From Rhodovulum sp. (GTDB taxonomy: Bacteria > Pseudomonadota > Alphaproteobacteria > Rhodobacterales > Rhodobacteraceae): 64,000 nucleotides of DNA. The notes beneath the pieces are model-generated. The model was not told the origin of the DNA, did no database searches, and worked only from the letters and a program-made list of their open reading frames with translations. Where the stretch lies: assembly GCA_002706605.1 (NCBI GenBank), contig PALT01000043.1, forward strand, positions 62,001 to 126,000, in the 5' to 3' direction. The position numbers and the translations under genes are program-made. Below, piece by piece: positions 1 to 64,000 of the stretch (within the stretch, counting starts at the first letter, position 1; each line of letters opens with the position of its first letter).

Positions 1-711
1 TCGGCTTGGGCCAATTGGCGCAAGGTGATCGGTCCCCTGTCGGAAAACTTTGACATCATCGCCCCCGACATCGCGGGGTTTGGCGCGACCGAACTCAAGG
101 CCGATACCAAATACAACATCATGCTGTGGGTTGAGCATTTCGTCGCTATTCTGGACGCGCTGGAGATCGAGAAAATCTCGGTCGTGGGCAACTCGTTCGG
201 CGGGGCCTTGGGCCTGATGACGGCGATCAACCACCCCGAACGCATCGACCGTCTGGTCCTGCTGGGCACGCCCTGTGGCCGCTTCCCGCAAACCGCCGGC
301 CTGAAGGCACAGGGCGATTTCGACGGCACGATGGACTCGATGCGCCACGCCATCAGCTTTTTCCCCTATGACGACAGCATCATCACCGAGGACCTGATCC
401 AAGCACGGTTCGAGGCCGCAACGCGCGACGGCGCCCTTGAGGCGTTCCGCAAGCTGATGCCCAAACCCGAGGGCGAAAACCCCGAGGTCCGTGGCATCCC
501 CGAAAAGATGCTGCGCACCGTCAAGCACAAGACCCTGATCCTGCATGGCCGCGAGGACCGCGTGGTCCCTTATGAGCGCGCCTTGGACATGCATCAATGG
601 CTGGAAAACTCGGACCTGCACTCTTTTGGGAAATGCGGTCACTGGGTGCAAATCGAACGCGAGGCCGAGTTCCTGAAACTGGTCCGCGACTTTATGGGAG
701 GCAAAGCATGA
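1..711 (+). CDS. Meta-cleavage product (2-hydroxymuconate semialdehyde-type) alpha/beta hydrolase, 5' end cut by window
   Basis: The reading frame is open from base 1 (first residues SAWANWRKVIGPL), so the N-terminus lies upstream of the window. SAWANWR followed by an IAPDIAGFG strand is typical of MhpC/BphD/CarC-type C-C bond hydrolases, which split the ring-fission product into a dienoate and an acid. The catalytic triad is visible: nucleophile elbow GNSFGG (Ser codon 193-195), Asp in HGRED (556-558) and His in CGHW (640-642). The stop overlaps the start of the next gene by 4 bp, indicating translational coupling in the catabolic operon. The substrate chain cannot be told from sequence. Confidence 0.9.
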   Translation, partial: SAWANWRKVIGPLSENFDIIAPDIAGFGATELKADTKYNIMLWVEHFVAILDALEIEKISVVGNSFGGALGLMTAINHPERIDRLVLLGTPCGRFPQTAGLKAQGDFDGTMDSMRHAISFFPYDDSIITEDLIQARFEAATRDGALEAFRKLMPKPEGENPEVRGIPEKMLRTVKHKTLILHGREDRVVPYERALDMHQWLENSDLHSFGKCGHWVQIEREAEFLKLVRDFMGGKA

Positions 712-965
712 GCCGCAACACGCTGGAAAAGGTGCTGTACGATCTGTCGACCTCGGGCGCGAACAAGAAAAAGTTCGCCGAGGACCCCGACAAGTTCCTC
801 AGCCGCTATCAACTATCCGAAGACGAACGCGCCCTGATCCGCGACTATAAGGTGCGCGATCTGGCCGACCTTGGCGTCAACACCATGCTGACGTGGGGGT
901 TCTGGCTGCAGGCGGGAAAATCCAACCGCGACTATCTGAAAATCATGAAACGCGAGGAGGCATAA
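708..965 (+). CDS. LigA-like alpha (small) subunit of a class III extradiol ring-cleavage dioxygenase
   Basis: 85 residues starting at the ATG that overlaps the hydrolase stop (ATGA); the frame stays open further upstream but that part is only a shadow of the hydrolase. The helical sequence with FAEDPDKFLSRY, LSEDERALIRDYKVRDLADLGVN and a Trp-containing segment is characteristic of the LigA family, the subunit that caps the active site of protocatechuate 4,5-dioxygenase and of two-subunit enzymes such as CarBa. It ends directly against the catalytic subunit gene at 966. Having separate alpha and beta subunits separates this enzyme from one-chain MhpB-type enzymes. Confidence 0.85.
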   Translation: MSRNTLEKVLYDLSTSGANKKKFAEDPDKFLSRYQLSEDERALIRDYKVRDLADLGVNTMLTWGFWLQAGKSNRDYLKIMKREEA

Positions 966-1799
966 ATGGCCCGTATTGTTGGGGGCTTTGTCGCCCCGCA
1001 TAACCCCGTCATGTACTTTAACCCCCAAGGCGCGACACAGGAACAATCCGACGCGTGCTATGGGGCCTATGCCGCCATGGCCGACCGTATCAAAGAGCTG
1101 GAGGCCGACGCCGCCATCGTGATTGGCTGTGATCACTACATACTTTTTGGTACTGAATGTTTGCCCCCCTATGTGATCTCCACGGGTGAGATCGAGGGCC
1201 CCGTGGATCAACTGCCGGGCCTCAAGCGCAAACCGCTCTTGTCGCACGGGGCCTTGGGCGCGCATATCGCCGCCGAGGGCAGTCGCACAGGGTTCGATTG
1301 GACCGTCGGGCGGGCGCTGAACGTCGATCATTCGGTTGCCGTGCCCCATCACCTGATGCTGGAACCCACCGGCAAGGACATCCCGATCGTCGCGGTCATG
1401 CTGGCCTGTGGCGTGGACCCCTATCTGCCGATGGCGCGGGCATGGGCGCTTGGCGAACATATCGCCGACGCCGTGGCCAGCTTTCCCAGCGACGAGCGTA
1501 TCGTCGTGATCGGGTCGGGCGGCATTTCGCACCACGTCGGGGACGAACGCATGGGCGAGGTGAACCCCGCCTTTGACCAAAAGGTTCTGGATATCGTCAC
1601 ACGTGGCGACAAGGACGCGATGCTGGCCCTGACGGATGAGGAAATCCTGCGCGACGGCGGCAATGGCGCCATGGAAATCCGCACCTTTGCCTGCGCGATG
1701 GCCGCGACCCGCGCCGCCGGTGGCCGCGTTGTCGGCTATGAGCCGGTCGAGGGCTGGGTCACTGGCATGGGCTTTGCCGAACTGGAGGTGGCCGCATGA
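966..1799 (+). CDS. LigB-like beta (catalytic) subunit of class III extradiol dioxygenase
   Basis: 277 residues, the usual length for LigB/CarBb-type catalytic subunits. Candidate Fe(II) ligands are His12 (APHNPVM), His57 (CDHY) and Glu259 (GYEPVEG), with His189/His190 (GGISHH) in the position of the acid-base His of the family. The enzyme would open a catecholic ring next to the diol with O2, giving the semialdehyde or oxo-dienoate used by the upstream hydrolase. It starts immediately after the alpha subunit and its stop overlaps the ferredoxin start by 4 bp. Whether the substrate is protocatechuate-like, a biphenyl-diol or a phenylpropionate-diol is not decided by sequence. Confidence 0.88.
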   Translation: MARIVGGFVAPHNPVMYFNPQGATQEQSDACYGAYAAMADRIKELEADAAIVIGCDHYILFGTECLPPYVISTGEIEGPVDQLPGLKRKPLLSHGALGAHIAAEGSRTGFDWTVGRALNVDHSVAVPHHLMLEPTGKDIPIVAVMLACGVDPYLPMARAWALGEHIADAVASFPSDERIVVIGSGGISHHVGDERMGEVNPAFDQKVLDIVTRGDKDAMLALTDEEILRDGGNGAMEIRTFACAMAATRAAGGRVVGYEPVEGWVTGMGFAELEVAA

Positions 1800-2125
1800 T
1801 GATCGAACTCTGCCCCAGCGCCGAAATCGCCGAAGGCGAGATCAAGCGCGTCGATGTCGAGGGCCTGCCCGCCGTGGCCATCGCCCGTCACGAAGGTGCG
1901 CTTTACGTCTTTCCCGACCGCTGCCCCCACGCCGACGAGAGCCTCGCCGAAGGCTGGCTTGAGGATGGGCGCGTGATCTGTGGCGTGCATTTCGCCGAAT
2001 TCGATCTGGACACCGGCGAGGTGCACAACCCGCCCGTCGGCTGTCCCAACCTGTCGTTTTTCAAATGCGAGGACCGCGACGGAACGGTCTTTGCCCTGCT
2101 GACCGGAGACAATGCCAATGTGTGA
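1796..2125 (+). CDS. Rieske [2Fe-2S] ferredoxin of a ring-hydroxylating dioxygenase
   Basis: 109 residues. Cluster ligands are clear: C43-P-H45 and C62-G-V-H65, spaced as in BphA3/HcaC/NdoA-type ferredoxins. It would carry electrons from the NADH:ferredoxin reductase encoded at 8687 to the oxygenase encoded next. The start ATG overlaps the LigB-like stop and the stop lies within the first codons of the oxygenase alpha gene, so the unit is tightly coupled. Confidence 0.9.
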   Translation: MMIELCPSAEIAEGEIKRVDVEGLPAVAIARHEGALYVFPDRCPHADESLAEGWLEDGRVICGVHFAEFDLDTGEVHNPPVGCPNLSFFKCEDRDGTVFALLTGDNANV

Positions 2126-3521
2126 AGGTGACTGCAAAGGCGCCGCAAAAGGCCGCCCGAACATGAAACCGGTCTACCCTAAGGCCGGCAGCTATCCCGA
2201 TTTTGCCAAACTGGTGGACCGCGAGAACGCACAGGTTGACCGCCGTGTGTTTACCGACGAACAGGTCTATCAGGCCGAGCTGCGCCAGATCTTTGCCCGC
2301 TCGTGGCTGTTTCTGGCCCATGAAAGCCAGATCCCCAATCCGGGCGACTTCGTGCGCACCTCGATGGGCGAAGACGACGTCATCGTCGTGCGTCAGCGCG
2401 ACGGCTCGGTCAACGCGTTCCTGAACTCGTGCCCGCACCGTGGCAACCGCGTCTGCATGGTGGACGCCGGTAAAAAGGCCCGCGGGTTCATCTGCAACTA
2501 TCACGGCTGGTCCTTTGGCATCGACGGCGCGCTGCGCGGCACCGATGGCAAGGTCTATGAAAAAGACGAGACGTTCGAAAAAGCGCAGATCGGCCTGACG
2601 CCGGTGGCCCAAGTCGACAGCTATAAGGGCCTGATTTTCGGCACCTTCGACCCCGATGCGGTCTCGCTCCTCGAGTTCTTTGGCGACTTTACCTATTATC
2701 TCGACATCATGCTGGACAATGACGAGGGCGGCACCGAATTCATCGGCGGCGCGATCAAGTCCGAGATCGACTGTAACTGGAAATTCCCCGCCGAGAACTT
2801 TGTCGGCGACATCCTGCACGCGTTCTGGACCCACCAATCGGGCGCACAGGCGATCCTTGGGGGCGGCGTCGATCTGGGCAAACGCTATGACGAGCTGGCG
2901 TTTCAGGCCTCGATCTACGGCCACGGGATCGAAACCAACCTCGACAAGGTCGGCAACACCCGCACGCTGGGCTATCCCGATCTGGTCGATTACGCGTTCG
3001 AGCTGTCGGAAAAGGCCAAGGACCGTTTGGGCGAACTGCGCGCCCGCGCGATCGGGGCGGTATCGTCATGTACCGTGTTTCCGAACTTTTCCTTCCTGCC
3101 CGGTCAAAACACCTTTCGCGTCTGGCACCCGCGCGGTCCGGGCAAGATCGAACTGGTGGTGTGGACGCTGGTCAACAAAAACGCGCCCGATCACATCAAG
3201 GAACAATACCGCAAGGGTGTGATGATGACCTTTTCGCCGGGCGGTGTGTTCGAAATGGATGACGGCGAGAACTGGGAATACTCGACCCGCGTGAACCAGG
3301 GCTTCGTCACCCGTCAACAGCCGCTGCACTATGCGCTGGGGATCGAAAGCGCGGATATGGAGCGTGACCTGCCGGGCCATATCCACAAGGGGTCCCTGAA
3401 CGATGCGAACCAGCGTCTGTTCTATACCCGCTGGGCCGAGTTCATGGAGCACGACAACTGGACCGACCTGCAAAACGGTGCGACCGCCGCGCCGAAAAAA
3501 ACCGCAACCGCAGCAGAGTAA
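2112..3521 (+). CDS. Aromatic-ring-hydroxylating dioxygenase, alpha (large) subunit
   Basis: 469 residues with the two expected centres. The Rieske domain has C107-P-H109 and C128-x2-H131. The mononuclear iron site has D233-x2-H236-x4-H241 (GDILHAFWTH) and a late FEMDDGENW segment that supplies the Asp ligand and the usual alpha-subunit signature. It inserts both atoms of O2 to make a cis-dihydrodiol. The start at 2112 overlaps the ferredoxin by 14 bp; ATGs at 2118 and 2163 (MKPVYPKAG) are alternatives, the last removing a Cys-containing N-terminal extension. It forms an alpha3beta3 enzyme with the next gene. Confidence 0.92.
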   Translation: MPMCEGDCKGAAKGRPNMKPVYPKAGSYPDFAKLVDRENAQVDRRVFTDEQVYQAELRQIFARSWLFLAHESQIPNPGDFVRTSMGEDDVIVVRQRDGSVNAFLNSCPHRGNRVCMVDAGKKARGFICNYHGWSFGIDGALRGTDGKVYEKDETFEKAQIGLTPVAQVDSYKGLIFGTFDPDAVSLLEFFGDFTYYLDIMLDNDEGGTEFIGGAIKSEIDCNWKFPAENFVGDILHAFWTHQSGAQAILGGGVDLGKRYDELAFQASIYGHGIETNLDKVGNTRTLGYPDLVDYAFELSEKAKDRLGELRARAIGAVSSCTVFPNFSFLPGQNTFRVWHPRGPGKIELVVWTLVNKNAPDHIKEQYRKGVMMTFSPGGVFEMDDGENWEYSTRVNQGFVTRQQPLHYALGIESADMERDLPGHIHKGSLNDANQRLFYTRWAEFMEHDNWTDLQNGATAAPKKTATAAE

Positions 3522-3526
3522 GACCC

Positions 3527-4084
3527 ATGTTGGATATTCTCGATATTTCCAAACCCTTTGCCGATATGGATCGTCCCGTCGACATCGAAACCGAACGGGC
3601 GATCATGCGGTGGCTGCACGCCGAGGTTCGGTATCTGGACGCCGAGCGTTATCAGGAATGGCTGAACGATTTCATCGACCCCGAAATCCATTACTGGATG
3701 CCGGACATGGAAACGCGCCGCCGCGACGATCCGCGCGGGATGTTTGCCTATGGTGAATCCGCCTATTTCGACGATACATGGTCCGAGCTGAACATCCGCG
3801 TCAAACGCTATAACGAGCCCTCGGCGTGGGCGGACAACCCGCAGACGCGGCATTTGCACCAGATTTCGAACATCGAAATCAATGCAACCGACGATCCCAC
3901 CCTGTTTGCCGTGCATTCCGCATTCACCAATGTGCGCAACCGCAACGAGGCCGATCAGGACATCATCCACGGTCGCCGCGAGGATGTGTTGCGCGCGGTC
4001 GATGGTGGCTATCGCCTGCTGCGCCGTCGGGTGTTCATCGTGCAGAACGTCCTGCTGTCCAAAAACCTGAACACGTTCTTCTGA
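3527..4084 (+). CDS. Ring-hydroxylating dioxygenase, beta (small) subunit
   Basis: 185 residues of NTF2-like fold, the standard length of BphA2/HcaF-type subunits. Conserved-looking segments are EAxxLD (AEVRYLDAERYQEWLNDF), the IHYWMP strand and the C-terminal RRRVFIVQNVLLSKNLNTFF strand. Beta subunits mainly stabilise the alpha3beta3 hexamer and can tune substrate range. Its TGA shares a base with the ATG of the dehydrogenase (TGATG), so translation is coupled. Confidence 0.9.
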   Translation: MLDILDISKPFADMDRPVDIETERAIMRWLHAEVRYLDAERYQEWLNDFIDPEIHYWMPDMETRRRDDPRGMFAYGESAYFDDTWSELNIRVKRYNEPSAWADNPQTRHLHQISNIEINATDDPTLFAVHSAFTNVRNRNEADQDIIHGRREDVLRAVDGGYRLLRRRVFIVQNVLLSKNLNTFF

Positions 4085-4884
4085 TGGGACGTCTGGATGG
4101 ATATGCCGCCCTTGTGACGGGCGGGGGCAAGGGGATCGGGCGCGCCGTCGTGGACCGGTTCGTGGCCGAGGGCGCGCGCGTCTGTGTTCTGGTGCGTGCG
4201 CAGGCCGATCTGGACGATCTGGTGGCCACGCACGGCGATCTGGTCACCGGCGTGATCGGGGATGTGCGCAACTGGGACGACAATGTCGCCGCCGTCGCCG
4301 AAACCGTGAACCGGTTCGGCAAGCTGGACGTGCTGGTGCCAAATGCGGGCGTCTATGATTTCTCGGACCCGTTCGAGAGCATTCAGGGCGCGGACATGGC
4401 CGAACGCTATCGTCAGTTGTTCGATGTGAATGTGCTGGGGTATCTGCTGGCCGCGCGGGCGGCTGTGGATGAATTGCGCAAGGCAGAGGGATCCATCGTG
4501 TTCACGCTGTCTTCGTCGTCCTATTACGCGGGCGGCGGCGGCACCCTGTATGTCAGCTCCAAACACGCCCTCGTCGGCACCGTGCGCCAGTTGGCCTATG
4601 AGCTGGCCCCCGAAATCCGCGTCAATGCGGTCGCACCGGGGGGCACGCGCACCGGTCTGGGCGGTCTGCCCGGGGATGAACGCGCCTTGGCCGATCTCGA
4701 CGGGTTCGAGGCCATGGTCGCTAGCAACGTGCCCTTGGGTTTCCTCTCAGAACCCGAAGATCACGCCGGTCTCTACGTCACGCTGGCCAGCCGCAGCGAA
4801 AGCCGCTTTGTCACCTCGGAAATCATCCGGTCGGACGGCGGGATTCAGGTCCGTGGCCGCAGCAGAAAGAAAACAAAGACATGA
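4084..4884 (+). CDS. cis-dihydrodiol dehydrogenase, short-chain dehydrogenase family
   Basis: 266 residues from the ATG that overlaps the beta-subunit stop. Classical SDR features: cofactor loop TGGGKGIG (12-19), NAG (87-89), a Ser-rich catalytic strand near 144 and YVSSK (Tyr156, Lys160). Its length and position directly after the oxygenase subunits match BphB/HcaB-type enzymes, which oxidise the cis-dihydrodiol to a catechol with NAD+. The C-terminus is strongly basic (RGRSRKKTKT). The frame extends upstream over the beta subunit, but no conserved SDR sequence lies there. Confidence 0.88.
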   Translation: MGRLDGYAALVTGGGKGIGRAVVDRFVAEGARVCVLVRAQADLDDLVATHGDLVTGVIGDVRNWDDNVAAVAETVNRFGKLDVLVPNAGVYDFSDPFESIQGADMAERYRQLFDVNVLGYLLAARAAVDELRKAEGSIVFTLSSSSYYAGGGGTLYVSSKHALVGTVRQLAYELAPEIRVNAVAPGGTRTGLGGLPGDERALADLDGFEAMVASNVPLGFLSEPEDHAGLYVTLASRSESRFVTSEIIRSDGGIQVRGRSRKKTKT

Positions 4885-5849
4885 CAGTTAAAGACAAAGT
4901 AACCGCCCTGAAATCGCGCCTGCGGATACCGGTCGTGGCCGCACCGATGTTCCTGGTGTCGGGGCCCGACATGGTGATCGCCGCCGCCAAGGCGGGGATC
5001 ATGGGTGCCTTTCCCGGCCCCAACGGGCGCAGCATCGATGATCTGCGCGCGTGGTTTCAAACCATTGCCGACGCGCTGGGGACGGATCGTTTGCCCTTTG
5101 CGTTCAACATGATCACCCACACCAGCTATGGCCGTTTTGAAGAGGAACTGGCGCTGGTTTCTGAGTTCAAGCCAGAGATCGTGATCACCGCCCTTGGCGG
5201 TCCGCATCGCGTGACCGAGGCCGTGCATGCCTATGGCGGGATGGTCTTTGCCGACGTCAACAGCCCGACCTACGCCCGCAAGGCCATTGAAAAAGGCGCA
5301 GATGGTCTGGTTCTGGTCTGTTCGGGCGCGGGTGGTCATACGGGTAAATATGCGCTGGGTCCGTTTCTGGATGAGGTGCGCGGCTTTTTCGACGGTCCGA
5401 TCGCGGTCGGCGGCGGGATTTCCACCGGTCAGGCGGTTCTGGCCGTCGAAACCTTGGGCGCGGATTTCGCCTATGTCGGCACGCGTTTCCTTGGCGCTGC
5501 CGAGAGCATGATCGGCCAAGGCTACCGTGACATGGTGATCGACAGCGGGATCGAGGATCTGATCGCGTCCAAGGCCATCACCGGCGCGCTTGGCAACTGG
5601 ATGAAAGCGTCGGTCGCGGCGGCTGGTCTGGACCTGAACGACATGAAGGCCGAGGCCAAGATCGACTTTTCCGGCGACATGCATTCGGGCGCAAAGGCGT
5701 GGAAAACCGTTTGGAGCGCGGGTCAGGGCGTGGGCCACATCCACCAGATCGAACCCATGGCCCAGATCGTCGACCGCATGGCCGGTGAATACGACGCCGC
5801 GCTGACCAAACTGGCCACCCGCACCCAGAAACAAGGAGAACCGGCATGA
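4881..5849 (+). CDS. Nitronate monooxygenase / 2-nitropropane dioxygenase family flavoprotein
   Basis: 322 residues of the FMN-binding TIM-barrel family (NMO/2-NPD, also FabK-like). Supporting segments are the VVAAPMFLVSGPDMVIAAAKAG start, SGAGGHTGKYA with the His usual in the family's active site, the GGGISTGQAV phosphate-binding loop and AYVGTRFLGAAES. It overlaps both neighbours by 4 bp, so it is an integral member of the operon, although no classical ring-cleavage pathway needs this enzyme. It may remove a toxic nitro or nitronate compound, act on a nitro-substituted substrate, or be another NAD(P)H-dependent flavin oxidoreductase. Family assignment is good; role unknown. Confidence 0.8.
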   Translation: MTVKDKVTALKSRLRIPVVAAPMFLVSGPDMVIAAAKAGIMGAFPGPNGRSIDDLRAWFQTIADALGTDRLPFAFNMITHTSYGRFEEELALVSEFKPEIVITALGGPHRVTEAVHAYGGMVFADVNSPTYARKAIEKGADGLVLVCSGAGGHTGKYALGPFLDEVRGFFDGPIAVGGGISTGQAVLAVETLGADFAYVGTRFLGAAESMIGQGYRDMVIDSGIEDLIASKAITGALGNWMKASVAAAGLDLNDMKAEAKIDFSGDMHSGAKAWKTVWSAGQGVGHIHQIEPMAQIVDRMAGEYDAALTKLATRTQKQGEPA

Positions 5850-6616
5850 CACTGGACACGATTGCCACGTCGCTGCGCACGGCCGAGGCCACCAGCACCC
5901 CGATCGCGCCGATCCGTGACCAGATCACATCGGCCGCCGATGCCTATGCCATTCAGGACATCAACACCGAGGCGCGCCTTGCCGCCGGTGGCCGACTGGT
6001 CGGGCGCAAGATCGGCCTGACCAACCCCGCCGTTCAGACGCAGTTGGGCGTCGATCAACCCGATTACGGCATGCTGTTTGCCGATATGGACCTGCCCCAC
6101 GACGGGGAACTGGCATGGAACGAGGGCGCCCAATGGAAGGCCGAGGCCGAATTGGCCTTTGTCATGGGCCGCGAGTTGACCAACCCCGATTGCACCATGG
6201 CCGAGGCCATGCGCGCCGTCGAGTACGTGGTGCCCGCGATTGAAATCGTCGGTTCGCGCATTGCCAACTGGGACATCCGGTTCGTGGACACGGTGGCCGA
6301 TAATGCGTCCTCGGCGTTTTTCACGCTGGGACCCTCGGCGCGCAAATTGACCGACGCGAACCTGCTCGATTGCCGCATGGAAATGCGCAACGGCGATGCG
6401 GTCGTGTCCCAAGGATCAGGCCGCGCCTGTCTGGGATCGCCCCTGAACGCGCTGGTCTGGCTGGCGCGGGTGATGGCCGGTGTGGGCCGTCCCCTTGGCG
6501 AGGGCGACGTGGTTCTGTCAGGCGCCTTGGGCCCCATGGTCGCGGCAGAACGCGGCGCGGGCTTTGTCGCCACTATCGAAGGCTTTGGCGAAACCGCCAT
6601 CCGGTTCGGAGAATAA
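5846..6616 (+). CDS. mhpD: 2-hydroxypenta-2,4-dienoate (2-keto-4-pentenoate) hydratase, FAH superfamily
   Basis: 256 residues, typical for MhpD/BphH/XylJ. The GRKIGLTNPAVQTQLGV motif and the acidic metal site around KAEAELAFVMG, followed by VPAIEIVGSRI, are characteristic. The enzyme adds water to the dienoate released by the hydrolase to give 4-hydroxy-2-oxovalerate. It overlaps the flavoprotein by 4 bp and is 3 bp from the acetaldehyde dehydrogenase. A decarboxylase of the same superfamily (XylI type) is possible, but the hydrolase and aldolase neighbours favour the hydratase. Confidence 0.85.
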   Translation: MTLDTIATSLRTAEATSTPIAPIRDQITSAADAYAIQDINTEARLAAGGRLVGRKIGLTNPAVQTQLGVDQPDYGMLFADMDLPHDGELAWNEGAQWKAEAELAFVMGRELTNPDCTMAEAMRAVEYVVPAIEIVGSRIANWDIRFVDTVADNASSAFFTLGPSARKLTDANLLDCRMEMRNGDAVVSQGSGRACLGSPLNALVWLARVMAGVGRPLGEGDVVLSGALGPMVAAERGAGFVATIEGFGETAIRFGE

Positions 6617-6619
6617 CCC

Positions 6620-7564
6620 ATGGAAAAAATCAAATGTGCGATCATCGGTTCGGGCAATATCGGCACCGACCTGATGATCAAGATCATGCGCACCTCGGAC
6701 GTTCTGGCGATGGGCGCAATGGTGGGGATCGACCCCAAATCCGACGGTCTGGCGCGGGCTGCGCGTCTGGGCGTTGCCACCACGCATGAGGGGCTGGAGG
6801 GCCTGCGCGCCCTGCCCGAATACGCCGATATCCGTATCGTGTTCGACGCGACCTCGGCGGGCGCACATAAACGCCATTCCGAGGCCCTGATCGCGGACGG
6901 CAAACAGGTGATCGACCTGACCCCCGCCGCGATTGGCCCGTTCACCGTGCCTTCGGTCAACATCGACGCCCATCTGGCCGAGATGAACGTGAACATGGTC
7001 ACCTGCGGCGGTCAGGCCACAATCCCCATGGTCGCCGCCGTCAACCGCGTGGCCAAGGTGCATTACGGCGAAATCGTCGCGTCGATCTCGTCGAAATCGG
7101 CGGGTCCCGGCACACGCGCCAACATCGATGAATTCACCGAAACCACCGCCCACGCGATCCAAGAGGTCGGCGGCGCAACCCGTGGCAAGGCGATCATCAT
7201 CCTGAACCCCGCCGAGCCACCCCTGATCATGCGCGACACGGTCTATTGCCTGTGCGAGGACGCCGATCCCGAGGCCATCCGCGCCTCGATCAAGGAAATG
7301 GAAAAAGAGGTCCAGGGCTATGTCCCCGGTTACCGCCTGAAACAAGAGGTACAGGTCGAGCGCGTCGGCGACAACGACCCCCTTGTCATCCCCGAAATGG
7401 GCGGCGCGTTCACGGGCCTCAAGGTCACCGTGTTCCTCGAGGTCGAGGGCGCGGCGCATTACCTGCCGGCCTATGCGGGCAACCTCGACATCATGACCAG
7501 CGCGGCCCTGCGCACTGCAGAGCGGCTGGCGATCAAACGCAACTGGGTGCAGGAGGCCGCCTGA
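6620..7564 (+). CDS. mhpF: Acetaldehyde dehydrogenase, acylating
   Basis: 314 residues. The N-terminal NAD-binding loop is [10 protein letters not shown] (8-17) and the catalytic Cys is Cys129 in [12 protein letters not shown], both as in MhpF/BphJ/DmpF. It turns the acetaldehyde made by the aldolase into acetyl-CoA with NAD+ and CoA. In this family the two enzymes form a complex that channels the aldehyde, consistent with the gene lying 1 bp before the aldolase gene. Confidence 0.93.
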
Positions 7565-7565
7565 G

Positions 7566-8585
7566 ATGGAAAAGATCTATATCCAAGACGTCACCCTGCG
7601 GGACGGGATGCACGCCGTGCGCCACCAATACGATCTGGGCCATGTGCGCGCGATTGCACAGGCGCTGGACGAGGCGGGGGTCGATGCGATTGAGGTCGCC
7701 CATGGCGATGGCATCACCGGTTCGACCTTTAACTACGGGTTTGGCAAATGCACCGATGAGGCATGGATCGCCGAGGCCGCCAAGGTCATCAAGAACGCGA
7801 AACTGACCACGCTGCTGTTGCCCGGGATCGGCACGATTGAGGACCTCAAGCGCGTGCGCGACCTAGGGGTTCAATCGGTCCGCGTTGCGACCCATTGTAC
7901 CGAGGCCGACGTTGCCGCCCAACATATCGCTGCGGCCAAGGACATGGGCATGGACGTGTCGGGCTTTTTGATGATGTCGCATATGAACACGCCTGACGGC
8001 CTCAGCGAACAGGCCAAGCTGATGGAAAGCTATGGCGCGGATTGCGTCTATTGCACGGACAGCGGTGGTCGCCTGACCATGCAGGACGTCGAGGCGCGCA
8101 TCGCCGCCTTCCAAAGCACCCTGCAACCGACCACGCAGATCGGCGCGCATATGCACGAGAACCTGTCCCTTTCGGTCGCGAACTCGGTCGTGGCGGTGAA
8201 AAAGGGCGCCTATCGCGTCGACGCCTCTCTGGCCGGTATGGGCGCGGGCGCGGGCAACACCCCGATTGAGGCCTTTGTCGCCGTCGCCGACCTCTATGGG
8301 TTCAAGCACAACTGCGATCTGTTCAAACTACAAGACGCCGCCGAGGATCTGGTGCGCCCGCTACAGGACCGTCCGGTGCGGGTGGATCGCGAGACCATGA
8401 CGCTTGGCTATGCGGGGGTCTATTCGTCCTTCCTGCGCCATGCCGAACGGGCGGCCGAGATGTATGGCCTGGACACGCGCGAAATCCTTGTCGAACTGGG
8501 CACGCGCAAAATGGTCGGTGGTCAGGAAGACATGATCGTCGACGTCGCCTTGGATCTGGTGCGCCGCAAAGAGCACGCCGCCTAA
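7566..8585 (+). CDS. mhpE: 4-hydroxy-2-oxovalerate aldolase
   Basis: 339 residues of the DRE-TIM metallolyase family. The [13 protein letters not shown] segment near the N-terminus carries the Arg/Asp/His catalytic set and [14 protein letters not shown] carries the two metal-binding His. It cleaves 4-hydroxy-2-oxovalerate into pyruvate and acetaldehyde, completing the meta-cleavage lower pathway, and would partner the dehydrogenase encoded just upstream. It is the last gene of the tightly packed part of the operon; about 100 bp separate it from the reductase gene. Confidence 0.93.
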
Positions 8586-8686
8586 GCGCCACCCGATCAC
8601 ATCAACGCGGGCGGGGAAGCGGTTGGGCCGTCTCCTCTCTTTGGGTCAATCGTGCCCGCCCGCGTCCCTATTCGAGGAACCTGAAT

Positions 8687-9889
8687 ATGAAGAACATCGT
8701 CATCCTTGGCGCGGGACAGGCCGGTGCGGGCGCGGCGCTCAAGCTGCGGGAACTGGGGTTTGCGGGCAAGATCACCTTGCTGGGCGATGAGGCCTATGCG
8801 CCCTATGAACGCCCTGAGCTGTCCAAGGCCTATGCCCTTGGCAAGATGGCGTTTTCCGCCCTGACCATCCTGACGCCCGAGGATGCGGCGGACAAGGGGA
8901 TCGACATGGTTCTGGGCGTGGGTGCAACCGCGATCAACCGCGCCGCCCGCACCGTTGAAACGCCGGTTGGCGATTTTGCCTATGACGCGCTGATCCTTGC
9001 GACGGGGGGCACGGCGCGCCGCCTGCCCCTGCCGCGTTCCCTGCGCGCGCGCACCTATGCGATCCGTACGCGCGATGACGCCGATGCGCTGCGCGACAAG
9101 CTGCCCCTGTCGCGGTCGGTCGCGGTGATCGGCGGCGGTTGGCTGGGGACCGAGGTCGCCATTACCGCGCGCGGGCTGTGCCCCGATGTGCATCTGGTTG
9201 AGGCGGCGGATCGTCTCTGCGCCCGCGTTGCGCCGCAATGGCTGTCGGACCGGCTGCACGACTGTCAGGTTGAGGCCGGCGTCACCCTGCATCTGGGGTC
9301 CATGCCCACGTTTGATGAGGACGGCATCACCATCGACGGCACCCGCGTCACCCCCGACCTGATCATCGAGGCGATCGGGATGCGCGCCAATGACGATCTG
9401 GCCGTGGCCGCAGGGATAGACTGTGACGACGGTATTCTGGTGGAAAACGGCTGCCAGACCAGCGATCCCTCGATCTTTGCCATCGGGGATTGCGCCCGTG
9501 CACGCGGTGGCCAGCGTCGCGAAAGCTGGCAACACGCCAACCAATCCGCCGAGGATGTCGCGCGCCGGTTAATGAATGCCTCCAAACGCACCCCCGAGGC
9601 CGATTGGTTCTGGAGCAGTCAGGGCCCCCACAAATTCCAGATGGTGGGCGAATGCCCCGACACCGCCGAGCAATGGGAACGCCGAGGTCCGCGCGGATGC
9701 AGCCGCCTGTACCTCAAAGGTGCCCGCCTGATCGGCTGTATCGCGATGGACAACCCGCGCGACATCGCCGATGCCCGCCGGATTATCGTCGCGAACCAGT
9801 CTCTGGATCAGACCAAGGCGGCAGATGCGAAAACGCCCCTGTCCAAATGCATCGCAGACGCGCGCGAGACCCTGCGCCTGCCGCACTAA
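8687..9889 (+). CDS. FAD-dependent NADH:ferredoxin reductase of the ring-hydroxylating dioxygenase
   Basis: 400 residues with the BphA4/HcaD architecture: FAD-binding GAGQAGAGAAL (8-18), an NAD-binding GGGWLGTEVA in the middle, FAIGDCAR (second FAD motif) and a C-terminal reductase domain. It would reduce the Rieske ferredoxin encoded at 1796, completing the three-component oxygenase. It lies downstream of the lower-pathway genes rather than beside the oxygenase, with a 101-bp spacer in which I see no convincing terminator; it may be read from the operon promoter or its own. Confidence 0.88.
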   Translation: MKNIVILGAGQAGAGAALKLRELGFAGKITLLGDEAYAPYERPELSKAYALGKMAFSALTILTPEDAADKGIDMVLGVGATAINRAARTVETPVGDFAYDALILATGGTARRLPLPRSLRARTYAIRTRDDADALRDKLPLSRSVAVIGGGWLGTEVAITARGLCPDVHLVEAADRLCARVAPQWLSDRLHDCQVEAGVTLHLGSMPTFDEDGITIDGTRVTPDLIIEAIGMRANDDLAVAAGIDCDDGILVENGCQTSDPSIFAIGDCARARGGQRRESWQHANQSAEDVARRLMNASKRTPEADWFWSSQGPHKFQMVGECPDTAEQWERRGPRGCSRLYLKGARLIGCIAMDNPRDIADARRIIVANQSLDQTKAADAKTPLSKCIADARETLRLPH

Positions 9890-9956
9890 GTTCACCAGCA
9901 CATCCGCGCGGATCGCAGTAACCCAAGGTATGGGCACCGGCCCTGCGCGGGGTCAA

Positions 9957-10580
9957 TCAGGCCTCTGCGTCGGCCTCCATCGCGGTGGCAAGGCGCATCG
10001 CCTTTTCGAAAAACTCGTCCGCGCTCATGCTGGAGATCGAGTTGTGCAAAACCGAGTCCCCCATGATCAGGCAATAGGCCAGATAGGCCCGTTTGCGCGC
10101 CTCATCCTCGCCAAACCCCATGTCGCGAAACAGCTTGGTGATATAGTCGAACCGGATTTCATCGACCTCGGCCACGGCCTTGCGCGGCATTTCCACGCGA
10201 CGACCCCAATCGCGGATCGACGATTCAATCTGGGCAAATGCAGGCGAATTCTTGCGTCGCGGCAGTTCGAACAGGCGGCGCAGACGCTCTTTGGGGTCAA
10301 CCCCGCTGATGGAAATCGACCGGATGACGTTCAACGTCATCTTCTTGCGCCAGTGGCTGAGCATCGCGCCAAGCAATTCGCCACGGTTGTTGAAATGCCA
10401 ATAAAAGCTACCCTTGGTCACGCCAAGCTTGGTGCAGAGCGCGTCGATCTTGATGCCGCGCACGTTCTCGTTGGTCAGAATATCCAACGCCGCCTTGACC
10501 CAATCCTGTTCGTTCAGGGGGCTGCCTTTGTGGCGCTGAGTGGCGCGGCGCTTGGGCGTTGGAGGGACTTCGTCGCTCAC
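9957..10580 (-). CDS. TetR/AcrR-family transcriptional regulator
   Basis: 207 residues. An N-terminal helix-turn-helix at about residues 36-65 (IKIDALCTKLGVTKGSFYWHFNNRGEL) has the TetR signature of a recognition helix ending in YxHF. The C-terminal ligand-binding part is helical and not diagnostic. It converges on the catabolic operon and is the nearest regulator, so control of that operon is a reasonable inference. The operon promoter lies outside the window, so no operator can be checked. A basic stretch (KRRATQRHK) precedes the HTH. Confidence 0.85.
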   Translation of the reverse strand: MSDEVPPTPKRRATQRHKGSPLNEQDWVKAALDILTNENVRGIKIDALCTKLGVTKGSFYWHFNNRGELLGAMLSHWRKKMTLNVIRSISISGVDPKERLRRLFELPRRKNSPAFAQIESSIRDWGRRVEMPRKAVAEVDEIRFDYITKLFRDMGFGEDEARKRAYLAYCLIMGDSVLHNSISSMSADEFFEKAMRLATAMEADAEA

Positions 10581-10677
10581 CTGTGTCTCCTTTGGGTTCG
10601 CCCTACGTTAGGGTACTGTGCGCCAGAGATGAAGGGGTGACGGCGCAACACCGCCCCACCGTGATTGCAATGCCACC

Positions 10678-11130
10678 CTATCGCCGCGCGGCGAAAAAAC
10701 TGCGCAACATTTCGGCGCAACGGTCCGCGTCGATCCCGTCGTAAATCTCGGGCACATGGTGGGCCTGCGGATGGGTGAACACACGCGGGCCGACCGACAC
10801 GCCGCCCGATTTCGGGTCCGAGGCCCCGTAATACAGGCGCGCGATTCGCGCGTTGGCAATCGCGGCGGCGCACATCGGACAGGGTTCCAGCGTCACATAC
10901 AGATCGCAGCCCGTCAGACGTTCCGCCCCCAACAGGTCACAGGCCGCCCGAATGGCCAGAATTTCTGCATGCGCCGTCGGATCGTTCAATTCCCGCGTCC
11001 GGTTGCCCGCCTGCGCCAAAATCGCACCATCAGGCCCGATAATGACTGCGCCTACAGGCACTTCGCCCCGCGCTTGGGCGGCCTCGGCCTCGACCAATGC
11101 GGTGGCCATATGGGATTTGAACGGGCTCAT
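10678..11130 (-). CDS. tadA: tRNA-specific adenosine deaminase (A34 to inosine)
   Basis: 150 residues with the cytidine-deaminase-fold zinc site: H54-A-E56 and P-C84-P-M-C87. RGEVPVGAVI near residue 21 and ARLYYGASDPKSGG are characteristic of TadA rather than of free-base deaminases. It makes inosine at the wobble base of tRNA-Arg(ACG). It is divergent from the pseudouridine synthase gene with 77 bp between them, which must hold both promoters. Confidence 0.9.
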   Translation of the reverse strand: MSPFKSHMATALVEAEAAQARGEVPVGAVIIGPDGAILAQAGNRTRELNDPTAHAEILAIRAACDLLGAERLTGCDLYVTLEPCPMCAAAIANARIARLYYGASDPKSGGVSVGPRVFTHPQAHHVPEIYDGIDADRCAEMLRSFFAARR

Positions 11131-11207
11131 GCCATCCGTGATGGCGCAAAGGTGGGCCTATGCGCAAGGTGCTTTCGTCCGCGCGCATTTGGGCGTAAAC
11201 GCATCAC

Positions 11208-12161
11208 ATGAGTGAAAAACCGTTTCAGGGCGATCGCATCGCCAAGGTCCTTGCCCGCGCCGGTGTCGCATCCCGCCGCGAGGCCGAACGCATGATCGAA
11301 GCAGGGCGCGTCAGCGTCAACGGCAAGGTCCAGACCAGCCCCGCCCTGAACGTGACGCCCAAGGACAAGATCCTTGTCGATGGCAAACCCGTGGCCGAGG
11401 CCGAGCCGCCACGTCTGTGGCTCTATCACAAACCCACGGGGTTGGTGACCACGGCGCGCGACGAAAAGGGTCGCACGACGGTGTTTGACGAGCTGCCCGA
11501 CGGCATGCCGCGCGTGATGTCGGTGGGGCGTCTCGATTTGAATTCCGAAGGTCTGTTGCTGCTGACCAATGACGGCGAGATCAAACGCCGTCTGGAATTG
11601 CCCTCGACCGGATGGCTGCGCAAATACCGCGTGCGGGTCAAAGGCACGCCGACCGACGAAATGCTGGTCCCCCTGCGCGAAGGCATCACCATCGACGGCG
11701 AAACCTTCCAAGGTATGGACGTCCATCTGGACCGCCAACAGGGCGCGAACGCATGGCTGACCATTGGTCTGCGCGAGGGCAAAAACCGCGAAATCCGCCG
11801 CGCGATGGACTATATCGGTCTGACCGTGAACCGCCTGCTGCGCATCAGTTACGGCCCGTTTCAGTTAAACGATCTGAAACCCGGTGAGGTGGAAGAGGTC
11901 AAATCGCGGGTGCTGCGCGATCAACTGGGTCTGGACAAGGATTTCGCGCCTGCGGACAAACCCCGCCCCAAGGTGCGCCGCGGCGGCAAACCCGCGCCGC
12001 GCGGTGCAAAGGGTCCGCGCCCGCCCGTGGATGATCTGGACGATTTCGGCTCGAAACGCGGCCGCCGTCCACAGGGGCGTCCGAGTGGTGCCAAACCATC
12101 CCGCCCCGCGCGCGGCCCCCAAGGCACAGGCAAACCCGGCGGTCCACGGGGAAAACGCTGA
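11208..12161 (+). CDS. RsuA/RluB-family ribosomal RNA pseudouridine synthase
   Basis: 317 residues. An S4 RNA-binding domain (about 8-60, with AGVASRREAERMIEAGRVSVNG) is followed by the synthase domain with catalytic Asp110 in GRLDLNSEGLLLLT. From about residue 245 the protein ends in a low-complexity basic tail rich in Arg, Gly, Pro and Lys, common in alphaproteobacterial members. It isomerises a uridine in 16S or 23S rRNA; RluB (23S) is the most likely ortholog but RsuA/RluE/RluF cannot be excluded. Confidence 0.88.
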   Translation: MSEKPFQGDRIAKVLARAGVASRREAERMIEAGRVSVNGKVQTSPALNVTPKDKILVDGKPVAEAEPPRLWLYHKPTGLVTTARDEKGRTTVFDELPDGMPRVMSVGRLDLNSEGLLLLTNDGEIKRRLELPSTGWLRKYRVRVKGTPTDEMLVPLREGITIDGETFQGMDVHLDRQQGANAWLTIGLREGKNREIRRAMDYIGLTVNRLLRISYGPFQLNDLKPGEVEEVKSRVLRDQLGLDKDFAPADKPRPKVRRGGKPAPRGAKGPRPPVDDLDDFGSKRGRRPQGRPSGAKPSRPARGPQGTGKPGGPRGKR

Positions 12162-12233
12162 TCCAATCCCCCCTTGTTTGCCCGTCTGGGATATGGCTTG
12201 CTGTGCACGAACGCGTGAAAGGACCTGCAAGCT

Positions 12234-13034
12234 ATGGGCGAGATGCTGAGTTTGGGAAATCTGGCGGATTTCCTGTTGCTGTTTGTTTTGCAAACGGTTT
12301 TGACGATGGGCAACGTTCTGGGCATCGGGATTGAGGCCGGTCGTGCGCCCTTGGCCCAACAATCCGCCGTCCGGTTCTGGGGCATCGGCAGTGCGGTCAT
12401 CCTGCGCATCGTGGTGTTTCTGGCGACGCTTGGCATTCTGAACGGCTTTGGCGGGGCGTTTGTACACCTTGGCTGGGACGGGGTAATTACCGGCGGCGTC
12501 GGCCTGTCCACCCTTGCCTTTGCAGTTGGGGGCGCGATGCTGATCCTGACGGCGATCAAGGAAATCGCGCGCCTGTTGTCGGTGGAGCATCTGGACAATG
12601 ATCTGGACGACCGTGGCGGACGCCCCGGTTTGATGTCGCTGATCGGTATTCTGGGCCTGAACGTGGTCTATGCGTTTGAAGGCACGATTGCCGCCCTTGC
12701 CCTGACCACCTATCAGCCGGTGATTTTCGCGGCGTTTCTGCTGCCTTGGATCGGGGTTCTGATCCTGCGCGATGAACTGACGCTGTTCCTGTCGCGCCGC
12801 CGGATGGTTGAGGTGGGTGGCCTGTTCATCCTGCTGGCCGTGGGCATTCTAGCCCTTGGCATGGCGGGGACGGCGTCTGATCCGATTGCCCCGATCAGCA
12901 TCTTTGGCATGGCCGTCACCCCGATGTCACAGGCCGCATTCTATACCACCGTCATCGTGTTGATCGCCGTCGTCTATAGCCAGTCGAGCTTTGCCCGAAA
13001 ATTGGCCGCCGCGCGAAAAGCCGCGCAAAAATAG
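12234..13034 (+). CDS. TerC-like integral membrane protein
   Basis: 266 residues with about seven hydrophobic segments (around 12-30, 50-70, 84-104, 130-155, 158-172, 195-215 and 235-255). The overall pattern and the charged linker after the third segment (SVEHLDNDLDD) resemble the TerC / YjbE / LysE-like transporter group. TerC proteins are tied to tellurite and metal stress or Mn2+ efflux. The neighbours downstream (XpaC and TelA families) belong to the same stress-response neighbourhood, supporting the call. Family assignment is moderate, ligand unknown. Confidence 0.6.
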   Translation: MGEMLSLGNLADFLLLFVLQTVLTMGNVLGIGIEAGRAPLAQQSAVRFWGIGSAVILRIVVFLATLGILNGFGGAFVHLGWDGVITGGVGLSTLAFAVGGAMLILTAIKEIARLLSVEHLDNDLDDRGGRPGLMSLIGILGLNVVYAFEGTIAALALTTYQPVIFAAFLLPWIGVLILRDELTLFLSRRRMVEVGGLFILLAVGILALGMAGTASDPIAPISIFGMAVTPMSQAAFYTTVIVLIAVVYSQSSFARKLAAARKAAQK

Positions 13035-13097
13035 GCGATTAGGGATTTCGGATTTGCTGCAAAGGGCTGCCTTTGCTTAACCTGACAAAAGAGTGAG

Positions 13098-13193
13098 ATG
13101 GGGAACCGGATGTCCGGCACGGTTTTACAAAAGATTGCATTCTTTCTGCTGATCGCGCTGGTGATCTATGCGGGCACCGGAGGGGGTGCATAA
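13098..13193 (+). CDS. Small single-span membrane protein (31 aa), unnamed
   Basis: ATG at 13098 opens a 31-residue frame: an N-terminal MGNRMSGTVLQK followed by the hydrophobic IAFFLLIALVIYAGTG, ending GGA. A second in-frame ATG at 13110 is possible. Its TAA overlaps the ATG of the xpaC-like gene (TAATG at 13191-13195), the arrangement expected of translationally coupled genes. A 16-residue uncharged stretch fits one transmembrane helix. Function unknown; possibly a partner of the XpaC/TelA pair. Confidence 0.6.
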   Translation: MGNRMSGTVLQKIAFFLLIALVIYAGTGGGA

Positions 13194-14077
13194 TGGCCCA
13201 ACGTTTTGGTGGCGCACATAGCCCCGGCGGCCCGCCCCCCGGCACAACCGCAACACGCAAAAAACACCCGTTCGAGGGGCGTAAACCCGCGCGCGCGGCG
13301 GTACGTACCAAGGTCCTGTTCATCGTGCCCCTACACTATGCGATCCACGCTTTTCGCTCGGACGCGACGGATATGGCGATGTATCTGGTGGCGATGGGCG
13401 TCCTGCTGGGCGGGGCATGGCTGACCCGTGAGGGCGTGCGCGCGCAAGAGGCCTATGAGGCACGCACGATCGCCCGCCGTCCCGCCGTTCCGCGTAAAAT
13501 TCTGGGATCGGTCCTGACCGGTCTTGGCCTTGGCGTTGCGGGTCTGGTCGGTCATGGCGTGGTTGAGGCCGTGATTTTTGCCGTGCTTGGCGCGGGTCTG
13601 CACCTGTTTGCGTTCGGCCCCGATCCCCTGCGGGACAAGGGTGCCGAAGGCATCGACATGTTCCAACAGGACCGTGTCGCCCGCGTTGTGGATGAGGCCG
13701 AGGAGCACCTTGCCGCCATGTCGGATGCGATCTTGCGGGCGCGCGACCGTCACCTGTCTGACCGCGTGGCCCAGTTTCAGGTCACCGTGCGCGACATGTT
13801 TCGCACCGTCGAACAGGACCCTCGCGACCTGACGGCGGCGCGCAAATATCTGGGGGTCTATCTGCTGGGGGCCAAGGACGCGACGGTGAAATTCGCCGAC
13901 CTCTATGCGCGCACCCAAGACCAAGGTGCGCGCGCGGATTATGAGGCATTGCTAGGCGATCTGGAGAGCAATTTCGCGGCAAAGACACAGACGCTTCTCT
14001 TGGATGATCGCAGCGATCTGGACGTTGAAATCGAAGTGTTGCGCGACCGTCTGGCGCGCGAAGGGGTACGCCCGTAA
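13193..14077 (+). CDS. XpaC-family (5-bromo-4-chloroindolyl phosphate hydrolysis) membrane protein
   Basis: 294 residues. A proline- and basic-rich N-terminus (about 1-45) precedes two hydrophobic blocks (about 45-80 and 102-145). A soluble helical domain follows (IDMFQQDRVARVVDEAEEHLAAMSDAI onward) with a conserved-looking KYLGVYLLGAKDATVKFADLY segment, as in XpaC. The family is consistently found beside TelA and is implicated in envelope stress; its biochemical activity is not established. The start overlaps the 31-aa gene and telA follows 26 bp downstream. Confidence 0.75.
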   Translation: MAQRFGGAHSPGGPPPGTTATRKKHPFEGRKPARAAVRTKVLFIVPLHYAIHAFRSDATDMAMYLVAMGVLLGGAWLTREGVRAQEAYEARTIARRPAVPRKILGSVLTGLGLGVAGLVGHGVVEAVIFAVLGAGLHLFAFGPDPLRDKGAEGIDMFQQDRVARVVDEAEEHLAAMSDAILRARDRHLSDRVAQFQVTVRDMFRTVEQDPRDLTAARKYLGVYLLGAKDATVKFADLYARTQDQGARADYEALLGDLESNFAAKTQTLLLDDRSDLDVEIEVLRDRLAREGVRP

Positions 14078-14103
14078 AGGGCCATTATTGGTGGGATAAA
14101 GAG

Positions 14104-15294
14104 ATGTCAGAGACCATTCGTCAAAAGGCCGAACAAGATCTGAAAGCGGTCGAAGAAGTCACCGCGAACCTGTTGCCCGAACCCAAGGGCGAGTTGATCA
14201 CGCTGGACGCGGCGGACGCCTCGACCAGTGAAGAGGTCCGCAAACGCATGGGTGAGCTGGACATGACCGACACCCAGTCGATCATCGGCTTTGGTTCGCG
14301 CGCGCAAACCGAGTTGCAACAGATCAGCCAATCCATGCTGCAGGACGTGCGTAACAAGGACGTCGGCCCCGCCGGTGACAGCCTGCGCAGCATCGTCACC
14401 ACCCTGCGCGGATTTTCGGTCAGCGAACTGGACGTGCGCCGTGAACGCAGTTGGTGGGAGAAACTGACCGGCAAGGCCGCGCCGTTCGCCAAGTTTCTGG
14501 CGCGGTTCGAGGACGTCCAAGGCCAGATCGACAAGATCACCGACAACCTGCTGAACCATGAACACAAGCTGCTCAAGGATATCAAATCCTTGGACAAGCT
14601 TTATGAAAAGACGCTGGATTTTTACGACGAACTGGCGCTCTACATCGCGGCGGGTGAGGCCAAGCTGGCGGAACTGGACGGCGAAACCATCCCCGCCAAG
14701 GCCGCCGAGGTCGACGCCGCCCCCGAGGATCAGCAGGTGATCAAGGCACAAGAGCTGCGCGATCTGCGCGCCGCCCGCGATGATCTGGAACGCCGCGTGC
14801 ATGACCTGAAACTGACGCGTCAGGTGACGATGCAATCCCTGCCCTCGATCCGTCTGGTTCAGGAAAACGACAAATCGCTGGTGACCAAGATCAACTCGAC
14901 CTTGGTGAACACTGTTCCCCTGTGGGAAACCCAGTTGGCCCAAGCGGTTACGATCCAGCGCTCGAAAGAGGCCGCCGAGGCGGTGCGCGCCGCCTCTGAC
15001 CTGACGAATGAACTGCTGACCGCGAATGCACGGAACCTTCAGGACGCCAACCGCGTTGTCCGTCAGGAAATGGAACGCGGTATCTTCGACATTGAATCCG
15101 TCAAGGAGGCTAACGCAACTTTGATTGCAACTATCGAAGAAAGTCTGCAGATTGCCGACGAGGGAAAAGCCAAACGTGCAGCCGCCGAGGAGGAGCTCCA
15201 GAAAATGGAGTCGGAACTGCGCGATACTTTGGCTTCGGCAAAAGCACGCGGCGACGGGACCGGCACCAACACCGGCACCTCCGTACCCGCATAA
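14104..15294 (+). CDS. telA: TelA/KlaA toxic-anion-resistance family protein
   Basis: 396 residues, almost entirely helical and coiled-coil-like, with no membrane segment. FGSRAQTELQQISQSMLQDVRNKDVGPAGDSL and the later WWEKLTGKAAPFAKFLARFEDVQGQIDKI are typical TelA segments. The family is associated with tellurite and other toxic-anion or antimicrobial stress and pairs with XpaC, as here. A long antisense frame covers the gene but has no conserved content. Confidence 0.82.
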   Translation: MSETIRQKAEQDLKAVEEVTANLLPEPKGELITLDAADASTSEEVRKRMGELDMTDTQSIIGFGSRAQTELQQISQSMLQDVRNKDVGPAGDSLRSIVTTLRGFSVSELDVRRERSWWEKLTGKAAPFAKFLARFEDVQGQIDKITDNLLNHEHKLLKDIKSLDKLYEKTLDFYDELALYIAAGEAKLAELDGETIPAKAAEVDAAPEDQQVIKAQELRDLRAARDDLERRVHDLKLTRQVTMQSLPSIRLVQENDKSLVTKINSTLVNTVPLWETQLAQAVTIQRSKEAAEAVRAASDLTNELLTANARNLQDANRVVRQEMERGIFDIESVKEANATLIATIEESLQIADEGKAKRAAAEEELQKMESELRDTLASAKARGDGTGTNTGTSVPA

Positions 15295-15316
15295 AAACTG
15301 GGGGGAACAGGCAATT

Positions 15317-16261
15317 CTGTACCGACTGGGCGTAAAAACATGTGCGGTGATGGCGGCAATCGTCCTCGCCGCCTGCGAGATGACCACGGCACCCGAAGAC
15401 GTCGTTCCCCCGCCGCACCGCCCTGATACGGCGGTGCCCGCGCCCTCCCCCGAGAGCGAGGTGATGCGCAACTATTTCAACCGTGTTCAGGCCGATCTGA
15501 TCACGCGCGGGTTGATGCGCACCGATGGCGGCGGCCCCGATACACCGTTCACGCCGCAACAGTTGATCGACAATTTCGTCAACATCGCCTTGTTCGACGA
15601 ATATGTGAACGTGAATGGCCGTCTGGTCCCGCGCACGACGACCAGCAGCCTGCGCCGCTGGGACAAGCCAATCCGCATGCATGTCATTTTCGGCGATACC
15701 GTCCCTCTGGAACAACGCGTGCTGGATAAGAAAAACATCCGCAGCTATGTCCAGCGCCTGTCGAGACTGACGGGCCTGCCGGTCTATCCGGCCTCGCCGG
15801 AAACCGCGAATTTCCACGTGCTGATGCTGAACGAAGGCGACCGGCGCAACTTCGGCCCCCGCCTGCGCGAACTGGTGCCCGGGGTGGATGACACGACCCT
15901 GCGCACCGTGATCGACATGCCGAAATCGACCTTCTGTCTGGTCTTTGCCTTTTCCCACGGCAGTTCGTCCACCTACAGCCGCGCCGTCGCCGTGATCCGC
16001 GCCGAACACCCCGACCGGCTGCGCAAATCCTGCATTCATGAGGAACTGGCCCAAGGTCTGGGCCTTGCCAACGATAGCCCGACCGCGCGCCCCTCGATCT
16101 TTAACGATGACGAGGAATTCGCCTACCTGACGGCCCATGACGAATTGCTGCTGAAAATGCTCTACGATCGACGCCTGACCCCCGGCATGCGCGAGGCCGA
16201 GGCGCGCCCGATCCTGCGCGCCATTGTCGACGATCTTTTGGGCACAAACACGCAATCCTAG
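15317..16261 (+). CDS. DUF2927-family lipoprotein, probable non-ATG start
   Basis: About 314 residues if read from CTG 15317. The mature domain is DUF2927: it contains KSCIHEELAQGLGLANDSPTARPSIFNDDEEFA in two adjacent segments, with a HEExxxxxGL pattern like a degenerate zinc-protease motif. The first ATG (15350) would leave only MAAIVLAAC with no positive N-terminus. Reading from CTG 15317 or ATT 15314, after GGGGGGAAC, gives YRLGVKTCAVMAAIVLAAC, a proper lipoprotein signal with lipobox LAAC. I therefore place the start there. Probably anchored in the inner or outer membrane facing the periplasm. Confidence 0.72.
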   Translation: MYRLGVKTCAVMAAIVLAACEMTTAPEDVVPPPHRPDTAVPAPSPESEVMRNYFNRVQADLITRGLMRTDGGGPDTPFTPQQLIDNFVNIALFDEYVNVNGRLVPRTTTSSLRRWDKPIRMHVIFGDTVPLEQRVLDKKNIRSYVQRLSRLTGLPVYPASPETANFHVLMLNEGDRRNFGPRLRELVPGVDDTTLRTVIDMPKSTFCLVFAFSHGSSSTYSRAVAVIRAEHPDRLRKSCIHEELAQGLGLANDSPTARPSIFNDDEEFAYLTAHDELLLKMLYDRRLTPGMREAEARPILRAIVDDLLGTNTQS

Positions 16262-16296
16262 ATCGGCGGACCTAGGCCAGCGGGACAATCCTGCGT

Positions 16297-16320
16297 CAAT
16301 TCCCCCCAAGCGGGGAATTG
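16297..16320. terminator. Hairpin between DUF2927 and SPFH genes
   Basis: Perfect 9-bp inverted repeat CAATTCCCC / GGGGAATTG (16297-16305 and 16312-16320) with a 6-base loop, 35 bp after the lipoprotein stop. There is no T-run, so termination may be weak or Rho-assisted. Confidence 0.4.
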
Positions 16321-16377
16321 GCAGCGCCCGCGCCTTGTGTTTTAACCTTAGGCAACTGTTTTCAAAGGGATGGTGCC

Positions 16378-17514
16378 ATGGGTATCTTTGATTTCCTGTC
16401 TGGTGAATTTATCGACGTGATCCACTGGGTGGACGACACCCGCGACACGATGGTCTGGCGGTTCGAGCGCGAAGGTCATGAAATCAAATACGGCGCGAAA
16501 CTGACCGTGCGCGAAGGCCAATCCGCCGTCTTCGTGCATGAAGGCCAACTGGCCGATGTGTTCACGCCCGGGCTTTATATGTTGGAAACCAACAACATGC
16601 CCATCATGACCACGCTTCAGCACTGGGATCACGGGTTCCGCTCGCCGTTCAAATCCGAAATCTATTTCGTCAACACCACGCGGTTCAACAACCTGAAATG
16701 GGGCACGAAAAACCCCATCATGCTGCGCGATCCCGAATTCGGTCCGACCCGCATCCGCGCCTTTGGCACCTATTCAATCCGCGTGACCGACCCTGCCCGT
16801 TTCATGACCGAAATCGTCGGCACCGACGGCGAATTCACCATGGACGAGATCAGCTTCCAAATCCGCAACATCATCGTGCAGGAATTCTCGCGCACCATCG
16901 CAGGCAGCCAAATTCCCGTCCTCGACATGGCCGCCAACACCGCCGATCTGGGCAAGCTCATCGCCTCCGAGGTCTCGCGCCCGCTGGCCGAATACGGCCT
17001 GTCGATGCCGGAATTCTACATCGAAAACATCTCGCTGCCGCCCGCGGTGGAACAGGCGCTGGACAAACGCACCTCGATGGGACTGGCGGGTGATCTGGGC
17101 AAGTTCACCCAATATTCGGCGGCCGAGGCGATGACCGCCGCCGCCCAAAACCCCAACGGGGGCGGCGGCATGGGTGCGGGCCTTGGCATGGGAATGGGCA
17201 TGGCCATGGCCAACCAGATGGCCGCCGGACCGTGGGGCGCACGCCCCCAAACCCACCACGCCGCCCCCGCCGCGATGGCGCCCCCGCCCCCGCCGGTCGA
17301 ACATGTCTGGCACATCGCCGAAAACGGCGCGACCAAGGGCCCGTTCTCCAAGGCCGCGATGGGCCGCATGGCCACCGACGGCGCGCTGACCCGCGAGACA
17401 CTGGTCTGGACACCGGGTCAGGACGGTTGGCTCCCCGCCGGTCAGGTCACGGAACTGGCGCAACTGTTTACCATTCTGCCCCCGCCGCCTCCTCCGCCGC
17501 CCCCCGGCGTCTAA
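16378..17514 (+). CDS. SPFH-domain protein with C-terminal GYF_2 domain
   Basis: 378 residues from the ATG after AAAGGGA. The N-terminal about 250 residues form an SPFH/band-7-like domain (MVWRFEREGHEIKYGAKLTVREGQSAVFVHEGQ, FTPGLYML), of the group often labelled virion core protein/YdjI-like. A Gly/Ala/Met-rich linker (about 260-310) leads to a GYF_2 domain (VWHIAENGATKGPFSKAAMGRM...WTPGQDGW). The protein ends in a run of nine prolines. SPFH proteins scaffold membranes or target partner proteins; GYF domains bind proline-rich ligands, so self-interaction through the tail or binding of the Pro-rich start of the next protein is conceivable. Confidence 0.78.
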   Translation: MGIFDFLSGEFIDVIHWVDDTRDTMVWRFEREGHEIKYGAKLTVREGQSAVFVHEGQLADVFTPGLYMLETNNMPIMTTLQHWDHGFRSPFKSEIYFVNTTRFNNLKWGTKNPIMLRDPEFGPTRIRAFGTYSIRVTDPARFMTEIVGTDGEFTMDEISFQIRNIIVQEFSRTIAGSQIPVLDMAANTADLGKLIASEVSRPLAEYGLSMPEFYIENISLPPAVEQALDKRTSMGLAGDLGKFTQYSAAEAMTAAAQNPNGGGGMGAGLGMGMGMAMANQMAAGPWGARPQTHHAAPAAMAPPPPPVEHVWHIAENGATKGPFSKAAMGRMATDGALTRETLVWTPGQDGWLPAGQVTELAQLFTILPPPPPPPPPGV

Positions 17515-17550
17515 CCTCTTCATCTTGGCAAAAATCCTCCCGCCGGAGGC

Positions 17551-18660
17551 ATGAAATCCATGGCACCGCCCCCACCGCCCCCGCACACGGGCGATCATCG
17601 CTTTCCCTGTGACCAATGCGGGGCCGACCTGCGTTTTGACGCGGGGGCGGACCGTTTGGTCTGTGATTTCTGCGGCAACACCCAACCCCTGCCCGAACTT
17701 GACGGCGATTTGCGCGAACTGCCTTATGAACCGGGACAGGCCACCCGCCTGCCCGAGGACGCGCTGGAAAACGTCTCAGTCTCGCCCTGCCCCAACTGCG
17801 GGGCGCAGGTGCAATTCACCGGTGCCGATCACGCCACGGAATGCCCGTTCTGCGCCACCCCCGTGGTCAGTCACACAGGCGAAATGCGCCATATCAAACC
17901 CCAAGGCGTCGTGCCCTTTGCCCTTGACGAAAAGGCCGCCAAACAGGCGATGACCAACTGGCTGGGCCGCCTGTGGTTTGCCCCGAACGGGTTGCAGGAC
18001 TATGCGCGCAAGGGGCGCACGATGGACGGGGTCTATGTGCCCTATTGGACCTTCGATGCGGACACGGCCAGCGCCTATTCGGGTGAGCGCGGCGATGTCT
18101 ATTACGTCTCGCGCACCGTGCGCACCAATGGCAAAACCCGCACCGTGCGCGAACGCCGCGTGCGTTGGTCGCCCGCGCGGGGACGGGTGGCGCGGGCGTT
18201 TGACGATGTGCTGGTCCTTGCCTCAAAATCCCTGCCCAAGAAGTTTACCGACGCGCTTGCCCCGTGGACCCTTGGCGATCTGAAACCCTATGCGCCCGAG
18301 TTCCTGTCGGGCTTCCGCGCCGAGGCCTACACGGTCGAACTGGATGACGGGTTCATCGAGGCGCGCCAGATCATGGACCGCATCATCGCCCAAGACATAC
18401 GCCGCGACATCGGCGGCGATGAACAGCGTATCCACAACGTCGACACGCGCGTTTGGGACGAAACGTTCAAGCATATCCTGCTGCCGGTCTGGGTCGCGGC
18501 CTATAAGTTCCGAGGCAAGACCTACCGCTTTGTCGTGAACGGCCAGACCGGCGCGGTTCAGGGCGAACGCCCCTATTCGCCGTGGAAAATCGCGCTGGCT
18601 GTGCTTGGGGCCGCTGTGGTTGCGGGCGCAATCGCGGTCGCGGTACAATACGCGAAATAG
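17551..18660 (+). CDS. Double zinc-ribbon protein with C-terminal membrane anchor
   Basis: 369 residues. After a Pro-rich start come two zinc-ribbon units: C20-x2-C23...C38-x2-C41 and C80-x2-C83...C98-x2-C101. A central domain with IKPQGVVPFALDEKAAKQAM and YVPYWTFDADTASAYSGERG follows, and one hydrophobic helix (about 345-365) lies at the very end. Such proteins are often mislabelled primosomal protein N'. It follows the SPFH gene by 36 bp, a recurrent pairing, suggesting a shared membrane complex. Function unknown. Confidence 0.72.
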   Translation: MKSMAPPPPPPHTGDHRFPCDQCGADLRFDAGADRLVCDFCGNTQPLPELDGDLRELPYEPGQATRLPEDALENVSVSPCPNCGAQVQFTGADHATECPFCATPVVSHTGEMRHIKPQGVVPFALDEKAAKQAMTNWLGRLWFAPNGLQDYARKGRTMDGVYVPYWTFDADTASAYSGERGDVYYVSRTVRTNGKTRTVRERRVRWSPARGRVARAFDDVLVLASKSLPKKFTDALAPWTLGDLKPYAPEFLSGFRAEAYTVELDDGFIEARQIMDRIIAQDIRRDIGGDEQRIHNVDTRVWDETFKHILLPVWVAAYKFRGKTYRFVVNGQTGAVQGERPYSPWKIALAVLGAAVVAGAIAVAVQYAK

Positions 18661-18731
18661 CGCGGTTAACCGGCAATGATTGCGTTAACATCGGCGGTTC
18701 AGTACAAAACCCGCGACTCGGATACGAAGGA

Positions 18732-19661
18732 ATGACCATGATCCTGTGCTGTGGGGAATCCCTGATCGATATGTTGCCGCGCGTGACCGGCGACGATGAA
18801 CCCGCCTTTGCGCCCCATGCAGGTGGTGCGGTGTTCAACACGGCGATTGCGCTTGGCCGGTTGGGGACGCCCGTGGGGTTCGTGTCGGGCCTGTCGAACG
18901 ATATGTTCGGCGACATCCTGCGCGACACGCTTGACGCGTCAAACGTGGATCACAGCCTGACCATCACCTCGGACCGGCCAACGACGCTGGCCTTTGTGAC
19001 GCTGACAAACGGTCAGGCGTCCTATGCATTCTACGACGAAAACACCGCCGGTCGGATGCTTTCGTCTGATGATATGCCAGCCCTGCCCGATCAGGTCGAG
19101 GCTGCGTTTTTCGGCGGCATCTCCTTGATGGTGGAGCCCTGCGCCAAGGCCTATGAATCCCTGATGGCGCGTGAAAGTGCCGCGCGCGTCACCATGATCG
19201 ACCCCAACATCCGCCCCAGCTTTATCAAGGACGAAACGGTTTACCGCGAGCGTCTGGCGCGTCTGTTTGCCGTTTCCGACATCGTGAAACTGTCCGATGA
19301 GGACCTGTTCTGGCTAGAGGGCGAAGGCGACATCGAAACCCTAGCCCAAGGTCTGTTGGCCAAAGGGCCCAGCGTCGTTTTCATCACCGAAGGTGCCAAG
19401 GGCGCACATGCCTTTACCACCCGCGACACGGTGTTCGTCCCCGCCCAAAAGGCCGAGGTGGTCGATACGGTCGGGGCCGGTGACACGTTCAACGCGGGCG
19501 TTCTGGCCGCGCTCCACGCCGAAGGCAAGCTGAACAAGTCCGCCCTATCGGCCATTGACGCGGACACGTTGCAGGTGGCCCTGACCCTTGGGGTGCGGGT
19601 CGCGGGCATCGTCGTGGCACGCGCGGGGGCCAACCCGCCTTGGGCACAGGATCTGGCATGA
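18732..19661 (+). CDS. PfkB-family carbohydrate kinase (fructokinase-like)
   Basis: 309 residues from ATG 18732 (18738 is an alternative). The N-terminal [11 protein letters not shown] and [16 protein letters not shown] fit the PfkB signature 1 region, and the second signature DTVGAGDTF carries the catalytic base Asp251. It transfers phosphate from ATP to a sugar or nucleoside; fructokinase is the closest impression but substrate is uncertain. It is coupled to dtd by an ATGA overlap. Confidence 0.82.
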
Positions 19662-20098
19662 GGGCGCTGATCCAACGGGTGCGGCAGGCGTCCGTCACGG
19701 TTGACGGTCAGGTCATCGGTGAGATCGGCGCGGGCATGTTGATCCTTGTCTGTGCGATGGACGGCGACAGCAGCGCGCAGGTCGAAAAAATGGCCCGTAA
19801 AATCCCCAAGATGCGGATTTTCACCGACGAGAACGACAAGATGAACCTAAGCCTGCTGGACACCGGCGGGCAGGCCCTGATCGTTAACCAGTTCACGCTG
19901 TCCGCCGATACCTCGCGCGGGAACCGTCCGGGGTTTTCGACCGCCGCCCGCCCCGAGGTCGGCAAGGCCCTGTACGAGGAATTCATCGCCGCCATGTCCG
20001 CCCAAGGGATCACCGTCGCCACGGGCGAATTCGGGGCCGATATGCAGGTCGCCCTGATCAATGACGGGCCAGTCACAATCTGGACCGAGGTGGAGTGA
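19658..20098 (+). CDS. dtd: D-aminoacyl-tRNA deacylase
   Basis: 146 residues, the full length of DTD. The family motifs are present: NQFTLSADT (SQFTL motif) and INDGPVT carrying the Gly-Pro cis pair that excludes L-amino acids. The [16 protein letters not shown] start is typical. It frees tRNAs mischarged with D-amino acids or glycine. The start overlaps the kinase stop by 4 bp. Confidence 0.93.
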
Positions 20099-20113
20099 TT
20101 AATTTTTAATCAC
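20095..20113. terminator. AT-rich perfect inverted repeat at the dtd stop codon
   Basis: GTGATTAA / TTAATCAC around a TTT loop, starting within the last codons of dtd. It could weakly end the kinase-dtd transcript; no T-run follows, so an operator is equally possible. Confidence 0.3.
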
Positions 20114-20205
20114 CCGCCCCGAAATTGGGCCAAAACGCCTGCGACATTTCACACGCCTTAACGGTTCGCGTTGCGGCCCCTGCGCAAACGCATAACGTCA
20201 TTCGC

Positions 20206-21633
20206 ATGAATGAGAAAACACCGTTTTTTGACGAACTGCAAAACCCTGACGGAACCGCCCGCGCCCCCTATGCCGGGTTTGACGATTGGTTTCAGGGACA
20301 AGACACCAAGCACCTGTTGAAAAAGTCGCAGGAGGCGGAAACGTTTTTCCGTCGGACCGGCATCACGTTCAACGTCTATGGTCAGGCCGAGGCGGATGAG
20401 CGTCTGATCCCGTTTGACATCGTGCCGCGCGTGATTTCCGCCGCTGAATGGGGCCGGTTGAAACGCGGGATCGAACAACGGGTGCGCGCAATCAACGCGT
20501 TTCTCTATGACATTTACCACCGACAGGAAATCATCCGCGCCGGTCGTATCCCCAAAGAGCTGATCGCGCAGAACGACGCCTTCCTGCCCCAGATGATCGG
20601 CGTCACACCGCCCGGTGGGGTTTATACACACATCGTGGGCGTGGACCTTGTGCGCACGGGACCGGATGAGTTTTTCGTGCTAGAGGACAACGCACGCACC
20701 CCGTCGGGCGTGTCTTATATGCTGGAAAACCGCGAAACGATGCTGCAGATGTTTCCCGAGCTGTTTTCGCGCATCAAGGTCCAAGAGGTATCGGATTATC
20801 CGATGCGTCTGCGCCGGTCTCTGGCGGCCTCTGCGCCTGCGATGACCACGGGCAAACCGGTTGTGGGCATCCTGACGCCTGGCATCCATAACTCGGCCTA
20901 TTTCGAGCACTCGTTCCTTGCCGACAACATGGGCGTGGAATTGGTCGAGGGGCATGATTGTCGTTTGGTCGACGGGCGCATCGCCATGCGCACAACGCGT
21001 GGGTACAAGGCGATTGATGTTCTCTATCGCCGTGTGGACGACGAATATCTGGACCCGCTGACATTCAACCCGAACTCGGTTCTGGGCATTCCGGGGATCA
21101 TGGATGTCTACCGGTCCGGCGGGATCACCATCGCCAATGCGCCCGGCACCGGCATCGCGGATGACAAGGCGATCTATAGCTATATGCCCGACATCGTCGA
21201 ATTCTACACCGGCGAAAAGGCGATCCTGCAGAACGTGCCGACATGGCGCTGTTCCGAGCCGGACTCGCTGGCCTATGTGCTGGATCACCTGTCCGAACTG
21301 GTGGTGAAAGAGGTGCACGGATCGGGCGGTTACGGTATGTTGGTCGGCCCCGCCGCCAGCAAGAAAGAACTTGCCGCCTTCCGCAAGAAACTGACCGCGC
21401 GTCCGGGCAACTATATCGCACAACCGACGCTGGCCCTGTCCACCGTACCGATCCTGACCAAGGCGGGCCTTGCCCCGCGCCACGTGGATTTGCGGCCCTT
21501 TGTCCTTGTCTCGCCGGACAAGATCGACATCACGCCGGGTGGTCTGACGCGGGTGGCGTTGAAAAAGGGATCGCTGGTCGTGAACAGCAGCCAAGGCGGC
21601 GGCACCAAAGACACTTGGGTATTGGGGGAATAA
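20206..21633 (+). CDS. Circularly permuted ATP-grasp type 2 family protein (Anbu operon)
   Basis: 475 residues from the ATG before NEKTPFFDEL; the upstream open frame is not conserved-looking. Segments such as FFRRTGITFNVYG, RLIPFDIVPRVI, EDNARTPSGVSYMLENRE and KEVHGSGGYGMLVGP belong to the circularly permuted ATP-grasp amidoligase-like group. These proteins are proposed to form peptide or amide bonds using ATP. The gene opens a four-gene set (ATP-grasp, alpha-E, transglutaminase, Anbu) that recurs in proteobacteria. Confidence 0.85.
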   Translation: MNEKTPFFDELQNPDGTARAPYAGFDDWFQGQDTKHLLKKSQEAETFFRRTGITFNVYGQAEADERLIPFDIVPRVISAAEWGRLKRGIEQRVRAINAFLYDIYHRQEIIRAGRIPKELIAQNDAFLPQMIGVTPPGGVYTHIVGVDLVRTGPDEFFVLEDNARTPSGVSYMLENRETMLQMFPELFSRIKVQEVSDYPMRLRRSLAASAPAMTTGKPVVGILTPGIHNSAYFEHSFLADNMGVELVEGHDCRLVDGRIAMRTTRGYKAIDVLYRRVDDEYLDPLTFNPNSVLGIPGIMDVYRSGGITIANAPGTGIADDKAIYSYMPDIVEFYTGEKAILQNVPTWRCSEPDSLAYVLDHLSELVVKEVHGSGGYGMLVGPAASKKELAAFRKKLTARPGNYIAQPTLALSTVPILTKAGLAPRHVDLRPFVLVSPDKIDITPGGLTRVALKKGSLVVNSSQGGGTKDTWVLGE

Positions 21634-21635
21634 CC

Positions 21636-22577
21636 ATGCTGGGCAAAACCGCAGGTGGGTTGTTCTGGATGTTCCGGTATCTTGAACGCTCGGAAAATAC
21701 GGCGCGTTTGATTGAGGCGGGGTTCCGCATCGCCCTGACGCGTCCCGATAGCTCGGCCGATGAATGGGCGTCTGTTCTGGACACGGCTGGTGTGCGTGGC
21801 CTGTTTGATATGGCGGACCGCACCTATGACGGCGCGTCCGTGATTGATTTCCTGTTGCGCGATCCGGCTAACCCGTCGTCGATCCTGACGTCGATCAACG
21901 CCGCGCGCAGCAACGCGCGTATGGTGCGCACCGCCCTGACCCGCGAGGTCTGGGAGGCCGTCAACGAAAGCTGGATGACGCTGACCGACACCCTGCGTCG
22001 TCCGGTGCGCGAGGCCGATTTGCCCGGTGTCCTGAGCCTGATCCGACGTCAGAGCGCGCTGGTGCGCGGGTCGATGCACGGGTCGATGCTGCGCAATGAC
22101 ATCTATGACTTTGCGCGGCTGGGCACGTTTATCGAACGCGCCGACAACACCGCGCGTATTCTGGACGTGAAATACTATGTCCTTCTGCCCTCGTTCACGC
22201 AGATCGGATCGTCTCTGGATAATGTGCAATGGGAAACCATCCTGCGCTCGGTCGCGGGTGAGCGGGCGTTTCGCTGGCTGAACGGGCCGGACATCAACCC
22301 AAAAGGGATCGCCGAGTTCCTGATCCTTGACGGGCGTATGCCGCGGTCGTTGAAATTCTGTATGTCCAAGATCTCTGACAACCTTTCCTATCTGGAACAG
22401 GATTACGGCGTCGAATTAGAGAGCCTGAAGGTCGCCAAATCCCAGCGCGCGAATATAGGCGCAGGCGGGATCGACGCGATTTTCGACGATGGCCTGCACG
22501 AATTTCTGACCCAGTTTCTGGTCGACATGGCGCAACTGGGTACCTTGATCGAACAGGACTTCCGGTTTTACGGTTAG
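21636..22577 (+). CDS. Alpha-E domain-containing protein
   Basis: 313 residues from ATG 21636, 2 bp after the ATP-grasp stop. The helical alpha-E signature is clear: FWMFRYLERSENTARLIEAGFRI, the repeated internal motif GTFIERADNTARILDVKYY and RSLKFCMSKISDNLSYLE. The two ERxxNTAR repeats suggest an internal duplication. Alpha-E proteins accompany permuted ATP-grasp enzymes and transglutaminases; a direct activity is not known. Confidence 0.87.
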   Translation: MLGKTAGGLFWMFRYLERSENTARLIEAGFRIALTRPDSSADEWASVLDTAGVRGLFDMADRTYDGASVIDFLLRDPANPSSILTSINAARSNARMVRTALTREVWEAVNESWMTLTDTLRRPVREADLPGVLSLIRRQSALVRGSMHGSMLRNDIYDFARLGTFIERADNTARILDVKYYVLLPSFTQIGSSLDNVQWETILRSVAGERAFRWLNGPDINPKGIAEFLILDGRMPRSLKFCMSKISDNLSYLEQDYGVELESLKVAKSQRANIGAGGIDAIFDDGLHEFLTQFLVDMAQLGTLIEQDFRFYG

Positions 22578-22582
22578 CTACC

Positions 22583-23386
22583 ATGCGTCTGAAAATCCGA
22601 CATAACACCCAATACACCTATGAACGGCCTGTCACCTATGGCCTGCAACAGCTGCGCCTGACGCCCAAGAACGACCACAATCAACGGGTTCTGGACTGGA
22701 CCATCACGATTGAGGGCGGGCAAAAGGAACTGGCCTTTCAGGACCACAACGCCAACCACGTTGACCTGATCGGGTTTAGTGGCGACGGCCATACGATTTC
22801 GATCCTGTGCGAGGGCGAGGTCGAGATCACCGACACAAGCGGCGTGGTCGGCAAACACACAAGCCCCGCGCCCTGCTGGTACTTTCAACAGGCCACCGAC
22901 CTGACACGCGCGGGCAATCAGACCCGCAAGCTGATCAAGGGGTTGTCGGGCGATCACGCACAGGCGATTGAAACGCTGCACACCCTGTCGGCCCGCATCC
23001 GCGAGGCCGTCGCCTATGACACCGGCCACACCGACGCCCAGAGCACCGCCGAGGACGCCCTGTCGGCCGGTCACGGGGTCTGTCAGGACCACAGCCATGT
23101 CTTTATCGCAGGCGCCCGCGCCCTCGGGTTTCCGGCGCGCTATGTGTCGGGATACCTGATGCTGAACGACCGCATCGACCAAGAGGCCAGCCACGCCTGG
23201 ACCGAGGCGCATGTGGATGGAATCGGTTGGGTCGGTTTTGACATCTCGAACGGGATTTCGCCGGACGGGCGATATGTCAGGGTTGCAACGGGCCGCGATT
23301 ACCGTGAGGCCGCGCCGATTTCGGGCATACGAGTCGGTGATCACGGCACGGAACAACTTGAAGTCCACATACAGGTTCAGCAATAA
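22583..23386 (+). CDS. Transglutaminase-like cysteine protease family protein
   Basis: 267 residues. An N-terminal beta domain (MRLKIRHNTQYTYERPVTYGLQQLRLTPK) precedes the transglutaminase core. The triad is visible as Cys in GHGVCQDHSHVFI, His in ASHAWTEA and Asp in GWVGFDISNG. It may cleave or form isopeptide bonds on the product of the ATP-grasp enzyme. It lies 5 bp after the alpha-E gene. Confidence 0.88.
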   Translation: MRLKIRHNTQYTYERPVTYGLQQLRLTPKNDHNQRVLDWTITIEGGQKELAFQDHNANHVDLIGFSGDGHTISILCEGEVEITDTSGVVGKHTSPAPCWYFQQATDLTRAGNQTRKLIKGLSGDHAQAIETLHTLSARIREAVAYDTGHTDAQSTAEDALSAGHGVCQDHSHVFIAGARALGFPARYVSGYLMLNDRIDQEASHAWTEAHVDGIGWVGFDISNGISPDGRYVRVATGRDYREAAPISGIRVGDHGTEQLEVHIQVQQ

Positions 23387-23416
23387 GTCTGGGCTACGCC
23401 ACCTGAGGACCATTCG

Positions 23417-24157
23417 ATGACATATTGCGTTGGGCTGCGCCTGAATTCCGGTTTGCTGTTCATGTCCGACACGCGCACCAACGCGGGTTTGGATAATGTG
23501 TCGACCTTTCGCAAAATGCACGAATGGAGCGCACCGGGGAAGGCCGCGATCACGGTTATGACCGCCGGCAACCTTGCGACCACACAGGCGGTGATCAGCC
23601 TGCTGGACGAACGATCTAAGGCGCCCAGCGAACGCGCGCCCTCGATCCTTGAACAGCCGTCGATGTATCAGGTCGCGCGCCTTGTCGGCGACACCCTGCG
23701 TGAGGTGATCGCAGGCCACGCCGAAACCGGTCAGCGCGCGGACGCCGCGTTTAACGCCACGATGATCGTCGGTGGCCAGATCGGCGAAGGGGAACCGCGC
23801 CTCTTCCTTGTATACCCCGAGGGCAATTTCATCGAGGCCAGCGAGGACACCCCGTTCTTTCAGATCGGCGAAACCAAATACGGTCGCCCGATCCTTGTGC
23901 GCGCCTTTGATCCCGACATGGGGTTTGAGGATGCGATCAAACTGTTGCTGGTCTCCTTTGACAGCACGATCAAGGCGAACCTGTCGGTGGGCCTGCCTCT
24001 GGATTTCCAGATTTATGAGGCGGGCAGCCTGACCAGCGCGCCCATCCGCCGCGTCGAACGCGATGATGCCTATTTCCAGACGATTTCGGACGGATGGGGC
24101 GACGCGCTGAAGCTGGCGTTTGACAGTTTGCCTGCCTTTACCCTGCCCGACGCCTAA
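23417..24157 (+). CDS. Anbu, proteasome-like Ntn peptidase
   Basis: 246 residues. The N-terminus MTYCVGLRLNSGLLFMSDTRTNAG places a Thr right after the initiator Met, as in Anbu (ancestral beta-subunit) proteins, whose Ntn-hydrolase nucleophile is exposed by Met removal. The rest shows HslV/20S-beta-like strands and no ATPase partner gene is adjacent. Anbu assembles into open-ring oligomers; substrates are not known. The upstream trio suggests that it processes a peptide or modified protein made by the ATP-grasp and transglutaminase proteins. Confidence 0.87.
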   Translation: MTYCVGLRLNSGLLFMSDTRTNAGLDNVSTFRKMHEWSAPGKAAITVMTAGNLATTQAVISLLDERSKAPSERAPSILEQPSMYQVARLVGDTLREVIAGHAETGQRADAAFNATMIVGGQIGEGEPRLFLVYPEGNFIEASEDTPFFQIGETKYGRPILVRAFDPDMGFEDAIKLLLVSFDSTIKANLSVGLPLDFQIYEAGSLTSAPIRRVERDDAYFQTISDGWGDALKLAFDSLPAFTLPDA

Positions 24158-24224
24158 GACGCGTCATTTCCTGACTCAACAAATCCGAACCTGACCCGTT
24201 TCTGTTTCTGACGGGCAGTCGTGC

Positions 24225-24241
24225 TTGGCATGACCCTTGCT
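24225..24241 (+). promoter_or_regulatory. Sigma-54 (-24/-12) promoter candidate for the chemoreceptor gene
   Basis: TTGGCATGACCCTTGCT matches the RpoN consensus TTGGCAYRNNNNTTGCW, with GG at 24227-24228 and GC at 24239-24240, exactly 10 bases between. It lies about 74 bp before the ATG at 24315, in an otherwise non-coding gap. Confidence 0.6.
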
Positions 24242-24314
24242 GGGTTATCCCTGCCACGCGCCTGCGTTGTGTACACGTCGTGAAACCGGAACCGGCATTC
24301 AAAGGTGGATTTAC

Positions 24315-25745
24315 ATGGAAGACTTCGGCATGACCGCGCGCGCAGCCGCCGATGATCAGGATCAAGAGCGCAACAAGGCGATCACACAGGTGGCCGTTCG
24401 TGTTGGCGATCTCAGCCTGCAAATCGCTGGGGTCAGCGGCGACGTAGACGACACCGCCGCGCAGGTCGAGGCCCAATCGGCCATGCTACAGACCCTAGCG
24501 GAACAGTCGGTCGAAATGGCGTCGCAAACGCGGGCCGTTCTCGATAGCGCCCAAGCCGCCCTTTCCACCACCGAAGAGGCCGAGGCCAAGGCCAGCGCCA
24601 CCGGCGAGCGCCTGAAAACCATCGTCTCGGATGTGGCTTATCTGGTCGAGGACGTGTCGACCGTCGGCGGTCAGCTCTCCCGCCTAGAGGAGGCCCTGAA
24701 ACGCGTGGCCCAAGTGTCGCGCGAGGTGGATTCGATTTCGCGCAAGACCAACCTCTTGTCCCTGAACGCCGCGATTGAGGCCGCCCGCGCCGGTGTGCAT
24801 GGGCGTGGTTTCATGGTCGTCGCCCGCGAGGTCAAGGACCTGTCCGACATGACAAGCGAGGCCACATCGGAAATCAGCGCCACCATCGAAACCCTGTCCA
24901 AAGAGCTGAAAAGCCTGATGGAACAGTCCGGCCAGACCGTCGACAAGGCCAACGAGATCAAACAGAAAACCGACGGCATCGGTGTCGAGATCGAAGAAAT
25001 CCCGAATGTTCTGCACAACGTCGGTGACGCCCAGCGCGACATCACCAGCGCCACCCAAGACATCAGTCTGGCCGTCAACCGCACGCAGGAAGAGGTCAAC
25101 AACCTCAGCATCGGCGTCAGCGAAAGCGCCGAGAGCCTGAATTCCGCGCGCGACAAGCTCCTTACGATCATCGACGGGTCCGAGGTCCTGACCAGCATGA
25201 CCGCGCGCTTGGGCGTGGAAACCGTAGACACCCCCTATATCGAACGCATTCAGGAACTGGCCGCCCAGATTTCCGCGCGGTTCGAAGAAGGCATCAATCG
25301 CGGACAGATCACCGTGAACGACCTGTTTGACACCAATTATAAACCCATCCCCAACAGCGACCCCGAACAGTTCATGACCCGCTATATCCGGTTCACCGAT
25401 CAGGTGCTGCCGGAGTTCCAAGAACCGATGCTGAACTTTTCCAACAAGATCGTATTCTGCGCGGCCGTGGACACGAACGGGTTCCTGCCGACCCATAACC
25501 GCAAGTTCAGCCAACCCCAGATGCCCGGGATGTCGGACTGGAACGCCGCGAACTGTCGCAACCGGCGCCTGTTCAACGACCGCGTCGGTCTGTCCGCAGG
25601 GCAGAGCAAACGCCCCTTCCTGCTACAGGCCTATCGCCGCGACATGGGCAACGGGAACTTTGTTCTGATGAAGGACATCTCGGCCCCGATCATGGTGCGC
25701 GGACGCCATTGGGGCGGCATCCGTCTGGCCTATAAGGTGAACTGA
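24315..25745 (+). CDS. Soluble methyl-accepting chemotaxis protein with C-terminal sensor domain
   Basis: 476 residues from the ATG after AAAGGTGG. There is no membrane segment. The signalling hairpin tip is about residues 140-175: KTNLLSLNAAIEAARAGVHGRGFMVVAREVKDLS, the hallmark of bacterial chemoreceptors. The long helices continue to about 290, and a globular C-terminal domain (about 300-476) contains FCAAVDTNGFLPTHNRKFSQP, RNRRLFNDRVGLSAG and MVRGRHWGGIRLAY, a form often found after the signalling domain in cytoplasmic chemoreceptors. Ligand unknown. The stop abuts the stop of idi on the other strand. Confidence 0.88.
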   Translation: MEDFGMTARAAADDQDQERNKAITQVAVRVGDLSLQIAGVSGDVDDTAAQVEAQSAMLQTLAEQSVEMASQTRAVLDSAQAALSTTEEAEAKASATGERLKTIVSDVAYLVEDVSTVGGQLSRLEEALKRVAQVSREVDSISRKTNLLSLNAAIEAARAGVHGRGFMVVAREVKDLSDMTSEATSEISATIETLSKELKSLMEQSGQTVDKANEIKQKTDGIGVEIEEIPNVLHNVGDAQRDITSATQDISLAVNRTQEEVNNLSIGVSESAESLNSARDKLLTIIDGSEVLTSMTARLGVETVDTPYIERIQELAAQISARFEEGINRGQITVNDLFDTNYKPIPNSDPEQFMTRYIRFTDQVLPEFQEPMLNFSNKIVFCAAVDTNGFLPTHNRKFSQPQMPGMSDWNAANCRNRRLFNDRVGLSAGQSKRPFLLQAYRRDMGNGNFVLMKDISAPIMVRGRHWGGIRLAYKVN

Positions 25746-26267
25746 TCAGGCGGCGCCGAAAATCTGATCCGCGTGTTGGTCCATATAGATGCGCAGCCAC
25801 GGGGTATAGCGTTCCGGCCGCGCGATCAGATCGGCGCGCAGATCGGACAGGGTGATCCATGCGGTGTCCATCACCTCATCCGCGTTCGGCGCGGGGGTGA
25901 CGGGCGTGTCCAGACGCGCCACGAACAGATCAACCACCTCATGCTCGACCAAACCACCGCCGACATCCGCGCGGTATTCGACCGTGCCCGCAGGCGTGAT
26001 CGGCATGTGCCGAAGGCCCAGTTCCTGATCCAACCGCCGATGGGCACAGGTCGCGGCGTCCTCTTGCCAATGGGGATGGGTGCAGCACGAGTTCGCCCAC
26101 AACCCCGGCGTATGGTATTTGCCCAGCGCGCGGCGCTGGATCAAAACGCGATCCCCGCACAAAACGAAGACAGACACGGCCATATGGCGCAGGCCCTGCT
26201 GATGCGCGGCCAGCTTGCCCACGGGGGTCAACACCCCGTCCACCCATGCAGGGATCAGATCATCCAT
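25746..26267 (-). CDS. idi: Isopentenyl-diphosphate delta-isomerase, type I
   Basis: 173 residues of the Nudix-type IDI. The active-site Cys segment is NSCCTHPHW (59-67), with basic RRALGKYHTPGLW before it and the Glu-containing EHEVVDLFVA after it. It interconverts IPP and DMAPP in isoprenoid synthesis. It is convergent with the chemoreceptor gene with no bases between the stop codons. Confidence 0.9.
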   Translation of the reverse strand: MDDLIPAWVDGVLTPVGKLAAHQQGLRHMAVSVFVLCGDRVLIQRRALGKYHTPGLWANSCCTHPHWQEDAATCAHRRLDQELGLRHMPITPAGTVEYRADVGGGLVEHEVVDLFVARLDTPVTPAPNADEVMDTAWITLSDLRADLIARPERYTPWLRIYMDQHADQIFGAA

Positions 26268-26427
26268 CGTCCAAATCCACCCGTTTTGCGTCCGGCCCTG
26301 CCCTTACCCCGAACTGCCGCAAACCACCAGCCCCCACACCGGCGCACAGCCGCCTTGCGCCATTGTCCCTTGTGATGCGATCGGGCGTGGTCTAGGCCTT
26401 TACCCGCTAGGCATAAGAAAGACCCAC

Positions 26428-27831
26428 ATGCGCGCGCACCCTTGGCTTGACCGGTTCATCGGTCTGATGCTGATCACGATCACCGTTCTGATCATCCTGC
26501 GGGACTGGCATATCGCCACGTGGGCCAGCGCGGTTGCACCGATCCCTGTGGTTCTGGTCGTGGCGATGTTCTTTTTCGAGGTCCGGTTTTCACGCAAGAT
26601 CTTTGTGCTGGTCGGGATCGGTTTGGCGATCTGGGCGGGGGCGACGCGCGAGGACTGGCGCGACATCATCCTTGGCGGTCTGGCGTCCTCGGCGTTCATC
26701 GCGGCGTTCTTTTCGGCGCTGACGACCCTGCGCAATGCAGCCGACACCTCGCCTGCGATCCGCACCTGTGGCCGGTATCTGGCCAACCAGCCGCCCGGAC
26801 GGCGCTATGCGGCCCTGACCCTTGGGGGACAGGCGTTTTCTCTATTGCTGAACTATGGCTCTATCGTTCTGTTGGGCAGCCTGACCATGGCCAGCAAGTC
26901 CAACGACCCTAACCCCGAGGTCAACGCCCACCGCGCGCGGCGCATGTTGCTGGCCATTCAACGCGGGTTTATCTCGACCCTTGCGTGGTCGCCCCTGTCC
27001 TTTGCCGTGGCCATCACCACAACCGTCATCCCCGGTGCCACATGGCCCAAGGCCGTGCTGCCAAGCCTGATGACCGGCGCAATCGTGGCCGTTGTCGGAT
27101 GGTTTATGGATACAGCGTTCAAGCCCAAGTTCGCCACGCCCCCCGCCCCGCGTGAGGACAACGGCGATACGATCAAAACCGTGCTGCCGCTTGTGTTCCT
27201 GCTGGCGCTGCTGGTCGGGTCGGTGACGTTTTTCTATGTCACCACGGGGTTTCGCATCACCGGTCTGGTGACGCTGATCGTGCCCGTCATCGCGGCCAGC
27301 TGGATCGCCATTCAGGCCCCGTCGGGGCGGCGTCTGACCAACCTTGGGCGGCGCGCGCGGGACTATGCCTTCCAAGACCTGCCCAACTACCGCAGCGAAC
27401 TGACCCTGTTGATCATGGCGGGCTTCATCGGATCGGTCGGCGGCGCGATGCTGGGCCCCATCGCGGCCAATAGCGGTCTGGACCTGTCCCAACTGCCCAC
27501 ATGGGTGATCCTTGTGGCACTGGTGTGGTTTATCCCGCTGACCGGCCAATTGGGCATGAACCCCATTCTGTCCGTCGTCCTGATGGCCCCGATCCTGCCC
27601 AGCCCCGCGGCCTTGGGCGTCACCCCCACCGCCGTCATGGTCGCCATCACCGCCGGCTGGACGATGAGCGGGGCAAGCTCTCCCTACACGGCGACCACGA
27701 TGTTGATCGGGAATTTCGCGGGGAAATCGGCGATGTATGTCGGGCTGCGCTGGAACGGGGTCTATACCCTGTTCACCTGTGCGGTTCTGTCGGTTTGGGT
27801 AGTTCTGTTTTCAACGCTGCAGATCGGGTGA
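26428..27831 (+). CDS. Polytopic inner-membrane protein, probable transporter of unknown substrate
   Basis: 467 residues from ATG 26428. About 11 hydrophobic segments are spread over the chain, including FIGLMLITITVLIIL near the start, several in the middle and a long C-terminal set. The two halves have helical breaks resembling ion-transporter/TRAP-like permeases (TGQLGMNPILSVVLMAPILPSP; WTMSGASSPYTATTML), the type of re-entrant loops seen in Na+-coupled carriers. I do not recognise the exact family. There is no transport partner next to it. Confidence 0.6.
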   Translation: MRAHPWLDRFIGLMLITITVLIILRDWHIATWASAVAPIPVVLVVAMFFFEVRFSRKIFVLVGIGLAIWAGATREDWRDIILGGLASSAFIAAFFSALTTLRNAADTSPAIRTCGRYLANQPPGRRYAALTLGGQAFSLLLNYGSIVLLGSLTMASKSNDPNPEVNAHRARRMLLAIQRGFISTLAWSPLSFAVAITTTVIPGATWPKAVLPSLMTGAIVAVVGWFMDTAFKPKFATPPAPREDNGDTIKTVLPLVFLLALLVGSVTFFYVTTGFRITGLVTLIVPVIAASWIAIQAPSGRRLTNLGRRARDYAFQDLPNYRSELTLLIMAGFIGSVGGAMLGPIAANSGLDLSQLPTWVILVALVWFIPLTGQLGMNPILSVVLMAPILPSPAALGVTPTAVMVAITAGWTMSGASSPYTATTMLIGNFAGKSAMYVGLRWNGVYTLFTCAVLSVWVVLFSTLQIG

Positions 27832-27841
27832 TCCGCACGGA

Positions 27842-28084
27842 TTATTCCGAGTAGTCGAACCCGATCTGGTGGTTGGACAATTCCGACAGCAAGGCCGTGA
27901 ACACGTTTCGCCGCGTCACCGCCGCCCGCATCGCGCGGTCGATCTGGGGCAACAGGGTGTCAGGGGCATCAACGTTCAAAATCACCCGCTGACGTCCGGC
28001 GTTGTCATACACCACCTGCTTGGCCCCGCGCATATCCGTGCGAAAGCCGAGAAAGTGTAAACCGTCATCGCTGTGATACGTCAT
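27842..28084 (-). CDS. Small conserved-looking hypothetical protein
   Basis: 80 residues (MTYHSDDGLHFLGFRTDMRGAKQVVYDNAG...). It is soluble and mixed in charge, with RQRVILNVDAPDTLLPQIDRAMRAAVTRRNVFTALLSEL forming a likely helix at the end. It converges with the transporter gene (10-bp gap). I do not recognise it. Confidence 0.5.
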   Translation of the reverse strand: MTYHSDDGLHFLGFRTDMRGAKQVVYDNAGRQRVILNVDAPDTLLPQIDRAMRAAVTRRNVFTALLSELSNHQIGFDYSE

Positions 28085-28285
28085 TCGAAACTCTCACCAA
28101 GTGATCAATCACAAAAAACGAATGTAAGGCAGACTCGGGATTTTCCCAAAAAAGAATACGTGATTGCGCCCCTCGCTTTGGGTTTGTGCCGCGTTTGCCA
28201 CATAATTCTTACGGGTATAACACCGCCTTTCGTATATATAGATGGCCTCGCAATGGGCAAAATCAAGCTTGTGATTTCTCACCCC

Positions 28286-28316
28286 TTGACCTTCCAGTGA
28301 CTGGAACCCCTATCTA
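28286..28316 (+). promoter_or_regulatory. CueR-type promoter of copA (19-bp spacer)
   Basis: -35 TTGACC (28286-28291) and -10 TATCTA (28311-28316) are separated by 19 bases, longer than the normal 17, the hallmark of MerR-family activated promoters. The spacer holds the dyad ACCTTCCAGTGACTGGAA followed by CCCC, matching known CueR/HmrR operators. Transcription would start near 28323. Confidence 0.82.
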
Positions 28317-28345
28317 GGGTGCGAGATGGAACAATGGGGGTCCCC

Positions 28346-30787
<2,442 letters not shown>

Positions 30788-30795
30788 GGGGTCCC

Positions 30796-31203
30796 ATGCA
30801 CGCCATGTCGATCAAACAGGTGGCCGAGGCCGCCAACCTGCCCGCCAAGACGATCCGCTATTATGAGGACATCGGGCTGATCACGCCCGCGCGCGGCGAC
30901 AACGGCTATCGCAGCTTTGGCGAGACGGACCTGCACAAGTTGCGGTTCGTCGCCCGTGCGCGGTCACTGGGGTTTAGCGTGGATGAATGCCGCACGTTGC
31001 TGGCGATGTATGAGGATACGGATCGGGCCAGTGCGGATGTCAAAGCGTTGGCCGAGACGCACCTGACGCGGATCGACGAAAAGATCCGCGAGTTGACCGA
31101 GATGCGGCAAACCCTGTCGCATCTCGTGCATTGCTGTGCGGGGGATGACCGCCCCGGCTGTCCTATTCTGGACGATCTGGCCGGGACGGGTCGCGCGGAT
31201 TAA
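30796..31203 (+). CDS. cueR: MerR-family copper-responsive regulator
   Basis: 135 residues. An N-terminal MerR HTH (MSIKQVAEAANLPAKTIRYYEDIGLI) is followed by a dimerisation helix and the metal-binding loop HCCAGDDRPGCPIL, with two Cys spaced as in CueR/HmrR. It should activate the 19-bp-spacer promoter at 28286, so copA-cueR is autoregulated. ATG 30796 follows GGGGG; an in-frame ATG at 30805 gives the usual MSIKQ start. Its stop codon overlaps the stop of the small gene on the other strand. Confidence 0.9.
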   Translation: MHAMSIKQVAEAANLPAKTIRYYEDIGLITPARGDNGYRSFGETDLHKLRFVARARSLGFSVDECRTLLAMYEDTDRASADVKALAETHLTRIDEKIRELTEMRQTLSHLVHCCAGDDRPGCPILDDLAGTGRAD

Positions 31204-31295
31204 GGCACAATCGCCGCGCGGATGATCAGGGCGACGATGGCCAATGTGCCTACCCCCGCCGCCCAGAGCGCGATGAACCACAGAACCCGCGACAT
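31200..31295 (-). CDS. DUF2474/CydX-like small membrane subunit of cytochrome bd oxidase (31 aa)
   Basis: 31 residues: MSRVLWFIALWAAG, then VGTLAIVALIIRAAIVP. One hydrophobic helix with a Trp-rich N-terminus is what DUF2474/CydX-type peptides look like, and it sits 3 bp downstream of cydB on the same strand. These peptides stabilise the oxidase and its haems. The TAA shares bases with the cueR TAA on the opposite strand (TTAA), so the two genes overlap tail to tail. Confidence 0.75.
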   Translation of the reverse strand: MSRVLWFIALWAAGVGTLAIVALIIRAAIVP

Positions 31296-31298
31296 GGC

Positions 31299-32306
31299 CT
31301 AGTGATAGCCTTCTTCGGGGTCGACCTTGCCGCGGAACACCCAGTAGGCATAGGCGGTATAGGCCAGGATCAGCGGCACCAGAACCACCGTCCCGACCAG
31401 AGCAAAGGCAAGGCTTTCATCCGGCGCGGCGGCGTCCCAGATCGTCAGACCGGGCGGCACCATATGGGGGTAAAAGCTGATCCCGATGCCGATAAAGCTG
31501 ATCACAAAGAGGGACAGCGCGGCCAGAAACGGCTGACGATCGCGGCCCTCTTCGGCCAGACCACGGAACAACAGGATCGACGCGCCCACCAAGATCATCG
31601 GAACGACAAAGGTATAGAGACTGCCCGGCAGGTTGAACCAGCGCTCAAAATAGACCGGATCCTGAAACGGGGTCATCAAGCTGACCAGTCCCACAAACCC
31701 CAAGGTGCCCCAGCCCAGCGGCACCGCATAACGGCGCATTTGCGCGGCCAGTTCGCCCTCGGTTTTCATGACCATCCATGTCGCCCCCAACAGGGCATAG
31801 CCGATCACAACCGCCACACCGGTCAGCACCGAAAACAGCGTCAGCCAATCCCACCAGCCACCGGCATAGGCGCGGTCCACAACTTCGATCCCTTGGACCA
31901 GCGCGCCAAGGGCCACGCCCTGCATGAACGCCGCCACGACCGAGCCGCCAAAGAACGACAGGTCCCAGACGCGCTTCCATTTTTCGGTGCGCCAGCGGTA
32001 CTCGAACGCCACCCCGCGAAAGATCAGCCCCAACAGCATCAGGATGATCGGCATATACAGCGCGGGCATCACAACCGCATAGGCCAGCGGAAACACCGCA
32101 AACAGGCCCCCGCCCCCAAGGATCAACCACGTCTCATTCCCGTCCCACACAGGCGCAACGGAATTCATCATGACGTCGCGATGACGCTCGGTCTTGGCAA
32201 AGGGGAACAGGATCCCCACCCCCAGATCGAACCCGTCCAAAATCACATAGACCAAAACCGCAAAGGCGATGATACCGGCCCAGATAAACGCAAGATCAAA
32301 TGGCAT
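31299..32306 (-). CDS. cydB: Cytochrome bd-type quinol oxidase subunit II
   Basis: 335 residues with 8-9 hydrophobic segments. The N-terminus (MPFDLAFIWAGIIAFAVLVYVILDGFDLGVGILFP in two parts) carries the strictly conserved GFDLG. It completes the bd oxidase with CydA; the start is 14 bp after the cydA stop. The protein has no haem ligands of its own. Confidence 0.93.
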   Translation of the reverse strand: MPFDLAFIWAGIIAFAVLVYVILDGFDLGVGILFPFAKTERHRDVMMNSVAPVWDGNETWLILGGGGLFAVFPLAYAVVMPALYMPIILMLLGLIFRGVAFEYRWRTEKWKRVWDLSFFGGSVVAAFMQGVALGALVQGIEVVDRAYAGGWWDWLTLFSVLTGVAVVIGYALLGATWMVMKTEGELAAQMRRYAVPLGWGTLGFVGLVSLMTPFQDPVYFERWFNLPGSLYTFVVPMILVGASILLFRGLAEEGRDRQPFLAALSLFVISFIGIGISFYPHMVPPGLTIWDAAAPDESLAFALVGTVVLVPLILAYTAYAYWVFRGKVDPEEGYH

Positions 32307-32320
32307 TTTCGTTTCCTCGC

Positions 32321-33736
32321 TTATGCGTTGGCGTCATCGGCGCGCGATCCCGCGGCCTTGGTGGATGCAATGGGACCGGCGGCGCGCACAGGCGCCTCAC
32401 GCAGGCCCAGACGGCGGGTATGCGCGGGTTTGTTCATCATGCGCAGGATGTAATAGGTGCCCGCGCCAAAGACGAAAAAGTAGACCACGATGAACATCAA
32501 CAGGGATGTCGCGACCGCAGGCGCCTCAACCGGCGACAGCGAGTCCGCCGTGCGCAACAGACCATAGACGGTGAACGGCTGACGCCCGACCTCGGTCGTG
32601 ATCCAACCGGCCAGAACGGCGATGAACCCCGTCGGTGCCATCAGGATCGCGGCGCGGTGAAACAAAGGTGCCTCATAAAGACGTCCGCGCGCCCGCAGGT
32701 ACAGCCCCCACAGGCCCAGACCCAGCATGGCAAAGCCGATGGCGATCATCACCCGAAAGCTAAAGAACACGATGGTGACGGGCGGCTCATCCTCATCGGG
32801 CACGGTGTCCAGACCGTTCAGAGGCGCGTCCAAATGGTGTTTCAGGATCAGCGAGGACAGTTTCGGAATTTCGATGGCGTAGTCGATGCGCTTTTCCTCG
32901 GGGTTCGGGATACCGAACAGGATCAGGGGCGCGCCATCGGGGTGGCTGTCGTAATGCCCCTCCATTGCCATGACCTTGACCGGCTGATGCTCTAGCGTGT
33001 TCAGGCCATGCGCGTCGCCTGCGAAAATCTGGATCGGGGTGACGATCACGGCCATCCACATTGCCATGCTGAACATGCGCCGCGCCTCGCCATCCGTGCG
33101 GTCACGCAGCAGGTGCAGCGCGCCAACCCCACCCACGACAAAGGCCGTGGTCAGATAGGCCGCCAGAACCATATGCACCAGACGATAGGGGAAGGACGGG
33201 TTGAACACGATCTGCCACCAATCCTCGGGGATGAATTGTCCCGCCTCGTTCATGCCGTACCCTGCGGGCGTCTGCATCCAGCTGTTCACGGACAAAATCC
33301 ACGTGGCCGACATCAAGGTGCCAATCGCCACCATGGCCGTCGCAACCATGTGCAGTTTGTCCCCGACGCGCTGACGTCCGAACAACATGATGCCAAGGAA
33401 ACCGGCCTCTAGGAAAAACGCCGACAGGACCTCATAGGCCATCAACGGGCCAAGGACAGGGCCGGTTTTATCCGAGAACACCGCCCAGTTCGTGCCGAAC
33501 TGATAAGACATCACGATGCCCGACACGACACCCATGCCAAAGCCGACGGCAAAGATTTTCTTCCAATAGTTGAACAGGCGCAAAAACACCTCGTCCCGCG
33601 TCATCAGCCAACGCGCGTTCAGCACGGCCAGAAAGCTGGCCAGACCAATGGAAAAGGCAGGGAAAATAATGTGAAAGGACACGGTGAATGCAAATTGCAC
33701 CCGCGCCAAGGTTTCGGCGGTTAAACTGTCGAACAT
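32321..33736 (-). CDS. cydA: Cytochrome bd-type (CIO-like, short Q-loop) quinol oxidase subunit I
   Basis: 471 residues starting at MFDSLTAETLARVQF. Haem ligand His22 (FHIIFPAF), His in RLVHMVLAAY and a GLLRTADSLSP quinol/haem region are visible. The loop after GHY and before GIPNPEEKRIDYAIEIPKL is short, as in the cyanide-insensitive CioA group rather than E. coli CydA (about 520 residues). It oxidises quinol with O2 at high affinity. The upstream open frame (to 33877) lacks conserved sequence. Confidence 0.92.
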   Translation of the reverse strand: MFDSLTAETLARVQFAFTVSFHIIFPAFSIGLASFLAVLNARWLMTRDEVFLRLFNYWKKIFAVGFGMGVVSGIVMSYQFGTNWAVFSDKTGPVLGPLMAYEVLSAFFLEAGFLGIMLFGRQRVGDKLHMVATAMVAIGTLMSATWILSVNSWMQTPAGYGMNEAGQFIPEDWWQIVFNPSFPYRLVHMVLAAYLTTAFVVGGVGALHLLRDRTDGEARRMFSMAMWMAVIVTPIQIFAGDAHGLNTLEHQPVKVMAMEGHYDSHPDGAPLILFGIPNPEEKRIDYAIEIPKLSSLILKHHLDAPLNGLDTVPDEDEPPVTIVFFSFRVMIAIGFAMLGLGLWGLYLRARGRLYEAPLFHRAAILMAPTGFIAVLAGWITTEVGRQPFTVYGLLRTADSLSPVEAPAVATSLLMFIVVYFFVFGAGTYYILRMMNKPAHTRRLGLREAPVRAAGPIASTKAAGSRADDANA

Positions 33737-34043
33737 CGCGGTTCCTTGTCGAACAATGCGGATCAAAACAGGCAGGGAGGACCACCCGTTGCCCAAGGCA
33801 TAGTGCCGGTGATCACTGCAAAGCAACGTGACAGATGCACGTTTTTCAGGGCAATTTTGTCGCGGTTCGCCGCCCAAATCGCCCCAAAACGATATCTGAT
33901 TTACCAGTTTGCCAGCCGACTGATCGCCGCATTTCCACCGGACGATTCTGACCCGATTTTCACCAACAGACGCATCGCGCCTGCGACACAGCTAGGGACC
34001 CACGCCATACGATCCAACGGGGCGGGACAATCCGCCCCATGCG
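33737..34043. other. Intergenic region between cydA and fdsD
   Basis: About 307 bp without a supported gene. It must hold the leftward cydA promoter, and near its right end a hairpin listed separately. I see no clear FNR-type TTGAT-N4-ATCAA site in it. Confidence 0.5.
34019..34038 (-). terminator. Hairpin downstream of fdsD
   Basis: GGGGCGG / CCGCCCC with a 6-base loop, 5 bp after the fdsD stop on the minus strand. It is GC-rich without a good T-run, so it is a plausible but unproven end of the fds operon. Confidence 0.45.
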
Positions 34044-34262
34044 TCATTCGGGACGGCGCACCAAAGGAACCGCATCCACGACACTCGGGTCCAGACCCGC
34101 GCCCCCCGCACCGGTCGCATATTGGATCAGTTGGGCGCGCATGCGCGGCTCCCAGAAATCATTGATGTGATCGGCGATTTTCGCGGGCGCATCCGTGCGC
34201 GGTTGGGTCTTGAAAAAGGTCGCGATCTGGTTGGCCATCATGATCATTTTTTCGGGGGACAT
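34044..34262 (-). CDS. fdsD: NAD-dependent formate dehydrogenase, delta subunit
   Basis: 72 residues from MSPEKMIMMANQIATFF, a segment typical of FdsD, followed by AAKIADHINDFWEPRMR-like sequence (here PAKIADHINDFWEPRMRAQL) and GAGLDPSVVDAVPLVR. FdsD is a small non-metal subunit needed for active enzyme in Rhodobacter and Cupriavidus. The start codon is 1 bp from the fdhD stop. The longer open frame upstream is an fdhD shadow. Confidence 0.88.
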   Translation of the reverse strand: MSPEKMIMMANQIATFFKTQPRTDAPAKIADHINDFWEPRMRAQLIQYATGAGGAGLDPSVVDAVPLVRRPE

Positions 34263-34263
34263 G

Positions 34264-35067
34264 TCAGACCTCACTCTGGATACGCTGGGGGTGGGTGTAG
34301 ATATCGAAGGCACCGTCGCGGCAATGGGCGACGATGGACAGGCCACAGTCCTCTGCGGCGGAGAGGGCGGCGGCGGTGGGGGCAGAAACGGAAATCAGCA
34401 TTCCCACACCGGAAAACGCGGCCTTTTGGATCAGTTCGACCGACAGGCGCGAGGTCATTACGACCGCGCCCCGCGTCGGGTCCATATCGGCCAAGGCCAT
34501 CGCACCAAGGAGCTTATCAAGGGCGTTGTGGCGCCCGACATCCTCGCGCGTCAGAACCATGTCGCCCTCGGGCGTCAGGAACCCCGCTGCGTGAACCGCG
34601 CGGGTCTGGTCCTGTAACGGCTGGGCCGCACGCAACTGATCGGGGGCACCTGCGATGACGTCCACGGGCATCGACCAATCGGCGAGGGGCAATGTCGGCA
34701 GCGGGCGGATCGCCTGATCCAGACTGTCGATCCCGCACAGGCCACAGCCCACGGGTCCGACCATCGCGCGGCGGCGTTCCTCAATCAATTCGGCCCGATC
34801 ATTGGTCAGCCAAAACCGCGCCTCGATCCCGCCCTCATGGGGGACAACCTCGCGTTCGCGCACTTGGCTCAGGGCGGTGATCACCCCCTCACCCAACAAA
34901 AACCCGACCGCAAAATCGCCGATATCCTCGGGCGTCGCCATCATGACGGCCAAGGTCGACCCATGCACCACGACGGCCACGGGCACCTCGGCGGGCACGG
35001 CGCGGGTCGCGGACGGATCCCCCCGCCCGACACGGCGCACCGGCCATGAGGTCACAGACGCGACCAT
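34264..35067 (-). CDS. fdhD: Formate dehydrogenase accessory sulfurtransferase
   Basis: 267 residues from MVASVTSWPV. The family's swivelling loop C108-G-L-C111 (GPVGCGLCGIDS) is present, as are the EDVGRHNALDK and SRLSVELIQKAA motifs. FdhD moves sulfur from IscS to the molybdenum bis-MGD cofactor of formate dehydrogenase, so its place between fdsA and fdsD fits. The start lies 10 bp after the fdsA stop. Confidence 0.92.
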   Translation of the reverse strand: MVASVTSWPVRRVGRGDPSATRAVPAEVPVAVVVHGSTLAVMMATPEDIGDFAVGFLLGEGVITALSQVREREVVPHEGGIEARFWLTNDRAELIEERRRAMVGPVGCGLCGIDSLDQAIRPLPTLPLADWSMPVDVIAGAPDQLRAAQPLQDQTRAVHAAGFLTPEGDMVLTREDVGRHNALDKLLGAMALADMDPTRGAVVMTSRLSVELIQKAAFSGVGMLISVSAPTAAALSAAEDCGLSIVAHCRDGAFDIYTHPQRIQSEV

Positions 35068-35077
35068 CCCCGCGCCC

Positions 35078-37975
35078 TTATTCGGCGGCTGGCAGAACAC
35101 GGCGCGACCGCGTGGCCATCTCGTCATAGTCCTGTTGCCACTGGCTGGGACCGTTTGAGGGGCTGACCTGAACCGCCGTCACCTTGTATTCAGGACAGTT
35201 CGTGGCCCAATCGGAATAGTCGGTGGTCACGACGTTGGCCTGCGTGTCGGGGTGGTGGAAGGTGGTATAGACCACCCCCGGGCTGACGCGATCGGTGATC
35301 TTGGCGCGCAGGCTGATCTCGCCCGAACGGCTGGCCAGACGGATCCAGTCACCATCGCGCACACCGCGCAATTCGGCGTCGTTGGGATGAATTTCCAGCA
35401 GGTCCTCATCATGCCAGACGGTGTTTTCCGTGCGCCGTGTCTGCGCACCCACGTTGTATTGCGACAGGATACGCCCCGTCGTCAGCAACAGCGGGAAACG
35501 CGGACCGGTGCGTTCATCCGTGGCGACATATTCCGTGACGATGAACCGCCCCTTGCCGCGCACAAACCCGTCCACATGCATCAGCGGCGTCCCGTCGGGC
35601 GCATCGTCGTTACAGGGCCATTGGATCGAGCCGCGCTCTTCCAACGTCGCGTAATCCACATTGGCAAAGCTGGGCGTGGTTGCGGCGATTTCGTCCATGA
35701 TCTGGGACGGGTGAGTATAGGTCCACCCCGCCCCCATCGCATTGGCCAGCATCTGGGTCACTTCCCAGTCCTCATAACCATTGCGCGGGGCCATGACCTT
35801 GCGCACGCGGTTGATGCGACGCTCGGCGTTGGTGAACGTCCCGTCCTTTTCAAGGAAGGTCGAACCGGGCAGGAACACATGCGCATAATTCGCGGTTTCG
35901 TTCAGGAACAGGTCATGCACGATCACGCATTCCATGGCGGCCAGACCGGCGGACACGTGTTTGGTGTCGGGATCGGATTGCAGGATGTCCTCGCCCTGAC
36001 AATAAAGCCCCTTGAACGTACCCTCGACCGCGGCGTCCAGCATGTTGGGAATGCGCAGACCGGGTTCGGGGTCGATGGATACGCCCCAGACCTTTTCGAA
36101 AATCGCGCGCACCTCGGGTGATTTCACATGGCGATACCCGGGCAGCTCATGCGGAAACGACCCCATGTCACAGCTGCCTTGAACGTTGTTCTGACCGCGC
36201 AGGGGGTTCACGCCCACACCGTTGCGCCCGACGTTGCCGGTCAGCATGGCAAGGTTCGCGATGCCCATCACGGTGGTTGAGCCTTGGGAATGTTCGGTGA
36301 CGCCCAGACCGTAATAGATCGCCCCGTTGCCACCGGTCGCAAACAGACGCGCGGCGGCACGCAACTCATCCGCAGGCACACCGGTCAGCAGTTCAACCGC
36401 CTCGGGCGCATGGCGCGGATCGCGGACGAACTCGACATATTCCTGAAACTCGTCCCAGTCACAGCGTTCGCGAATAAACGCCTCGTCAAACAGGCCCTCG
36501 GTCACGATCACATGGGCCATCGCGGTCACCACGGCGACGTTCGTCCCCGGGCGCAGCGGCAGGTGATGCGCGGCGCGGATATGGGGCGATTTCACCAGAT
36601 CAATGCGGCGCGGGTCGATCACGATCAACTGGGCCCCTTGGCGCAGACGCTTTTTCAGACGGCTGGCAAAAACCGGGTGACCATCGGTCGGGTTCGCGCC
36701 GATCACGATCACCACATCGGCGGCGGCGACACTGTCGAAATCCTGCGTGCCGGCAGAGGTGCCGAATGTCTGCCCCAAGCCGTAACCGGTCGGCGAATGG
36801 CACACGCGCGCGCAGGTGTCGGTGTTGTTGTTGCCAAACACCGCGCGGGTCAGCTTTTGCACCAGATAGGTTTCTTCGTTGGTACAGCGGCTGGACGTGA
36901 TCACGCCGATGCTTTTCTTGCCATACTTGTCCTGTAGCCCGCGCATCCGTTTTGCGGCAAAGCTCAGGGCCTCGTCCCAGCTAACCTCTTGCCACGGCTC
37001 ATCGATGCTGTCGCGGATCATCGGGTTCAGGATACGGTCCTGATGGGTGGCATAGCCATAGGCGAACCGCCCTTTGACGCAGGAATGACCACGGTTGGCC
37101 TGACCGTTTTTAAACGGCACCATGCGGACCAGTTGATCACCGTTCAGTTCCGCCTTGAACGAACAACCCACGCCGCAATAGGCACAGGTCGTCACGACGG
37201 ACCGTTGCGGCGTGCCCAGTTCGATCACCGACTTTTCCTGCAAGGTCGCGGTCGGGCAGGCCTGCACGCAGGCGCCACAGCTAACGCAATCGGAGGACAG
37301 GAAATCATCGCCCGATGCACCCGCCGACACGCGGCTGTCAAACCCGCGCCCTTCGATCGTCAGGGCAAAGGTGCCTTGCACCTCTTCACAGGCACGCACA
37401 CAGCGCGAACAGACGATGCATTTCGCCGGATCATAGGTGAAATAGGGGTTGCTGTCGTCCTTGGGGATGTATTGCGGGTTTGGCTGATCGCCCGCGCGGG
37501 TCGCGAAATGGGTCGCCATCGGCGCATCGGCGGGGGCCTCATAGCGCACATCGCGCAGACCCACGGCACCGGCCATGTCCTGCAATTCGCAATCGCCATT
37601 CGCCGCACAGGTCAGACAATCCAGCGGGTGGTCACTGATGTACAGCTCCATCACACCGCGGCGCAGTTTCTGCAGCTTGGACGTCTGCGTGTGCACCACC
37701 ATCCCCGCCGAAACCGGCGTGGTACAGGAGGCAGGCGTGCCGCGACGGCCCTCGATTTCCACAACGCACAAACGGCACGACCCGAACGCCTCAACACTAT
37801 CGGTCGCGCATAGCTTTGGCACCTCAACCCCCGCCAAGGCGGCGGCGCGCATCACGGATGTACCGGCGGGCACCGTCACCGCAACGCCGTCAATCGTCAG
37901 GTCCACAGGCGCGCCATGGGCCGCAGGCGTGCCCAGATCGCGATCATCGGTCCAAGGGATAATCAGGTCTTTCAT
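35078..37975 (-). CDS. fdsA: NAD-dependent formate dehydrogenase, alpha (molybdenum) subunit
   Basis: 965 residues. In order: an N-terminal [2Fe-2S] domain (CATDSVEAFGSCRLC...C), a His/Cys cluster (HPLDCLTCAANGDC), two [4Fe-4S] motifs (CIVCSRCVRAC; CVSCGACVQAC), the proximal [4Fe-4S] site CAYCGVGC and the molybdopterin domains. The Mo ligand is a cysteine in ARVCHSPTGYGL, not selenocysteine. It oxidises formate to CO2 and passes electrons to FdsB. The start overlaps the fdsB stop by 4 bp. Confidence 0.95.
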   Translation of the reverse strand: MKDLIIPWTDDRDLGTPAAHGAPVDLTIDGVAVTVPAGTSVMRAAALAGVEVPKLCATDSVEAFGSCRLCVVEIEGRRGTPASCTTPVSAGMVVHTQTSKLQKLRRGVMELYISDHPLDCLTCAANGDCELQDMAGAVGLRDVRYEAPADAPMATHFATRAGDQPNPQYIPKDDSNPYFTYDPAKCIVCSRCVRACEEVQGTFALTIEGRGFDSRVSAGASGDDFLSSDCVSCGACVQACPTATLQEKSVIELGTPQRSVVTTCAYCGVGCSFKAELNGDQLVRMVPFKNGQANRGHSCVKGRFAYGYATHQDRILNPMIRDSIDEPWQEVSWDEALSFAAKRMRGLQDKYGKKSIGVITSSRCTNEETYLVQKLTRAVFGNNNTDTCARVCHSPTGYGLGQTFGTSAGTQDFDSVAAADVVIVIGANPTDGHPVFASRLKKRLRQGAQLIVIDPRRIDLVKSPHIRAAHHLPLRPGTNVAVVTAMAHVIVTEGLFDEAFIRERCDWDEFQEYVEFVRDPRHAPEAVELLTGVPADELRAAARLFATGGNGAIYYGLGVTEHSQGSTTVMGIANLAMLTGNVGRNGVGVNPLRGQNNVQGSCDMGSFPHELPGYRHVKSPEVRAIFEKVWGVSIDPEPGLRIPNMLDAAVEGTFKGLYCQGEDILQSDPDTKHVSAGLAAMECVIVHDLFLNETANYAHVFLPGSTFLEKDGTFTNAERRINRVRKVMAPRNGYEDWEVTQMLANAMGAGWTYTHPSQIMDEIAATTPSFANVDYATLEERGSIQWPCNDDAPDGTPLMHVDGFVRGKGRFIVTEYVATDERTGPRFPLLLTTGRILSQYNVGAQTRRTENTVWHDEDLLEIHPNDAELRGVRDGDWIRLASRSGEISLRAKITDRVSPGVVYTTFHHPDTQANVVTTDYSDWATNCPEYKVTAVQVSPSNGPSQWQQDYDEMATRSRRVLPAAE

Positions 37976-39501
37976 TCTGCGGCCTCCTGCGTTTGGGCGG
38001 CGAATTCCTCGGGGAAAGCATTCAGGGCGGACATCACCGGAAACGGGGTAAACCCGCCCAGCGCACAGAGGGAGCCGTCCTTCATCGTGTCACACAGATC
38101 GCGCAACAGCGGCACCGCCGAAGCGTCCCCCGCCGCGATCCGGTCGATGGTTTCGACGCCGCGCACCGCACCAATCCGGCAGGGCGTGCATTTGCCACAG
38201 CTTTCCACGGCGCAGAATTCCATCGCAAACCGCGCAAGGCCCAGCATATCCGCGCCTTCATCAAACACCACGACACCGGCGTGCCCGATCAGGGCGTCCT
38301 TGGCGTCGAATTCTTCATACCCGAAGGGCGTGTCGAACTTGTCCGGTGCCATATAGGCGCCCAGAGGTCCGCCCACCTGCACCGCCTTGACCGGACGACC
38401 CGAGGCCGTGCCGCCACCGATGTCATTGACCAGATCGCCAAGGGGCATCCCGAACGCCGTTTCAAACAGACCGCCGCGCGCGACATTGCCCGCGATCTGG
38501 ATCGGCATGGTGCCCCGCGACCGGCCAAGACCGAAATCGGCATAATGCGCCGCGCCTTTTTCAAAGATCACCGGCACAGTGGCCAGCGAGATCACGTTGT
38601 TCACGACCGTCGGGCGGCCCAAGAACCCCTCAAGCGCGGGCAAGGGCGGTTTGGCGCGCACGATGCCACGCCGTCCCTCTAACGAATTGAGCAGCGAGGT
38701 TTCCTCGCCACAGACATAGGCCCCAGCGCCCGTGCGGATTTCGATGTCGAACGCGGGCCCCTGCCCCAGAACGGATGCGCCCAGCACACCCGCCGCACGG
38801 GCCAGTTCGACCGCGCGGGTCATGGTTGCAATCGCATCGGGATATTCCGAGCGCAGGTAAACATACCCCTTGTCCGCGCCGACGCCCAGACCCGCGATGA
38901 TCATCCCCTCGATCAGGGAGAACGGATCGCCCTCCATGATCATCCGGTCGGCAAAGGTGCCGCTGTCGCCCTCATCGGCGTTGCACACGATGTATTTCTT
39001 GGGCGCATGGGCCAGACGTACGGTGTCCCATTTGATCCCCGTCGGAAAGCCCGCGCCGCCGCGACCGCGCAGGCCGGATTGCTTGACCTCATCCACGATC
39101 GCCTCGGCCCCCATGCCAAGGGCGCGTTCCAGACCGTTGAACCCGCCATGCGCGCGATAGTCGTCCATCGACAGCGGGTCGATCGCCCCACAGCGCGCAA
39201 AGGTCAGGCGCGTCTGGCGGCGCATCCAGTCTAGGTCATCGGTCAGACCCAGATAGGTGTCGCATTCGGTTTCGTCACCAAACAGATGGGGCACATCGGC
39301 GGGCGTCATCGGACCATAGGCGATGCGACCATTCGGGCCCTCGACCTCGACCAGTGGTTCCAGCCAGATCATGCCGCGCGTGCCGTTGCGCACCAGCGTG
39401 ATGTCGATACCGCGCGCAGCGGCCTGTGCCTGAATTTCGGCGGCGACCGCATCGGCCCCAAGGGCCTTGGCCGCGCTATCGCAAGGGACGTAGATTTTCA
39501 T
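37972..39501 (-). CDS. fdsB: NAD-dependent formate dehydrogenase, beta (FMN/NADH) subunit
   Basis: 509 residues. A thioredoxin-like N-terminal domain precedes the FMN/NAD domain with RGRGGAGFPTGIKW and GAGAYVCGEETSLLNSLEG, and the C-terminal [4Fe-4S] site ESCGKCTPCRIG. It is homologous to NuoF and reduces NAD+. It overlaps fdsG and fdsA by 4 bp each. Confidence 0.95.
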   Translation of the reverse strand: MKIYVPCDSAAKALGADAVAAEIQAQAAARGIDITLVRNGTRGMIWLEPLVEVEGPNGRIAYGPMTPADVPHLFGDETECDTYLGLTDDLDWMRRQTRLTFARCGAIDPLSMDDYRAHGGFNGLERALGMGAEAIVDEVKQSGLRGRGGAGFPTGIKWDTVRLAHAPKKYIVCNADEGDSGTFADRMIMEGDPFSLIEGMIIAGLGVGADKGYVYLRSEYPDAIATMTRAVELARAAGVLGASVLGQGPAFDIEIRTGAGAYVCGEETSLLNSLEGRRGIVRAKPPLPALEGFLGRPTVVNNVISLATVPVIFEKGAAHYADFGLGRSRGTMPIQIAGNVARGGLFETAFGMPLGDLVNDIGGGTASGRPVKAVQVGGPLGAYMAPDKFDTPFGYEEFDAKDALIGHAGVVVFDEGADMLGLARFAMEFCAVESCGKCTPCRIGAVRGVETIDRIAAGDASAVPLLRDLCDTMKDGSLCALGGFTPFPVMSALNAFPEEFAAQTQEAAE

Positions 39502-39974
39502 GCGCCGACCTCCTGCAGGATGGTTTCGATCTTGGCCTCATCGACGCGGCCATGGACAGTTTTGTCGACCATCAACGCGGGCGCACAGGCGCACATGCCA
39601 AGGCAATACACGGGTTCAACCGTCACGGCGCCATTGGCGGTTGTCCCGCCCCAATCAAGGCCCAAGAGGTCCAGAACGCGTTTACCCAGCGCGCCGCCAT
39701 CCACGGCCTGACAGGCCTCGGATCGGCAGATCTTGATCACGTGACGGCCCACGGGGTTGGTGCGGAAATCGTGGTAAAAGCTGATCACGCCATGCACTTC
39801 GGCGCGCCCGATGTTCAGGGTCTCGGCCAGAACCGGCACCGCCGTATCAGGGATCAGACCGTACTGATCCTGCAGCGCATGCAGCATCGGCAACAACGGC
39901 CCCTCAAGGTCCGTCAGAGGTGCGATGATGGTGGTGATGTCGTCTGTGCTGGGCGTGGCCTGGCGCGCGCTCAT
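39498..39974 (-). CDS. fdsG: NAD-dependent formate dehydrogenase, gamma subunit
   Basis: 158 residues, NuoE-like. The [2Fe-2S] ligands lie in CRSEACQAVDGG and YCLGMCACAPALMV. It is the first gene of the fds operon. Its start codon is preceded by GGAGG six bases upstream, and that Shine-Dalgarno lies inside a predicted hairpin (listed separately). Confidence 0.93.
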   Translation of the reverse strand: MSARQATPSTDDITTIIAPLTDLEGPLLPMLHALQDQYGLIPDTAVPVLAETLNIGRAEVHGVISFYHDFRTNPVGRHVIKICRSEACQAVDGGALGKRVLDLLGLDWGGTTANGAVTVEPVYCLGMCACAPALMVDKTVHGRVDEAKIETILQEVGA

Positions 39975-39976
39975 GG

Positions 39977-40003
39977 GTACCTCCGCATTTTCTGCGGGGG
40001 TAC
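39977..40003 (-). promoter_or_regulatory. Leader hairpin covering the fdsG ribosome-binding site
   Basis: Arms 39977-39987 and 39993-40003 pair over 11 bp with one mismatch and a 5-base loop. In the fdsG mRNA this hairpin includes the GGAGG Shine-Dalgarno, directly before the ATG. Read on the + strand the same hairpin is followed by GCG and a T6 run, so it could instead be a terminator for + strand transcripts, though no + gene ends there. Confidence 0.5.
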
Positions 40004-40040
40004 GCGTTTTTTAATAGTCAATCAATATCGCATTTCCGTT

Positions 40041-40065
40041 AATTGATAGAAATGTTCTATTGATT
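40041..40065. promoter_or_regulatory. Palindrome upstream of the fds operon
   Basis: Imperfect dyad with core ATAGAA-ATG-TTCTAT and flanking ATTGAT/ATTGAT bases, in an AT-rich stretch 67-91 bp before fdsG and overlapping the stop of the crp-like gene. TTGAT half sites resemble FNR/Crp-family boxes. It is a candidate operator for the neighbouring Crp/Fnr protein. Confidence 0.4.
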
Positions 40066-40806
40066 AGCCTCTGCCGTTTCGGCCTCGGGTGTCGGCGCAT
40101 CAGGGGCGTTCGCACTTGGCTCGGCGGGGGCGTCCGCATCTGCGACCCCTTGGGCAAGTGCCCGCAATCCAGGCATGTCGATCAGGCGAATGACACGTTT
40201 TTCCGTGACCAACAGACCGCGCTCTTTGAGACGCGACAGTTCCTTGTTCACCGACTGACGCGAGCATCCGACTGCATCGGCGATATAGCTCTGGTTACGG
40301 GTGATTTCGCCATCGCGCCCCGCCAGTTGCAACAAACAGGTGCAAAGGCGTTGTTCCACGGTCGAAAACGTCACCATGTGTTTGGACGCATTGTCCCGCT
40401 CCAGACGGGTGTGATTGACCCGCATGATGTTGCGCAGGAAGACCTTGTTCCCCACCGCCGAAAACAGCAACGGCGTCGGATAGAGCAACACCGTCGCATC
40501 CACCGTCGCCATGCAATCCGCGACACAGGGACGGTCCGCGATCGCCTCAACCTCGCCCATGGTTTCGCCCGGTCCCGCGTGATGGATCACCGTCACCTCG
40601 CCATCGGGGCTGGTCTGTGAAATCTGCACCAACCCGTGCGCCACGAAATAGAGGCCCTCAGACCGCTCACCTTGACGCAGGATGAACTGACCACGCCGAA
40701 ACACACGGATCGCACATTGGTCCAGAATGTCCTCACGCAGGTCGGAGGGCAGATCGCTCAGGATGTCCGAGCGCAGGATTTGCGGGAATTGTAGACTTGC
40801 TTTCAT
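40057..40806 (-). CDS. Crp/Fnr-family transcriptional regulator
   Basis: 249 residues. A cyclic-nucleotide-binding-like beta barrel (VFRRGQFILRQGERSEGLYFVAHGLVQI) is followed by a dimer helix and a winged HTH (NQSYIADAVGCSRQSVNKELSRLKERGLL). The FNR N-terminal Cys set is absent, so an Fe-S oxygen sensor is unlikely. A Pro/Ala/Glu-rich tail ends the protein. Its start overlaps the cytochrome gene stop by 4 bp, making it the last gene of the Mo-hydroxylase operon, and it sits upstream of fds, which it may also control. Confidence 0.87.
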   Translation of the reverse strand: MKASLQFPQILRSDILSDLPSDLREDILDQCAIRVFRRGQFILRQGERSEGLYFVAHGLVQISQTSPDGEVTVIHHAGPGETMGEVEAIADRPCVADCMATVDATVLLYPTPLLFSAVGNKVFLRNIMRVNHTRLERDNASKHMVTFSTVEQRLCTCLLQLAGRDGEITRNQSYIADAVGCSRQSVNKELSRLKERGLLVTEKRVIRLIDMPGLRALAQGVADADAPAEPSANAPDAPTPEAETAEANQ

Positions 40807-41729
40807 TGGGATCCAAGAATTGGCGTAACACGACAGGATGCATCATCAGGTGCACCGCAACACTTTAACACTTCGTCAAGAGACGCCCCATATGTTGCGT
40901 CCCATTGCTCTTGAGACAAGCCATGAAGCGGCGGCATGGTGGTATTTCCGGGAAATGCACTGGCAAATGCATCAGAACCGGGCGGAGTCGTCTTGCCCGT
41001 CATAAACCGCGCCAGTTCGTTGCAGGTCTCGTTGACGCCGATCCGGTGACACCCCGTGCAGGTGTTGTCGGGCAGAGCAAAATGCGACAACGGCCAGCCG
41101 GAAAAACCCGAACCCGCCTCGACATGGTAATAGGGCCCCAAGGGGTTTGAGGGCACATGATCCAGAACCTGCCCGACAAATGGGCTGTACATAAATGGAT
41201 CGTTGTCATGGCAATTGCCACAGCCCTCTTCCAAGACGTCGGAAAGATCGGCCCAGAAATCGGCCTGCCCCTCGGTCGGGGACGGGACATTCTCGCCGCT
41301 GACGCCGCCCGCCTCTTCGTCCTTGGCCATGAACCAGCAGGTCGCGCCGGTCTGCGGATTATGGGCGATGACGTCGATTTCATCATAGGTGCTGGATGTC
41401 TCATCGCGGATGGTTTTCTGACGGCACATCACCGACACCTGCATCGTGTCGTTGGACAGGTTCAGGATACGCGAATAAGGCACGCATTGCCCGTCCGAAT
41501 TGTCCCCGTTCGCCAGCAACCCCGGGCGGTCACATGTCATGTCCTTGCTATAGCTGCTGGGCGTGTGGCCATCGACCGTAATGGGGACCGGCACACCCTC
41601 GGCGCAACTGATCGGGGGCAGATCGCCCACCGCCTGTTTACAGGCCTGCGCATAGGTGTCGAAATCATCCGCCAGCGCGGCGGGCGCAGACAGGCCCAGC
41701 GCCAACAGGATCGCAGAAACTCGCAGCAT
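40803..41729 (-). CDS. Secreted diheme c-type cytochrome of the Mo-hydroxylase operon
   Basis: 308 residues with a clear signal peptide (MLRVSAILLALGLSAPAALA). Two haem-attachment sites, CGNCH and CTGCH, lie in the middle third with several other cysteines. It is probably the periplasmic electron acceptor of the neighbouring hydroxylase, replacing the missing FAD subunit. I do not recognise the N-terminal half. Confidence 0.75.
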   Translation of the reverse strand: MLRVSAILLALGLSAPAALADDFDTYAQACKQAVGDLPPISCAEGVPVPITVDGHTPSSYSKDMTCDRPGLLANGDNSDGQCVPYSRILNLSNDTMQVSVMCRQKTIRDETSSTYDEIDVIAHNPQTGATCWFMAKDEEAGGVSGENVPSPTEGQADFWADLSDVLEEGCGNCHDNDPFMYSPFVGQVLDHVPSNPLGPYYHVEAGSGFSGWPLSHFALPDNTCTGCHRIGVNETCNELARFMTGKTTPPGSDAFASAFPGNTTMPPLHGLSQEQWDATYGASLDEVLKCCGAPDDASCRVTPILGSQ

Positions 41730-41730
41730 C

Positions 41731-42252
41731 TTATTGCCCTCCCTGCGCGGCGCTTAGGGCGTCCGACGCAACCTGATAGATCGCGTTGTAATAGCGCACG
41801 TAACCGGTACAGCGGCAGATGTGATCGCCCACCGCGTTGTTGATCAGATCGGGCAGGTCATCGACCGTTGTGGTGGTCGGGTCCAACCCGTCCAACATCA
41901 TCGTCGCCGCCATCACGAACCCCGGCGTGCAATAGCCGCATTGGAACGAGAACTCGGTCAGGAACTTTTCCTGCAGCGCAGAGAGCTGTCCGTTCTCCGC
42001 GACCCCCTCAACCGTGCGAATGTCGCAATTGTTCAAGGTGCCAAGCGCGGTCGAACAGGCGATGATCGGCGTTTCCACCGGTGATCCGGGCCGTTTCATC
42101 GCCACCGTACAGGCGCGACAGACCCCGATCCCACAGCACAGTTTCGTGCCCGTCAGACCCTTGTCCACATGCAGGTAGTCAATCAGGCGATCCTCGGCCT
42201 GATCATCATCGACCGTGTAAGAGGCACCATTAATCGTAAAAGAAATCGTCAT
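41731..42252 (-). CDS. [2Fe-2S] small subunit of xanthine-dehydrogenase-family oxidoreductase
   Basis: 173 residues from MTISFTIN. The plant-type cluster CCGIGVCRACTVAM...C and the second cluster CGYCTPG...CRCTGY are both complete. It carries electrons from the Mo centre. There is no signal sequence, so it would be exported by piggy-back with the Tat-marked large subunit. It overlaps the large-subunit stop by one base. Confidence 0.92.
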   Translation of the reverse strand: MTISFTINGASYTVDDDQAEDRLIDYLHVDKGLTGTKLCCGIGVCRACTVAMKRPGSPVETPIIACSTALGTLNNCDIRTVEGVAENGQLSALQEKFLTEFSFQCGYCTPGFVMAATMMLDGLDPTTTTVDDLPDLINNAVGDHICRCTGYVRYYNAIYQVASDALSAAQGGQ

Positions 42253-45083
42253 TATCCCAGCGCCTTTTTGATGTCGTCCCGTGTGATCGGCAGTGATCTG
42301 AACCGCGCGCCAATCGCGTCGAAAAGGGCGTTTGCAATAGCAGGCGGGATGGAACACATCACCGCCTCGGCGATACCGCGACCGGCGGCCTTTTCGCCCA
42401 GCAACGGCTGGACATGGATCAGTTCCTGCGCCCGTGCGCCTGCGGTGATCTGATCGCCCAGAGGCACGTCCGAAAACCGTGGAACATGGTATTGATCTAG
42501 GTTCCACTTGCCATCCGCCGGTCCCTCTGGCCCCGGTTTGGCGTCCTCCATCAGGGTGTAACCGATGGCCATGGCCACGCCCCCCTGACTCTGCCCCGAG
42601 ACCAGTTCGGGAACATGCAAACGCCCCGCGTTCAGCACGCTCAGGACATTTTCGACCCGCACGTCATAGGTGGTCGGATCGACCGACACGGAAACCACGT
42701 TGACGCAGGGCGCCCACGTGCTGCGCGACCAGCGATCCGCGCCTGCGGGCGGTTGGACGACAGATGTGCGCCAGATCGGTTCGGGCGTCTCACTCGCACC
42801 GGTGTAGACGGCCAGACCGTCCAGCTCAAATTCAGTGGCCTCGCCGTTGATGGTGAACGTCCCTTTGGCCCAGTCGCCTTGGAAAAACGCATGGCCCAGA
42901 ACACCGGTCGGCATGTTGTTTTTGTACATGACCTTGGCAAGCTCGGACATGTGCAACAGAGGCTTGACCGGATTGGTACTGTGCAGCAGACCGTCCTGCC
43001 AATAGGCCTGATCGGGATGGACCACCGCCATGCCCCAGAGGATCGCCGCCGCAGGCAAAACCGCAATCCGCATCAGGGCCTCGGCGGTCTGTTGGGTCAC
43101 GTTGACCTGATGCAAACCGGTCAAACAGGCCGACGATGACCCGACCCCCTTGGGCGTCCATTTCGGGTTGGACCAATCGGCGACAACGCCCTCAGGTTGG
43201 TGGGTGCCCTCAATCATCTGGGTCTTGGGGAACAGATGATAATCGCCCGGCGTCACCCGATCCGCATTCGCCCCGATGATCGGCCCGACCACCACCCCAA
43301 GGGTCGTTGCCGACCCGTTGCCCATATCGACCGCATCCGTTTCCACGGTGATAGAGCCGTCACGCTCAATCTTAACAGCCGCGACAACGCCATCGCCACT
43401 GGTCCCGTAGGCCTGCAACGACATCGCCATGCCCGTGCCGTAGAGACGCCCATCGGCGGCAAGGGCGCGTTTGCCCGCGCGCCGCGCCTTCCACAGGGGG
43501 TGCCCCTCAGCCAGATCAAGCATATGGGACAGGCGCAGCACCTGATCAATCGGCCCGCCCACAACCGTGGTGTCGCGCATATCCACGAGGTTCGCACGGC
43601 GCAGGTCGAACGGATCCCAGCCCTTGCTGCTTGCGATGACGTCCAGCGCGGTTTCAATGGCGAAAAACGCCTGTGGACCGCCAAAACCGCGTTGCGACCC
43701 GCCCGGAACATTCTGGGACTGATAGGCATTGGCCTTGATGTTCGCGCGGGGGACCTTGTAGCTGCCGCCGATACACAGACCGGCAAGGTTGGCGACATAG
43801 GGGCTCAGGTTTTTACGCCCGCCCCCGTCAAAGGCCATTTTTGTGATGATGGCCTGAATTTTCTTGTCATCATCGACGTAAAGCGATCCCTCAACCTTGC
43901 ACGCGTGACGTTTCAGGCCGGTCTGGAATTGCTGATAGCGGTCCAGTTCCAGACGGATCGGTTTGTCCGGCGACATCCCTGCCGCAAGGGCCAGCATCAG
44001 GGAGAACGGCGATTTATCCCGTCCGCCAAATCCGCCACCGGGGTAACAGCTCTGCAAATTGACGGTCGCGACTTTGCTGGGGCTGTCGCTCGATCCATAC
44101 ATCGACACCATGTCGGCCACGTCATGATCGGGCGATTGCGTGCCCAGAACGACATTCAACGTGCCCGTGCCCGAGGTGTCGAGATAGGCCATTCCGGTCT
44201 CGGGCTCCATGAACATCGGGTCCATCGCGGCCATCTCGCTGTCCAACGCGGCCGAGCTGATTTCTGGATGCGCCGATAGCCAGCTTTGGATGTCGTCGGC
44301 CTGTGTCATCGAGTCCTGCTCATACGTGTCAGGATCCGCCGTGGCGTAAGAAAAGTCGCCGTTTTTGACATAGTTCGTCAGGGGGCGGAACACCTTGCCA
44401 CCATCGGGGTTCGGACCGATTTCATCCGCGTAATTCTGAAACGCGTCATCCTGAAACTGGATCAGCTTTTTGACGGCCTTGAAGGTTTTGAAATCCTCAC
44501 ACACCAACAACGCCACCGCCTGCCCCAGAAAATCGGGCTGTGCGCCGGGTTGAACGATCAGATCAAACTCCAGACTGTCGGGGCGGTCAAATGATCCATC
44601 CCCCGACCGCAGCTTGGCCTTGGCCGCCTCTTTGGCCTCCTGCGCGGCGATTTGTTCGTCCAGATGTAGGTCACGCCGCGCGGTCAAAACGGGCTGGCGC
44701 ATCGACGGGCTAAGGTCATTGCCGTAAAACAGCTGAACCTTGCTCTGGAGATCGCCCAGCATGTCCATATTGACCGACAGAAACGGGCGCGTGGTCGAGA
44801 TGGCGTTGACGAAATAGGCATAGGCGAGGCCCTTATCCTGCGGCCAGGTCGCCATGTCGCGCGGGTAAAAGTCGCGGGCAAAGACCTTTTGCCCCGTGAC
44901 CTTGGCCACGCCTTCGATCCGCTGTGTCGCGACGCCTGCCGTGCCGAGGGTTGCCGCGCTGGCGGCTGTCGCTCCCATGCCCGCGATCCGTCCAACCGGA
45001 GAGATCGTCACCGCGACCGCCCCTGCCGTCCCTTTGATAAAACTTCGACGGCTCAGCCCACCGGCGCCAAATCCGTGGCTCAT
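42252..45083 (-). CDS. Tat-exported molybdopterin-binding large subunit, xanthine dehydrogenase/aldehyde oxidase family
   Basis: 943 residues from the ATG preceded by GGAGGAATT (45083). A twin-arginine signal LSRRSFIKG is followed by a hydrophobic stretch. Later PGGSQRGFGGPQAFFAIE and GGGFGGRDKSPFSLMLALAAG are Moco-binding loops of the family. The set large + [2Fe-2S] + cytochrome c without an FAD subunit resembles periplasmic isoquinoline/nicotinate/aldehyde oxidoreductases. The substrate is unknown, but an aromatic N-heterocycle or aldehyde is likely. An alternative start lies 12 bp upstream. Confidence 0.85.
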   Translation of the reverse strand: MSHGFGAGGLSRRSFIKGTAGAVAVTISPVGRIAGMGATAASAATLGTAGVATQRIEGVAKVTGQKVFARDFYPRDMATWPQDKGLAYAYFVNAISTTRPFLSVNMDMLGDLQSKVQLFYGNDLSPSMRQPVLTARRDLHLDEQIAAQEAKEAAKAKLRSGDGSFDRPDSLEFDLIVQPGAQPDFLGQAVALLVCEDFKTFKAVKKLIQFQDDAFQNYADEIGPNPDGGKVFRPLTNYVKNGDFSYATADPDTYEQDSMTQADDIQSWLSAHPEISSAALDSEMAAMDPMFMEPETGMAYLDTSGTGTLNVVLGTQSPDHDVADMVSMYGSSDSPSKVATVNLQSCYPGGGFGGRDKSPFSLMLALAAGMSPDKPIRLELDRYQQFQTGLKRHACKVEGSLYVDDDKKIQAIITKMAFDGGGRKNLSPYVANLAGLCIGGSYKVPRANIKANAYQSQNVPGGSQRGFGGPQAFFAIETALDVIASSKGWDPFDLRRANLVDMRDTTVVGGPIDQVLRLSHMLDLAEGHPLWKARRAGKRALAADGRLYGTGMAMSLQAYGTSGDGVVAAVKIERDGSITVETDAVDMGNGSATTLGVVVGPIIGANADRVTPGDYHLFPKTQMIEGTHQPEGVVADWSNPKWTPKGVGSSSACLTGLHQVNVTQQTAEALMRIAVLPAAAILWGMAVVHPDQAYWQDGLLHSTNPVKPLLHMSELAKVMYKNNMPTGVLGHAFFQGDWAKGTFTINGEATEFELDGLAVYTGASETPEPIWRTSVVQPPAGADRWSRSTWAPCVNVVSVSVDPTTYDVRVENVLSVLNAGRLHVPELVSGQSQGGVAMAIGYTLMEDAKPGPEGPADGKWNLDQYHVPRFSDVPLGDQITAGARAQELIHVQPLLGEKAAGRGIAEAVMCSIPPAIANALFDAIGARFRSLPITRDDIKKALG

Positions 45084-45697
45084 AATTCCTCCCATGGGTG
45101 TACGCTATGGCCCCACCCCGAAAAATGCATTGTCGTCAAAACGCCATTTCACGATAGCCAGCATGACAGGAAGAAATGTCGCCTTGGTTACAAAACTTGA
45201 TCAACAACGCGACATATTTCCAAATTGGAAACAATCAAAAATTGAAATATTCGCAAGTAGCCGCGAAATAGGGCAGAAATTTGTCACGTAGGATGATAAA
45301 AATGAAAATCAGCGCCGTCAGACCGGAAAGCGCAACAACTATCGCCAAGGCGACAGAAATATATCCTTTCGGATAGTACCCCAGCCACAGTTCCAGTTTT
45401 CAGGCGTGTTTCAGTACTTGGCCTGAGCATTGAAGAGTGGACAACGTCCACTCGCCCAGAGGCAGACTATTTTTCGTAACTTTGTGAGTGAGTGACCTGC
45501 CTCTGGCATATGCTGGACAGGACTGGGATGGCCGAAACGGCCCACGTCCGATATCCGGCGCGCGATACCGTTGGCGATCCAGTGCGCACGCAACAGAAGC
45601 GACGGGTGCGCAGAACTGGGGTTCCAGCCGGAGAGCAGCACCCAGCTTTATCAGCCACGCCTGAAATACGCGTTACCGCGGCTGGCGCTGCGCGCGA
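45084..45697. other. Intergenic region with a possible membrane-gene remnant
   Basis: About 600 bp without a supported gene. It probably contains the leftward promoter of the Mo-hydroxylase operon. On the minus strand 45399-45235 is open and encodes a natural-looking segment (LWLGYYPKGYISVALA, then LTALIFIFIILRDKFL), but no start codon precedes it after the upstream stop. It may be the remnant of a membrane-protein gene. The rest shows nothing I can identify. Confidence 0.35.
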
Positions 45698-46051
45698 TTA
45701 CTCGGCCACTTCGATCCGAACGCGCCCTTCCAAAGTGGTCAGTTTCGACCTTGACGCAGCGTCAAATTCGCCAAGCCGCACAAGGCCGCGCGAGTTTGAA
45801 AAGGGCTGGTAGAAAAGCGCGAGGTTCCCCCACGGCGCGTAGGTCGTGATGTCGCCAATCGCGGGCTCATAGCTTGTGGGCGCGGCGGAGGTGTCCAGCT
45901 TGTGCGGGAGGTCCGCGACCTTTTCCACGCCGTGATAATCGCTCAACTCCATCTCCAACGGCAGCATCGCGGCGAATTCGCGGGCATAGGGCGAATCGTC
46001 AAGCGTGGCGTGCAGGGTTTCGGCGTCGGTGATGAAGATGATGGCGGTCAT
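45698..46051 (-). CDS. Cyclophilin-like fold protein
   Basis: 117 residues. LPLEMELSDYHGVEKVADLPHKLDT followed by GDITTYAPWGNLALFYQPFSNSRGLVRLG is the pattern of the small cyclophilin-like family (PF18050 type). The family lacks proven isomerase activity and often sits in redox or aldehyde-handling clusters. It is transcribed with the alcohol dehydrogenase gene (105-bp gap). Confidence 0.8.
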   Translation of the reverse strand: MTAIIFITDAETLHATLDDSPYAREFAAMLPLEMELSDYHGVEKVADLPHKLDTSAAPTSYEPAIGDITTYAPWGNLALFYQPFSNSRGLVRLGEFDAASRSKLTTLEGRVRIEVAE

Positions 46052-46156
46052 GGACGGTCCTTCGGCGACAGCGGCCTGAGCGAGGAAAAAGGGCGGAAAA
46101 TATAGTGGTTTTGAACATGTTAAACTGGTCGGGGCTCTGCGCCCCGACCCTTCGCC

Positions 46157-47350
46157 TTAGGCTGCGGTCATGTCGATGACATAGCGATAGCGGGCCTGTT
46201 TGCTAGCCACCTTTTCGCAGGATGCGCCGATCTGATCGGGGGTGATCATCTCGTAGCTGGCTGCGATCCCGTGTTTGGCGGCGAAATCGATCACGGCCTG
46301 CGTTTCGGCGATGCCACCCGTCATAGATCCCGCCAGCCGCGTCCGCCCAAAGGCCATGGCCATACCAGAGGGACCTTCGAGCATGCCAAGCGCGCCGACG
46401 TTCACCAGCGTGCCGTCAAGTTTCAGCAGGTTCAAAAACGGCTGCATCTGATAGCCAACAGGCACGGTGGACAGCATCAGATCAAAGCTACCGCGCAGCG
46501 CGCCCATGGCCTCCTCGTCCGACCACAAATAGGCCTCTGTCGCGCCAAAGGCTTTGGCGTCTTCAATCTTGTCCTCAGAGGTCGTGAAAACGATGACCTC
46601 GGCGCCTTTTGCGGCCGCCAGTTTCACGGCCTTATGGCCCAGACCGCCCATGCCGATCACGCCATAGCGCTGACTCGGCTGCAAATCCCACGTATTGATC
46701 GGGGAAAAGGTGGTGATGCCCGCGCACAGCAGCGGAGCCGCCCCCGCAAGATCCATCCCCGGCGGGATGCGCAGCACGTAATCCTCATCCACGACGATCC
46801 GTTTGGAATAGCCGCCATAGGTCACACCGCCCGAGACCTTATCCTCGGAACCATAGGTAAAGGTGGTGCCGTTCAGACAGTATTGCTCTAGGTCAGCGAC
46901 ACAGTTTTCGCACGTACCGCAACTGTCGACCATGGTGCCGACGCCCGCAATATCGCCCTCGCGGAATTTGATCACATCCGCGCCGGTGCCGACCACGCGG
47001 CCGATCATCTCATGCCCCGGCACCACAGGCTGGTTCACCGGCCCCCAGTCGCCGTTGACGCTGTGGATATCGGAGTGACAGATCGAGCTATACATGATGT
47101 CGATCACGACGTCTTTGGGCCCCGCCGCACGGCGGTTGATGGTGAACGGTGTGAACGTCAAAGAGGTGTCGGTGGCGGCCCAAGCCTGCACATCACTTGC
47201 CGCCAATGAGGCCGAGGCCTCTTGCGCGCGGGCGCTCGCGGGGATGATTGCGGGGGCGGTTGCGGCGGCCACACCGCCCGCAAGAAGGGCGCGGCGGCTC
47301 TGGCCATGACGGGTAAGGATTTCGGCTGTTGATGTACACGCGTCGCACAT
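46157..47350 (-). CDS. Zinc-type alcohol dehydrogenase with Tat-like leader
   Basis: 397 residues from ATG 47350 (AGGAG upstream). The N-terminal segment HGQSRRALLAGGVAAATAPAIIPASARAQ is a twin-arginine-like signal. The enzyme part is a YahK/cinnamyl-alcohol-type dehydrogenase: catalytic ICHSD and GHEMIGRVV, structural zinc C-x2-C-x2-C-x7-C (CGTCENCVADLEQYC) and Rossmann GMGGLG. An NAD(P)-dependent enzyme in the periplasm would lack cofactor, so either the leader is not used or the cofactor is co-exported. It is divergent from the cupin gene, with a palindrome between them. Confidence 0.82.
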   Translation of the reverse strand: MCDACTSTAEILTRHGQSRRALLAGGVAAATAPAIIPASARAQEASASLAASDVQAWAATDTSLTFTPFTINRRAAGPKDVVIDIMYSSICHSDIHSVNGDWGPVNQPVVPGHEMIGRVVGTGADVIKFREGDIAGVGTMVDSCGTCENCVADLEQYCLNGTTFTYGSEDKVSGGVTYGGYSKRIVVDEDYVLRIPPGMDLAGAAPLLCAGITTFSPINTWDLQPSQRYGVIGMGGLGHKAVKLAAAKGAEVIVFTTSEDKIEDAKAFGATEAYLWSDEEAMGALRGSFDLMLSTVPVGYQMQPFLNLLKLDGTLVNVGALGMLEGPSGMAMAFGRTRLAGSMTGGIAETQAVIDFAAKHGIAASYEMITPDQIGASCEKVASKQARYRYVIDMTAA

Positions 47351-47429
47351 TCTGAGGATCTCCTGTGTTTGTTGTCTAGGTCCAATGTGGTGCAACTTGC
47401 GGCGGGGATAATCGCGAAACGCTGCACAT

Positions 47430-47454
47430 CATTCATGAAGGCAGATCATGAATG
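47430..47454. promoter_or_regulatory. LysR-type operator between alcohol dehydrogenase and cupin genes
   Basis: Perfect 9-bp inverted repeat CATTCATGA / TCATGAATG with a 7-base spacer; inside it T47436-N11-A48 gives the T-N11-A core of LysR boxes. It lies 80 bp from the dehydrogenase start and 83 bp from the cupin start, and a LysR gene is 600 bp away. Confidence 0.65.
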
Positions 47455-47536
47455 GCGTGAGGTCATCCCCCATGATGCGGCGACGTCCCTGCCCTAGGTC
47501 TTGTTGTGAAGTGTAATGCACAACAGAGGATGACCA

Positions 47537-47998
47537 ATGAAACACACAGTTTTCACGACCCTTGCCGCCCTCACGGTTGCGGGGATGGCCCACGCCCAAT
47601 CCGTCGAAATCACCCACCATGAGGATCGCGCCGGAATGATCGGCAGTTCCGAGACCTTCACCGGCACGGCCTATGTTTCGCCCGTCTTCGCCCCCAAGAT
47701 GAATGACGTAAGCGCCGGCGAAGTCACCTTTCTTCCCGGAGCGCGGTCGAACTGGCACACCCACCCCGTCGGCCAGATGCTTGTGATCACCCATGGCACG
47801 GGCTGGACCCAAGAGCGCGGCCAACCGCGTCAGATGATTCAAGCGGGCGATGTGGTCTGGTGCCCGCCGGGTGTCGAGCACTGGCACGGGGCGACCGATA
47901 CGACCTCTCTCACGCACTATGCCATTCAGGCGGGTGTTGATGGCGCGGCGGTGGTCTGGGGCGATCCGGTCTCGGATGCAGAATACCTGCAGGACTGA
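47537..47998 (+). CDS. Secreted cupin-domain protein
   Basis: 153 residues with a signal peptide (MKHTVFTTLAALTVAGMAHAQ). The single cupin barrel has WHTHPVGQ and EHWHGA, the metal-binding motifs of the small cupins related to the cupin-type (R)-hydroxynitrile lyase group. It resembles the cytoplasmic cupin at 50526, as if one were an exported paralog. Activity unknown. Confidence 0.85.
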   Translation: MKHTVFTTLAALTVAGMAHAQSVEITHHEDRAGMIGSSETFTGTAYVSPVFAPKMNDVSAGEVTFLPGARSNWHTHPVGQMLVITHGTGWTQERGQPRQMIQAGDVVWCPPGVEHWHGATDTTSLTHYAIQAGVDGAAVVWGDPVSDAEYLQD

Positions 47999-48084
47999 CC
48001 TTTCATGCGTCGACTTCATAAATCCGGCCGTTATATTCGGAGCCAAGACCAATGGTAACAATAGCTTCGACGGCGGCCCAGCTT

Positions 48085-48981
48085 ATGATACGCGACAACA
48101 TCAACGATCTGATTGCCTTTGCCGCCGTGGCCGAGGAACGCAGTTTCACCAAGGCTGCGGCGCGTCTGAACGTGTCGCAGTCTGCGCTTAGCCATACGAT
48201 CAAATCGCTCGAGCAACGGCTTGGCTTGCGCCTGTTGACGCGCACCACGCGGACAGTCGCCCCGACACTTGAGGGCGAGGATTTGCTCGCGACCCTGTCC
48301 CCCTGCTTTGAGAAAATCGAAAACCGTCTGCAAGCACTCAACGACAGCCAAGGCGCACCCAAAGGCACCGTGCGCATTGCGGCGACGGAATACGCCATCG
48401 AGACGATCCTCTGGCCCAAGCTGTCGCCCGTTCTCAAGCAATATCCGATGGTTAATGTCGAATTCGACATGGACTATGGCTATACCGATCTGGCGTCCTC
48501 GCAATGTGATGCGGGGGTGCGATACGGGGATCAGGTCAGCGACGGGATGATCGCCACGCGCATCGGCCCGGATGAGCGGATGATTTGCGTGGGTGCGCCG
48601 TCCTACTTTGACACGCACGGCACGCCCGCGCATCCCAAAGATCTGGTCGATCATCGCTGCATCAACCTGCGCCTTTCGAACCACGGCGCCCTTTATGCGT
48701 GGGAGTTCGAAGAGGAAGACGGAACCGAGATCAACGTCAAGGTCTCTGGGCAGGCGTGCTTTAACACCATCAATCCCGTGCTGCGTGCGGCCGTTGATGG
48801 GCATGGCTTGGCGCTTGTGCCGGAGCGGCTTGCACAGGCCCATCTCGACGCGGGGGCGTTGACCCTGTGTTTGGACGAGTTTTCCCCATATTTTTCGGGG
48901 TTTCACCTGTTTTACCCCAGCCGCCAGAGACCATCCTCCGCCTTCACCGTGGTGCTCGATGCGCTGCGCGAACGCGCTTAA
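48085..48981 (+). CDS. LysR-family transcriptional regulator
   Basis: 298 residues from ATG 48085 (MIRDNINDLIAFAAVAEERSFTKAAARL), the normal LysR start; ATG 48052 adds 11 unlike residues. The HTH (about 18-45, VSQSALSHTIKSLEQRLGLRLLTRTTR) and a periplasmic-binding-like effector domain are clear. It probably acts on the palindrome at 47430 and governs the divergent dehydrogenase and cupin genes and perhaps the downstream cluster. Confidence 0.9.
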   Translation: MIRDNINDLIAFAAVAEERSFTKAAARLNVSQSALSHTIKSLEQRLGLRLLTRTTRTVAPTLEGEDLLATLSPCFEKIENRLQALNDSQGAPKGTVRIAATEYAIETILWPKLSPVLKQYPMVNVEFDMDYGYTDLASSQCDAGVRYGDQVSDGMIATRIGPDERMICVGAPSYFDTHGTPAHPKDLVDHRCINLRLSNHGALYAWEFEEEDGTEINVKVSGQACFNTINPVLRAAVDGHGLALVPERLAQAHLDAGALTLCLDEFSPYFSGFHLFYPSRQRPSSAFTVVLDALRERA

Positions 48982-49084
48982 TCATATCGATTAATGCAAG
49001 CGGCTCATATGTGGGGTGATCAATTCGGGCATTAACTGTTCCTGCGGTCGGCCCATCTGTTGTCTAACACAGCAACAGGAGCCC

Positions 49085-49846
49085 ATGATGAAAACCGCAG
49101 CAACAGCCGCAGCATTCGCCGTTCTGAGCACGTCCGCCTTTGCACAAGACCTCTCTGCCAGCCTGCCCGAAAGCGTCGGGAAAGTGGCGCCCGCGCTTGA
49201 GACCTATGTTGGCGACGCCCTGTTTAACGATGAGTGGTCAAACCATGCGCTGGCCCCGCGCGACCGTGCGCTTGTGACCTTTGCCGCCGCGCTGACCCGC
49301 CATGAAACCGAGGCGCTGGAACGGTATCTGACGCTTGCCTTGGATGCCGGTGTCACCGCCTCCGAACTGTCGGAAACCATCACCCATCTGGCCTTTTACA
49401 CGGGTCTCGAAAACGCCGTTGCGGCCGCTGAGGCCGCTGCGCCGGTCTTCGCCGCACGCGGGATTTCAACAGCCGACCTGCCGGGCGCAACAACAGACCT
49501 GTTGCCCCTGAACGAAGAGGCCGAGGCCGCGCGTGAATCCCTCGTCCAAGGCAATTATGGCGATGTCAGCCAAGGCGTCGTGGACCACACCCGCGATGTG
49601 CTGTTCCGTGATCTCTGGCTGCGTGCGGATCTGGCGGCGCGTGACCGCTCGCTCATCACCGTGGCGGCCTTGATCGCGGCAGGTCAGCCCGAGCAGATGA
49701 GCTTTCACCTGAACCGCGCTATGGACAACGGCCTTAGTCAGGCAGAGGCAAGCGGTATGCTATCGCACCTTGCGTTCTACACAGGGTGGCCCAAAGTCTT
49801 TTCGGCGCTGCCTGTCGCCAAACAGGTGTTCGAGAGCCGAAACTAA
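49085..49846 (+). CDS. Secreted carboxymuconolactone decarboxylase-like protein, two domains
   Basis: 253 residues from ATG 49085 after CAGGAG, with a short signal peptide ending SAFAQ. Two AhpD/CMD repeats are visible (WSNHALAPRDRALVTFAAAL and DLWLRADLAARDRSLITVAALIA, each followed by HLAFYTG). The CxxC of AhpD peroxidases is absent. Such proteins are common next to cupins and aldo/keto reductases; the reaction is not known. Confidence 0.83.
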   Translation: MMKTAATAAAFAVLSTSAFAQDLSASLPESVGKVAPALETYVGDALFNDEWSNHALAPRDRALVTFAAALTRHETEALERYLTLALDAGVTASELSETITHLAFYTGLENAVAAAEAAAPVFAARGISTADLPGATTDLLPLNEEAEAARESLVQGNYGDVSQGVVDHTRDVLFRDLWLRADLAARDRSLITVAALIAAGQPEQMSFHLNRAMDNGLSQAEASGMLSHLAFYTGWPKVFSALPVAKQVFESRN

Positions 49847-49857
49847 GGAGACACAGG

Positions 49858-50496
49858 ATGAGACTGGCCATTCTTGGCTCGGGCCTGATGGGGGCAAAGC
49901 TTGGCGCGATCTGGGCGCAGTGCGGGCATGACGTGTGCTTTGCCTATGCGCGATCGGACGCCAAACTGGAACATCTCGCCCGTGATGCGGGCGCCCGTTG
50001 GGGCAGCGTCGCCGACGCACTGGACGGTGCGGACGCGGCCCTGCTGGCCGTTCATTGGTCGCGGGTCGAGGACGTGCTTGCGCAGGCGGGCGATCTGGAT
50101 GGTTTGCCGGTCTTGAACTGCTCTTTGCCCCTCAACGACACCAACTCGCAACTGGTGATTGGGACAACGGACTCGAGCGCGGAAACACTTGCCCGTCTCC
50201 GTCCCAAGGCCCGCTGGGTGTCGTGTTTCAACACCAACCCGTCAGAGAGCTTTCACCCCGCCTTTGCCCGCAAGGGCACGGGCGAACCGCCCCAGACCTT
50301 TACCTATGGCGATGACCAACAGGCCAAAGAGATCGCGGGCGATTTGATCCGCGACATCGGCTTTGAGCCGCTGGAGACAGGCGGTCTTGGCAATGCGCGG
50401 TTCATCGAACCCTTTGCGATGGCGACCGTTGAACTGGCCTATGTCCAACCAGGCGGCGCGGCCCTCACATACCGATTTGAAAAGCTACGCGGCTGA
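49858..50496 (+). CDS. NADPH-dependent F420-reductase-like / NAD(P)-binding oxidoreductase
   Basis: 212 residues from the ATG after AAGGAG. A Rossmann loop [12 protein letters not shown] starts the protein, with [12 protein letters not shown] and [13 protein letters not shown] further on, as in the NADP-oxidoreductase (F420-dependent) family in non-methanogens. Its reductant is probably NADPH and its substrate unknown. It is 11 bp after the CMD gene. Confidence 0.78.
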
Positions 50497-50525
50497 GCGC
50501 CGCAGACGACCGAAAGGAACAACCG

Positions 50526-50921
50526 ATGAAAATCACCCGAGCAGGTTCAAACCCCTCCATGAAAGGTCCCGAAGACTGGTTCACCGGCACCGTCCGCGTG
50601 GACCCCGTGTTCCAGACCGAAGCGCCCTCTACCGTATCGGGCTCTCACGTCACGTTTGAACCCGGCGCGCGCACCGCATGGCACACGCATCCGGCGGGCC
50701 AGACCATCGTGATCACCTTTGGCAAAGGCCGCGTGCAGCGCGAAGGCGGCCCCGTCGAAGAGGTCACCGCGGGCGACACCGTCTGGTTCCCTGCAGGCGA
50801 AAAGCACTGGCACGGCGCGTCCCCCGACACCGCCATGAGCCACTACGCCATTCAGGAAGCCGTCAACGGCGAGGCTGTGTCGTGGCTCGAAAAGGTCACC
50901 GACGAAGATTACGCCGGCTGA
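50526..50921 (+). CDS. Small cupin protein, (R)-mandelonitrile-lyase-like
   Basis: 131 residues. The whole sequence pattern ([57 protein letters not shown]) resembles the manganese cupins described as (R)-hydroxynitrile lyases, which have the same length. The biological role of that group is uncertain; it may be an aldehyde or quinone-handling enzyme. No signal peptide. Confidence 0.83.
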
Positions 50922-51038
50922 TCCATTTATGCCCCCTCTTCATGAGTGGCATCAATTTTACATCAATTATCCCGCGCGCCTGCCGTCCCTAAATCGACGG
51001 CGAGGCCGCAACCGCGGTGAGACGCAAAAGGAAAGACT

Positions 51039-51899
51039 ATGCTGAACGAAACATACACCCTCGAAAACGGCGTGAAGATCCCGAAACTGGGGTACGGCAC
51101 GTGGATGATCGAAGATGACAAGGCCGCCGATGCCGTCAAAAAAGCCATCGCTCTGGGCTATCGTCACATCGACACTGCACAGGCCTACGCGAACGAGCGT
51201 GGTGTTGGCGAAGGCGTCCGCGAGTGCGGCGTAGATCGTAGCGAAATCTTCGTGACCACCAAGCTGGCCGCCGAGATCAAATCCTATGAAGAGGCCAAAG
51301 CCGCCATCGACGGCTCGCTGGACCTGATGGGTCTGGATTACATCGACCTGATCATCATCCACAGCCCGAAACCGTGGGAAGACTTCCACGGCGAGGACGA
51401 CTATGCCGAGGGCAACCTCGCCGCATGGAAGGCGCTGGAAGAGGCCTATGAGGCGGGCAAGCTCAAGGCCATTGGCGTCTCCAACTTTGAGAAAGCCGAC
51501 CTCGACAACCTGATCGAAAACGGCACCGTCAAGCCGATGGTCAACCAGATCCTCGCCCATATCTCGAACACGCCGTTTGAACTGATCGACTATTGTCAGG
51601 ACAAGGGTATCGTGGTTGAGGCCTATTCCCCCATGGGCCATGGCGAGTTGATGAAGAACGAAGCGGTCGCCAAGATGGCAGAAAGCTATGGCGTCTCGAT
51701 CCCGCAACTGGCGATCCGCTACTGCCTCCAGCTTGGCCTCGTGCCGCTGCCGAAAACCCAGACCCCGTCGCATATGGAAAGCAACGCGGCAGTGGACTTC
51801 GTGATTTCGGACGAAGATATGGAAACCCTGAAATCCGCCGAAAAAATCAAGGATTACGGCGAGTTTAGCATCTTCCCTGTCTACCAGACCACGGCCTAA
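51039..51899 (+). CDS. Aldo/keto reductase
   Basis: 286 residues. The catalytic tetrad is Asp45, Tyr50 (DTAQAY), Lys75 (TTKL) and His108 (IIIHSP). SNFEKADLDNLI and a C-terminal NADPH-binding PLPKTQTPSHMESN segment complete the AKR5-like fold. It probably reduces small aldehydes or 2,5-diketo-gluconate-like carbonyls. It closes the LysR-linked cluster and is followed by a terminator. Confidence 0.88.
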   Translation: MLNETYTLENGVKIPKLGYGTWMIEDDKAADAVKKAIALGYRHIDTAQAYANERGVGEGVRECGVDRSEIFVTTKLAAEIKSYEEAKAAIDGSLDLMGLDYIDLIIIHSPKPWEDFHGEDDYAEGNLAAWKALEEAYEAGKLKAIGVSNFEKADLDNLIENGTVKPMVNQILAHISNTPFELIDYCQDKGIVVEAYSPMGHGELMKNEAVAKMAESYGVSIPQLAIRYCLQLGLVPLPKTQTPSHMESNAAVDFVISDEDMETLKSAEKIKDYGEFSIFPVYQTTA

Positions 51900-51918
51900 G
51901 CCAATCGGAACACACACG

Positions 51919-51953
51919 AAAAGGGGCGGCACCACACGGCGACCGCCCCTTTT
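51919..51953 (+). terminator. Rho-independent terminator after aldo/keto reductase
   Basis: 11-bp stem AAAAGGGGCGG / CCGCCCCTTTT with a 13-base loop, ending in TTTT, 20 bp after the stop codon. Confidence 0.8.
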
Positions 51954-52096
51954 CAATTGCGCGCCAACATGGACCGGAACAGCGCAAGGCCAAGCGTCGA
52001 GTCAGACTGCGCGCCGTAAGCGAGAAACAACACTGTTCTGAACAGCAAGCTGTTATTGCCACACGCCGATCATCAGTTTCGGCGAACACGCCCAAG

Positions 52097-52948
52097 TTAA
52101 AAGTTTCTGCGTAGATAAAATCCAGCGTCCGGATTGTCGAGAATGCCCAGGATTGTGTCTTCAAATTGCGCATCATCCCAACTGATGTTACTGAGAGATA
52201 CTGACTTACCCATCCGGATTTCTGTCAGCGGTCTCTCACTATGGCCAGAAAACCTTTCCACAACTTTTTGAATCACTCGAGGTTCGTTCGTGACCAAGGC
52301 CATCATCGGACACAAGTGAATGACATTGAGCGTAAGCGACTGCCACTCAACCAAAATCTCCTTACTTACATCGACATTGTAGCCCTGCATTGGAATAAAG
52401 TTGTGGGCAATGCGATTTCTATTCGGACTGAAGCCCAAGAAAAATTTATAATCGTCTGGCGGGATAAGCGTTTCTTTAAATAGCAACCACTTACGCGCTC
52501 TCTCATTCGTTTCCGCCTCTTTCACAGCCAAATAATTCTTAGGACGAAACTCTCCGAATTCAAGGTCAACCAGTGGACACGCTCTTTCATGAAGGCAGTT
52601 CTTAAGAAAGAGCCAGCGGACCAGCGCATCGGCCTGTCTTGCGTCCAATGTTCTTTGGTGATCAACAAAAACATGACGGAAAACTGCCTCCATCTCTTGC
52701 TCAATTTTTGACCCCCAGGTGTTATTACAATCACGGCACAAAACCTTGGTCGTATTGGAAAGGATGTCGCCAGCATTTGCCCAGATACCATCAGCGACGA
52801 GTTTGTTTCCTAGCGCGTCCTGCTTCGTCACCTTGTGATTTCCGCGTTTCAGTTTCTCTTCATCTGAAGCTGGAAAATACTTTTGCGTCCAACGCCCCCA
52901 AACATGTTCTTTTGTAGCTTTACATCCGCAAAACATGCATCGCGCCAT
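52097..52948 (-). CDS. HNH-like zinc-finger nuclease-type protein
   Basis: 283 residues from ATG 52948 (GGGGGGCC upstream); the frame opens 15 codons earlier. C4-x2-C7 and E14-H15 (KEHVWGRW), then C71-x2-C74-N-N (LCRDCNNTWGS) form an HNH/treble-clef pattern, followed by a long helical region with no match I know. The gene is visibly AT-richer than its left neighbours. It lies just outside the left repeat of the tRNA-Ser element, so it may belong to an older insertion at the same tRNA. It could act in defence or DNA processing; unproven. Confidence 0.6.
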   Translation of the reverse strand: MARCMFCGCKATKEHVWGRWTQKYFPASDEEKLKRGNHKVTKQDALGNKLVADGIWANAGDILSNTTKVLCRDCNNTWGSKIEQEMEAVFRHVFVDHQRTLDARQADALVRWLFLKNCLHERACPLVDLEFGEFRPKNYLAVKEAETNERARKWLLFKETLIPPDDYKFFLGFSPNRNRIAHNFIPMQGYNVDVSKEILVEWQSLTLNVIHLCPMMALVTNEPRVIQKVVERFSGHSERPLTEIRMGKSVSLSNISWDDAQFEDTILGILDNPDAGFYLRRNF

Positions 52949-53065
52949 TTCCGGCCCCCCGAAGATTCTAGGCAACCATGAGGCGATCGCCATTTCCTAA
53001 GAACTTTGGAACTGATTTGCGCGTTTGTGCAACATTTTAACGCGTTGCAGAATCAGAAGGCAGGA

Positions 53066-53079
53066 TGGCGGAGACGAAG
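53066..53079. repeat. Left attachment-site repeat (attL) of the tRNA-Ser element
   Basis: TGGCGGAGACGAAG, identical to the tRNA-Ser 3' end at 57482-57495, in the same orientation. It is 132 bp before the recombinase gene, where an att site is expected. Confidence 0.75.
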
Positions 53080-53185
53080 TCCGCCCTCCCGCAGTCCTAG
53101 CACTTCCGCCATTTTCCGTAAAATAACTATAAATCAATAAAATATGACTTTCCATTGTCCATGTTGTTCCGTTATCGTCCAACCC

Positions 53186-53220
53186 GTTCCCCCATAAAGT
53201 GGGGGGATGAATGGGGGAAC
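53186..53220 (+). promoter_or_regulatory. Inverted repeat at the integrase start codon
   Basis: GTTCCCCCAT (53186-53195) and ATGGGGGAAC (53211-53220) are perfectly complementary. The second arm holds the ATG at 53211 and the possible SD for ATG 53223. A G6 run at 53201-53206 can pair with the same C5, so two hairpins compete. Confidence 0.45.
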
Positions 53221-54407
53221 ACATGGCCCGTGATGTGACACCAAGGCGACCGGAAAAGGCTCTGACCGCTCAGAGCGTCAGGAACGCTGTCGAACCCGGC
53301 AAGTACTTCGACGGAAACGGGCTGTACCTTCTAGTGAAGCCCAACGGCGCACGGTCTTGGGTGCAACGCATTGTCATTCGTGGCAAGCGGCGGGAAATGG
53401 GGCTGGGCAGTGCATCGCTTGTCTCTCTGGCCGAGGCGCGCGAGGCCGCGTTGCAGAACCGCAAGGTCGCGCGGACAGGGGGCGACCCGATCCAAGCCAA
53501 GCAAGAAGCTCTGACCGTCCTGACGTTCGAGGAAGCCGCACGCAAGGTACATGAAATGCACCGCCCTACATGGCGCAGCCCCAAACACGCGGCGCAATTC
53601 CTGTCGACGCTGGAAACCTATGCCTTTCCTCATATCGGCGCGCTCAAGGTCGGGGACATCAATACCAGTGACGTGTTGCGCGTCCTATCCCCGATCTGGA
53701 CAGAGAAACCAGAAACCGCCCGCCGTGTCCGTCAGAGGATCGGCACCGTGATGAAATGGGCCGTCGCGAAGGGCTGGCGTCAGGACAATCCGGCTGAGGC
53801 AATCTCACAAGCGCTTCCCAAGCATGACCGCAGTAAGGTTCACCGACGCGCTTTGCCTTATCAAGACGTGTCGACCTTTCTGGCCGCTGTTCAAGCTTCA
53901 AGAGCAGGCAAGGTGACAAAGCTGGCAATCGAATTCCTGATACTGACCGCAACCCGATCCGGCGAAACGCGCGGCGCGATCTGGTCAGAGGTCGATGTTG
54001 ATGCGGGCGTCTGGACCATCCCTAAAGAGCGCATGAAGGCGAAGAAGGAGCACCGCGTCCCGCTGTCGCCGCGAGCGCAGGAAATCCTGACCGAGGCGCG
54101 CGGGTTGTCTGATGGCTCAGACCTTGTGTTTCCGGGCACCAAGAGAGGCAGGCCCCTATCAGATGCAACCATGTCCAAGCTAGCGCGGGAAATGGGATTC
54201 GAGGTCGACATTCACGGGTTCCGTACGTCCTTTCGAACATGGGCGCAGGAACAAACAGATGCGCCGCGCGAAGTGGCCGAGGCCGCGCTTGCCCATACCA
54301 TTCGCAATCAGGCTGAGGCGGCTTATGCCCGATCAGATTTATTTGAACGGCGGCGGACGTTGATGGAAGGTTGGGCGTCTATGGTGGGAGGTGAGAGCAG
54401 TGACTGA
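53211..54407 (+). CDS. int: Tyrosine recombinase (P4-type phage integrase)
   Basis: 398 residues. An N-terminal DUF4102-like arm-binding domain (about 15-100, KYFDGNGLYLLVKPNGARSWVQR) is followed by a core-binding domain and the catalytic domain. Catalytic residues visible: Arg in TATRSGETRG, His-x2-Arg in HGFRTSFRTWA, His in AHTI and Tyr in AAYARSD. It would insert the element at the tRNA-Ser 3' end. ATG 53223 (MARDVTPRRP) is an alternative start. It is coupled to the next gene by an 8-bp overlap. Confidence 0.92.
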   Translation: MGEHMARDVTPRRPEKALTAQSVRNAVEPGKYFDGNGLYLLVKPNGARSWVQRIVIRGKRREMGLGSASLVSLAEAREAALQNRKVARTGGDPIQAKQEALTVLTFEEAARKVHEMHRPTWRSPKHAAQFLSTLETYAFPHIGALKVGDINTSDVLRVLSPIWTEKPETARRVRQRIGTVMKWAVAKGWRQDNPAEAISQALPKHDRSKVHRRALPYQDVSTFLAAVQASRAGKVTKLAIEFLILTATRSGETRGAIWSEVDVDAGVWTIPKERMKAKKEHRVPLSPRAQEILTEARGLSDGSDLVFPGTKRGRPLSDATMSKLAREMGFEVDIHGFRTSFRTWAQEQTDAPREVAEAALAHTIRNQAEAAYARSDLFERRRTLMEGWASMVGGESSD

Positions 54408-55152
54408 TGAGGCAAGGCAGGAATTCAGGGGGGCGGGTCAGAACGATGACCTGATTTACGATGAAGAGTTGGAGCAGGCATATTTCAAAAGGTTCAGGAT
54501 GGATGAGCCAGAAATTGAAGAGTTCTTAAATTGGTCAGAGAAAGCTGAAGGCTTTAAGTATCGCGTATTTGCTCAAAGTGGCGGGTTGGAGTTCGTATTC
54601 TCAGTTCAGGATGAATTCGAGCGTATCGGTGTTAAAGGTGAAGCTTTGGTGAGTTGTGTGGATGGAAATCCCCACGCGATACGTTTGGTGTGCCGAAAAA
54701 TACTCAGGCATTTTGCTGAGGTAGGAGTTCGAGCGGACAAAGGTGAAACCGCGTTGGTAGCGCGCAAAGTTCAAATTTCGACCGCCATTGTTCGCCAGTT
54801 CGTGTTGGCATCAATGGACGGGATGGAACGATACGACTGGTATCAACCAGTGCCAGAACTGCACTATCTTCTTAAGCTGATGTTTATGCCGGGCATTCCG
54901 CTTACAGAACGTAGGCGGAGGGCTGAAGATACGCGCTATTTCAGCCTTTTCGTCGCAGCTGCCCATTTTCACAAAACTGGTATAGCACCGAGCATTAGGG
55001 AGGTTGCCGCCCGGTTGGGTGTAGCCCCATCGACGTTGTCTAGGATGTTCGATGGCCCTGAGGATTTCACCAAGCAAGCAACGCTGATGCATGAAAGCTT
55101 CTCGAGCATGAATGGCGGTCAGTATTGGAGTGAGATGTTGCCGCCGGAATAA
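54400..55152 (+). CDS. Element-encoded protein with C-terminal HTH, unknown
   Basis: About 250 residues from GTG 54400, chosen because GGAGGTGAG lies 5-6 bases upstream; GTG 54391 is an alternative. It overlaps the integrase end by 8 bp. The N-terminal two-thirds are unrecognised and acidic; the C-terminal part (about 200-250: PSIREVAARLGVAPSTLSRMFDG) is a helix-turn-helix of TetR/AraC-like shape. Base composition is AT-richer than the core genome. It may be a regulator or an element-specific cargo protein. Confidence 0.65.
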   Translation: MTDEARQEFRGAGQNDDLIYDEELEQAYFKRFRMDEPEIEEFLNWSEKAEGFKYRVFAQSGGLEFVFSVQDEFERIGVKGEALVSCVDGNPHAIRLVCRKILRHFAEVGVRADKGETALVARKVQISTAIVRQFVLASMDGMERYDWYQPVPELHYLLKLMFMPGIPLTERRRRAEDTRYFSLFVAAAHFHKTGIAPSIREVAARLGVAPSTLSRMFDGPEDFTKQATLMHESFSSMNGGQYWSEMLPPE

Positions 55153-55230
55153 CTGTTGCACAGGATTGTATGTGCGCAACACCCTAAAGGTGGGGGATTT
55201 TGGTTCCGTTCATTACCGAAAGGAACCGAT

Positions 55231-55410
55231 ATGGTTGAAAGGCATCTTCGCCGCCCCGCCGTTTCAGAAATGACCGGGCTGGGCCGCAGCACCATCTATG
55301 ACCTGATGGCTCGGGACGAATTCCCCCGCCCGATCAAGCTGACCGCCAAGGCTGTCGCATGGCCCGAAAGCGCCATCGCTGCTTGGCTCAAAAGCCGTAC
55401 CTCTGAATAA
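55231..55410 (+). CDS. alpA: AlpA-family excisionase/regulator
   Basis: 59 residues from the ATG after AAAGGAA. LRRPAVSEMTGLGRSTIYDLMARDEFPRPIKLTAKAVAWPESAIAAWLKSR is the complete AlpA/MerR-like winged helix pattern, in shorter pieces. AlpA activates excision and recombinase expression in P4-like elements. Confidence 0.87.
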   Translation: MVERHLRRPAVSEMTGLGRSTIYDLMARDEFPRPIKLTAKAVAWPESAIAAWLKSRTSE

Positions 55411-55505
55411 AAGCAACCCCGCCACATGGGACGGGGTCAGAGGTTTGTCTTACAGCATCTTCAATAATCCCGCCCGTCCTGTGTGGCAAGAAAAAGGAAA
55501 TTAAC

Positions 55506-55790
55506 ATGTATAAACATGAACGTTTCTATTCCTGCCCGACACAAGTTTTCTGGTGCTGCAAGGCGCTGTTGGAAGGCCGGACCATTTCGCACAAAACGGA
55601 AATCCGCGAAGTACGCGGCTGGCGTCTGGGAGCCATCATTCATCGACTCAAGGCCAGCTACGGCTGGACAATCCTGACCGAGTACAGGGGGCCAGACAAC
55701 GTCGCTCATTACCGCCTGTCGCCCGACTGTGACCGCGCCAAGCTTCGTTTCCCGCCGTCTGCCCGGTCACTTGGGGAGGGCCTGTTGTGA
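55506..55790 (+). CDS. Small winged-helix-like protein of the element
   Basis: 94 residues. The core KALLEGRTISHKTEIREVRGWRLGAIIHRLKASYGWTI is a winged-helix-like DNA-binding unit often found beside AlpA genes in proteobacterial elements. The last codons overlap the next tiny gene (TGATG). Probably a regulator. Confidence 0.72.
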   Translation: MYKHERFYSCPTQVFWCCKALLEGRTISHKTEIREVRGWRLGAIIHRLKASYGWTILTEYRGPDNVAHYRLSPDCDRAKLRFPPSARSLGEGLL

Positions 55791-55891
55791 TGCGACACCA
55801 GATTGCCTTCCTTCGACACCGCTTTGGCCTAAGCGAACAACAGGCCCGACTGTTCGTTCCCCTGATCTATGGGAGGTCGAGCGATGACTGA
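55790..55891 (+). CDS. Tiny element gene (33 aa)
   Basis: 33 residues: MRHQIAFLRHRFGLSEQQARLFVPLIYGRSSDD. The ATG shares a base with the stop before it and its own stop overlaps the next ATG by 8 bp. SEQQARLFVPLIYGR looks like a single HTH-like helix pair. The overlap chain is the main support. Confidence 0.5.
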   Translation: MRHQIAFLRHRFGLSEQQARLFVPLIYGRSSDD

Positions 55892-56042
55892 CCGCTACAA
55901 GTTGATTTACCGCGACAAGCGCTTTCATGTGATGGCGCGAACCGCTGCCAATGCGGCTTGGTTTTCGCTAGGGGGCTCTGGCGATCTGGGGACCGCCTTG
56001 CGGCTTTGGTCGTCGCTGATCGGGTTGGAGCCGCGCAAATGA
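55884..56042 (+). CDS. Tiny element gene (52 aa)
   Basis: 52 residues from an ATG seven bases after GGGAGG (MTDRYKLIYRDKRFHVMART...). It overlaps the 33-aa gene and ends over the ATG of the next gene (ATGA). Basic N-terminus, no known motif. Confidence 0.55.
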   Translation: MTDRYKLIYRDKRFHVMARTAANAAWFSLGGSGDLGTALRLWSSLIGLEPRK

Positions 56043-56518
56043 CCCGCAAGCCCTACAAACGCGGAAAAAAGGGGGCTGGACGCTTCGTCCAGCTTACCGA
56101 ATACATGCAGGCCACCGCCGCTTGGAAAGACCTGAAACCCGGTCCACGCGCGCTGTACGTGGAACTCAAGCGGCGGTTTAACGGATCGAACAACGGCGAA
56201 ATCTTCCTCAGTCACCGGGACGCGGCAAAGGCGCTGAATGTCCATCCCAACACGGTCGGTGGATACTATCAGGCCCTTGAGGAGCACGGTTTCATCCGTA
56301 TGACCACAGGGCCGCACCTTGGACCCTCAGGGATCGGGCAAGCGGCGCGCTGGGCTTTGGAAGAAGAACGGACACCGGATGGCAAGCCAGCAACCAAGGG
56401 GTTCCTGTCGTGGTCGCCAAAGCAAAAGCCTGAGACAAAAACAGTGACACGCCGTCCCAAAAAGCAGGACATGCAGACGGACAAGGATGGTCGACCCGCC
56501 CTTAAAATTGTGACGTGA
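56039..56518 (+). CDS. Winged-helix replication/regulatory protein of the element
   Basis: 159 residues from the ATG overlapping the 52-aa gene. The basic N-terminus TRKPYKRGKKG precedes a winged helix (SHRDAAKALNVHPNTVGGYYQALEEHGFIRM, about 60-95) and a Lys-rich tail. Such proteins sit after AlpA genes in small integrative elements and may start replication or regulate. Assignment by architecture only. Confidence 0.7.
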   Translation: MTRKPYKRGKKGAGRFVQLTEYMQATAAWKDLKPGPRALYVELKRRFNGSNNGEIFLSHRDAAKALNVHPNTVGGYYQALEEHGFIRMTTGPHLGPSGIGQAARWALEEERTPDGKPATKGFLSWSPKQKPETKTVTRRPKKQDMQTDKDGRPALKIVT

Positions 56519-56748
56519 AGGCCGGATTCGTGGAAATGACCGTCACAGTTTTTCCAGCATATCTACATCTTGCCATAGGCTATGGGCGACCAAGGGGGAT
56601 ACCCCTGTTTTGTGCAAAGGAGATTGCGCACGCTGGATATGGCCCGGTTGATCCGATGCGGTCGCCTGACTTGGCCATGCCCCCTACCTGTGTCGGTCAT
56701 TTTAGGTTTTCTAAGGTCAACCGCCGTTTTTCCCTGATGATTTCGTAA
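56515..56748 (+). CDS. Possible small ORF, weak
   Basis: GTG 56515 overlaps the preceding stop and the frame runs 77 residues (MKAGFVEMTVTVFPAYLHLAIGYGRP...). The composition is not clearly coding and there is no SD; only the overlap speaks for it. The region could equally be untranslated leader of the 56766 gene. Confidence 0.25.
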   Translation: MKAGFVEMTVTVFPAYLHLAIGYGRPRGIPLFCAKEIAHAGYGPVDPMRSPDLAMPPTCVGHFRFSKVNRRFSLMIS

Positions 56749-56765
56749 AAAAGGAGCCTTGCCAG

Positions 56766-57389
56766 ATGGGCGGAATAGGAAGTGGTCGTTATGCGGGCTT
56801 TGGTGCACGGTCGACAACAGATGCGATGAGGTCGCTGGATGTGCGGCGATTTAAACGTGATGGGCTGTTGTCAGCAGGCAGTGCCTTTCAATGGCGCTGG
56901 CACCGTGACGGCGAAGTGGTCGGTTCAGTCGACGTCTCTGTCGACAGCGACGCAATGCGGCTGAGGTACAAAACGCGAGGGCATGGCGAGGACTGGCAGG
57001 CGATGAACTACCGCGTGTTGCTGGACCGCACGTTTTGCCATTATGGCGGTACGCGCGACTGGTTTATATGTCCAGCTGTCGGATGTGGCCGGCGTGTCGC
57101 CAAGCTGTACGGCGGCAAGGTTTTCGCATGCCGACATTGCCACCAGCTCACCTATTCTTCACAAAATGAAGGCCCAATGGAGCGAGCCGCACGTCGGGCA
57201 GAAAAACACCGTCGCGCGCTGGGATGGAAATGGGGGGAAACCTATGGCGAGTACGCGCGACCGCGCGGGATGCACCGAAAAACCTTCCAGCGCCATCTGA
57301 AAGCTATCCTAGATGCGGACTACGAAGTGTCGACTCAAATGACGAAATTTGCCGATGCTATGAAGTATCGTTACAGCCTAAAATCTTAG
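56766..57389 (+). CDS. Zinc-ribbon protein of the element, unknown
   Basis: 207 residues. The central zinc ribbon (about 120-150) reads FICPAVGCGRRVAKLYGG then FACRHCHQLTYSSQ, giving C-x4-C...C-x2-C. A basic helical C-terminus follows (ERAARRAEKHRRAL). This type of protein is frequent in alphaproteobacterial prophages and satellites; function unknown. It is the last gene before the tRNA. Confidence 0.65.
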   Translation: MGGIGSGRYAGFGARSTTDAMRSLDVRRFKRDGLLSAGSAFQWRWHRDGEVVGSVDVSVDSDAMRLRYKTRGHGEDWQAMNYRVLLDRTFCHYGGTRDWFICPAVGCGRRVAKLYGGKVFACRHCHQLTYSSQNEGPMERAARRAEKHRRALGWKWGETYGEYARPRGMHRKTFQRHLKAILDADYEVSTQMTKFADAMKYRYSLKS

Positions 57390-57481
57390 ATCAACGCACG
57401 CGACGTGGGGGGACATGTGGGGGGAAGAAAGGTCAATCTTAGAAGATAAGATTTATATTTCAGGCACTTACGAGTGAATTG

Positions 57482-57495
57482 TGGCGGAGACGAAG
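57482..57495. repeat. Right attachment-site repeat (attR), 3' end of tRNA-Ser
   Basis: TGGCGGAGACGAAG, same sequence and orientation as 53066-53079. It comprises the CCA, discriminator base and part of the acceptor and T arms of the tRNA, so integration restores a full tRNA gene. Confidence 0.78.
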
Positions 57496-57571
57496 GGATT
57501 CGAACCCTCGAGACGGTTTCCCGCCTACTCCCTTAGCAGGGGAGCGCCTTCGACCACTCGGCCACGTCTCC
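57482..57571 (-). tRNA. tRNA-Ser(GCT)
   Basis: On the minus strand: acceptor GGAGACG pairs with CGTCTCC, the anticodon loop in CTGCTAA gives GCT, a long variable arm (class II) and the T loop GTTCGAATC are present, and the CCA is encoded. 90 nt with CCA. Confidence 0.95.
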
Positions 57572-57762
57572 GCCGCCGGTACTATCGGCTAGTTTTCTGG
57601 GACACAAGGCGTTTTTTTCCGCCCTTGGCATTTTCTTGGACGCGGTTCTGTCGACGGACAACGCCGCGATCAGGACCGTCATATTGGCGACTTCGCACTG
57701 TTGCGTGCTTGCCCCTGCCCCGCGAATACGGCACAGTCGCCATGTTCGACTAGGGTCCTGCA

Positions 57763-58098
57763 ATGCGCCTGCTACTATTCTGCATACTGGCCGTTTTTCT
57801 AAGCCTCGCCACCGCGCCCCACCTTATGGGGCCTGATGGCATGGACCATGACGCGATGGCGACCCAGTACATGCAAGTCTGCGATGCCTGCCCCGAGCCC
57901 CACGTCGGCGATCACACCATGGCGCATAGCGGGGATTGCGTGCACGGGATCGGCTGTGGGGCGCTGATTGTCGCCGATCTGCCCCCCACCCTGCCTGACA
58001 CAGCCCGCCACACAGCGCGCCATGCACGCCCCGAGCCCAAGCGCCTTTGGGGCACAAGCCAGATGATAGATCTGCCCCCGCCGCGTCTGCACACCTGA
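57763..58098 (+). CDS. Exported Cys/His-rich small protein
   Basis: 111 residues with a signal peptide (MRLLLFCILAVFLSLATA). The mature part carries MDHDAMATQYMQVCDACPEPH, HTMAHSGDCVHGIGCG and a basic C-terminus, a Met/His/Cys pattern like DUF2946-type metal (copper) handling proteins. It lies 78 bp before the cytochrome gene. Function inferred only from composition. Confidence 0.5.
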   Translation: MRLLLFCILAVFLSLATAPHLMGPDGMDHDAMATQYMQVCDACPEPHVGDHTMAHSGDCVHGIGCGALIVADLPPTLPDTARHTARHARPEPKRLWGTSQMIDLPPPRLHT

Positions 58099-58176
58099 TC
58101 TTGGGACACTTGGCGGTGCGACCGCCACAATCGTATGACCGCGGCCCATATGCCGCGCACCACATCAGGACAGCAG

Positions 58177-58611
58177 ATGAACAAACTTCTTATTGCCGGG
58201 GGCGCGGCCCTCGTGATTGCGGCGGGCGTTTTTGCCATGCAGACGGGACAGGCCCCTGCAGAGACCACCCCACAGCCGCCCGAACAAGGCGCCCCCTTGG
58301 CAAACGTAACCGTGCCCGAAACCCTCTCGCAGCGCGCCCAACTGGGGCAGGTCGCGTTTGAGGCCACCTGCGCCGCCTGTCATGGGGAAAACGCGGTGGG
58401 CAAAATGGGCTTTGGCCCGCCCTTGGTGCACAAGGTGTATGAGCCCTCACACCACGGCGACATGGCCTTTGTGATCGCTGCCGAGCGCGGCGTGCGTCAG
58501 CACCATTGGCCCTTTGGCGACATGCCGCCCCAACAGGGCCTGACACGCGCGGACATGGCGGGCATCATCACATATGTACGCGAACTACAGCGCGCGAACG
58601 GGATCAACTGA
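58177..58611 (+). CDS. Membrane-anchored or secreted c-type cytochrome
   Basis: 144 residues from MNKLLIAGGAALVIAAGVFAM, an N-terminal signal/anchor. One haem site CAACH (FEATCAACHGENAVGKMGFGPPL), axial Met in WPFGDMPPQQGL, and the class I end fold VIAAERGVRQHHWPFGDMP. It is a single-haem cytochrome c of the kind used for electron transfer to oxidases. Confidence 0.85.
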   Translation: MNKLLIAGGAALVIAAGVFAMQTGQAPAETTPQPPEQGAPLANVTVPETLSQRAQLGQVAFEATCAACHGENAVGKMGFGPPLVHKVYEPSHHGDMAFVIAAERGVRQHHWPFGDMPPQQGLTRADMAGIITYVRELQRANGIN

Positions 58612-58744
58612 CCCCCGCCCCAAACAAAAACGGCCCGTTGCGACGGGTGAAACGACCGGGCAGGATTTGCCACCAGCCTGCCATCAGCCCATTGAAAACA
58701 CTGAATGCGGAAAAGACTGAGTCCGGCAGGCCTGCCAGCGTGGC

Positions 58745-58766
58745 GGGTCTAATTTTGCCAGTGAAA
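58745..58766. repeat. Copy A of a 22-bp near-identical repeat
   Basis: GGGTCTA followed by ATTTTGCCAGTGAAA. Matches copy B (60060-60081) at 20 of 22 bases, same orientation, 1.3 kb apart. Confidence 0.55.
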
Positions 58767-58768
58767 AA

Positions 58769-59677
58769 TCAGAAAGAGCCTCTGTTGATCGGACGGGTAG
58801 GCATGTTCCCATTGATCCGCCCATTGAAGTCGACAAACCTACCCATAATCCTTCCAGGTTTGGTCTTGAACTCGAGCGGCGCGAGCGCCTGTCCTGTAGT
58901 GGTCTGACCCCACCCACCGAAGAGTGATTGTCGGTCTTTCCAGCGCGCGCCATAGGCAAACTTCAGGTCGTAGGTGCCTGATGGTAGCAACACCTCTGTC
59001 GTACTTTCTGCTTTTGCATAGATTCCGATGGTCGCATCCGGATTATTCACATTGACCAGCTGAACGAGGTAATTCTTCCCAGCTGGGGTGGTGATCTTGA
59101 ACGGGTGTCGTGGTTGTCCTGAAGCCTGGTTCCAGACAACACCACGATCAGGCTCGTTTGCCGATGAGGGTGCTTCCTCTGCGGCGGTGAAGTCTCCGAT
59201 GGGTACGGCGGATCCTCCCGTAGTCGTAAACGCTTGGTGGGCGACATAGATGAAACCGATGGCGATCAGTGCAGCGAAAAAGCCTCGATTATCCTTCTTT
59301 CGCGGCAACCCCCGGTAGGATCTCCAGTTTTGTTGCACTGACGGCTCGTGGCGCTGCCAGGAGCACCACGTGGACTGCCGCTGAGAGTTTCTCCAGCGAT
59401 CCCGTGAGGCTTGAAAGTCATTCTTCGACTGAAAAGGGAACTCCCATGGTTGCCATTGGGAACCGCCGCGCTTCGATCTTGAGTTCTCCCAGATGCTATC
59501 TCCTGAGGCCGCTTTGGACGCGCGATTGCGGAGGTCATTTGTCCTCTTCACCATCTTGGACTGCTTGCGATCATGCAGTTTCCCGCCGCAGAACTGACAG
59601 GAAAAATCACCCCGAAATCCAACGGGGAAATCGTTGTTCTTGCCGCATTCCAGGCAAACGTGAATTGAAGAAGGCAT
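58769..59677 (-). CDS. Zinc-ribbon, membrane-anchored protein with beta-rich C-terminus, unknown
   Basis: 302 residues. N-terminal ribbon C8-x2-C11...C-x2-C (HVCLECGKNNDF; FSCQFCGGKL), a charged, Gln/Ser/Trp-rich linker (about 40-128), one membrane span (about 131-150, GFFAALIAIGFIYVAHQAF) and a C-terminal beta domain (KNYLVQLVNVNNPDATIGIYAKAESTTEVLLPSGTYDLKFAYG). Zinc ribbon in the cytoplasm and beta domain outside is the likely topology. Unknown; first of the minus-strand genes running to tniQ. Confidence 0.6.
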   Translation of the reverse strand: MPSSIHVCLECGKNNDFPVGFRGDFSCQFCGGKLHDRKQSKMVKRTNDLRNRASKAASGDSIWENSRSKRGGSQWQPWEFPFQSKNDFQASRDRWRNSQRQSTWCSWQRHEPSVQQNWRSYRGLPRKKDNRGFFAALIAIGFIYVAHQAFTTTGGSAVPIGDFTAAEEAPSSANEPDRGVVWNQASGQPRHPFKITTPAGKNYLVQLVNVNNPDATIGIYAKAESTTEVLLPSGTYDLKFAYGARWKDRQSLFGGWGQTTTGQALAPLEFKTKPGRIMGRFVDFNGRINGNMPTRPINRGSF

Positions 59678-60136
59678 TGATCAGCTCAGGGACACTGGAC
59701 GTCACGAAACTAAACTGCTGACGGGAAATCGTGGCCTCAGGGTTGGCACATATCCACATCTGAATTGCTGGAGATCAGCCACAAGGCCCGGCCCCTCGGG
59801 TAGAATTGCCCAAAAAAGATCGGGCAGCCCACCTCATGAAACCTCTCATCCAGACCTTGGTGTCGATCACCAGGTCGCTCACGCGCAGCACGCCATGCAA
59901 GTACAAGCGACTTCCCCGGAAGAGTCCCGCGGGAAAGCACCTTTTCACCTGTCGGCACTGCAGTCGGTCATGCTGGACGGATGAGCCGGTGCAGCCAGAG
60001 TTCTGTATTCGGTACAAGCGCGGGGCTGATGTGTAGCTGAGAGGCTTCGCGTGATTTTCGGGTCTATTTTTGCCAGCGAAATTCCCACACTGCGCGGTCA
60101 TGCGATCAAGTTTCTGGGTCGCTCGGGCGGTCACCC
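59678..60136. other. Non-coding gap
   Basis: About 460 bp without a supported gene; short open frames here look like chance. It contains repeat copy B at its right end and may hold a promoter for the leftward gene at 58769. Confidence 0.4.
60060..60081. repeat. Copy B of the 22-bp repeat
   Basis: GGGTCTA followed by TTTTTGCCAGCGAAA; differs from copy A at two positions. Possibly part of a transposon end or a shared regulatory site. Confidence 0.55.
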
Positions 60137-60457
60137 TCAGGATCGCAGATCCTCCCACGCTTCACGCACTTGGACGACAAGTTCAAGGATATCTTGAGAT
60201 TTCGTGAGCGTGTAGATCTGCACCATGAGCAAGAAGCCAAAGAAGATGAGGATTGCTGGGTTGAAGATGTGGTAGAAGACCTCGCTCGCCGTCCGGTTCA
60301 CGCAATCAGCCTTGCCTGCACATGGCACCAGTACGGGAATGACCATTTTTCGATTGAGCGCGAACAACGCTATCAGCACCACCCAGAACAGGTGAGTTGG
60401 CCACCACACCATTATGTTGTGCCACCGCTTGATGGATTGTTCGAAGTCTCGTGTCAC
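60137..60457 (-). CDS. Small membrane protein, unknown (transposon cargo?)
   Basis: 106 residues with two hydrophobic segments (VWWPTHLFWVVLIALFAL; NPAILIFFGFLLMVQIYTL) and a charged C-terminus. It reads naturally and is in the same orientation as tniQ. Not recognised. Confidence 0.5.
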   Translation of the reverse strand: MTRDFEQSIKRWHNIMVWWPTHLFWVVLIALFALNRKMVIPVLVPCAGKADCVNRTASEVFYHIFNPAILIFFGFLLMVQIYTLTKSQDILELVVQVREAWEDLRS

Positions 60458-60590
60458 GGCACATAATCCTTGTTCACCCAGCGCTTCTATCCGCGCCTTT
60501 TCCCAAGGCTATGCCCTAAAGATCGAACTACAACTCCACCGCTGCGAAAATCTTCTCGGAAAGGATGAAAATCGCCGATCACGACACCCT

Positions 60591-61055
60591 TTATGGAAAG
60601 TCCACTGAACGTCGTGGCCGGTGCCAAGTCGGGAAAAATTCCTGCCGAACCCACTCTCCTGCCTTGTCGGTAGAGCGCGATCTCTGCTTCTGCACCGCTT
60701 CCTCTACTCCTGCGGCCTCCCAAGCCTTCCGCATATCTGCATCCGGGAAACCGTACTCGGGACCGCTACGCAATATCATGTCGACTTGTGTTTCGATTTG
60801 CTTCACTACTTCAAGGCAACCGTGCAAGACTTCGGCCGCATGAAACACCTCATTCTCCTCTTCGCCTCGCTTCGCGGTTCGTATGTAATTGAACAGAGGA
60901 GCATAAAAGAGCTGCCAAGCAGGAGCTAGATTCGGCTCAAATCTTAAATCGCCGAGAGTTACGAACACCTCACACCCCGGAAACAGCACAACCAACACTC
61001 TCTCGATTGCGGGTCGAAATTCAGGCAAACTGAGAACTGCATCGATCTTATTCAA
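60591..61055 (-). CDS. Hypothetical protein (transposon cargo?)
   Basis: 154 residues, soluble and mixed helix/strand (MNKIDAVLSLPEFRPAIERVLVVLFPGCEVFVTLGD). A C-terminal basic cluster. Not recognised; same orientation as neighbours. Confidence 0.45.
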   Translation of the reverse strand: MNKIDAVLSLPEFRPAIERVLVVLFPGCEVFVTLGDLRFEPNLAPAWQLFYAPLFNYIRTAKRGEEENEVFHAAEVLHGCLEVVKQIETQVDMILRSGPEYGFPDADMRKAWEAAGVEEAVQKQRSRSTDKAGEWVRQEFFPTWHRPRRSVDFP

Positions 61056-61136
61056 GCTCGAAATGGACCGCCCATCTACAGGGAGAACTCCAGCGGTGCA
61101 TCGCGCGTGGTGTAACTTTGCTTCGGCAAGATCTCC

Positions 61137-61400
61137 TCACAGCGCCTTTTGCAACTTCATGCTTTTCGATAAAAGGGGCGCGTCACACAGACCAATCTCG
61201 TACTTCCTTATGACGCGCCGAATGATTGCGATGTCGGTCATGAAATCGCCAATAGACGAAACAGAAACTACTGCTCGGAAATGAGTTTCCACTTTTGAGA
61301 TGCGGCGCACCTTATGGAGCACATATAGAGACCATATGACGCAGCAAAATGACACCAGAAGACTGACGAATGTTGCGGAAATAATGGCCTGCTGCGACAT
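61137..61400 (-). CDS. Small membrane protein, unknown (transposon cargo?)
   Basis: 87 residues from MSQQAIISATF (AGG upstream); the frame opens 7 codons earlier. One N-terminal membrane span (SATFVSLLVSFCCVIWSLYVL), then a basic region. It ends 86 bp before tniQ's stop side. Not recognised. Confidence 0.5.
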   Translation of the reverse strand: MSQQAIISATFVSLLVSFCCVIWSLYVLHKVRRISKVETHFRAVVSVSSIGDFMTDIAIIRRVIRKYEIGLCDAPLLSKSMKLQKAL

Positions 61401-61486
61401 TGCCTGGCACCCGGTCATCAATGTGGTTCGTCAAACAGTATCTTTTCCGGCGGAGACTGCAAAATCCGAGTTCCCTTTATCCCCAC

Positions 61487-63337
61487 CTATCCCAACGCCC
61501 CCTCTATATCCGCCCGCCGATACCACAACCGCCCTTGGGCCGTGGCATCATTGATCGGGGTGATCCCAAGGGCATCCAATTTGTATTTCACGCCCAGCCG
61601 CCCCACGCCGGCCTTCGCGGCCAGCTCCTGAAGGAGCACGTAGTCGCGAAGGAATGCCTCGATCCCGGCGATGTCGAACAGCTTCACGCCGCGGCCGCGG
61701 GTGTTGGGCTCAACATGATGGGCAAGGTAGGGCGTCCCATCGGGCCCACGCAGCCTCGCCAGATTGCGGAATTCGCTCTGCCGCATGCCGAGCAAGGCAG
61801 CAGCCTCGAAGCTGCCAACGCGGCCGTCGCCCTTCATGCGCGCCAATGCGTCCCGCACCTCGACCGGGTCGACCAGCAAGCCCTGCACCTTCAGCTCCGG
61901 ATCCACGATTTCGACGCGGCTCAAGGCACCTGATAGAATGCCCTGGAAGACATCCAACGCCGGCCACCGGGATCGATCGACTGCGGCATCGATGCTCATC
62001 ATGCCTTCGGAGGGTGCTTTCACCCGTTCGGCCTGTGCCAGAAGGTCTTCGAGAAAGGCTTCAGCGGATGCGAAGACGATTGTCTTGCGCGTCGACCGCA
62101 CCTCGCCATCTTCGCCATGCATCCGCGAAATCAGCCCTACTCGAACGAGATCTTCTGCCTGCTTGAACGTCGAACCGAGGAATTCGGCCAATTCCGCGAT
62201 CGACATTGCGGACAGCATCATCTCCGTCAGCGCTTCCCCCTCTTCGGCATCGAGGATCTCGTAAGAGCGCGGTTTTCCCAGCTCAGCATCAAGCAATCCG
62301 TTCAGGATCGCGGCCCGCTGCACAGCCCGCGAAGTGATGCCCGCCTTCTTTGCCAGGCTGTAGACGGAGTGAACGCGTTGCCGGTCGACCGGCTCCCCGA
62401 ACAGCATGGTGCCGAGTTCATAGGGGAAGTGGTCGAGGAACAGCTCCCGGACCACCTCCCCGATCGGCCCCTTCCCCTTCGCGTCCTGCCGATACTGGAG
62501 CCACTTGTAGAGACAACCAAACACCTTTTGCGCACCACCCGACCGGTCACCGGTCAATGCCGCATCCATGCGCTCCTGCAAAGCAGCTCGAATGGCCTCG
62601 CCGCCCCTCGCAGCAATTTCAAAGCCATGCTTTCCGGCCTGATGCCAGTCCTCTTCGCCCAAGCGGGACAGCGAGATCATGGGCGGCTGAAGGAGAAACA
62701 TCCCCAGCATCTCGCAGGCGCGGGTCGCCACATCGATCGGCTGCTCATCAAGCCAAGCAGGCCCCGCCTGGCCCGACAGCCGGCCCGAGACATATGCCTC
62801 CAGACCCGACCACTCCCGCGCCGTTGCTTGATCGGCAATCCCTGCCAGCGCCTTCTGATCCGGCGTGATATCCACGATCATCTGCAGGCTTTTCGGAGAA
62901 GACTGGATGTTACCGGGAAGTAGCGCCACCCCGTGAACTGGGCAGCTGCGGATATGGGCCACCTGCCACCCGATACGGCCGACGGGCACGCCTTGCGATG
63001 GGCTGTCAGGCTTCAAATCCTCCAGGAGGCACTTCGGGCAATACTTGCTCTTCCGGATATCGCCGAATTCGAACTGCACCGGCAGGCCAGCAAGCATTCG
63101 GTCCCCGTCCCCATCCACCGTGAAGGTCATCTCGCCCAATCGGCTCACAGGCAGGCCCAATAGCCCCTCGAGGCGATCAAGAGTTTCAGAACCCGGTGCC
63201 GTCAGCGCGGCGCGCGGCAGATCCACGAACGCGAGGAAATCATGCAGCCCCATGCCGCAATGCCACTGTGCGGACCGGTTCAAATACGAGGTCAGGCATT
63301 CGCCTGCGATGACGGGAAGGATCGGATAAAGCGCCAT
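61487..63337 (-). CDS. tniQ: TniQ-family transposon target-selection protein
   Basis: 616 residues. The N-terminal TniQ domain (PVIAGECLTSYLNRSAQW) carries a zinc finger C100-x2-C103...C132-x2-H135. The protein is longer than TniQ of Tn5053 (about 400) and closer to TnsD, with several HTH-like blocks (FEAAALLGMRQSEFRNLARLRG; a terminal VGRLGVKYKLDALGITPIN) that may read the target site. Its start is 2 bp after the true stop of tniB. The cargo genes follow downstream. Confidence 0.85.
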   Translation of the reverse strand: MALYPILPVIAGECLTSYLNRSAQWHCGMGLHDFLAFVDLPRAALTAPGSETLDRLEGLLGLPVSRLGEMTFTVDGDGDRMLAGLPVQFEFGDIRKSKYCPKCLLEDLKPDSPSQGVPVGRIGWQVAHIRSCPVHGVALLPGNIQSSPKSLQMIVDITPDQKALAGIADQATAREWSGLEAYVSGRLSGQAGPAWLDEQPIDVATRACEMLGMFLLQPPMISLSRLGEEDWHQAGKHGFEIAARGGEAIRAALQERMDAALTGDRSGGAQKVFGCLYKWLQYRQDAKGKGPIGEVVRELFLDHFPYELGTMLFGEPVDRQRVHSVYSLAKKAGITSRAVQRAAILNGLLDAELGKPRSYEILDAEEGEALTEMMLSAMSIAELAEFLGSTFKQAEDLVRVGLISRMHGEDGEVRSTRKTIVFASAEAFLEDLLAQAERVKAPSEGMMSIDAAVDRSRWPALDVFQGILSGALSRVEIVDPELKVQGLLVDPVEVRDALARMKGDGRVGSFEAAALLGMRQSEFRNLARLRGPDGTPYLAHHVEPNTRGRGVKLFDIAGIEAFLRDYVLLQELAAKAGVGRLGVKYKLDALGITPINDATAQGRLWYRRADIEGALG

Positions 63338-63339
63338 GA

Positions 63340-64000
63340 TCAGCCCCGCGTCTTGCGCTTGCGGCTGCGTTTGGGAGCGGCCTTGGCCGGTGCGAGCTCC
63401 TCATCGTCCGGCTGGACGATGCTGGTCCATTCCGACACGGCAAAAATGTTGGCCGTGATCTCGCAGCCCTCTCCGTGCCATAGGCCAGCTCGAAATGCTC
63501 GATCGTCAGCTTCGACGCCTTGTCATGCAGCGCGGCCTCGACCGCCTTCAGGATCAGGTAGATGCAACGGCCGAACCGGTGCCGCCCTGCGCGGATGATC
63601 CGGTTGATGGTCTCGCCAGAAACATCCAGCTTCAAGCCCGCTTTTTTCGCATAGGCTCCGGTGATCGCCTCGATCAGCTCGTTGTCGGTCGCGAACTCAA
63701 GCTGCGGCGGGCAGATCTTCGAGAAACGGCGGTTCACCTGGGGATCCAGGCCGGTGATCTCCTTCAGCCGGTCCGTGCCCGAGAGCACGACAACGACCGG
63801 ATGGTCCCCCTGCATCAGGCCCTTCAGCATCTTGAACATGGATTGCGTTTCGGCCGCCATGGTTTCCTTGAACATGTCTTGGGCCTCGTCGATCCAGACC
63901 AGCGTCACCCCGAGGATGCGCAACCGGCGCCGGACAAGATACCAGATCTCGTAGACCTTGGTCCGGTCCGCTACATGGTCGATCCCGAGCTTCTTTAGCA
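63340..64000 (-). CDS. tniB: TniB-like AAA+ transposition ATPase, frameshifted and cut by window edge
   Basis: The window end truncates the N-terminus (no start within it). The Walker B TLVWIDEAQDMF, sensor LSGTDRL and RRFSKICPPQ regions identify TniB/TnsC-type ATPases. After ELAYGTE (about 63471) the frame runs into another; in the next frame a natural C-terminus (EITANIFAVSEW...KRSRKRKTRG) stops at 63340, 2 bp before the tniQ start. A one-base change near 63469-63473 (GAGAG region) separates the two, either a real mutation, a recoding site or a sequence error. Read unbroken, the frame runs to 63240 over tniQ with unlike sequence. Confidence 0.78.

What the first reader, a model, noticed from the sequence alone, without database searches (positions are those of the whole stretch)
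53066..57495. A 4.4-kb integrated element at the 3' end of tRNA-Ser with perfect 14-bp repeats
TGGCGGAGACGAAG occurs at 53066-53079 and again as the tRNA-Ser(GCT) 3' end at 57482-57495, with a tyrosine recombinase 132 bp inside the left copy. The content (int, HTH protein, AlpA, winged helix, two tiny genes, HTH protein, zinc ribbon) has no capsid, portal, relaxase or known cargo. It looks like a minimal phage satellite or other compact mobile element, and several of its genes match nothing I recognise.
Basis: partly seen in the sequence, partly recalled or inferred. Interest (0 to 1): 0.72.

Follow-up and report, generated by a model that had tools for sequence, protein, structure and literature searches.

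The report
Tiny tRNA-inserted satellite-like mobile element
A 4.4-kb piece of DNA inserted at the end of a serine tRNA gene belongs to a recurring family of very small mobile elements in one bacterial family; it carries its own integration and probable replication parts but nothing to build a virus, so it may hitchhike in phage particles.

Summary
In detail: a perfect 14-bp repeat at 53066-53079 and at the 3' end of tRNA-Ser(GCT), 57482-57495, bounds a 4,416-bp insertion with int and seven further ORFs. It is not a one-off. In other genomes of the same bacterial family the order int, int-overlapping gene, alpA, small genes, P0007, variable slot recurs between a 14-52 bp repeat and a tRNA 3' end; 13 of 18 elements measured are 3.75-4.71 kb. 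Two of eight same-genus genomes show a relative's site empty, joined at the repeat. P0007 models as a winged helix nearest to plasmid initiators; inverted TTGTGACG/CGTCACAG sites and a 25-bp box follow it, and 13 of 14 exact box matches in 384 genomes lie near P0007: a candidate origin. Distant relatives of the int-alpA-P0007 core occur in capsid-encoding elements, and the slot can hold restriction systems. The layout parallels Vibrio PICMI satellites, but two features that define PICMIs, primase and fis-site integration, are not met. Best reading: a family, not described in the papers I searched, of capsid-less satellite-type elements. Transfer by a helper phage is inferred, not shown. P0008, a zinc-ribbon protein without a recognised fold, has an unusually conserved leader sequence.

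The parts
53066..53079 (.). left attachment repeat (displaced copy of the tRNA-Ser 3' end)
   Evidence: exact 14-bp match; comparable repeats in 23 of 26 loci, the window included, that have int and a tRNA in the stretch
53211..54407 (+). int, tyrosine recombinase, 398 aa (P0001)
   Evidence: Pfam PF00589, PF13356, PF22022; 62-85% identical to the ints of ten other loci with a tRNA-Ser downstream
54400..55152 (+). gene overlapping the end of int (P0002, 250 aa; GTG start overlaps 8 nt, or 17 nt from 54391); weak C-terminal HTH matches; position of the PICMI gene iolg
55231..55410 (+). alpA, 59 aa (P0003), probable excision/activation switch
   Evidence: Pfam PF05930 1.1e-17; PHROG excisionase and transcriptional regulator 4.4e-12
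55506..55790 (+). P0004, 94 aa, small conserved protein of unknown function
   Evidence: 58-87% identical copies in ten other loci
55787..55891 (+). P0005, 34 aa, overlapping ORF
   Evidence: homologs in the same position in related loci, e.g. L033, L049, L097
55884..56042 (+). P0006, 52 aa, overlapping ORF
   Evidence: homologs in the same position in related loci, e.g. L033, L047, L097
56039..56518 (+). P0007, 159 aa, candidate replication initiator (winged helix)
   Evidence: PHROG replication initiation protein 2.6e-4; AlphaFold model pLDDT 85; first fold matches are plasmid initiators 4pql, 5kbj, 4pt7, 4pta
56508..56515 (+). TTGTGACG, left arm of the inverted candidate initiator sites
56541..56548 (+). 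CGTCACAG, right arm of the inverted candidate initiator sites
56557..56581 (+). conserved 25-bp box, candidate core of the replication origin
56733..56751 (+). conserved leader motif, 14 nt before P0008
   Evidence: 28 of 30 P0008 genes at 3 mismatches or fewer; shuffle mean 0.005
56766..57389 (+). P0008, 207 aa, GGxGSGR start plus zinc ribbon (Cys102, 107, 122, 125), function unknown; lies in the variable slot
   Evidence: 43 of 394 family genomes; alignments; model pLDDT 90
57482..57495 (.). right attachment repeat inside tRNA-Ser
57482..57571 (-). tRNA-Ser(GCT), left intact by the insertion

Best explanation
A compact integrative element of the satellite type. Shown: insertion at the tRNA-Ser 3' end that leaves the tRNA whole; a conserved family architecture; precise empty sites for a relative. 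Inferred: at rest the element sits in the chromosome; a trigger, most likely infection by a helper phage, turns on alpA; AlpA with Int and the int-overlapping protein P0002 excises a 4,416-bp circle; P0007 binds the inverted TTGTGACG/CGTCACAG sites next to the 25-bp box and starts replication with host or helper machinery, since no helicase or primase was recognised; the multimeric DNA is packed by the helper phage and injected into a new cell, where Int inserts it in tRNA-Ser. The slot between origin and tRNA carries exchangeable cargo (here P0008; restriction systems in some relatives), as satellites carry defence genes.
For: Repeat and tRNA. Geometry: of 26 loci with int and a tRNA (window included), 22 have a 14-52 bp repeat 78-254 bp before int, and a 23rd (L059) has it inside the overlong 5' end of its int ORF. 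Order: int before P0007 in 28 of 47 loci compared, with an AlpA match between them in 20 (the 47 include five plasmids and loci fetched only for P0008). Int similarity splits by target: ten other loci with tRNA-Ser downstream 62-85% identical to the window's Int, thirteen with a repeat at other tRNAs 26-52% (L051 and L102, 45-46%, tRNA-Ser on the other side and no repeat, left out). Empty site for the L095 element in two of eight same-genus genomes. P0007 fold and linked DNA: box at 5 mismatches or fewer in 24 of 71 loci scanned, 0 in one shuffle; 13 of 14 exact core matches in 384 family genomes lie within about 1.1 kb of a P0007 homolog; inverted sites at fixed spacing in 12 of 25 box regions, 0 in 200 shuffles. 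Capsid-encoding distant relatives. Cargo: an MmeI-type IIG system, a type I system and a PIN protein in three relatives. In PICMI, int, the int-overlapping gene and alpA are needed for excision (PMC10803314 section 8).
Against: No helper phage, packaging site or particle evidence. No match of P0004, P0007 or P0008 in 50,697 phage records, and none of P0007 or P0008 in IMG/VR with the single protein as query. The relation of P0007 to capsid-encoding elements is weak (26-38% to the window's protein; 42% between L134 and L057), and two such records (G427, G428) also encode tail genes, so they may be small phages rather than satellites. P0008 relatives are found on 32 plasmid records, which fits a plasmid or mobilisable-element reading too. 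The initiator fold match is modest: Foldseek E 1.4e-3 to 6e-3; VIA Z 8.2-9.3 at rmsd 4.5-5.7, with general winged helices (LexA, TFIIE, RbkR) at Z 8.0-8.1 just below. No repeat was found at three tRNA loci (L040, L051, L102), one exact box match (L211) has no P0007 beside it, and the reversed box pattern has 2 matches.
Confidence: 0.6

Rival explanations
1. An integrative element mobilised by conjugation in trans (an oriT-only hitcher of a conjugative plasmid or ICE), or an integrated mini-plasmid, not a phage satellite.
For: It has an initiator-like gene with adjacent origin-like DNA; P0008 relatives are on 32 plasmid records, 29 of them typed non-mobilizable, in several beside HTH/alpA-like or replication genes.
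Against: No relaxase among the Pfam, PHROG or NCBIfam hits; P0007 itself matches only 3 plasmid records, at 31-57% identity; the core is shared with capsid-encoding elements.
Confidence: 0.18
2. A decayed prophage: the left end of a phage (int, alpA, initiator) left after deletion of the structural genes.
For: Of 16 IMG/VR contigs with a P0007-like gene, 10 have an int match before it and 6 of these an AlpA match too; the eight records searched all have a large terminase, and two have tail genes.
Against: The compact form recurs with both repeats and similar size: 18 elements with a P0007 match and both ends, each from a different genome, 13 at 3.75-4.71 kb. Independent decay would not give this.
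Confidence: 0.08
3. A hitchhiker of the gene transfer agent (GTA): replicated multimers of a roughly 4-kb element fill GTA heads, which pack about 4 kb, and recircularise in the recipient.
For: RcGTA carries about 4 kb, with headful packaging predicted (PMC6854486 passages); the window's genome has a GTA_TIM gene; 13 of 18 elements are 3.75-4.71 kb.
Against: Nine of 18 elements, the window's included, are longer than 4.4 kb and five are 5.07-8.26 kb; a minimal gene set explains the size without GTAs; the paper reports that GTA packaging looks random and that packed DNA shows no sign of replication.
Confidence: 0.04

Closest known systems
PICMI (phage-inducible chromosomal minimalist islands, Vibrionaceae; PMC10803314)
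   Same: Very small; int, a gene overlapping int that varies between elements, alpA, small gene(s), replication gene, cargo slot next to the attachment site; no capsid or packaging genes
   Different: No primase recognised; a winged-helix candidate initiator with origin-like DNA instead. Inserts at tRNA genes, not fis. Named relatives are Tropicibacter and Paracoccus, not Vibrio. G141 holds four P0007 places, whereas its authors never saw two PICMIs in a genome. No helper known
cf-PICI and other PICI satellites
   Same: int-alpA-replication order; L119 is a 10.4-kb element with tRNA-Lys repeats, int, alpA, a P0007-like gene and head genes, no tail gene found
   Different: The window element has no capsid, terminase or packaging gene; P0007 is only 26-38% identical to the proteins of such contigs
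tmRNA-site genomic islands moved by jumbo phages in Pseudomonas (PMC12595487, abstract and opening read)
   Same: tyrosine integrase, direct repeats, RNA-gene target, no genes for autonomous transfer
   Different: tmRNA target; putative phage defence systems in each; gene content was not compared
Plasmid initiators of the RepA_N kind (PDB 4pql, 5kbj, 4pt7, 4pta; the family name is recalled) and DnaD N-terminal domain
   Same: fold of the P0007 model
   Different: 16-19% identity in the fold alignments; function not tested

Membership tests
PICMI | int, alpA and prim co-located (the mandatory set of its authors' model) | tested here: not met
   int and alpA present; no primase among Pfam, PHROG or NCBIfam hits (definition from PMC10803314 section 10)
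PICMI | integration next to fis | tested here: not met
   inserted at tRNA-Ser(GCT)
PICMI | changing gene overlapping the end of int | tested here: met
   overlap 8 nt (GTG) or 17 nt here; 11 of 15 elements with such a gene overlap by 1-17 nt; the 15 genes fall in 12 families at E 1e-5
PICMI | no capsid-remodelling or packaging genes, small size | tested here: met
   4,416 bp; no such hits
PICMI | concatemer packaged in a virulent helper phage | not testable with these tools
   needs infection and particle sequencing
cf-PICI | own capsid genes | tested here: not met
   present only in distant relatives
P4-like satellites | primase-helicase, psu, sid-type and delta genes (list recalled) | tested here: not met
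   no such family hits
temperate phage | structural genes | tested here: not met
   all eight ORFs scanned; no structural family at E 0.05 in Pfam or PHROGs, best 0.075 and 0.089
integrative mobilizable element | own relaxase | tested here: not met
integrative mobilizable element | oriT used in trans | not testable with these tools
   no oriT search available
phage satellite (general) | dependence on a helper phage for transfer | not testable with these tools
   no helper identified; searches of phage and IMG/VR records for the box gave no helper candidate
RepA_N-type initiators | initiator winged-helix fold | tested here: inconclusive
   first matches in both fold comparisons but modest scores

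The most novel reading that the evidence does not exclude
The roughly 4-kb members are parasites of gene transfer agents: they replicate from their own origin into multimers, and GTA heads, whose genes this genome carries, pack about one element length, giving a mobile element that needs neither phage nor conjugation.
Probability: 0.04. Interest if true: 0.85.

Novelty: new variant of a known kind. Interest (0 to 1): 0.55.

Why it matters
About 6% of the family's genomes sampled (25 of 388, the window's own included, with a P0007 match of 80 bits or more) hold a relative of this core gene, and the literature searches I made showed no description of it. If these are satellites, they are among the smallest, and would show that the PICMI plan (int, int-overlapping gene, alpA, replication gene, cargo slot) exists outside Vibrio with a different replication gene. 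The element offers a small, testable system: one candidate initiator, one candidate origin, one candidate excision switch.

Tried and rejected
Box as helper cos site: the exact 19-mer occurs in one IMG/VR contig (L134), which itself encodes a P0007 homolog and, by its sequence, a portal-like protein; a degenerate 22-base form, which by its first bases does not fit L134 either, occurs in none; phage blastn gave only a 22-base match in 42 Klebsiella phage records at E 5. So the box follows P0007, as far as these searches go.

All capsid-bearing relatives being cf-PICIs: rejected after finding a tape-measure gene in G427 and in G428, and major tail and tail chaperonin genes in G427. Only L119, with tRNA-Lys repeats at both ends, looks tail-less: 13 of its ORFs scanned, no tail family at E 1e-3.

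P0008 fold: no Foldseek match at E 1e-3 in PDB (best 0.1) or BFVD (best 0.067); the VIA list covers mainly residues 135-207, a long helix, and leaves the rest barely tested. No PDB sequence match at E 0.1, best 0.8.

P0008 leader as RNA hairpin: the TTGCC/GGCAA arms do not covary. As coding peptide: it is in frame with P0008 in only some genes and has no upstream start in the window. Both by eye; unresolved. In one search I dropped L126 of the 31 genes, because its start was not placed.

HTH in the int-overlapping proteins: seen by eye near many C-termini, but Pfam at E 1 gave an HTH hit in one of ten scanned, besides the weak hits in P0002.

Empty site for the window element: the right-flank and left-flank searches of 61 genomes gave no matching pair of flanks. 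For L097, three relatives were compared and none keeps the left flank.

Literature: the listings of searches showed no report of these elements; several listings were cut (12 of 570, 12 of 813, 15 of 58, 15 of 27 papers shown), and the library lacks many journals. Passage searches in two papers on prophages of Rhodobacteraceae and of Paracoccus (PMC8224337, PMC6536676) gave 0 occurrences of 'satellite' and of 'AlpA'.
Full report
OBSERVATION. The chance of such a repeat is negligible (6e-5 per 10 kb on one strand). The element is single copy in its genome.

A FAMILY, NOT A ONE-OFF. P0008 matches 43 of 394 genomes of the same family and P0007 51 of 388, both at E 1e-3. I fetched 40 wider stretches around hits (20, 20) and added two named genomes, Tropicibacter naphthalenivorans (L033) and Paracoccus zeaxanthinifaciens (L034), the only two loci returned by one genome-contig scan with P0007. 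I compared 47 loci by protein (these 42 and five plasmids). Int precedes P0007 in 28 of the 47, with an AlpA match between them in 20; the others were mostly fetched for P0008 alone or lack one end. L033 is closest overall: Int 81%, AlpA 78%, P0004 87%, P0007 84%; but its int-overlapping gene does not match the window's P0002 at E 1e-5, and its tRNA is Ser(GGA).

ENDS. Of 33 loci with an int (window included), 26 have a tRNA in the stretch and seven have none. In 22 of the 26 a 14-52 bp repeat of the tRNA 3' end lies 78-254 bp before int; in L059 it lies within the overlong 5' end of the int ORF; in L040, L051 and L102 none of 11 bp or more was found. Targets with a repeat are tRNA-Ser, Leu, Thr, Phe, Ala, Arg and Asn. 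Int and target agree: ten other loci with tRNA-Ser downstream (L040 among them) have 62-85% identity to the window's Int, thirteen others with a repeat 26-52%; L051 and L102 were left out. Eighteen elements with a P0007 match and both ends measure 3,751-8,260 bp, median 4,356; thirteen are 3.75-4.71 kb; nine are longer than 4.4 kb. The P0007 match of L055 is weak (36%).

EMPTY SITE. For the L095 element (tRNA-Leu, 4.6 kb) I compared eight further genomes of its genus. In two (L158, L160) the left and right flanks lie side by side at the repeat; in L159 part of the left flank is about 1 kb away; in five the left flank is not recognisable. This tests the family, not the window copy.

THE INT-OVERLAPPING GENE. 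Between int and alpA, 15 of 20 elements examined have a gene of 100 aa or more. In 11 of the 15 it overlaps int by 1-17 nt; in two the longest ORF overlaps more (41, 67 nt, start uncertain) and in two there is no overlap. The 15 proteins fall in 12 families at E 1e-5. This is the pattern reported for the PICMI gene iolg, needed for excision there (PMC10803314 sections 8 and 10).

REPLICATION MODULE. P0007 has a weak PHROG match to replication initiators (2.6e-4). Its model (29 sequences, pLDDT 85) finds plasmid initiators first in Foldseek (E 1.4e-3 to 6e-3) and as the first four entries in VIA (Z 8.2-9.3), with general winged helices at Z 8.0-8.1 just below; that these initiators are called RepA_N is recalled. 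Just after P0007, a 25-bp box (consensus ACATATATACATCTAGCCATAGGCA) is found at 5 mismatches or fewer in 24 of 71 loci scanned, and 0 times in one shuffle of the 938 kb; the 24 places are at or within about 1 kb of a P0007 match. Upstream of the box, TTGTGACG and CGTCACAA (one mismatch allowed each) stand inverted at 33-35 bp in 12 of 25 box regions, the window's included, and in 0 of 25 in each of 200 shuffles. Some of the other 13 carry different repeats by eye (L094, L104, L134). In L097 the whole module is inverted relative to P0007, which speaks against a promoter of the cargo. In 384 family genomes the core pattern TAYATCTAGCCATRGG has 14 exact matches in 13 genomes; 13 lie within about 1.1 kb of a P0007 homolog, one (L211) does not; the reversed control pattern has 2 matches. 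The window's own box deviates at one base of this pattern and is not among the 14. I read the module as an origin with P0007 as initiator; this is inference.

LINK TO PHAGE-LIKE ELEMENTS. The P0007 alignment found 16 IMG/VR contigs (26-38% identity). Ten of the 16 carry an int match before the P0007-like gene, six of these an AlpA match too, several of them weak. Eight records that I chose, L134's among them, all have a large terminase. L115 and L119 have terminase, HNH, major head, protease and portal. L119 is bounded by a tRNA-Lys repeat of at least 40 bp and measures 10.4 kb with no tail gene found. But G427, which shares the box and has a P0007 homolog 42% identical to that of L057, and G428 (Int 65% to L034's, AlpA 68% to L093's) also encode a tape-measure protein. 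IMG/VR records may be fragments. So the core circulates among capsid-less, head-only and head-plus-tail elements; this supports phage biology without proving satellite status. The P0008 alignment found seven IMG/VR contigs (29-53%), one of them (L126) with tRNA-Ser(GCT) right after P0008.

CARGO. The slot between origin and tRNA holds a type IIG restriction enzyme in L055, a type I system in L052 (an element without a P0007 match) and a PIN protein in L056; seven of ten cargo proteins scanned gave no strong PADLOC hit. In the window the slot holds P0008.

P0008. A conserved GGxGSGR start and a zinc ribbon. No phage record matches; 32 plasmid records do. On some plasmids it follows an alpA-like and/or replication gene (Legionella: AlpA, RepB-type primase, P0008; Psychrobacter: Gp2-type protein, then P0008). 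Its genes share a leader CCNAATGATTTCGGNAAAA 11-17 nt before the ATG: 28 of 30 at 3 mismatches or fewer, shuffle mean 0.005; L039 lacks it. Of five further plasmid genes read by eye, the motif is recognisable in Haloferax, Alicyclobacillus and Legionella, and unclear in Psychrobacter (start not placed) and Methylobacterium. I could not explain it.

PAPERS. PMC10803314: abstract and sections 7, 8, 10, 12 read. PMC12595487: abstract and opening; PMC12324425: abstract. PMC11389934, PMC6854486, PMC8224337, PMC6536676, PMC11476347: passages. The P4 gene list and the meaning of cf-PICI beyond what PMC10803314 says are recalled.

VERDICT. A real, intact-looking member of a family of compact integrative elements that I did not find described, most likely phage-satellite-like. 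New variant of a known kind; interest 0.55.

Noticed in passing
window 56733-56751; leaders of 30 P0008 genes; L207, L208, L209: Highly conserved 19-nt leader motif just before P0008 genes, recognisable by eye even in an archaeal plasmid; neither hairpin nor peptide explains it.
   Followed up: partly
window 61487-63923 (minus): Two ORFs that look by eye like TniQ and a TniB-type ATPase of a Tn7/Tn5053-like transposon (names recalled, not searched), 4 kb right of the tRNA.
   Followed up: no
window 52097-52993 (minus): 298-aa protein just left of the element with weak HNH_5 (0.011) and phrog_38451 (3e-5) matches; may belong to another mobile segment.
   Followed up: no
G000:C25:118830-119720: The window's genome encodes a GTA_TIM protein, a gene transfer agent component.
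   Followed up: partly
L035, L036, L038, L209: Small or large plasmids carry an HTH/alpA-like or replication gene before P0008, suggesting a cassette shared by plasmids and integrated elements.
   Followed up: partly
G141:C1 (L050, L091, L092, L102): One genome holds four P0007 places, so these elements may coexist in a chromosome.
   Followed up: no
L008 1438-2832 (minus): One ORF of 464 aa matches the N-terminal half of Int and then P0008, a possible natural fusion or deletion.
   Followed up: no
L034 1021-2231 (minus): Broken second integrase just outside the Paracoccus element, perhaps a sign of repeated insertion near the same tRNA.
   Followed up: no
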